A DNA stretch of 24,286 nt, from IMG/VR virus record IMGVR_UViG_3300047300_000516, positions 1 to 24,286 of that record. The stretch is one strand, 5' to 3'. Origin of the DNA: a virus. Each line of letters starts with the position of its first letter. Position 1 is the first letter of the stretch. Below the pieces are notes generated by a model, which was not told the DNA's origin, searched no databases, and was given only the letters and a program-made list of their open reading frames with translations. The position numbers and the translations under genes were made by a program. Shown piece by piece: positions 1-24,286 of the stretch.

Positions 1-8
1 ACATATAT

Positions 9-254
9 ATGATAAAATACCAAGTTATAGTCCATGCTAATATAGACCAGATATTAGATGAGATTAGAAATCGGTTAAACCCCGACTACCAAAAATGGAC
101 AAGCCGTGAGTTTGACACTCAGGAAGAAGCCGAGCATTATGCTATGATGGCTCGCGTGGCATCCGGACAAGAAGTTAGTATTAGAGAAAAAAATCCCGAC
201 CAATATAAAAGCATTAGAGATCGGGTAGCACATATTTTAAGGAAATGCGAATGA
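9..254 (+). CDS. Small hypothetical protein, copy 1 of a paralogous pair
   Basis: This 81-residue protein is not recognised as a named family. It begins with a short beta-like stretch (YQVIVHA), then a helix (ILDEIRNRLNPDY) and a second helix after an aromatic/acidic turn (EEAEHYAMMARVASGQ). The protein at 1071-1301 follows the same plan and shares ILxxIRNRxNPxY and the EDALEYAYMVRLHGG-type helix, so the two are paralogues separated by an HNH endonuclease gene. The ATG lies eight bases from the window edge, so its ribosome binding site cannot be judged. The gene probably belongs to the early operon that leads into the primase. Function unknown. Confidence 0.75.
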   Translation: MIKYQVIVHANIDQILDEIRNRLNPDYQKWTSREFDTQEEAEHYAMMARVASGQEVSIREKNPDQYKSIRDRVAHILRKCE

Positions 255-268
255 CTTGCCCGATAAAC

Positions 269-296
269 TTGCGAAAAAAGTGAAATAGTGTATAAT
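269..296 (+). promoter_or_regulatory. Sigma70-like promoter upstream of the HNH gene
   Basis: TTGCGA at 269-274 is followed by a 16-base spacer and a perfect TATAAT at 291-296. It lies in the 146-base gap between the small gene ending at 254 and the HNH start at 401. It is the best bacterial-type promoter seen in the window and would start transcription around 303, just before the structured leader. This suggests that host RNA polymerase transcribes the early block; that is inferred from the match alone. Confidence 0.6.
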
Positions 297-306
297 TAAT
301 TTACGC

Positions 307-383
307 AGGCCTACTTCACCAGGCTTCCAACAACTTGTCCCGTAGTTGTCTGCACGAACGGGACACTCCTTCCGGAAGAAGGA
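307..383 (+). promoter_or_regulatory. Structured RNA leader: H-type pseudoknot flanked by two hairpins
   Basis: Hairpin A pairs AGGCCT (307-312) with AGGCTT (321-326; one G-U pair). The next element pairs ACAACT (330-335) with AGTTGT (344-349), six perfect pairs. Its loop contains GTCCCGT (337-343), which pairs perfectly with ACGGGAC (358-364). That is a classical H-type pseudoknot with a 1-base first loop and an 8-base third loop, sizes that suit crossing stems of 7 and 6 pairs. Hairpin B pairs TCCTTC (367-372) with GAAGGA (378-383). The HNH ribosome binding site (AAAGGTGA, from 391) follows. The element does not match any named riboswitch or ribozyme that I can recall in sequence, although the order hairpin, pseudoknot, hairpin recalls compact regulatory RNAs. 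Confidence 0.55.
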
Positions 384-400
384 ACAAAACAAAGGTGAAT

Positions 401-1081
401 ATGAACTATCAAAAAATATACGATAATTTAATCTATCGTGGTAAAAAAAGGCAATTAGCGAAAGATGATGATATCGAAGTGCATCACATTGTGCCTAAAT
501 GTTTAGGCGGTAATAACGATAACACTAATCTTGTACGTTTAACAATACGAGAACATTTTTTAGCACACTTGTTATTATGTAAAATTTATCCTACTCATTT
601 AGGATTGTATAAAGCAGTATTTTTAATGAGTAAAACGCGAGCGTTGAAATCATCTCGAGATTTTGAGATCTATAAAAGTAAGTGGCGACGATTAGTGAAA
701 TCTAAACAACAATTACGGAATCTTACGAAATCTATGATGTCTAAAAACGCAGATTATAATAAAGAATTTGCTAATTGGTGGAATAATACAGAATGGATGA
801 CGCATCATTCGTTGGGGAAGGTAGTGATGGCTCGTCCAAGGATAGATAAAAACCTAATCAATGAGAATGAATTTAAGATTTTAATAAATGGCATTAAACC
901 AGTGGGTGAAAATATATCTAAAGACGATATCGCGACGCGATACGGAATTGGTAAGAACAAAGCAAAACGAATTAAAAAATTAATTAAAGCCGGTAAAAAA
1001 CAAGTAGTAAATTCTGCTATCGAAGATTTTATTGCTATTGGATCAAAATATTATAATAATGGAGAGAATTATGGAAAATAA
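401..1081 (+). CDS. Free-standing HNH homing endonuclease
   Basis: Predicted 226-residue DNA endonuclease of the HNH (beta-beta-alpha metal) superfamily. Near the N-terminus it carries VHHIVPKCLGG, then NNDNTNLVRLTIREHFLAH; the HH pair, the Asn and the last His fit the HNH catalytic signature. The C-terminal third is basic and contains a possible helix-turn-helix (KDDIATRYGIGKNKAKRIKK), suitable for DNA recognition. I chose ATG 401 because AAAGGTGA lies just upstream; an upstream in-frame TTG at 335 would run through the pseudoknot. It has its own promoter and structured leader and ends inside the next gene (11-base overlap). Such genes usually nick or cut a phage-less allele at the insertion site. 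No intron was recognised around it. Confidence 0.85.
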   Translation: MNYQKIYDNLIYRGKKRQLAKDDDIEVHHIVPKCLGGNNDNTNLVRLTIREHFLAHLLLCKIYPTHLGLYKAVFLMSKTRALKSSRDFEIYKSKWRRLVKSKQQLRNLTKSMMSKNADYNKEFANWWNNTEWMTHHSLGKVVMARPRIDKNLINENEFKILINGIKPVGENISKDDIATRYGIGKNKAKRIKKLIKAGKKQVVNSAIEDFIAIGSKYYNNGENYGK

Positions 1082-1301
1082 AACAGAGTGGCGAGTCACA
1101 TTACAGGGACAAACCGACAGCATACTAGAAATGATTCGGAACAGAAATAATCCTAATTACAAACGTCTTTCGCCTGCCCCTTATACATCTTCCTCTTCTT
1201 TTGCGGTTAAAGAAGACGCTTTAGAATACGCTTATATGGTTCGGCTACATGGTGGTGAGTGTTCTATATACAATTATAATGGAGACAGATATGATGAATG
1301 A
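1071..1301 (+). CDS. Small hypothetical protein, copy 2 of a paralogous pair
   Basis: This 76-residue protein is homologous by eye to the one at 9-254: WRVTLQGQTDSILEMIRNRN aligns with YQVIVHANIDQILDEIRNRL, and EDALEYAYMVRLHGGECSIY aligns with EEAEHYAMMARVASGQEVSI. The start at 1071 is supported by GGAGAG at 1061, five bases upstream. It overlaps the HNH stop by 11 bases and the GIY-YIG start by 11 bases, so the three are probably translationally linked. The leader TATAATAATGGAGA here resembles TATAATGGAGA before the GIY-YIG gene, as if a translation-start module had been duplicated. Function unknown. Confidence 0.75.
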   Translation: MENKTEWRVTLQGQTDSILEMIRNRNNPNYKRLSPAPYTSSSSFAVKEDALEYAYMVRLHGGECSIYNYNGDRYDE

Positions 1302-2175
1302 GAAAAAAACAGGCATAGTTTATGAATTAAGATGTATGATTGATGATGAATGGCATCCATTTTATGTTGGGCAAACTAATAATCCAAAAAGAAGAATTGG
1401 CGAGCATCGTAATGATGCAAAAAATGCCAAAGAGACTAGCACATTAGTATATAGAAATATTAAAGAATATTTGTTAGCAAACGATATTAAATGGGATATG
1501 TTTGAAATTGAGAAATTTGACGAAACAAGCCCTGACGATTTAGAAGATGAACATATAGTTCGCTTGTTGATGACTGGTGCTAAATTATGGAATAGTAAAA
1601 AAGGCAGCCCTAATTGGTTAGAAGATAGACAAAAGGCAGCGGATGATATGCGAGCACGTAATATTTTTAGTTATCGCAAATACCGTGAAGTGTTATCATT
1701 AGAAGAACACAATCGTAAAATTGAAGAGCAAAACGCAAAACGAGTGCTCGAAGAAGCACTCAAGCAAGCAGAAGCAGAATATCGTCTGCGTGAATTAACT
1801 GCTAGAGAAGCACAGCGTGAAAAAATTAAACAAAATATGTTGGCTGCGGCAGAGCGAGCACGGATCGAGCATGAGCGTTTAGAAGCAGAATCAAAACGCA
1901 AGCAAGCAGAACGCGAAGCAAAATGGTTAGCAGATGCACCAATTAGAGAAGCAAGACTTCGTGCCGAAACGGAAAGATTACAGCGTGAAGAAGAAGAATA
2001 TAAAATAAAACAAGCCAAGGCACAAGCGGTAAGGCAAGAAGCAATAAATTTGCGAAAGCAAGCAACTGATAAACGATTAGCAGAACACGAGATATTTTTA
2101 GAGCGTGTAAAAGAACAAGAGTTTTTAGACCTTGTTAAATCTAGAGAACGCATTGCTAAAATAATGAGGAAATGA
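1291..2175 (+). CDS. GIY-YIG endonuclease with long coiled-coil C-terminus
   Basis: Predicted 294-residue nuclease. The GIY-YIG fold is visible at residues 8-40: GIVYEL, then FYVGQT, then the catalytic-type basic residues KRRIGEHR. A candidate metal-binding Glu follows near residue 87 (LEDEHIVRLL). After about residue 140 the protein becomes an almost uninterrupted Ala/Glu/Arg/Lys/Gln-rich helix to the end (about 150 residues), predicted to be a coiled coil. Free-standing phage GIY-YIG endonucleases more often end in NUMOD or zinc-finger DNA-binding modules, so this tail is atypical. The start at 1291 (or 1294) is preceded by GGAGA at 1281. The stop overlaps the primase start, so the two are coupled. 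Confidence 0.8.
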   Translation: MMNEKKTGIVYELRCMIDDEWHPFYVGQTNNPKRRIGEHRNDAKNAKETSTLVYRNIKEYLLANDIKWDMFEIEKFDETSPDDLEDEHIVRLLMTGAKLWNSKKGSPNWLEDRQKAADDMRARNIFSYRKYREVLSLEEHNRKIEEQNAKRVLEEALKQAEAEYRLRELTAREAQREKIKQNMLAAAERARIEHERLEAESKRKQAEREAKWLADAPIREARLRAETERLQREEEEYKIKQAKAQAVRQEAINLRKQATDKRLAEHEIFLERVKEQEFLDLVKSRERIAKIMRK

Positions 2176-3086
2176 TGAAACTATCAATACACCAAACAAT
2201 ACGGGGCAAGCCAAAGAAAGATAGCGGAGTAAATCTCGGCTATGGATGGGTGAATATAGAAGCCGACTGGGATAGTGTGTTTGCTCTTATAACCCAAGAT
2301 GGCGTTGCTACCAGTGCTGAACTGACTTGCGAAAATCGCAAGGAAGCGAACTTTGTTAGTAGAGAACTTGTCATGGTAGATATCGATAATGGCATGACTA
2401 TTAGAGATTTATTTGATAATGATTTTTACAACTTATACGGTGCGGGATTTTATGCTACACCCAGTTTTACAGAGCAGCATCATAAGTTTAGGATAATGTT
2501 TAGACTACCCCAGCCTGAAACAGATTCTGGGCGATTGAGAAAACTAAACAGAGGATTGTTAAAAGTATTTGAACAAGCAGACGAAGCGTGTAAAGATCCT
2601 ACAAGAATCTTTTACGGGACACCTGACTGCAAGTATTTTGAGCAAACCGATAAAATACTGCCCCGAGAAGCCATGGAAGTTTTAATAGAACTTATAAACG
2701 AAGAAGACGCAGTTGCAGCCGAAGCCATAGCAAATCAACCAGTTGTAGAATATACTATGACGGATAGTAAGAAGAAAAAGATTTTAGAACTACTTAAAGG
2801 TTGTTTCGTGGGCAGTTATCCTATGTGGCGTAATATTGGATGGGGATTAAAAGCAGGCGGGTTTAGTTTGCAAGATTTTCAGTATGTCACTCAAGGAATG
2901 ATGAAGCAAAAAACTGCGCGAGATGCTGCTGGCGTTTGGAACGATGGAGCCATAAACGGGGCAGTGACTATGGGCAGTGTGATACACTTCTTAAAAATAA
3001 GATGCGGGCAAGACTGCTTGCGAACAAGCGATGAAGATAGATTGGAAGATATGGCAAGAGCCATCTTAAAAGATTATAGGAAATAA
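2172..3086 (+). CDS. AEP-type DNA primase with PriCT-2-like domain
   Basis: Predicted 304-residue primase of the archaeo-eukaryotic primase superfamily. LVMVDID (residues 67-72) supplies the metal-binding DxD. SFTEQHHKFRIMF (98-110) fits the motif with the conserved basic/His residues, and DPTRIFYG (142-149) fits the third motif. Residues about 205-277 (WRNIGWGLKAGG, then AAGVWNDG and MGSVIHFLKIR) resemble PriCT-2, the domain linking such primases to their helicase. The SF3-like helicase begins two bases after its stop, giving a split primase-helicase pair. ATG 2172 overlaps the upstream stop; ATG 2175 is four bases from AGGA and may be the true start. It would make RNA or DNA primers for phage genome replication. 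Confidence 0.75.
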   Translation: MMKLSIHQTIRGKPKKDSGVNLGYGWVNIEADWDSVFALITQDGVATSAELTCENRKEANFVSRELVMVDIDNGMTIRDLFDNDFYNLYGAGFYATPSFTEQHHKFRIMFRLPQPETDSGRLRKLNRGLLKVFEQADEACKDPTRIFYGTPDCKYFEQTDKILPREAMEVLIELINEEDAVAAEAIANQPVVEYTMTDSKKKKILELLKGCFVGSYPMWRNIGWGLKAGGFSLQDFQYVTQGMMKQKTARDAAGVWNDGAINGAVTMGSVIHFLKIRCGQDCLRTSDEDRLEDMARAILKDYRK

Positions 3087-3088
3087 AA

Positions 3089-4849
3089 ATGGCTGAGATA
3101 ATAACTTTAACAGACGAAACTAAGAAAGTATTAGAAGATCAAATACAAACGTTTCAAGAACAAGAAAATGCTTTAAGCAGAGAAATTGTTTCATTAGAAG
3201 CAGATGTTATTCGCTTAAATGGCGAAGAAGCAGTAGAACAAGATTCTAAAAAGAAAAAGCAAATTAAATCTTCGATAAAAGCGCTTAAAAGCGATATCGA
3301 CTTAAAACGATTAAATGCTACTACTATTAAAACAAATAGAGAAGTGGCTGCTACTAAATTAGCACAATTAAATGCTCAAGCAAGTAAAGTATATATTACG
3401 CAAAATACTACTGATAGTGTGCTGAAAACTTTTAAGGATAACAATATACATTATGTTATCAACGGACGTAAATGGTGGCGTGTGGAGCAGGATAGTATTG
3501 GCGGTATCCGTATTAAAGACCATGACTATATGGAACTTAAAGATTTAGTCTTTTATAGCACAGACTGGGAAATTAAAGACGAAATGGAAGTTAAACGATT
3601 CGCGAAAGATAACCAAAGATTCTTTAAGGATATAGTTAGAGATTTTACTACTAGAAATGTTGCTGGCGTTTATAACCAAATGGACGATATCCGTAGATAC
3701 TGGTTAAAACCGATACACGACAGCGATCCGCATATTGCGTTTTTAATGCTAACTTTAAGTATAGCGGGCGGCGCAGAAGATTATAGCGATCAACTGGAAA
3801 GACTTATCGCATATCGTTATGTGCATCCAGAAGACGTGATGGTCCCGAATATTGATAGTTGTGCTACAGGCGGAACTGGACGCGACACGTTGTTTAACAT
3901 TATTAGAACTATTTTTACAGACGAATGCTGCGGAGAAGTTAGTGAAGAAACTTTTAACGGAACTCATAACGGCGACTTGTTTGGCAAGATGTGGATTAAA
4001 GTGAATGAACAAAGTAGTAGTAGTGTGGCGATTGATAAAATAAAGGCTTACACTGGTGATAGAAAATATCGCGATAGACAAATGGGGCAAGACGCTAGAG
4101 ATGTGGTTAGATTGTTTAACTTTTTATTCTTTAGAAACGGTTTTACTACTACTGCTAAATTAGCAGGTAGTGGCAGTAGCGGTGAGGATCGTAGATTTGA
4201 ACCAATTATTGCCCGCGTGAATTTAGCCCGTTATGTCGCGTGGAGTATGAATTTAATTGATAATTTAGATCAAATGCTAACCGAGGAACAAGAGCAGGCG
4301 GCTATTAGCCAAATTAAAACTTGGCAGCGAGAAGTTTATAATAACCGCGAAGAAATAGCAAAATGGTTGGGTTATATTATTAAAAAACACGATGCGTATA
4401 ACTTAAAAGAATTGGCACCTATACACGGAATATATTATAAAGAGATGATTATGAGACAGCGCAAAGGTATTGATATTTTTATGCCAAAGTTTATGGATTT
4501 ATTTAGAAACGGATCCAGTACTGTTATTAGTGTTAAAGATGTCCATAAACTTTATGAAGTTGCCGAAAACGCAAAAGTCACTAAAGATTGGTTTAAGAAC
4601 CAAATGATGTACTGGTTAAACACTAAACTGGGTTGGGACTGCGTTGAGGATCAAGAAGATGTTTATCCGCACACAGGTGCTAGTGGCGCTACTCGCCGCA
4701 GATTTTATGCTATTTGGGATAGATTGAACGTTCCTGATAAAAAGATTTTTGATATAAACGATTTTATCGATTCTGACGCATTAGACGAAAAGGGTAATTT
4801 AGTTGGGGAAAAAATCAACCAATATAGTTTGAGAGACGAAATTCGATGA
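3089..4849 (+). CDS. SF3/VirE-like replicative helicase, Walker A lysine replaced
   Basis: Predicted 586-residue ATPase of the phage VirE/D5-like superfamily 3 helicase type. Residues about 5-100 form a long coiled coil. The ATPase core runs from about 205 to 390: Walker A-like ATGGTGRDTL (259-268), Walker B-like MWIKVNEQ (301-308), a possible motif C around FLFFRNGFTT (345-354), and an arginine-rich DRRFEP (367-372) that could supply an arginine finger. Arg265 stands where Walker A normally has Lys (codon CGC at 3881). The C-terminal part (about 400-586) has no recognised domain. The gene starts two bases after the primase and ends with ATGA overlap onto a small gene. It probably unwinds DNA with the neighbouring primase. 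The family call is by motif and context. Confidence 0.7.
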   Translation: MAEIITLTDETKKVLEDQIQTFQEQENALSREIVSLEADVIRLNGEEAVEQDSKKKKQIKSSIKALKSDIDLKRLNATTIKTNREVAATKLAQLNAQASKVYITQNTTDSVLKTFKDNNIHYVINGRKWWRVEQDSIGGIRIKDHDYMELKDLVFYSTDWEIKDEMEVKRFAKDNQRFFKDIVRDFTTRNVAGVYNQMDDIRRYWLKPIHDSDPHIAFLMLTLSIAGGAEDYSDQLERLIAYRYVHPEDVMVPNIDSCATGGTGRDTLFNIIRTIFTDECCGEVSEETFNGTHNGDLFGKMWIKVNEQSSSSVAIDKIKAYTGDRKYRDRQMGQDARDVVRLFNFLFFRNGFTTTAKLAGSGSSGEDRRFEPIIARVNLARYVAWSMNLIDNLDQMLTEEQEQAAISQIKTWQREVYNNREEIAKWLGYIIKKHDAYNLKELAPIHGIYYKEMIMRQRKGIDIFMPKFMDLFRNGSSTVISVKDVHKLYEVAENAKVTKDWFKNQMMYWLNTKLGWDCVEDQEDVYPHTGASGATRRRFYAIWDRLNVPDKKIFDINDFIDSDALDEKGNLVGEKINQYSLRDEIR

Positions 4850-5025
4850 ATTCTAAAGATTTGAATAAAATTATTAAAAATTGCGATTCTAGGATTCGGG
4901 CGGCGAAAAAATTATATAAACAAGGCGTTAAGGGACGATGTATTGCTACTCAAAATCGTGCGTTGTCATCTATTGATTTTAATGAAGATTTAAAATCGAA
5001 ATGTATTAAACGCCTTAGTGAATGA
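4846..5025 (+). CDS. Small basic protein coupled to the helicase gene
   Basis: A 59-residue reading frame whose ATG overlaps the helicase stop (ATGA, 4846-4849), a typical translational coupling. The product is Lys/Arg-rich (NSKDLNKIIKNCDS, then RIRAAKKLYKQGVKGRC) and has three cysteines, so it may bind nucleic acid, but I recognise no family. It ends two bases before the repeat-rich noncoding region at 5028, so it closes the replication block. Confidence 0.6.
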   Translation: MNSKDLNKIIKNCDSRIRAAKKLYKQGVKGRCIATQNRALSSIDFNEDLKSKCIKRLSE

Positions 5026-5027
5026 CC

Positions 5028-5162
5028 TAGGTGCGTAGAATCAGCGTAGAAGCGTAGAATAATCGCTGATTCTTACCTGCTACTGCTAGAAAATTTTTTC
5101 TAAAAAAAACATTTCTTAAAAACCAGGAAAAAACCCCATCTACGCTACGCATTACGCACCTA
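5028..5162 (+). repeat. Repeat-rich noncoding region, candidate replication origin
   Basis: A perfect 10-bp inverted repeat (TAGGTGCGTA 5028-5037, TACGCACCTA 5153-5162) brackets the element. Inside it are a perfect 10-bp hairpin (AGAATCAGCG 5037-5046 with CGCTGATTCT 5064-5073, 17-base loop), a 7-bp AT hairpin (TAGAAAA 5087-5093 with TTTTCTA 5096-5102), and A/T tracts to about 5125. It lies directly downstream of the primase-helicase genes and upstream of the next operon, in the longest gap of the window (5026-5233). Iterons, dyads and an AT-rich stretch together suit a replication origin. A terminator combined with an operator region is the main alternative. Confidence 0.5.
5033..5058 (+). 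repeat. GCGTAGA iterons
   Basis: Three direct copies of GCGTAGA lie at 5033-5039, 5044-5050 and 5052-5058. One inverted copy (TCTACGC) lies at 5139-5145, with TACGC variants at 5146-5150 and 5154-5157. The second and third copies overlap the hairpin 5037-5073. Such clustered short iterons are typical binding sites for a replication initiator or repressor; the binding protein is unknown. Confidence 0.5.
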
Positions 5163-5172
5163 AATTACGCGC

Positions 5173-5199
5173 TTGCCGTTCTAAACGCCATTATATTAT
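5173..5199 (+). promoter_or_regulatory. Weak candidate promoter before the small-gene cluster
   Basis: TTGCCG (5173-5178) is followed after 15 bases by TATTAT (5194-5199) in the AT-rich sequence leading to the start at 5234, whose own ribosome binding site is AAAGGAAA. The spacing is short, so this is only a plausible sigma70-like promoter. It lacks the TAAATA element seen in front of late genes. Confidence 0.3.
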
Positions 5200-5233
5200 A
5201 AGTGAATGATAAGTAATTAACAAAGGAAACAAA

Positions 5234-5611
5234 ATGACTAAGAAAACAGATAAAGAACAAGCGACTGAAAAGAAATCAGTAGGACGCCCACGAGGCTACA
5301 GCCCTGGACTAAAAAGAGAAACTACGCACTCTTCGGGTGCATGGGAATGGAACACTAATTTTTTACATGCAAAAGTAGTTAAGGGCAAGAAAGCGGATTG
5401 CTGGGCATGGACTGGAGCAATTACTCCATATGGAAACGTTATCGGTGCTTATAAAAATGGCAAGAATCAAATGACCCAACCCAACAGATTGCTTGCACAT
5501 GAACTATATGGCATGCCATTAGACGAGAACCACACTGTCAAAATGAGTTGTTTTAATCGCTACTGCTGCAATCATAATCACTTCTTCATAAGAGAGAAAC
5601 AGCCCAAATGA
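5234..5611 (+). CDS. Degenerate HNH/zinc-finger-like DNA-binding protein
   Basis: A 125-residue basic protein. An AT-hook-like GRPRG is at residues 17-21. The C-terminal half follows the layout of small phage HNH proteins: CWAWTGAITPYGN, a conserved AHELYG, then VKMSCFNRYCCNHNHFF. The usual form of the last motif is VxHxCxNxxCxNPxHL, so here the first catalytic His is Met and only the Cys, Asn and final His positions remain. It may therefore bind DNA or zinc without cutting. Start chosen by AAAGGAAA upstream. It is first in a run of small genes and overlaps the next by ATGA. A still-active divergent nuclease cannot be excluded. Confidence 0.65.
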   Translation: MTKKTDKEQATEKKSVGRPRGYSPGLKRETTHSSGAWEWNTNFLHAKVVKGKKADCWAWTGAITPYGNVIGAYKNGKNQMTQPNRLLAHELYGMPLDENHTVKMSCFNRYCCNHNHFFIREKQPK

Positions 5612-5847
5612 TTGAAACAACAACAGATAACAATCGTCTTGCACTGCTTGACGAAGATGAAGAACACAAATTAAAAGAAATATGTAAGAAGTATGCCCAC
5701 CACATGCAATATGATTTCCAGTTTAGTTATTACTCAATCTACTGGGAACCAGAACAATGGTTATTGGCAGTATTAGAACTGCCCACAATAACAAATACAC
5801 TAACAAAGAGAATAACAGTAAAATGTCCAGACCAGAACCCCGCGTAA
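5608..5847 (+). CDS. Small hypothetical protein
   Basis: A 79-residue protein starting in an ATGA overlap with the previous gene and overlapping the next one by 25 bases. It has an acidic helical first half (DEDEEHKLKEICKKYAHHM) and an aromatic beta-like second half (FQFSYYSIYWEPEQWLLAV). No family recognised. The tight overlaps on both sides support it being real and co-translated. Confidence 0.6.
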   Translation: MIETTTDNNRLALLDEDEEHKLKEICKKYAHHMQYDFQFSYYSIYWEPEQWLLAVLELPTITNTLTKRITVKCPDQNPA

Positions 5848-6083
5848 TCGCAACAGCACATAAAGATGATTCAGTATTAGAAGTTTTAGCAACTCCAGCA
5901 ATTTGGCTTATACTGTACCGTGGAGAACCATTTAATCTCCGCAGTAAAGAATGGCGTCTCGACGGGCCAAAATTCTTGTATAAGAAAACCAGTTATGCAA
6001 GTCTTGGTTCTGCTCGTAAACAAGTTAGACGATTGAATGAACTGTTTAACAGTCAAGATTTCACTGTTACAAAGGCTGGATGA
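5823..6083 (+). CDS. Small basic hypothetical protein
   Basis: An 86-residue protein starting at the internal ATG 5823 (MSRPEPRVIAT), inside the end of the previous gene. An upstream ATG at 5757 is in frame but would overlap the neighbour by 91 bases. The sequence suggests beta strands (VLEVLATPAIWLILYRGEPF), then a helix (LGSARKQVRRLNELFN) and a last strand (DFTVTKAG), a small alpha/beta layout also seen at 6127-6348 and in the early pair. No family recognised. Confidence 0.6.
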   Translation: MSRPEPRVIATAHKDDSVLEVLATPAIWLILYRGEPFNLRSKEWRLDGPKFLYKKTSYASLGSARKQVRRLNELFNSQDFTVTKAG

Positions 6084-6126
6084 TTCTTAACCAGAATTAA
6101 CCTATTATATAACTCGATACTTAATT

Positions 6127-6348
6127 ATGACTGAGATAAAAGAAATAACATCTCCTGCTACAATTAAAGCATATATGCTAATGAGATTGACTCGAGACGG
6201 CAACTTTGCACAACTGCCTCCAACTTATGGAACTCATAAGATACTAGGCGGCTTATGGGCAAGTAAAGAAGAAGCACAACACGAGCAATTGATTAAAGCA
6301 TTGCTCGGTGAACAATATAGAGTATTTGAAATAGATTGGAGTTTATAA
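6127..6348 (+). CDS. Small hypothetical protein, no evident SD
   Basis: A 73-residue alpha/beta protein: a first strand (ATIKAYMLMRLTRDG), then SKEEAQHEQLIKALLGEQY as a helix and RVFEIDW as a last strand. The EEA-helix plus final strand recalls the proteins at 9-254 and 1071-1301, although identity is too low to claim homology. The 43-base gap upstream has an AT-rich stretch (CTATTATATAAC) but no convincing Shine-Dalgarno. The next gene begins at its stop codon (TAATG). Confidence 0.6.
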   Translation: MTEIKEITSPATIKAYMLMRLTRDGNFAQLPPTYGTHKILGGLWASKEEAQHEQLIKALLGEQYRVFEIDWSL

Positions 6349-6623
6349 TGTTTAACTCAATATTCGGTTCTAGCATGTTCGGTAATGCAGGACAGTCTAC
6401 AAGTTCTTACATTCAATCTTACTCACCCACTCAAGGACAATTAGGACAATTGGCACAGCAACAAATGTCAGCATATAACGCTGCCATGATGCAAAATCAA
6501 CAGTCAATGACTAAATGGATGCTGGATGGTCGTGCGTATAATTCTAGTCAAGAGTTCGCACTGGCCCTGTATCCAGACGATGAACAAGCACGATTGCTAT
6601 TCGTATTAAAATACCCAACTTAA
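6348..6623 (+). CDS. Small Gln/Ser-rich hypothetical protein
   Basis: A 91-residue protein beginning MFNSIFGSSMFG at a TAATG overlap with the upstream stop; ATG 6336 is also in frame but would overlap more. The first half is low-complexity, rich in Ser, Gln, Tyr and Gly (LGQLAQQQMSAYNAAMMQNQ), resembling virion-associated proteins. The end (SSQEFALALYPDDEQARLLF) is more ordered and has the small alpha/beta layout of its neighbours. Function unknown; a minor structural role is possible. Confidence 0.6.
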   Translation: MFNSIFGSSMFGNAGQSTSSYIQSYSPTQGQLGQLAQQQMSAYNAAMMQNQQSMTKWMLDGRAYNSSQEFALALYPDDEQARLLFVLKYPT

Positions 6624-6632
6624 AGGAAAATT

Positions 6633-6863
6633 ATGCAACACTATCTAACACCAAACCCAGGCGTGGGACAAGCCAAACCTCAATTTAAGACAGGGCCAAA
6701 CATAGTCAACAGAGAAGATTATAAACTACACGTTCTTAAACGAGAATATGCCCCTGGGGAATGGGAAATCTTGTTTGAACGATGGATACCTGAAACAGGC
6801 TGGACCCGCACTCAAATACTATGCACACAAGATGAACTAGTAAAGATACAAGCCCAGATGTAA
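6633..6863 (+). CDS. Small hypothetical protein
   Basis: A 76-residue protein with a good ribosome binding site (AAAGGAAAA) eight bases before its ATG. It has a proline-rich start (YLTPNPGVGQAKPQF) and then alternating beta-like segments (YKLHVLKREY, EWEILFERWIPETGW). No family recognised. It is the last of the small-gene cluster and lies just before the first late-type element at 6869. Confidence 0.6.
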   Translation: MQHYLTPNPGVGQAKPQFKTGPNIVNREDYKLHVLKREYAPGEWEILFERWIPETGWTRTQILCTQDELVKIQAQM

Positions 6864-6867
6864 ATCC

Positions 6868-6879
6868 ACTAAATATAGT
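6868..6879 (+). promoter_or_regulatory. Late-promoter-like CTAAATA element
   Basis: CTAAATA at 6869-6875 lies in a small dyad (ACTA AATA TAGT, 6868-6879), 23 bases before the start at 6899. If it works like a T4 late -10 element, transcription starts near 6881 and the leader is about 18 bases. It is the first of the TAAATA series in the window and marks the switch to virion genes. Confidence 0.45.
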
Positions 6880-6898
6880 ATTATGATGGAAACTACCT

Positions 6899-8842
6899 AT
6901 GCCGCAAATTAAAAAGAGTTATTCAGAACTAACAGTACCGCTAACAAAGATGTCGTTCACTCCTGACGTGCCATCGGCAGCACTTACCAGCAATGAATAC
7001 AATATTGGTATCAACGTGGAAACAGATGTAAGAGGCATACGTTCAGTTTCCGGCGACGCAGAAATATTATCCAATGCTCCTGGTATCCCTACTTTTATTA
7101 CAGGCGGATTTAGAAACGCAGGAGAGTTTTGGTTCATAATGGCTAACCAAGAGGGCGAATGGTGGGCAAGCAATGGCGCTGGTGGCTGGACAAATATTAC
7201 TCCCCCTGCTCCTTATGATGGTTCTGTTTACTCACAAAACACTAACATATCTGAAGCGTGGAACGGCACTGTAGTTATTTTTAATGATGGCACTAATCCT
7301 CCGTTCTTTCTACAGGACGGAGTTATCACTAATCTTGTAAACTATAAGAACAACATTGCACCACAAAGTATCAGTAACATTGTCGTTGGTGTTACTACTG
7401 CAACTATTACTGTGCAAGACGACTATAACTTGTCAATAGGCTCAAGTCCTTTTAGTGCAGGTGATCAAATACTAATCACTAACGTAAACAACTATTATAA
7501 CGGAATTTATACAGTTGTTAGCAGTGAAGTATTATCTGCTACTGAAACAGAAATAGTTTACACGGCACAGCCTGGATCTGCTTACCCAGGCGGTGGCACA
7601 GTATCCGCAGCATATACATGGAATTATAACCCAAACTGGAAAAGTCTAAGCGCTGGATTCATGCGCATTTACTCTACACCAAACGTGGGCAACATTTTAG
7701 TAGCGGGCAATTTAACCGCCACAGACTTAGATAATGTTGTAACTAACTTTCCAGTATCCGTTGTGTGGAGTCAAGCGTTTGGACTTAACCAAGCACCGCT
7801 TACATGGGAACCAACAGTGCTAAACGTGGCCAACCAGTTAGAAGTTCCGCTACGTGGCACATTGTTAGATGCTTACCCTGCAAACGGAAACTTATATCTT
7901 GGCAGTTATTGGGATACAGTTGTATTCACTCCAATGAACTATTCGACAACTTCTGCTCCTATTCTGGGTGTTAGATTGTTTAACCAAGGTCGCGGATTGT
8001 TAAACACAAACTGCTGGGCCAACACAGACGATATGGTATATGGTATTGACGCACGTGACATATGGGCGTTTAATGGTCAAACATTCACAGGCATCGGCAA
8101 TCAACGTGTACGCCATTGGTTCTTTGACCAGTTAAATCAAGACTACATTAGCCGCGTGTATATGGAAACTAATACAGAGAAGAACCAAATTGAGATTTAC
8201 TTTCCTGATCATAATGCAGCAACTGAAGGACCATCTGCTGGCGTGCCAAACAAAATGATTTCTTATCGTTATGATTTGGACTGCTGGAACGCCCCCCGTG
8301 ACGTTAGTTTAGCAACCTTTGCATGTGAAAGTCCAGTATGGAGCGAAGCAAGTCCAGGTGTATGGACATTCAATCCTGCAAGTAGAACTATTGTGTATGC
8401 CAAAGGTGCAGAAGATGTTCCTATCGTTATGAAGGATCAAGGTTATGAGTTTATCAACGGCTTGCCTATCAACTCTACATTCCGTCGTGACAATATTAAA
8501 TTAGTCAAAGATTATAGCAGTAAGATTCTAGTGCATCGTGTGTTGCCAGAGATTGTAAACTTAAATGATAACAACGTGCAAATCAACCCAGTAGTAAATC
8601 CTGAGTTAGTTGGTGCAGTGGCAGCAACTGTAGAAGGCGCAAACTCTGTGGGTCAAGAGCCGCAGTTTGTGCAAGAGCAAACACTTATGTCTAATACTGA
8701 TTATCCATGGGTGCAGATAAATCAAAACGCACATCGCGTAAACAGTATAGAACTGAGCAGCGACACAGTAAACACTCCTGGAACAATTTGGATGTGCACC
8801 GCACTGACATTCCAGTTTACTGAGACGGAAGACGACCGCTAA
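6899..8842 (+). CDS. Virion protein, probable DNA-stabilisation/tail hub
   Basis: A 647-residue beta-rich protein. Its start (MPQIKKSYSELTVPLTK, then GINVETDVRGIRSVSG) and regular repeats of short strands and Gly/Asn turns resemble podovirus packaged-DNA stabilisation or tail tubular proteins that close the portal vertex, such as the P22 gp10 type. Residues about 155-240 (AGDQILITNVNNYYNGIYTV) look like an inserted small beta domain common in phage tail and fibre proteins. It starts the late block behind a TAAATA element, and its companion protein begins 19 bases downstream. There is only a weak GATGGA ribosome site, 13 bases away. The structural role is fairly sure; the exact homologue is not. 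Confidence 0.6.
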   Translation: MPQIKKSYSELTVPLTKMSFTPDVPSAALTSNEYNIGINVETDVRGIRSVSGDAEILSNAPGIPTFITGGFRNAGEFWFIMANQEGEWWASNGAGGWTNITPPAPYDGSVYSQNTNISEAWNGTVVIFNDGTNPPFFLQDGVITNLVNYKNNIAPQSISNIVVGVTTATITVQDDYNLSIGSSPFSAGDQILITNVNNYYNGIYTVVSSEVLSATETEIVYTAQPGSAYPGGGTVSAAYTWNYNPNWKSLSAGFMRIYSTPNVGNILVAGNLTATDLDNVVTNFPVSVVWSQAFGLNQAPLTWEPTVLNVANQLEVPLRGTLLDAYPANGNLYLGSYWDTVVFTPMNYSTTSAPILGVRLFNQGRGLLNTNCWANTDDMVYGIDARDIWAFNGQTFTGIGNQRVRHWFFDQLNQDYISRVYMETNTEKNQIEIYFPDHNAATEGPSAGVPNKMISYRYDLDCWNAPRDVSLATFACESPVWSEASPGVWTFNPASRTIVYAKGAEDVPIVMKDQGYEFINGLPINSTFRRDNIKLVKDYSSKILVHRVLPEIVNLNDNNVQINPVVNPELVGAVAATVEGANSVGQEPQFVQEQTLMSNTDYPWVQINQNAHRVNSIELSSDTVNTPGTIWMCTALTFQFTETEDDR

Positions 8843-8861
8843 GATAAAAGAAAGATAATAA

Positions 8862-9767
8862 ATGCCACAATTTCCAGTAAGTGACCAACAAGGTATTATC
8901 GACGGCTTAAATTATGTTCTATCAGGACCGACTGCTACCGGACAGAACTTTGCGGGCGTAAGTTTCTTAGGCGATCAACAGTATGATTTAACGGGCAACT
9001 ATCGCGCCCCGTTTGCAAAACAAAACTTTAACTCCATCGGAGTTCCTGAAATTCCGCTTTGGGTTGATCCTATCTCAATCAGCGGGGTAGAGTTCTTAAA
9101 TGACCGCACTATTAAAATAACTTTTGCAACTCCATTCACGCCGGGCTTTGCTCCATTCACTCCAGGACAAGCGTTTGGTATATATGGCACTGGTATAACG
9201 CCCGCAGACTACGATGATTTAATCACTAATCAAGCATACAAGATTGGTGTTATAGAATGTAATCATGAATGGTTCACGATGAGACTACCAGAGGCAACCA
9301 CACCACTTGCTGCTGGCACTGGTGGCAATGTGTATATAGACTCAATGGGTTTATTTTTATCCACAGACTGCAACGCCAAAGCAACAGTAACTTCTATTCA
9401 AGACAGAGTAGTTATCAGTAGTCAAATAAACGCAAGCATTTTTACAGATGCTGCGTTCCCTGGCGCTTATGAATATGAAGTTGTTATAAATCGTTATCGT
9501 GCTGGACAAAACTTTGATCCCACTAACCCAGACTACTTCTTTAATCCAGACGGACAAGTAGCGTATAAGAAGTATGTTTTTAGCAATGCAATAAACAATC
9601 CAAACGAACAAGAAACTATCTTTACCAGTATTATAGACAACCCCGAGCCTGGATACTATTGGTATATCATGGAAGTAAAATTTACTAGTGTAATGTCGGG
9701 AGTAGTTCGCGTGACTAACTATCTAATGAACCAAAGAAGTTTCTCAGTCCAAGTAGTAAAGCAATGA
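8862..9767 (+). CDS. Beta-rich virion protein, possibly tail or head fibre
   Basis: A 301-residue protein beginning MPQFPVSDQQGIIDGLNYVL, with beta-rich segments throughout. Around residues 65-150 there is a small domain (DRTIKITFATPF, AFGIYGTGITPADY) analogous in style to the insert in the preceding protein. The C-terminal third (YEYEVVINRYRAGQNF to RSFSVQVVKQ) is also strand-rich and could be a fibre or nozzle domain. It follows the stabilisation-like protein and overlaps the phosphoribosyltransferase gene by ATGA, so it is co-expressed with virion genes. No catalytic motif was seen. A tail-accessory role is inferred from position and composition. Confidence 0.55.
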   Translation: MPQFPVSDQQGIIDGLNYVLSGPTATGQNFAGVSFLGDQQYDLTGNYRAPFAKQNFNSIGVPEIPLWVDPISISGVEFLNDRTIKITFATPFTPGFAPFTPGQAFGIYGTGITPADYDDLITNQAYKIGVIECNHEWFTMRLPEATTPLAAGTGGNVYIDSMGLFLSTDCNAKATVTSIQDRVVISSQINASIFTDAAFPGAYEYEVVINRYRAGQNFDPTNPDYFFNPDGQVAYKKYVFSNAINNPNEQETIFTSIIDNPEPGYYWYIMEVKFTSVMSGVVRVTNYLMNQRSFSVQVVKQ

Positions 9768-10363
9768 CAGATATAGAAAAGCAACTGATATTTTTAAGAG
9801 AAGAAATAGAGCATAAAGCAATATACAGAACCAAACCAGGAACAGTACTGCCAGCAAAGCAGCCAAACACAATATACACTTGGCAGTTTTATCTACGTAG
9901 AGTATTGTTTGATCCAAAGTTTGTTTTTACGGCAGCGAACTTATTAGTTGAAATGCTGCCCTCTAAAGATGTTCAGTTTGCAGCATGTGAAGATGCAGGC
10001 GTGCCATTAGGATTAGCAATGAGTGCAGTTATAGATCAACCCCTGCTATCAGTTAAAAAAGCACGTAAGGCATATGGACTATTAAACTTCACAGAAGGAA
10101 CTATAACAGGAAAACCAATAGTATTAGTGGATGATTTAGCAGGAAGCCAAACAACACTAAGAACAGCGGCTGCAACATTACGAGCCTTTAAGGCAGAACT
10201 TGCACCTTGCTATGTAACGCTAATAAACAAAACAAGAAACACTCATGATGCGTATCTTAAAAGTAATCTTATCAGTTTGTTTACTTGCGCTGACTTTAAT
10301 CTTACATGGCAAGATTATATCGCAGCACACAACCGAGAACCGAATTTCGGTGCATATTTTTGA
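9764..10363 (+). CDS. Orotate-phosphoribosyltransferase-like protein
   Basis: A 199-residue type I phosphoribosyltransferase-like protein. The PRPP-binding loop is clear: IVLVDDLAGSQTTLRTA at residues 119-135, with Asp123-Asp124. Upstream, FAACEDAGVPLGLAMS (72-87) fits the GxxxAGxPLA region and VKKARKAYG (97-105) fits the RKxxKxxG flexible loop of orotate phosphoribosyltransferase. In that family the enzyme joins orotate to PRPP in pyrimidine synthesis. Here the usual TGGT of the loop is GSQT, so the base specificity is open. It overlaps the preceding structural gene by ATGA. A nucleotide gene inside a virion operon is unusual; it may support late nucleotide supply or be packaged. Confidence 0.7.
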   Translation: MTDIEKQLIFLREEIEHKAIYRTKPGTVLPAKQPNTIYTWQFYLRRVLFDPKFVFTAANLLVEMLPSKDVQFAACEDAGVPLGLAMSAVIDQPLLSVKKARKAYGLLNFTEGTITGKPIVLVDDLAGSQTTLRTAAATLRAFKAELAPCYVTLINKTRNTHDAYLKSNLISLFTCADFNLTWQDYIAAHNREPNFGAYF

Positions 10364-10364
10364 G

Positions 10365-10375
10365 TAAATAGTAAT
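10365..10375 (+). promoter_or_regulatory. TAAATA element placing the transcript start on the ATG
   Basis: TAAATA at 10365-10370 is followed by exactly five bases (GTAAT) and ATG 10376, with no Shine-Dalgarno sequence. T4 late promoters have +1 five bases after the TATAAATA element, which would put the first transcribed base at or next to the A of the ATG. This is one of four such sites in the window. Confidence 0.45.
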
Positions 10376-11560
10376 ATGAAAAATAAATCTCCACACTACC
10401 AAATTCCAGACATTACCGTATATGATGCAGACGGAAATCCGTTATCCGGTAAAGAAGCAGCACGAGCATTAAACGCTTATCTAGCACATATGGGACGCGG
10501 ACACGATTCGCTTGTAGCCCATATCAACGAGGATGAAGCAGAAATGCTAAAAGACGCTGGAGGTTCAGGTGCAGTCAATCCACACACAGGAATGATTGAA
10601 TTTGACGACGGCGGAGATGGCGGCGGAGATGGCGGCGGAGATGGCGGCGGAGATGGCGGCGGAGATGGCGGCGGAGATGGCGGCGGAGATGGCGGCGGAG
10701 ATGGCGGCGGAGACGCAGGTTCGGCTGGTGATTCTGGAGTAGGTGATTCTGGAGTAGGAGACTCCAGTGTAGGAGACTCCAGTGTAGGAGATGCAGCAGA
10801 TACCGGGGAAGCAGATTCGGGTATTGATGGCACTGAAGGTTCTGGAAATTCAGGCGGCGATGAAGGTGCTGATTCAGGAGAAAGTGAATCTTCTAATGAA
10901 GGTATAAGCGATGCCGAAGCCGCAACTGGCATTGTTGGTGTAGGTGCAAGTGATGCAGCAGCAGCAACTGGAAATAGTTCAAGTGTAGGCGATGACGCTG
11001 TAGGTGGCGACGTTGGTAACAATGACTTTGGTTCTGTAATAGGCAACACTATTGGTGAGATCGGCGAAGCAATCGGCGAAGGATTAGATGGCTTGTTCGG
11101 CGGCGATAGTGATTCAACTGGCTCAGTGGGCGATGTTGGCTCTGTTGGAGATGGCGGCGGAGATTCAACAGTAATCACTCCAGTAGTTCCAACAGGTCCT
11201 GGTTCCACTGCAACTGGACCTGTAACTCCAGTAGCACCAAAATATCTAAACCCTGGTATGATTGATACTACACCGTTTTACAAAACTACAAGCCCAGTGC
11301 AAAGTAAATTCTACTGGGGTGACCGTCCACTACAAACTGGCGCCACATTTAATGCACAAAAATGGAATGATGTTGCAGATGCTCCAACGACAGCATGGGG
11401 CTTACAACAATTTGGCACGCCGATGACTATGCAACAAGCCTTAGGCATATTACAAGGCACACAAACTTACCCACAACTAACGCCTGCAGAGCAAGCGTAT
11501 TTGTCTATGCTAGATCCTATGAGCGCACAGCAGTTTTTAGCAAGCAAGGGCATGAAATGA
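10376..11560 (+). CDS. Acidic Gly/Asp-repeat virion-type protein
   Basis: A 394-residue protein with an ordered start (YQIPDITVYDADGNPLSGKE, then RGHDSLVAHINEDEAEML), a central acidic linker of about 200 residues, and an ordered end of about 100 residues (NPGMIDTTPFYKTTSPVQSK, then PAEQAYLSMLDPMSAQQFL). The linker opens with eight GGGD units and then GDSGV/GDSSV repeats, continuing Ser/Asp/Gly-rich; a TGPVTPVAP linker precedes the end domain. The extreme acidity and Gly content point to a flexible spacer, perhaps an internal virion or fibre-anchoring protein. Two tandem repeats in its DNA may vary in copy number. No Shine-Dalgarno; it appears leaderless. No enzyme motif recognised. Confidence 0.65.
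   Translation: MKNKSPHYQIPDITVYDADGNPLSGKEAARALNAYLAHMGRGHDSLVAHINEDEAEMLKDAGGSGAVNPHTGMIEFDDGGDGGGDGGGDGGGDGGGDGGGDGGGDGGGDGGGDAGSAGDSGVGDSGVGDSSVGDSSVGDAADTGEADSGIDGTEGSGNSGGDEGADSGESESSNEGISDAEAATGIVGVGASDAAAATGNSSSVGDDAVGGDVGNNDFGSVIGNTIGEIGEAIGEGLDGLFGGDSDSTGSVGDVGSVGDGGGDSTVITPVVPTGPGSTATGPVTPVAPKYLNPGMIDTTPFYKTTSPVQSKFYWGDRPLQTGATFNAQKWNDVADAPTTAWGLQQFGTPMTMQQALGILQGTQTYPQLTPAEQAYLSMLDPMSAQQFLASKGMK
10619..10714 (+). repeat. Tandem repeat, 12 bp x 8, encoding GGGD
   Basis: Seven exact copies of GGCGGCGGAGAT plus a last copy ending GAC (10703-10714), in frame. It makes a GC-rich island in an AT-rich genome and could expand or contract by slippage without breaking the frame. Confidence 0.9.
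10727..10786 (+). repeat. Tandem repeat, 15 bp x 4, as two exact pairs
   Basis: GGTGATTCTGGAGTA occurs twice (10727-10756), then GGAGACTCCAGTGTA twice (10757-10786), encoding GDSGV and GDSSV. The paired pattern suggests two separate duplications of one ancestral unit. Confidence 0.85.
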
Positions 11561-11564
11561 AGTT

Positions 11565-11577
11565 GCTAAATATTAGC
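11565..11577 (+). promoter_or_regulatory. Late-promoter-like CTAAATA element in a perfect dyad
   Basis: GCTAAATATTAGC (11565-11577) is a perfect palindrome around its centre and contains CTAAATA at 11566-11572, 24 bases before ATG 11597. A start near 11578 would leave a leader of about 19 bases that carries the AAAAGGA ribosome site. Confidence 0.45.
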
Positions 11578-11596
11578 ATAAAAAGGATTTAATATC

Positions 11597-12334
11597 ATGG
11601 ACAGTTTATTCGGCGGCAGCAAAGAAACTAGCGTTAGTTATCTTCCAGAGCAAATACAAGACATTCAAAAGACATCTGCATTTAAGCATGGCACCATGCT
11701 ACCTGCATTTCAAAATTATCTTGGCACAGCACAAACAGGCTACAATCAAGCATTGCCTGGCATGATGAAAGCAGCCCAGGGTGGCGCAGGTTATGCAGGA
11801 CAAGTAGGACAAACACTAGGCGAAACAGGTGAAAGTGCAGCACGCACTGGTATCGCCGGCTTAGAAAGTTTCTTTGCTCCTGGTTATGGACAAGAACAAT
11901 TTGCCGCAGCAATGGCTCCTATACAAAGTCAATATCAACAAAATCTTGCTAATCAAGGTGCAACGTTTGGGGGTGCTGGACAAATGGGTTCTGCACGGCA
12001 AGCATTGGCACAAGGACAATTAGCAGGTTCTTCGCAAGCCGCACAGATGCAAGCAGCAGCAAACGTTATGAACCAAATCAACCAGCAACGTTTACAAGCA
12101 GGAAGTCAATTAGGACAATTAGGACAAGGCTATTTGCAAACAGGCTTAGGTGCAAAAGGCACCCAGTTAGGATTTGCAGAACGTCCAATGGACTGGACAA
12201 GCAATTTAGGCAAGCAATTGGCAACAGTGCCAGGTGCTGCTTATACTCCTACATACCCAGGACAGCAAGGTACAACTACTAGTGAGAGCCCAAGTTTGTT
12301 TGACATTGGCACTAAAATATTTGGTTTCTTATAA
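11597..12334 (+). CDS. Ala/Gly/Gln-rich virion protein, ejection-type candidate
   Basis: A 245-residue protein: MDSLFGGSKETSVSYLPEQI, then long helical Ala/Gly/Gln-rich stretches (YQQNLANQGATFGGAGQMGS, SQAAQMQAAANVMNQINQQR) and a short C-terminal end (SPSLFDIGTKIFGFL). This composition and the position just before the lysozyme-domain protein are typical of podovirus internal or DNA-ejection proteins, although sequence alone does not identify the family. It has an AAAAGGAT ribosome site and ends ten bases before the next gene. Confidence 0.55.
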   Translation: MDSLFGGSKETSVSYLPEQIQDIQKTSAFKHGTMLPAFQNYLGTAQTGYNQALPGMMKAAQGGAGYAGQVGQTLGETGESAARTGIAGLESFFAPGYGQEQFAAAMAPIQSQYQQNLANQGATFGGAGQMGSARQALAQGQLAGSSQAAQMQAAANVMNQINQQRLQAGSQLGQLGQGYLQTGLGAKGTQLGFAERPMDWTSNLGKQLATVPGAAYTPTYPGQQGTTTSESPSLFDIGTKIFGFL

Positions 12335-12344
12335 GGATTAAACG

Positions 12345-14897
12345 ATGACATACGATGTAATGGGTAATTATACAGGCTACGAGGGTCCGGTGGATCCTTA
12401 TAACTTTGAGGATGAAGAACGCCGCAAAGAAGAATTAAAACGCCAACTTGAAGAACAAGCCAAACAAGCAAGTGAATTAGCGAGTGAAGTAAGCAACAAG
12501 GAAGAAATCATCACTTATGGTGACGGAAGCCGCACGATTAAAACTACTCAAGAACTACCGAGCGAAGTTGCTCCAGTTGCTCCTGATCAAACTACTTACA
12601 ATGCTAATATTGCACGCCAAGAAAGTGGTGCTCGTCCAGACATTGGATACCACGATCCAAGTAAAGGCACTGCATATGGCACTTATGGTTTAACCTCTGC
12701 TGGTTATACAGATGCACGTAAGTTAAATCCTAACTTACCTGCTGACATTACGCAAGCAACCCCAGAACAGCAAACGGCTGCTATGGATGCGTACACACAA
12801 CAAAACGCAAAGTATCTACAAGGTTACGGAGTTGAGCCAACACAAAACAATTTGGCAGCAGCACATTTCTTAGGTGCTAAGGGACTTAGTGATTACTTAA
12901 AGTCTGGTTATATTAGTCCAGCAGCCGCACAAGCAAACGGTGGAGAAGAAAATGTTCGTCGTATTGTAAATCAACGATTGGGCGGACAAGCAGCACATGC
13001 ATCTGGCGCAGCACAAATTCAACCTACAGCGGGTCCAGTTGCTCCAGTAGCACCTACAGCAGAACAATATACAGGACAAGGCTTAAAAGCACCGGCAGCA
13101 CAAACTCCAGTAGTTGAAAGTAAAAGTTATATTGACCAGTATCAAAGTGCTCAACAAGATCCAGCAGCACTAATGAAATTAGGCACAGATGACAGCGCTC
13201 CTGAATGGATGCGTGATCGTGCTCGCAATCGTGCTGCTGACATTATCACGCAACAACGTGAAATGCAAAAAGCACAGGAAAAGTTATCCACTGCTAGTGA
13301 GACTGAATTAGCCAAGTATCTACGTGAAAAAACAACAGGCGGATCTTGGGTAAAGGCTATTTTCTACGCAGCAATTGGTGCTAAACAACTTGCACAAGAA
13401 GAAGGCGCACGTTTAGGTATCGGCACAGAAAAAGTTGTTATGGGTGCAGATGGCAAACCAAGTATTGTTAAAGTATCCAGCAACGGAACTCCATTAGAAG
13501 GCTACAATGCTGAAACAGGCGCACGTCTAACTCCAGAACAATTAGTAGGTGCAATGAGCGGAGCCGCACAAGGTAAAGTATCTACAAGTGCAGAACAATT
13601 CCAAGATAAAGAAGGCAACATTTATCGCAGCCAAAGCAATGAACGAGGTCAATTGGTTACTAAGAACATTGTAACTGGTGAAACTTACAAAGGTGATCCA
13701 ACTAAGTTAACTCGTGTGCGTGATGTTGCAACTGCCACCGCAGATGAACGTAAGCAAGGATTCCGTCGTGAGAATGATGCTACACAATTTGCCAATAACA
13801 TTCGACGTATGGATTATGACAGCAAACTAAAAGCAGTTGCTGAATTTAGACAAGCCGCTATCAATCGTGGTGAGCCAGATTTAACTGAAGATGAATTGGC
13901 TCGTATGGGTGTAAGTCGTCCGGATTTGGGTGCTGTTGGTCGTGCACCTGCTCAGGCTGCTCCAGTGGCACAACCTGCTCCAGTAACAGGGCGCGTCACT
14001 GCCCCAGTTGCTCCTACAGGCGCACCAGTTGGCGGTCCAGTTGCTCCAAGCACGGGCGTAACATCTATAACAGGACGCATGTCTCCAGAAGAGATGAAGC
14101 GTAAAGAAGCAGAAGCCAAACTTACCCGTGAAGCCCAAAGCCAAGTTGATGTAGACGAGCAAAAGCGTTACAACGAATATGTAGAAAAAGACATTCAGCC
14201 AAAAGCGGATGCTGGTAAGTTGATTAGTCGTGTTCGTAAAGAACAAATCAATGGTCCAGACGGTATTTTACGTAACCCAGAACTTGCTGGATTGATGCAA
14301 GGTAGCCAAGGTGGTGAAGTCGGTAACATTCTACGTGACTTACTAACTGGACAGTTCAAAGATCAAACTGATTTGTCTACTCGTGTAGCGGCATTAAACC
14401 TAACCGAAAGACAAAAAGCAGTTCTATACACACAAATTGGCTTAAACAACCAGATCCTACCGCAGACATTAAAGGCTAACGCAGGTCCAGGTGCTATCAG
14501 TGAAGCAGAACACAAGATCAACCGTGATGCTAACGTAGACATTACACGTCAACCTCTGTATTCTGGTTTAAGTCTAATGACACGCGACCAGTTTATGAAA
14601 GATGTGCAAGTTGCCAAGAACGACTTCCGCAGTGCTAACCCAGAGATTCGCAAAACAGATGCACTAAACAAAGCATGGGCAGGTCAAGAAAAGCGAGCAC
14701 ATGAAGCATATGATGGCATTTACGCTGCTCGTGCTGCTTACATTGCTAAACATAACCCAGCAGGCACCAATCCAAGTGCAGTTGTAGATGCATTCAAGCA
14801 TTATCCAGTTCCTACGTGGAATGGAAGCACATGGGAATATGGAACAGAGTATGCTAAGAAAGCAGCCCGCAAGCCTTTAGGCAGTTTTAACAATTAA
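12345..14897 (+). CDS. Large internal virion protein with lysozyme-like domain
   Basis: An 850-residue protein. Residues about 20-55 are a charged helix. Residues about 85-210 resemble a lytic transglycosylase/lysozyme-like fold: IARQESGARPDIGY with the candidate catalytic Glu93, then AYGTYGLTSAGY, then NNLAAAHFLGAKGLSDYL. Linkers rich in GPVAP (about 228-260 and 530-565) separate it from helical, Gln/Ala/Lys-rich segments that fill the rest. Podovirus internal core proteins carry such domains to open peptidoglycan locally during DNA entry. It lies between two Ala-rich virion proteins, with AAGGA before its ATG. The enzyme call rests on the motif pattern; strand lengths and a second catalytic residue were not established. 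Confidence 0.65.
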   Translation: MTYDVMGNYTGYEGPVDPYNFEDEERRKEELKRQLEEQAKQASELASEVSNKEEIITYGDGSRTIKTTQELPSEVAPVAPDQTTYNANIARQESGARPDIGYHDPSKGTAYGTYGLTSAGYTDARKLNPNLPADITQATPEQQTAAMDAYTQQNAKYLQGYGVEPTQNNLAAAHFLGAKGLSDYLKSGYISPAAAQANGGEENVRRIVNQRLGGQAAHASGAAQIQPTAGPVAPVAPTAEQYTGQGLKAPAAQTPVVESKSYIDQYQSAQQDPAALMKLGTDDSAPEWMRDRARNRAADIITQQREMQKAQEKLSTASETELAKYLREKTTGGSWVKAIFYAAIGAKQLAQEEGARLGIGTEKVVMGADGKPSIVKVSSNGTPLEGYNAETGARLTPEQLVGAMSGAAQGKVSTSAEQFQDKEGNIYRSQSNERGQLVTKNIVTGETYKGDPTKLTRVRDVATATADERKQGFRRENDATQFANNIRRMDYDSKLKAVAEFRQAAINRGEPDLTEDELARMGVSRPDLGAVGRAPAQAAPVAQPAPVTGRVTAPVAPTGAPVGGPVAPSTGVTSITGRMSPEEMKRKEAEAKLTREAQSQVDVDEQKRYNEYVEKDIQPKADAGKLISRVRKEQINGPDGILRNPELAGLMQGSQGGEVGNILRDLLTGQFKDQTDLSTRVAALNLTERQKAVLYTQIGLNNQILPQTLKANAGPGAISEAEHKINRDANVDITRQPLYSGLSLMTRDQFMKDVQVAKNDFRSANPEIRKTDALNKAWAGQEKRAHEAYDGIYAARAAYIAKHNPAGTNPSAVVDAFKHYPVPTWNGSTWEYGTEYAKKAARKPLGSFNN

Positions 14898-14908
14898 AAG
14901 GAACGAAC

Positions 14909-15712
14909 ATGGCATTTGATCGTGAAGCCGCAAAGGCAGAAGGCTATACAGAAGATGAGATCAACGCTTATCTTCAAGCAGAAGCAGAAAAGCAAAAGAA
15001 AACTGTAGTAGCAGATGTTGGGGAGCCTCCTGCTCCTACAACTCAAATTCAACAAGTTGAGCCAACAGCAAGTAGCATTGCTACTACGGCTGCACTTGGT
15101 GCGGCACCTTATGTAGTGCCCACAGCAGGTGCTTTGGGCGCAGCAATCGGTGGTAAAGCACTATATAACAGATGGGATGCTAGTGCAAAGGCTGCTCAAT
15201 CTCTCGCTGATGCAAAAATGGCCAGCGAACAAGGTATTGCAGCACGCGAAGCAGCAAGACAAGCAGCAAGAGCACCACTGCCGACAGGACCAGTTGCACC
15301 TACTGGCACGCCAACTTACAATGTCCCGACAAGTAATGTTCCGCAGCCAAGAGCACCACTGCCAACTACAGGACCAGTTGCACCCACATCACCTGCACCA
15401 GTTGCACAGGCAGCACAAGTTGCAGAACAAGCAGCGGTTCGTGCTCCTACTATGTTGGATAAAACTACTGCAATGATTCGTCAATTGGCAGCAAACAAAG
15501 TAGTTCAAAACTTAGGTAAAGGCATGACTGGTTTGCAAATGGCAACTTATAGTCCAGAATTAGGACCACAAACTCCTCAAACAGGCAGAATGAGGGGCAG
15601 TGAGATAAATCCAATGACGGGCCGACCATGGACCAAAGAACAATTGGCACAATACAGTGCAAACCCAAGTTTGTTCGACAGCCAATTACCACCGGCACAA
15701 ATGCCAAGATAA
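14909..15712 (+). CDS. Ala/Pro-rich virion protein with GPVAP linkers
   Basis: A 267-residue protein. The start, FDREAAKAEGYTEDEINAYL, is a short helical motif common at the N-terminus of phage internal proteins. Residues about 55-85 form an Ala/Gly-rich hydrophobic stretch (ATTAALGAAPYVVPTAGALG) that could enter a membrane. Residues about 125-170 are a Pro/Ala linker with two TGPVAP copies. The end is a proline-rich tail (SLFDSQLPPAQMPR). Its position beside the lysozyme-domain protein suggests a DNA-ejection role. AAAAGGA precedes the ATG. Confidence 0.55.
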   Translation: MAFDREAAKAEGYTEDEINAYLQAEAEKQKKTVVADVGEPPAPTTQIQQVEPTASSIATTAALGAAPYVVPTAGALGAAIGGKALYNRWDASAKAAQSLADAKMASEQGIAAREAARQAARAPLPTGPVAPTGTPTYNVPTSNVPQPRAPLPTTGPVAPTSPAPVAQAAQVAEQAAVRAPTMLDKTTAMIRQLAANKVVQNLGKGMTGLQMATYSPELGPQTPQTGRMRGSEINPMTGRPWTKEQLAQYSANPSLFDSQLPPAQMPR

Positions 15713-15721
15713 GGAAAAGAA

Positions 15722-16153
15722 ATGAACACGCAAGAATCACTTACACAAGTATTTTACAATAACTTTACTGCTTACTATCGCAGTCATGTTGCACATGTAA
15801 ACATTACAGGACGCAACTTTACCAGCGACCATAGTTTACTCGGCGGGATTTATGAAGACTTACAAAGTCAAATTGATGTTATTGCCGAACTACTAAGAAC
15901 ATTAGGTGAGTTAATGCCAAATGAAGTGCAGTTCGTATTGGATCAAAGCACAATTGGCACAGGAATTTTTGAAGGCGATAGCGAGCAGTTGCTCAGTGGT
16001 GTTAAAAAAGATTTAACAACACTTAAAGAGTTTTATGAAGAACTAATGATTGTTGCCGACAGTGAAGATTTGCAAGAAATTGCCAATTACGCACAAGAAA
16101 GAATTCTAGCACTGGGCAAACATATTTGGATGTTGGACGCTACACTAAGTTAA
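15722..16153 (+). CDS. Dps/ferritin-like protein
   Basis: A 143-residue protein of the Dps-like ferritin family, which forms hollow shells that oxidise iron with peroxide and protect DNA. The dinuclear-iron ligand pattern is intact: His25 (SHVAHVNITG), His37 (FTSDHS), Asp52 and Glu56 (IDVIAELLRTLG), with spacings 12, 15 and 4 as in classical Dps. The C-terminal KHIWMLDATLS also matches the usual ending. It lacks the long lysine-rich N-terminal tail some Dps proteins use for DNA binding. It sits between virion and packaging genes with AAGGAAAAG before its ATG, and meets the reverse GNAT gene tail to tail with a 4-base overlap. Whether it is packaged or acts on host DNA is unknown. Confidence 0.8.
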   Translation: MNTQESLTQVFYNNFTAYYRSHVAHVNITGRNFTSDHSLLGGIYEDLQSQIDVIAELLRTLGELMPNEVQFVLDQSTIGTGIFEGDSEQLLSGVKKDLTTLKEFYEELMIVADSEDLQEIANYAQERILALGKHIWMLDATLS

Positions 16154-16662
16154 GCAAATAAAGCAGCGGGTTTTGTTGTTAAGTCAACTTTTTTATAAGC
16201 AAAACTACCCCGCACAATATACCCCGCTGCTTTATGTAATTTTAGAAATGCATTTTGTTCTAGTCTAAGTGTATTGCTACTAATTAAAGGAGTATTTGTT
16301 ATTTGAGCGAATCGTTCCCAAATAGTAAGTTGATCTTTTAGCAGTAATATTCTAGAGCGAGGAGACAAGTTAGGATCAACGTGTGCCATAGTAACGTTTA
16401 TTATTTCCTCGGTGCTCCACATAGAATGATTGCCGCTTTTAGCCCAAGTGTATGCTAGAAGTTTGTTGTTAGAATCTCTTGCAAGTGCTACTAAATCCGT
16501 TTTACCAGTGTAGAATTGATTTACTAGTGCTAACGATAATTGATGCGCAAGCACGTTAGGATTAAAATTGAATATAGAATTGATTTCGTGTTGAACTAAT
16601 AAGTTCAATCCCATGATGTCATTGGCATCATTAATAGAGGCGTAAGTCCAAGAGTAGTTCAT
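16150..16662 (-). CDS. GNAT-like acetyltransferase, only reverse-strand gene
   Basis: A 170-residue protein starting at the ATG complementary to 16660-16662 (MNYSWTYASINDAND). The layout fits the GNAT fold: an N-terminal helix, a central strand with LVALARDSNNKLLAYTWAKS, then PNLSPRSRILLLKDQLTIWE in the acetyl-CoA loop/helix region, and RLEQNAFLKLHKAAGYIVRG as the usual final N-helix-aromatic-Gly motif. The classical RxxGxG/A loop is changed to SPRSRI, so cofactor binding is uncertain. It faces the + strand AT-hook gene across a 36-base divergent gap and is leaderless by the TAAATA-N5-ATG pattern. An in-frame upstream ATG at 16716 would run across that gap. Substrate unknown. Confidence 0.6.
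   Translation of the reverse strand: MNYSWTYASINDANDIMGLNLLVQHEINSIFNFNPNVLAHQLSLALVNQFYTGKTDLVALARDSNNKLLAYTWAKSGNHSMWSTEEIINVTMAHVDPNLSPRSRILLLKDQLTIWERFAQITNTPLISSNTLRLEQNAFLKLHKAAGYIVRGSFAYKKVDLTTKPAALFA
16158..16235. terminator. Long inverted repeat between convergent genes, possible terminator
   Basis: ATAAAGCAGCGGG (16158-16170) and CCCGCTGCTTTAT (16223-16235) pair perfectly over 13 bp around a 52-base loop. The repeat starts four bases after the Dps stop and lies in the 3' end of the reverse GNAT gene, where it encodes KAAGY and KPAALFA. Read on the - strand, the closing arm is followed by TTTATTTGCTT, which is moderately U-rich. A bidirectional terminator is plausible, but the loop is long for an intrinsic one. 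Confidence 0.35.
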
Positions 16663-16698
16663 AGTACTATTTAAGATAAACTTACTATAAATAATTAT
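16663..16698. promoter_or_regulatory. Divergent TAAATA promoter pair with leaderless starts both ways
   Basis: On the + strand TATAAATA (16686-16693) is followed by ATTAT and ATG 16699. On the - strand TTAAATA (16674-16668) is followed by GTACT and the ATG at 16662. Both spacings are exactly five bases, both starts lack a Shine-Dalgarno sequence, and the whole gap is only 36 bases. The + copy is identical to the T4 late promoter core TATAAATA. Confidence 0.5.
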
Positions 16699-17064
16699 AT
16701 GGAACAGAATAAACAAGAAAAGAAAAGCGAACCCGTTAAAGTCAAGGGTAAATGTGGCGGACCACGCCCAGGCTCAGGCAGACCAAAAGGGTCCAAGAGT
16801 CATATTACAATTGAAGGATTGCTACAACAAGTTTATGCCAAGTCTCAAGGACAAGATTATGAAGAATTGTTAATACAAGACTTTTTATCTGCCAGGGACT
16901 CGCATAATCAAGAGTTAACGCTAAAGTATCATAATTTGATCCTGAACAAAGTTATGAGTAGTTTGGCAAAGATAGAAGTGAATGAAGGCGCTGATGCAGT
17001 TGAAGCAAAGAAAATAGCATTTGCAGAAGCACTGGCTAAATTTAGCGGAGTAGATAAGGGCTAA
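16699..17064 (+). CDS. AT-hook protein, possible small terminase or DNA-binding factor
   Basis: A 121-residue protein with a basic N-terminus (MEQNKQEKKSEPVKVKGKC) leading to GGPRPGSGRPKGSKS, an AT-hook core (GRPKG) at residues 33-37. The remainder is helical (IEGLLQQVYAKSQGQDYEEL, DSHNQELTLKYHNLILNKV). AT-hook-like starts occur in many phage small terminases and in general DNA-binding proteins. Because it is separated from the large terminase by four genes, the small protein at 18569 is the closer candidate for that role. Leaderless start through TATAAATA-N5-ATG. Confidence 0.6.
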   Translation: MEQNKQEKKSEPVKVKGKCGGPRPGSGRPKGSKSHITIEGLLQQVYAKSQGQDYEELLIQDFLSARDSHNQELTLKYHNLILNKVMSSLAKIEVNEGADAVEAKKIAFAEALAKFSGVDKG

Positions 17065-17072
17065 ATAATGTT
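17060..17072 (+). promoter_or_regulatory. CTAAATA element with leaderless microprotein start
   Basis: CTAAATA at 17061-17067 overlaps the upstream stop codon (GGC TAA), is followed by five bases (ATGTT), and then by ATG 17073. With flanking GGC and GCC it can also form an imperfect dyad (17060-17078). Confidence 0.45.
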
Positions 17073-17135
17073 ATGCCGTTGAAGAAATTGGCACTACTAT
17101 CATTCAATAGAATGTATAAAGGAAAAAGTAAATGA
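17073..17135 (+). CDS. 20-residue leaderless microprotein coupled to the next gene
   Basis: A very short frame, MPLKKLALLSFNRMYKGKSK, whose TGA overlaps the ATG of the GRGPTxGN protein at 17132 (ATGA). Its ATG follows the TAAATA element by exactly five bases. It is basic and amphipathic. It may act as a leader peptide whose translation opens the downstream start, or as a small membrane-active peptide. Its length makes chance occurrence possible, but the two independent junctions argue for a real translated leader. Confidence 0.4.
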   Translation: MPLKKLALLSFNRMYKGKSK

Positions 17136-17461
17136 AAACAAACAGTAATTTAGATTTTAACGGCATGGCAGGCGACGGAGTAAATCGCGGCAAGAACCGT
17201 TTTGCTGGCAATCATTCTGGATTAACAGGTGTTGTCAATGCTGGACGCGGTCCAACTCGCGGAAATGATGGCGCATGTCACGATCCAATCAGTGGAGCAG
17301 GTAGTGCTAAAGGCGCTCCAAGTCACGTTCACGATACACACGCACCTGGCGCATATGGTAAGTCTCCATATCGTGGTATTGGTGGCACTCAAGTTAAAAA
17401 GCCTGGTGCAGAAGCCAAGATCAACGTGGGTCGCGGTCCAACTAAAGGGAATCAACAATAA
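17132..17461 (+). CDS. Basic Gly-rich protein with GRGPTxGN motifs, copy 1
   Basis: A 109-residue protein rich in Gly, Asn, Lys and Arg. It contains GRGPTRGNDG near residue 38 and NVGRGPTKGNQQ at the C-terminus, with HVHDTHAPGAYGKSPYRG between. The same motif ends and begins the next protein, so the two form a pair. It resembles unstructured basic virion proteins, but I recognise no family. Its start overlaps the microprotein stop, and AAAGGAAAAAG lies 7-10 bases upstream, so it can also be translated on its own. Its stop overlaps the next ATG (TAATG). Confidence 0.6.
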   Translation: MKTNSNLDFNGMAGDGVNRGKNRFAGNHSGLTGVVNAGRGPTRGNDGACHDPISGAGSAKGAPSHVHDTHAPGAYGKSPYRGIGGTQVKKPGAEAKINVGRGPTKGNQQ

Positions 17462-17715
17462 TGGCAACTAAAAACATCAATCAAAAGCGTGGTCCTACAG
17501 TAGGTAACGCAGGCACTGCTTCTAAGCGTGCTGACTTTATGGCTTCTAAAGCATCTAGTGGCAGTGAAAAATCTACATTAGCCAATATGGTTACTAGTGC
17601 ATTAGAAATGCGTGGACGTGGCACTGGTGCTAAAACTAATCCTGCATTAGAAGGCATTCATAGCAATACTAATGTAGGCCGCGGACCAACAAAAGGCAAC
17701 GCCGGTCGTAAATAA
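17461..17715 (+). CDS. Basic Gly-rich protein with GRGPTxGN motifs, copy 2
   Basis: An 84-residue basic protein starting at a TAATG overlap. It opens MATKNINQKRGPTVGNAG and ends NVGRGPTKGNAGRK, so the motif brackets it; the middle (FMASKASSGSEKSTLANM) is Ser/Lys-rich and possibly helical. The nearly identical NVGRGPTKGN ends in both proteins of the pair suggest a shared docking or packaging tail. A hairpin follows its stop. Function unknown. Confidence 0.6.
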   Translation: MATKNINQKRGPTVGNAGTASKRADFMASKASSGSEKSTLANMVTSALEMRGRGTGAKTNPALEGIHSNTNVGRGPTKGNAGRK

Positions 17716-17721
17716 AGAAAT

Positions 17722-17745
17722 AAGGGAGACACTAGTTCTCCCTTT
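17722..17745 (+). terminator. Hairpin after the GRGPTxGN pair, terminator or 5'-end stem
   Basis: AAGGGAGA (17722-17729) and TCTCCCTT (17737-17744) form a perfect 8-bp stem with a 7-base loop, followed by only one further T before the sequence leaves the T run. The weak T tract makes it a doubtful intrinsic terminator. A GTAAATA (17708-17714), overlapping the upstream stop, would start a transcript near 17720, so the stem could instead cap the 5' end of the next mRNA. Confidence 0.5.
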
Positions 17746-17762
17746 CATAGCAAGGAAAAGAA

Positions 17763-18572
17763 ATGAACAAGAAAGTTAAGGCTGCTCCAGCCGAAGAAAA
17801 TGTGTGGGATGACTCTACAGCAGATACTATTGATGTCACAGCAGAAGACATTGTAGCAGTAGCAGAACAAGTAGCCGCAACGGCTCCTAAAAGCACAAGT
17901 AATGCCGATTATGATTTAGAAGGTCTAATGACCGACTTCCCTACGGCGAAAGATCTAGAACGTTTTGTATTTGATGAGACAGGTATTGTCTTAAACTTAA
18001 AAGGTCGTGCTAACAAACTAAAATACCAAATAGCAATGGACACACTAAATGGTGTCGAAGTAGATTCTAAATTTATCGGCGGCGACAATCCATATGTAGA
18101 GAAAAGTGAGTTAGTTCCAGAAGAACCACTCAAAGCAAAACCTACACGCGATAAAACATTACCTCCACAGACACAAATTCAAAACACATTCTATACTCCA
18201 ATGGTGCCGCATCCAGATCCAGATGCTCGTGCTGAAGATAAGAAAGTGCATGTTATGTTCCGCAAGTATAACAATGGACAGATCAGTTATGAAATTTTAG
18301 GACCATTAGAATTAAAACCTCATGGCAATAAAATTGACAAGTATGGTCGCGAACGTCCAGAGATTATGAAGTGGATTGACCCGCGCACTGGCGAACAAAC
18401 AGCAGTTCGTGAAGATGGCACACTAACTCCACAAGGCAAACGACTACGTGCTATGATGCAAAGTGCCAAGTTCCGTGTAAACAACTCTACTCAGTGGGAT
18501 ACATTCGTTGATCGTGAATTTGCAAGTTTAACTAACGAGGCAGCACATAACCCGTGGGACGACGGACTATGA
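17763..18572 (+). CDS. Hypothetical protein upstream of terminase genes
   Basis: A 269-residue acidic-start protein: low-complexity residues about 1-45 (APAEENVWDDSTADTIDVTA), an ordered segment around DLEGLMTDFPTAKDLERFVF, and a conserved-looking C-terminal part (PHGNKIDKYGRERPEIMKW, then TPQGKRLRAMMQSAKFRV). No family recognised. CAAGGAAAAG precedes the ATG. It ends in ATGA overlap with the small-terminase candidate, so the two are coupled. Its place in front of the terminase genes hints at a packaging or assembly role. Confidence 0.6.
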   Translation: MNKKVKAAPAEENVWDDSTADTIDVTAEDIVAVAEQVAATAPKSTSNADYDLEGLMTDFPTAKDLERFVFDETGIVLNLKGRANKLKYQIAMDTLNGVEVDSKFIGGDNPYVEKSELVPEEPLKAKPTRDKTLPPQTQIQNTFYTPMVPHPDPDARAEDKKVHVMFRKYNNGQISYEILGPLELKPHGNKIDKYGRERPEIMKWIDPRTGEQTAVREDGTLTPQGKRLRAMMQSAKFRVNNSTQWDTFVDREFASLTNEAAHNPWDDGL

Positions 18573-18868
18573 GCGATGTAAAGTCAGCCATTATTGATCA
18601 AGCACAACAACAACGCATGGTGCGTGACACGCTAATCTTACAAAAGGTCAATCGTGTTCACAGGGAAGCATTCAAAGTTAAATTCCCTACACAATGTGAA
18701 CATGTTATGCGACTAACTGCTGAAAGACTACAAGCAGTTTTAACTAACAAGCCGCAAGATCTTGCCGATCCAGAAACATGGACTGCAACTGCAAATGAGA
18801 TTAGAGATTTAGCAGAAGCACTTTACTATTTGGCTTTAATAAGCAAAGACAATCCGGTGGAGGAATAA
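18569..18868 (+). CDS. Candidate small terminase subunit
   Basis: A 99-residue, mostly helical protein (SAIIDQAQQQRMVRDTLILQ, TWTATANEIRDLAEALYYLA). It starts at ATG 18569 in ATGA overlap with the previous gene and ends two bases before the large terminase, the usual place of a small terminase (DNA recognition subunit). I saw no classical helix-turn-helix, and the size is at the low end, so the call rests on position and helical content. The AT-hook protein at 16699 is the alternative. Confidence 0.45.
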   Translation: MSDVKSAIIDQAQQQRMVRDTLILQKVNRVHREAFKVKFPTQCEHVMRLTAERLQAVLTNKPQDLADPETWTATANEIRDLAEALYYLALISKDNPVEE

Positions 18869-18870
18869 TA

Positions 18871-20484
18871 ATGCTGGGCAACGAAGTTTTAATGGCTCGT
18901 GCCTTGCGTTATGTAGTTGATGAGCACAATCTAACGGTTGATGCTCTAAAAACTATTCCAGGACCACTTAAAGAGCAACTACAAGATTTGTCTATGTCCG
19001 TTGCTCAAGATATGGAGCATAATCAACTCAAATACTTTAGACCATTTGAGCACCAAAAGAAATTCTTTGCAACAGGCGCAGCAGATCGCCGCGGTATCCT
19101 TGCCGCTAACCGAGTTGGTAAAACAGTTTCTACTTGTTTTGAAACTGCTATGCACTTAACAGGGCAATATCCTGCTTGGTGGAATGGACATCGTTTCAAT
19201 AAGCCAATCACTTGCATGGTAGCAGGTGAAGGTTGGAGTCAGGTTGCACTGGTATTGCAAAACGAATTATTGGGCACACAGGATGTAAAGATAACAGAGA
19301 ATCTTGGCACAGGTGCTATTCCTAGAAACTGCATTATAGCAGATACTATGCGTAATGATGGTGCTAACTGTATTGGTGTAGAAATCAAACATGTAAGCGG
19401 AGCAAAAAGTTATTTGTTATTTGCTAACTACACACAGGAAGTTAGGCAAATGCAAGGTTTCCGTTTGGACTTAGCAGTGTTCGACGAACAACCACCCGAC
19501 GACTTCTTCAGTGAAATCGTTACGCGAACTGCAACTACACAAGGTAAGGTATTGTGCTCGTTTACTCCACTTAAAGGCTTAAACGGACTTGTAAGTAAGT
19601 TTTGGAACAAAGAAGAAGGTTACGAATTCATTCGTGTATCATGGGATGACGTTCCTGAATACAGTCCTTGGGGAGAACCATTCTTATTAGCAGAAACTCG
19701 TCGTCAATTAGAACGAGATTATTTGCCCCATGAACGTGAAGCACGTATTGCAGGCAAGCCTGTTATGGGGAAGGGCGCTGTGTTCCAACTTAACAACTGG
19801 CCCACTTACAAAACAGGAGAATACGACTTTACTCGTATGCCAAACATACAACGAGTTATTTCACTCGACTTGGGTTTAGTAAACGACAAAACTGTTATTA
19901 GTTTAATCTACTGGGAGCCGCATGAAAAAACTGCATTTTTACATAAACAAATTGTTGTCCAAGGAGTTGAAGAAGCAGTTCCTACACAGTACATCAATCA
20001 CTTACTTCGTCCTGAGGTTTTTGGCTGTCCTATTGTTTTACCTGCTGATGCATCTACTCCTGGCAGATACACCATGAGTGCAAACTCAATTCGTGAACTA
20101 TTTGAACAGTATGAATTAAATGTGCTTCCCGATCCTATTATGAACCCTCCTGATAGTCAAGGACGCAGAACTAACCACAAGTCATTTGGTATCAACCAAA
20201 TGCGTCAAATGTTAGAAGTTGGAAGTTTAATGGTAAACGAAAACTGCACGCATTTTTTAAGTGAAGCACGCAACTATTTCGTAGATGAGAAAGGTCGCTT
20301 TAGTGACCCGGATGACTGCATTGACTCTGCTCGTTATGGATTGTTAGCATGTTTGCAGGGCATTGCAGAACCTTGGGATAACAGAACTCCACAGCAACGA
20401 ATGGCGGCTCAAAGAGATAGATATATAACTAGAGATTATAGTAACAAAGCAGCAGTAAAACAAATATACAATCCAGGTGGATAA
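18871..20484 (+). CDS. terL: Large terminase subunit (ATPase and nuclease)
   Basis: A 537-residue DNA-packaging motor protein. The ATPase has Walker A GILAANRVGKT (residues 75-85, the ANRxGKT form seen in P22-like terminases), Walker B LAVFDE (201-206) and the coupling motif SFTPLKG (230-236). The RNase H-like nuclease has candidate metal ligands Asp333 (SLDLG), Asp393 (PADAS) and Asp485 (DDCIDSARYG). It cuts concatemers and drives DNA into the prohead through the portal encoded downstream. GGTGGAGGA eight bases upstream is the strongest ribosome site in the region. All key motifs are intact. Confidence 0.92.
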   Translation: MLGNEVLMARALRYVVDEHNLTVDALKTIPGPLKEQLQDLSMSVAQDMEHNQLKYFRPFEHQKKFFATGAADRRGILAANRVGKTVSTCFETAMHLTGQYPAWWNGHRFNKPITCMVAGEGWSQVALVLQNELLGTQDVKITENLGTGAIPRNCIIADTMRNDGANCIGVEIKHVSGAKSYLLFANYTQEVRQMQGFRLDLAVFDEQPPDDFFSEIVTRTATTQGKVLCSFTPLKGLNGLVSKFWNKEEGYEFIRVSWDDVPEYSPWGEPFLLAETRRQLERDYLPHEREARIAGKPVMGKGAVFQLNNWPTYKTGEYDFTRMPNIQRVISLDLGLVNDKTVISLIYWEPHEKTAFLHKQIVVQGVEEAVPTQYINHLLRPEVFGCPIVLPADASTPGRYTMSANSIRELFEQYELNVLPDPIMNPPDSQGRRTNHKSFGINQMRQMLEVGSLMVNENCTHFLSEARNYFVDEKGRFSDPDDCIDSARYGLLACLQGIAEPWDNRTPQQRMAAQRDRYITRDYSNKAAVKQIYNPGG

Positions 20485-20505
20485 AGTATACAATAAGGAA
20501 CAGAA

Positions 20506-20715
20506 ATGATAGAAAAAAGATTCGTTTGCTCTATAGAGCAGAATACAATGATTTTGTGCGAGCGACATGCTCGTGCATTTGAAACCGCAGCAATGATTGC
20601 TAAAACTCCTCATACTGTATATGAATTAGATGATGAGGATGCAGATGGCGCTAAGTGCCATGCTTGTGATTTAGATGATGAACTACACCGTCCGCGAATT
20701 ATATTACCACATTAA
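20506..20715 (+). CDS. Small zinc-finger-like protein
   Basis: A 69-residue protein with LCERHARAFE near residue 24 and CHAC at about 52-55, giving a CxxH plus CxxC set that could bind one zinc. The C-terminus is acidic. AAGGAA lies upstream. Similar small cysteine/histidine proteins occur as accessory phage genes, but I recognise no specific family. Its stop sits one base before the next ATG. Confidence 0.55.
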   Translation: MIEKRFVCSIEQNTMILCERHARAFETAAMIAKTPHTVYELDDEDADGAKCHACDLDDELHRPRIILPH

Positions 20716-20716
20716 A

Positions 20717-20908
20717 ATGTTTAGAGACTTTTTTAGAGATTCTAATGGTGATTTTAGCATGACACGCTTCTGGACCAGCGTTTGTTATGCTACCTGCACT
20801 TATGTAATCATACACAACATTGATACCGTTGATTGGACTATGTTGTTAGCATATGCGGGTGTAGTTAGCGGTGCAGACATCGCAAAGAAAGTATTAATAA
20901 GGAAATAA
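20717..20908 (+). CDS. Small membrane protein, holin-like
   Basis: A 63-residue protein starting at ATG 20717 (MFRDFFRDSNGDFSMTRFW). It has two hydrophobic segments, RFWTSVCYATCTYVIIHN (about residues 17-34) and WTMLLAYAGVVSGADIAK (about 39-56), and ends in a basic KKVLIRK tail, the layout of class II holins. The DSNGDFSMTRFW opening followed by a transmembrane helix is common among small phage holin-like proteins near the terminase. No endolysin was seen next to it. An ATG at 20675 is in frame but would overlap the previous gene. Confidence 0.55.
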   Translation: MFRDFFRDSNGDFSMTRFWTSVCYATCTYVIIHNIDTVDWTMLLAYAGVVSGADIAKKVLIRK

Positions 20909-20909
20909 T

Positions 20910-21053
20910 ATGGGTAAAGGCAGTGGAGCGAGACCTTTCGAAGTTCCAAAGGAACAATTTAGAGATAATTGGGATGCTATTTTTGGTAAGAAAGCCAAGC
21001 CAGCAGAGCAAGAATCTAAAGAAGAAAGTCCAGACAAAAATAACGCTAAATAA
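20910..21053 (+). CDS. Small conserved-looking protein before the portal
   Basis: A 47-residue protein, MGKGSGARPFEVPKEQFRDN followed by WDAIFGKKAKP and an acidic/Lys tail. The GKGSxxRPF...F..NWD.IF pattern resembles small proteins found just before the portal in many podovirus genomes. AATAAGGAAAT precedes the ATG. Function unknown; a portal or terminase partner is possible. Confidence 0.6.
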   Translation: MGKGSGARPFEVPKEQFRDNWDAIFGKKAKPAEQESKEESPDKNNAK

Positions 21054-21065
21054 TATAATAATTTA
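21046..21065 (+). promoter_or_regulatory. Late-promoter-like CTAAATA element before the portal
   Basis: CTAAATA at 21046-21052 overlaps the upstream stop and is followed by AATTTA at 21060-21065, completing a TAAAT/ATTTA dyad. It is 25 bases before the portal ATG (21078), leaving about 20 bases of leader that carry the AAGGA ribosome site. Confidence 0.45.
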
Positions 21066-21077
21066 AGGAATAGCCTA

Positions 21078-23363
21078 ATGTTGGATATTAAACACGTACC
21101 AGTAACAGACATCAATCAAAACGTCAAGCAAAACGCTACATTCGTTCGTATGAAGAATATGATGGACGTTAAGATGGCAAGTTACCTAAGGTATCTAGGA
21201 ACTAAAAATGCTGTGAACCGTGCTTCGGACTACCACTATCTATGTCTCGCAGTTACTGATTCTACGGCGCCGGTAAATGGCATAGATTACATTCACCCTT
21301 CCGTCAAGCCAGTAGTAGATTATGCTACAGCAGTTATTGCCAAAGGTTTGATGCCCAACGGCGAAATCAACTTTGAATTCGTAGCAGACGGCGAATGGGA
21401 TGAAGAAGCAGCACGTCAAGCAACTAACATGGTTAGTAAAGTTGTAAACCAAATGAATGACCCGCACTTTATTTTAGAGCGTTGGGTTATGGATTCATGT
21501 ATGCACAAAAACGGTATGATGATGATCAAACCTGTACGTGAACAAGTAACTCGTTATGTAGAAACAGAAGGCACAAACGAACAACTTAAAGCATTTGAAT
21601 TGCAAGCAGCAGAATCCGGACTAACAACATTACGTCAAAGCAAACGCCAAGTTAATGTTAACATGGCAGCAGTTATGGCTGAAGTCCAACAACTACTTGG
21701 TAGTCAACAAAAAGAACTAACTGACAGTTTAATTGATAGTCACATTGCCAGCATGCGTGGTGCTGAAGATGACAGCAATTACGACACATTAGCAGCAGAA
21801 CAAAGTGCGATTTTCGCTGATCAAGTTATGGGCCAAGAAGAAATCGTCCAAGCAGCAATCAAACGCAATACATTTTATAAAGCAAAATACAAAGTAACAG
21901 GTTATGGACTAAACATCAAGTTCCATCCTATTGCACAGCACTATTGGATTTGTGATCCTACAGTTCCTGAAATGAAAGATCAACCTTTCTGCGGTTACTA
22001 TGATCCAATGACAATCCAAGAAGCAATGGACTTGTATCCAGATATTGACTTGGAAGAATTCCGCACACACGCAGAATTCAATATGAATGGAGCGTATCAA
22101 GCAGGTAGCGTATTAAACAACTTGGCTATTCACGCACGTGACTCTGTGCCAGTTATGGGTATCCCAGTTAGTTCTGCATCCTCTGCAGACCCAGACAGCA
22201 GACAAGTTTCTATTGTTACTGTATGGAACAAGTTTGACATTGATGGTGATGGCGAATTAGAATTAGTGGAAGTAATTTACTCGGGCAGTTATATTATCTC
22301 TGCACGTGAAGTTGAGTTTATTCCTGTTGCTAACATGTGTCCAAAGCCATTGCCGGGCAACTTCTATGGTATGAGTATTGCAGAATCTGTTATTCCAATG
22401 CAGGAATATGCAACAAGTGCTGCTCGTGCTGAAATTCAATTGGGCTTGCTAACTGCAACACCGCGTATTGGTGTTAAACCAGATCGTTTGGACTTTGAAA
22501 TGTTACAAGACGGCGAGTCTGCAATCTTTATCCTGGACAGTAAGTTTGATCCGGCAAAAGACGTTTACCAAATTCCTCCTCCAAGCGGCAACTTAAACTT
22601 CTTAGAAGTTGGTATGAACCGTATCCAACAAGATACAATGGCTATGATTGGTATGACTACTCCACAAGATGTATTCAACCCAGAAGTTATGGCAGCAGGC
22701 AACAGTGGTGTTAAACTACAGTTGGCTATGAGCCCTAACCAAATCATCCAAGACAACACTGTGCGTAACGCAGCAGAAGGCTTACGCGAAGCATTGTATC
22801 TAATTTGGCGCACTTTAATACAGTATGGTGATGACTTTGGTGTTAAGAAATTAGCAGCACAATGCAGCCCGGATAAGAAGCCAGTGTTCATGGATTATCA
22901 ATCATGGGACGATATGACCAGCATGACTGATCGCAAGCAATTACAATTGGAACTTGCATTAGGTATGCAAAGTGAAGAAAACGCATTAAACCGTTTGCAA
23001 GTAATTCAAAAGGCACAAACTGGATTGTATCAAACAGTTCAAGGTATGGTTGCACAAGGAACTCTTACTCCTGAAATTTACAAGAAAGTTAAAAAGCCAT
23101 ACGCTGATACACTTTATGTTTTAGGTGTTAAGGACTGCGACACTTACTTGCCAAGTGATGAAGAAATTGGTGCTATGATTAAACAAGCACAACAAGCAGG
23201 TGCAAACAAACAGCCAAGTCCAGAAGATCAAAAGGATATTGCACAAGCAGCATTGAGTCAAGCAAGAGCACAGCAAATTATGGCTGAAGTATCTGGCGAA
23301 GATGCTGAGTCGCAACTTGATATGATGTCTATGGCTATGGGTGATCCAAAGGTATATTCTTAA
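21078..23363 (+). CDS. Portal protein (P22/podovirus type)
   Basis: A 761-residue protein in the right place directly after the terminase block and before a probable scaffold gene. The N-terminal half has portal-like features: DYATAVIAKGLMPNGEINFE, then HFILERWVMDSCMHKNGMMM and YWICDPTVPEMKDQPFCGYY. A clip/stem region lies around PLPGNFYGMSIAESVIPMQE, and the C-terminus is helical (EDQKDIAQAALSQARAQQIM), as in portals whose helical barrel points into the head. A dodecameric portal would dock the terminase and later the tail. Length fits the P22-like portal family (about 700-760). No frameshift or truncation seen. Confidence 0.85.
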   Translation: MLDIKHVPVTDINQNVKQNATFVRMKNMMDVKMASYLRYLGTKNAVNRASDYHYLCLAVTDSTAPVNGIDYIHPSVKPVVDYATAVIAKGLMPNGEINFEFVADGEWDEEAARQATNMVSKVVNQMNDPHFILERWVMDSCMHKNGMMMIKPVREQVTRYVETEGTNEQLKAFELQAAESGLTTLRQSKRQVNVNMAAVMAEVQQLLGSQQKELTDSLIDSHIASMRGAEDDSNYDTLAAEQSAIFADQVMGQEEIVQAAIKRNTFYKAKYKVTGYGLNIKFHPIAQHYWICDPTVPEMKDQPFCGYYDPMTIQEAMDLYPDIDLEEFRTHAEFNMNGAYQAGSVLNNLAIHARDSVPVMGIPVSSASSADPDSRQVSIVTVWNKFDIDGDGELELVEVIYSGSYIISAREVEFIPVANMCPKPLPGNFYGMSIAESVIPMQEYATSAARAEIQLGLLTATPRIGVKPDRLDFEMLQDGESAIFILDSKFDPAKDVYQIPPPSGNLNFLEVGMNRIQQDTMAMIGMTTPQDVFNPEVMAAGNSGVKLQLAMSPNQIIQDNTVRNAAEGLREALYLIWRTLIQYGDDFGVKKLAAQCSPDKKPVFMDYQSWDDMTSMTDRKQLQLELALGMQSEENALNRLQVIQKAQTGLYQTVQGMVAQGTLTPEIYKKVKKPYADTLYVLGVKDCDTYLPSDEEIGAMIKQAQQAGANKQPSPEDQKDIAQAALSQARAQQIMAEVSGEDAESQLDMMSMAMGDPKVYS

Positions 23364-23364
23364 T

Positions 23365-23380
23365 ACTAAATAACAATAGT
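23365..23380 (+). promoter_or_regulatory. Late-promoter-like CTAAATA element after the portal
   Basis: CTAAATA at 23366-23372 sits in an ACTA...TAGT dyad (23365-23380), 31 bases before ATG 23404. The implied leader of about 26 bases contains AAAGGAAA. Confidence 0.4.
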
Positions 23381-23403
23381 AAAGAAATGCAAAGGAAAAT
23401 TTA

Positions 23404-23745
23404 ATGATAAGTGAAGAAGCAGTAGATGCATACAACAGCCGCCTAACGCTGGATCTAAGTCAACTTAGTAAATTAACTACAAGTCAAAAGGACCGCGTTA
23501 GACATTACGGTAGCCAAGCAGAGGCTTTATTAAAGTCGAAAGAATTGGCAATGTTCGTGCATCACTTTAAATTTAGTTTGGCAGATGAACTTGCAGCAAT
23601 GCGAGGTTATACTCCAGACGACAATGCCCGCAGAATTGCTATTGGTAGCGAACTTGCAGGCATAGACAATTTTGTAAATAGCCTCAAAAGGGCTGTATAC
23701 TTAAAAAACCGCGTTGGTAATGCTGATGTTCAAGAAACAATATAA
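23404..23745 (+). CDS. Hypothetical protein between portal and scaffold
   Basis: A 113-residue mostly helical protein (LTLDLSQLSKLTTSQKDRVR, AEALLKSKELAMFVHHFKF, GSELAGIDNFVNSLKRAVYL). No family recognised. It has an AAAGGAAA ribosome site. Its end overlaps the endonuclease gene by 26 bases. Position suggests head assembly, but nothing in the sequence proves it. Confidence 0.6.
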   Translation: MISEEAVDAYNSRLTLDLSQLSKLTTSQKDRVRHYGSQAEALLKSKELAMFVHHFKFSLADELAAMRGYTPDDNARRIAIGSELAGIDNFVNSLKRAVYLKNRVGNADVQETI

Positions 23746-24100
23746 TGCACAAAAACGTGCTGCAAAATATAGAGGTATTGAATGGCACTTTACTTACGAC
23801 ACTTGGATTGAATGGTGGGGTGCTGACATTACAAAACGTGGCAGAGATAAAACAGATTTAGTGATGGCAAGGATAGGAGATACTGGTCCTTATCATCCAA
23901 GCAATGTTAGGAAACTTACTGGCGCTGAAAACAGTGCAGAAGTTAATAAAGGTAAGAATTTTAGCATTGATCACAGGAATAAGATAGGTGCAGCAAATAA
24001 AAATAATGTTGCGTGGAATAAAGGTATAACTGGACCGGATTCTCATATGTATGGGAATCAAAACTCAGTTAAAAAACAGGTAACCATAGAGGCCCTGTAA
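23720..24100 (+). CDS. HNH/NUMOD3-type homing endonuclease-like protein
   Basis: A protein of about 126 residues. The first half, YRGIEWHFTYDTWIEWW, then DLVMARIGDTGPYHPSNVRK, matches the family of small phage endonuclease-like proteins with RIGDxGPYxxxNVR. The second half (SIDHRNKIGAANKNN, AWNKGITGPDSHMYGNQNS) has NUMOD3-like DNA-binding repeats. A clear HNH catalytic triad is not visible, so activity is unsure. Start ATG 23720 or 23726; both lie inside the previous gene and neither has a strong ribosome site. It is inserted between head genes, a common place for homing endonucleases. Confidence 0.65.
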   Translation: MLMFKKQYNAQKRAAKYRGIEWHFTYDTWIEWWGADITKRGRDKTDLVMARIGDTGPYHPSNVRKLTGAENSAEVNKGKNFSIDHRNKIGAANKNNVAWNKGITGPDSHMYGNQNSVKKQVTIEAL

Positions 24101-24114
24101 TTAAGGAAGAAGAA

Positions 24115-24286
24115 ATGACAGATATGACAACGGCAAGTCCTAACACCGATCCCGGTGCGGTCGCTAGCCAAAATGCAGTCCCAAGTATGGACGCTATTGC
24201 TGCTAAAATGACCGCTATGCGTGAAACCACACAGCGTAATCTAATTAGACAGCAACCAGACCAAACTGCGACAGGAGAAGATGAAT
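24115..24286 (+). CDS. Probable scaffold protein, N-terminal part, cut by window end
   Basis: The frame opens MTDMTTASPNTDPGAVASQN and is still open at the last base (57 codons). It is rich in Ala, Thr, Gln and Ser with a helical end (MDAIAAKMTAMRETTQRNLI). AAGGAAGAAG is upstream. Acidic, low-complexity starts and the place after the portal fit a podovirus scaffold, but the C-terminal scaffold domain is outside the window. Confidence 0.5.
   Translation, partial: MTDMTTASPNTDPGAVASQNAVPSMDAIAAKMTAMRETTQRNLIRQQPDQTATGEDE

Follow-up and report, generated by a model that had tools for sequence, protein, structure and literature searches.

A T4-late-type promoter box set against start codons, with probable leaderless messages, in a family of small podovirus-like phages

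In a lineage of uncultured podovirus-like phages, the hexamer TAAATA reads as the post-early promoter, of the type used late by T4 and Aeh1, and in one set of genes its start point would fall on the ATG, giving a leaderless mRNA. We put the probability of this reading at about 0.8. Going by the spacing, the start codon is probably the 5′ end of messages from this set, which would have no leader for ribosome binding.

The phage and its relatives

The window (the whole 24,286-bp virus record analysed here) comes from a podovirus-like phage and not from a T4-like myovirus. It carries a terminase (18871–20484), a portal gene (21078–23363, + strand), a virion structural gene (6899–8842, + strand), and also encodes a primase/helicase and homing-type endonucleases. 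A sigma70-like early promoter, TTGCGA-N16-TATAAT (269–296, + strand), matches 10 of 12 consensus letters and lies upstream of gene 335. Rfam and tRNA searches of the window returned nothing.

Terminase searches brought in 80 relatives (best-segment identity 82–90%), and the AT-hook-like protein described below a second set of 60 independent contigs, for about 140 relatives overall; 11 near-complete or complete records were fetched in full. One genome, G021, is complete: it is 38,992 bp long and has a terminal repeat of 127 bp. These phages are a family of uncultured short-tailed phages with a small podovirus-type genome of about 39 kb. A search for isolate relatives found none close, the nearest other genome being the metagenomic MW202484 (terminase identity 52%), and none were found in the genome contigs searched for host identification.

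TAAATA boxes in the window

TAAATA followed by five bases and ATG occurs exactly four times in the window, just where the earlier note had placed it: at 10365–10370 (+ strand, ATG at 10376), 16668–16673 (− strand, ATG at 16662), 16688 (+ strand, ATG at 16699) and 17062–17067 (+ strand, ATG at 17073). The five bases are different each time (GTAAT, GTACT, ATTAT and ATGTT, respectively), and all four lack an SD-like (Shine–Dalgarno) sequence between box and ATG, both as the note had described. The site at 16688 is the only one with a full T4-type late box, TATAAATA (16686–16693). Within the window alone the excess is modest: four sites against the 0.60 expected from dinucleotide shuffles, 1 in 100 of which reaches four.

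Of the 11 copies of TAAATA in the window, nine are on the + strand, and eight of these open a gene or operon: three without a leader and five with one. Leadered boxes precede the virion structural gene 6899 (6870–6875; in 9 of 9 orthologues the box is 19–27 nt upstream), gene 11597 (11567–11572, SD AAGGA; 18 of 18 orthologues), the portal gene 21078 (21047–21052, SD AAGGA; box and SD in 40 of 40 orthologues) and gene 23404 (23367–23372), whose orthologues switch between leaderless (N4–N6) and leadered. A further box, at 17709–17714, stands before a hairpin (17722–17744) and then the SD-led gene 17763. The TAA of the box at 17062 doubles as the stop codon of the preceding gene (16699–17064); that at 10365 is not a stop, the gene before it ending in TGA (10361–10363). 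TAA stops do not explain the box, because the N5 spacing persists in relatives whose stop codon lies elsewhere (for example, L028, L039, L040 and L070).

Box-to-start spacing across relatives

We used tblastn to place the starts of 22 orthologous groups; once redundancy was removed, 596 upstream regions remained, and in these the distance from box to start is bimodal. The short class has 97 members (N4 18, N5 68, N6 9 and N7 2), all opening with ATG and none with an SD between box and ATG. The long class comprises 124 starts at N16–N31, 98 of them with an SD, and only four of the 596 starts occupy the gap at N8–N15. The 60 further contigs show the same picture. An unbiased hexamer scan over every spacing ranked TAAATA-N5 among the top signals (77 versus 4 expected), those above it all being SD sequences. 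Some members have another letter in the box (TAAGTA) or no box.

A −10 box ending 4–7 nt before the ATG is conserved in orthologues. The AT-hook-like gene is leaderless at 27 of 31 non-redundant starts (N4–N7), two of the four exceptions being start-calling slips, and the result was repeated in the new contigs; the MPL gene is leaderless at 23 of 23 starts (N4–N5) and a gene of ~194 aa at 21 of 21 (N4–N7). Other genes are mixed, with leaderless fractions of 6/13 for LYANIH, 14/34 for gene 23404 and 4/26 for a ferritin-like gene (dps). On the terminase (TerL) tree, gene 23404 changes state at least nine times, and the MPL and ~194-aa genes are always leaderless, with a few MPL exceptions in the second contig set.

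In the outgroup MW202484 (TerL 52%), none of the 27 annotated genes examined is preceded by a box, and its orthologues of the MPL gene, the ~194-aa gene and 23404 are SD-led. N5 spacing in T4 and cyanophage S-PM2 stays at background level, with no peak. The box and the leaderless habit are therefore traits of this lineage.

Genes behind the four predicted leaderless starts

The earlier note treated the four starts alike and looked to related phages for the same spacing. The AT-hook-like and MPL starts bear this out with conserved N5-type spacing; the minus-strand and Gly-Asp-rich genes do not, being leadered in relatives. The minus-strand gene (16150–16662, − strand; 170 aa, family c14) has, in about 60 relatives, a box followed by a leader of 16–29 nt, mostly with an AAGG-type SD (box with leader in 26 of 29), and is leaderless in none of about 65. 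Since relatives keep the box 16–29 nt upstream together with an SD, the window has lost leader and SD, which leaves its ATG at N5. The GNAT identity once assigned to this gene found no backing: there is no Pfam match at E < 0.01 and no acetyltransferase. The Gly-Asp-rich gene (10376–11560, + strand; 394 aa, family c11), an ORF starting five bases after its box, has no Pfam or PHROG match, and its orthologues carry the box plus a leader of ~16–23 nt with an SD in 8 of 8 relatives compared. The predicted leaderless starts of these two genes are thus private to the window and new in this phage.

The AT-hook-like gene (16699–17064, + strand; 121 aa, N-terminus GGxRPGxGRPKG) is conserved throughout the lineage in alignment. 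Its AlphaFold model has four helices (pLDDT 68), and a fold search gave no convincing match, with none at E ≤ 0.001. The 20-aa ORF MPLKKLALLSFNRMYKGKSK (17073–17135, + strand), described in the note as a microprotein, proves on comparison with relatives to be a remnant of the MPL gene. The MPL protein of relatives is ~48 aa long (MPLIKST...KKGKSK); the ORF retains MPLKK from its first residues and KGKSK from its last, and thus reads as an internally deleted copy. The 3′ end of the ORF carries the SD of gene 17132, and through it the promoter at 17062 may now serve that gene.

Evidence for the box as a promoter

The lineage logo reads R-C/A-TAAATA with a T before +1, and has no conserved −35 element near the box. 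Two arrangements bear on where transcripts begin. Upstream of the ~194-aa gene, an intrinsic terminator ends 20–46 nt before the ATG in 19 of 21 cases (1 of 21 in shuffled sequence), and a GC hairpin is present in the remaining two; a new transcript must therefore start in the gap that holds the box. At the divergent pair 16662/16699, the two boxes are 14 bp apart in the window and 7–34 bp apart in relatives, too close for either to have its own −35 element.

Host-type TTGACA-N17-TATAAT promoters outside genes lie mostly in the early region or before early genes, and 13 of 20 sigma70-type promoters overlap or adjoin a box. The distribution of boxes is late-biased; calling them simply late, as had been done, was too strict, for they also overlap early sigma70 promoters. 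TAAATA as a sigma70 −10 element was rejected: its letters are wrong, it has no −35 and the real TTGACA/TATAAT promoters are separate. Also discarded as an element was AACTGAAT, seen upstream of early boxes in G021, which is the stretch after the sigma70 TATAAT in G020 and G021.

The N5 spacing puts the A of the ATG where T4 transcription starts, as the note had reasoned, and the T|ATG junction repeats the T4 start letters. Leaderless N5 starts have T at box position +5 and the A of ATG at +6; among T4's 32 TATAAATA sites, T occupies +5 in 53% and a purine +6 in 81%. A T precedes the start codon at 86% of leaderless starts versus 25–33% of other starts. This enrichment before leaderless starts marks the T as part of the promoter, unconnected with translation. 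In the leadered class the favoured letters are A at +5 and T at +6, which suggests that transcripts of this class may start at +5. Transcription thus probably begins at +5 or +6; this would also accommodate the N4 sites (18 of 97), which do not fit a rigid five-base rule unless the start slides by one.

We infer the following mechanism. The extended box R-C/A-TAAATA, with no −35, would act as the phage's own post-early promoter, and transcription would start about five bases after it. In one gene set the ATG would sit at that start point (N5, sometimes N4 or N6), yielding a 5′-AUG mRNA initiated without an SD, probably by the 70S ribosome; in the window, this set would consist of the AT-hook-like gene, the MPL remnant, the minus-strand gene and the Gly-Asp-rich gene. 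In the other set the same box is followed by a leader of 16–31 nt, usually with an SD. Both sets would be read through a phage-specific factor that confers specificity on host RNA polymerase.

Comparison with known systems

The T4 late promoter has an 8-bp box, placed one turn before the transcription start, and no −35; its system comprises gp55, gp33, gp45 and TATAAATA (PMC2988020); the Aeh1 late variant has a/gC at −13/−12 (PMC2988020). The lineage has the same 8-bp type of box at about one turn upstream, likewise without a −35. Its −13/−12 letters match the Aeh1 consensus (RC-TAAATA type), and it shares with T4 the TAAATA core, an A/T-rich start region and T then purine at +5/+6. In T4 many sites are separated from the next ORF by the length of a leader, which is also the layout of the leadered class in this lineage. 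The systems part in that no T4 TATAAATA falls less than 13 nt from an ORF start, whereas N5 is a main class here, and in the small podovirus-type genome (~39 kb) of the lineage, in which no gp55 homologue was found.

Early and late promoters overlap in RB49 and cyanophage S-PM2 (PMC2984593), much as sigma70 early promoters overlap or adjoin the box in this lineage, but S-PM2 has no leaderless peak. Thermus phage phiYS40 makes leaderless middle and late mRNAs (reviewed in PMC3594737) and so resembles the proposed phage system in having leaderless post-early messages. Leaderless TANNNT promoters are in wide use in the phylum of its host (PMC12340547), whereas here an SD is used by the leadered genes and the outgroup, and a single box serves leadered and leaderless genes alike. 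The Deinococcus–Thermus TANNNT −10/ORF arrangement (PMC12340547) likewise has a promoter element directly abutting the ORF; the element here is instead TAAATA with its last A fixed, and belongs to a phage promoter, not, as far as known, to a host-wide habit.

Candidates for the factor that reads the box

The gp55-type profile phrog_234 found no match in 29 records, including the complete G021, and the phrog_12791 and Sigma70_r2 profiles found none in 17. These absences rest on direct profile searches, the family lists covering the 25 most frequent families; on them a gp55 or sigma70 domain in the phage was rejected. The T4 mechanism put forward in the note therefore survives in part: TAAATA behaves as a T4-late-type promoter, but the gp55 it implies was not found in the 29 records. 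No clamp or DNA polymerase was noticed in the gene lists. No early gene was found to be common to all nine genomes compared, and a lineage-wide early gene was set aside as the factor, the only candidate being an HNH-like family present in seven of the nine and in both added genomes; its alignment shows an HNH-type protein, some members of which have no catalytic His. The AT-hook-like protein was rejected as the reader on its weak model (pLDDT 68) and lack of a fold match.

The box is read either by a host-encoded factor or by a phage protein that is small and diverged. That a host-encoded alternative sigma recognizes TAAATA, in place of a T4-like phage sigma, would be compatible with leaderless starts and with the failure to find a gp55 domain in 29 records (one complete), sigma70 region 2 in 17 or an early gene in all nine genomes. 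We think this doubtful: host-type sigma70 promoters drive the early genes while the box is late-biased, and profile searches would miss a phage factor that is small and diverged.

Alternative readings of the box

The start point of transcription usually varies by one or two bases, and a box that is a promoter might give a very short leader of 1–3 nt, or mixed 5′ ends, in place of a strict 5′-AUG. The N4, N6 and N7 variants (29 of 97) and the preference of leadered boxes for A at +5 would fit such sliding, but N5 predominates and T, a poor initiator, stands directly before the ATG in 86% of leaderless starts, making this reading unlikely.

TAAATA could also be an AU-rich translation signal on a longer transcript and no promoter at all, since three of the four genes in the window belong to a same-strand run and could be co-transcribed. 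Against that stand the terminators directly upstream of one class, the divergent boxes, the presence of the same box before SD leaders at 16–31 nt and a logo that matches the T4/Aeh1 promoter down to the start-point letters; we regard it as very improbable. Chance in an AT-rich genome, aided by TAA stops overlapping the next start, has in its favour that the TAA at 17062 is a stop codon and that, in the window taken alone, 1 in 100 shuffles gives four sites. Comparison refutes it: ~140 relatives repeat the spacing at orthologous starts, the box persists even if the stop codon is somewhere else, and 0 of 27 annotated outgroup genes examined have a box. We give it next to no weight.

Probable leaderless messages in a single phage lineage

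Leaderless messages tend to be encountered either singly or as the general practice of a host. In the present case a lineage of phages would make two kinds of message from a single promoter, and orthologues have switched between them repeatedly (at least nine changes for gene 23404). Our tentative account, to which we give slightly less than an even chance, is that a T4-late-type promoter with a gp55-unrelated factor arose in or was acquired by this lineage of small uncultured podovirus-like phages, that selection repeatedly fused promoter and start codon, and that genes switch between leaderless and SD-led states under one promoter. Such repeated switching would show, by a natural experiment, what a gene gains from having a leader.

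Late-region boxes and genes

At window positions 17709–17763, a TAAATA box (a putative promoter of the T4-late type) is immediately followed by a GC-rich hairpin (17722–17744) and then by gene 17763, which is led by a Shine-Dalgarno sequence. The same box–hairpin–gene order is found in six of the nine genomes compared, which suggests that the message of gene 17763 may carry the hairpin at its 5′ end; alternatively, the hairpin may be a terminator.

Upstream of MPL, a gene of about 48 codons with a leaderless start in relatives, two relatives have TAAGTA in place of TAAATA, spaced N5 (L134) or N4 (L195) from the start codon. This is possibly a variant box. The Ferritin/Dps-like gene (15722–16153; Pfam Ferritin, E 1.4e-10) is a late-module member kept across the lineage, and several relatives have it in leaderless form. 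The Gly-Asp gene contains a long run of GGCGGAGAT repeats (10600–10720) coding for (Gly-Gly-Asp)n; its family in relatives is of low complexity and highly variable.

Early region and HNH genes

On the plus strand of the window there is no TAAATA upstream of 6870. The early region has a sigma70-like promoter, TTGCGA-N16-TATAAT (269–296), without a TAAATA box. An HNH endonuclease gene (335–1081) stands between genes for two small, mutually related proteins of 81 and 89 aa (9–254 and 1032–1301), as if it had been inserted with duplication of its neighbour.

A leadered TAAATA box is kept 5′ of the gene for an HNH-like early protein (window 5234–5611) in six genomes. In two relatives' genomes this gene is adjoined by one for a small HExxH protein (L208:959–1276 in G021 and L205:3008–3364 in G020) with weak Pfam/PHROG matches to IrrE/M78-like metallopeptidases. 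Since several HNH-like early proteins, the window's among them, lack the first catalytic His (alignment A5), the family may bind DNA without nuclease activity.
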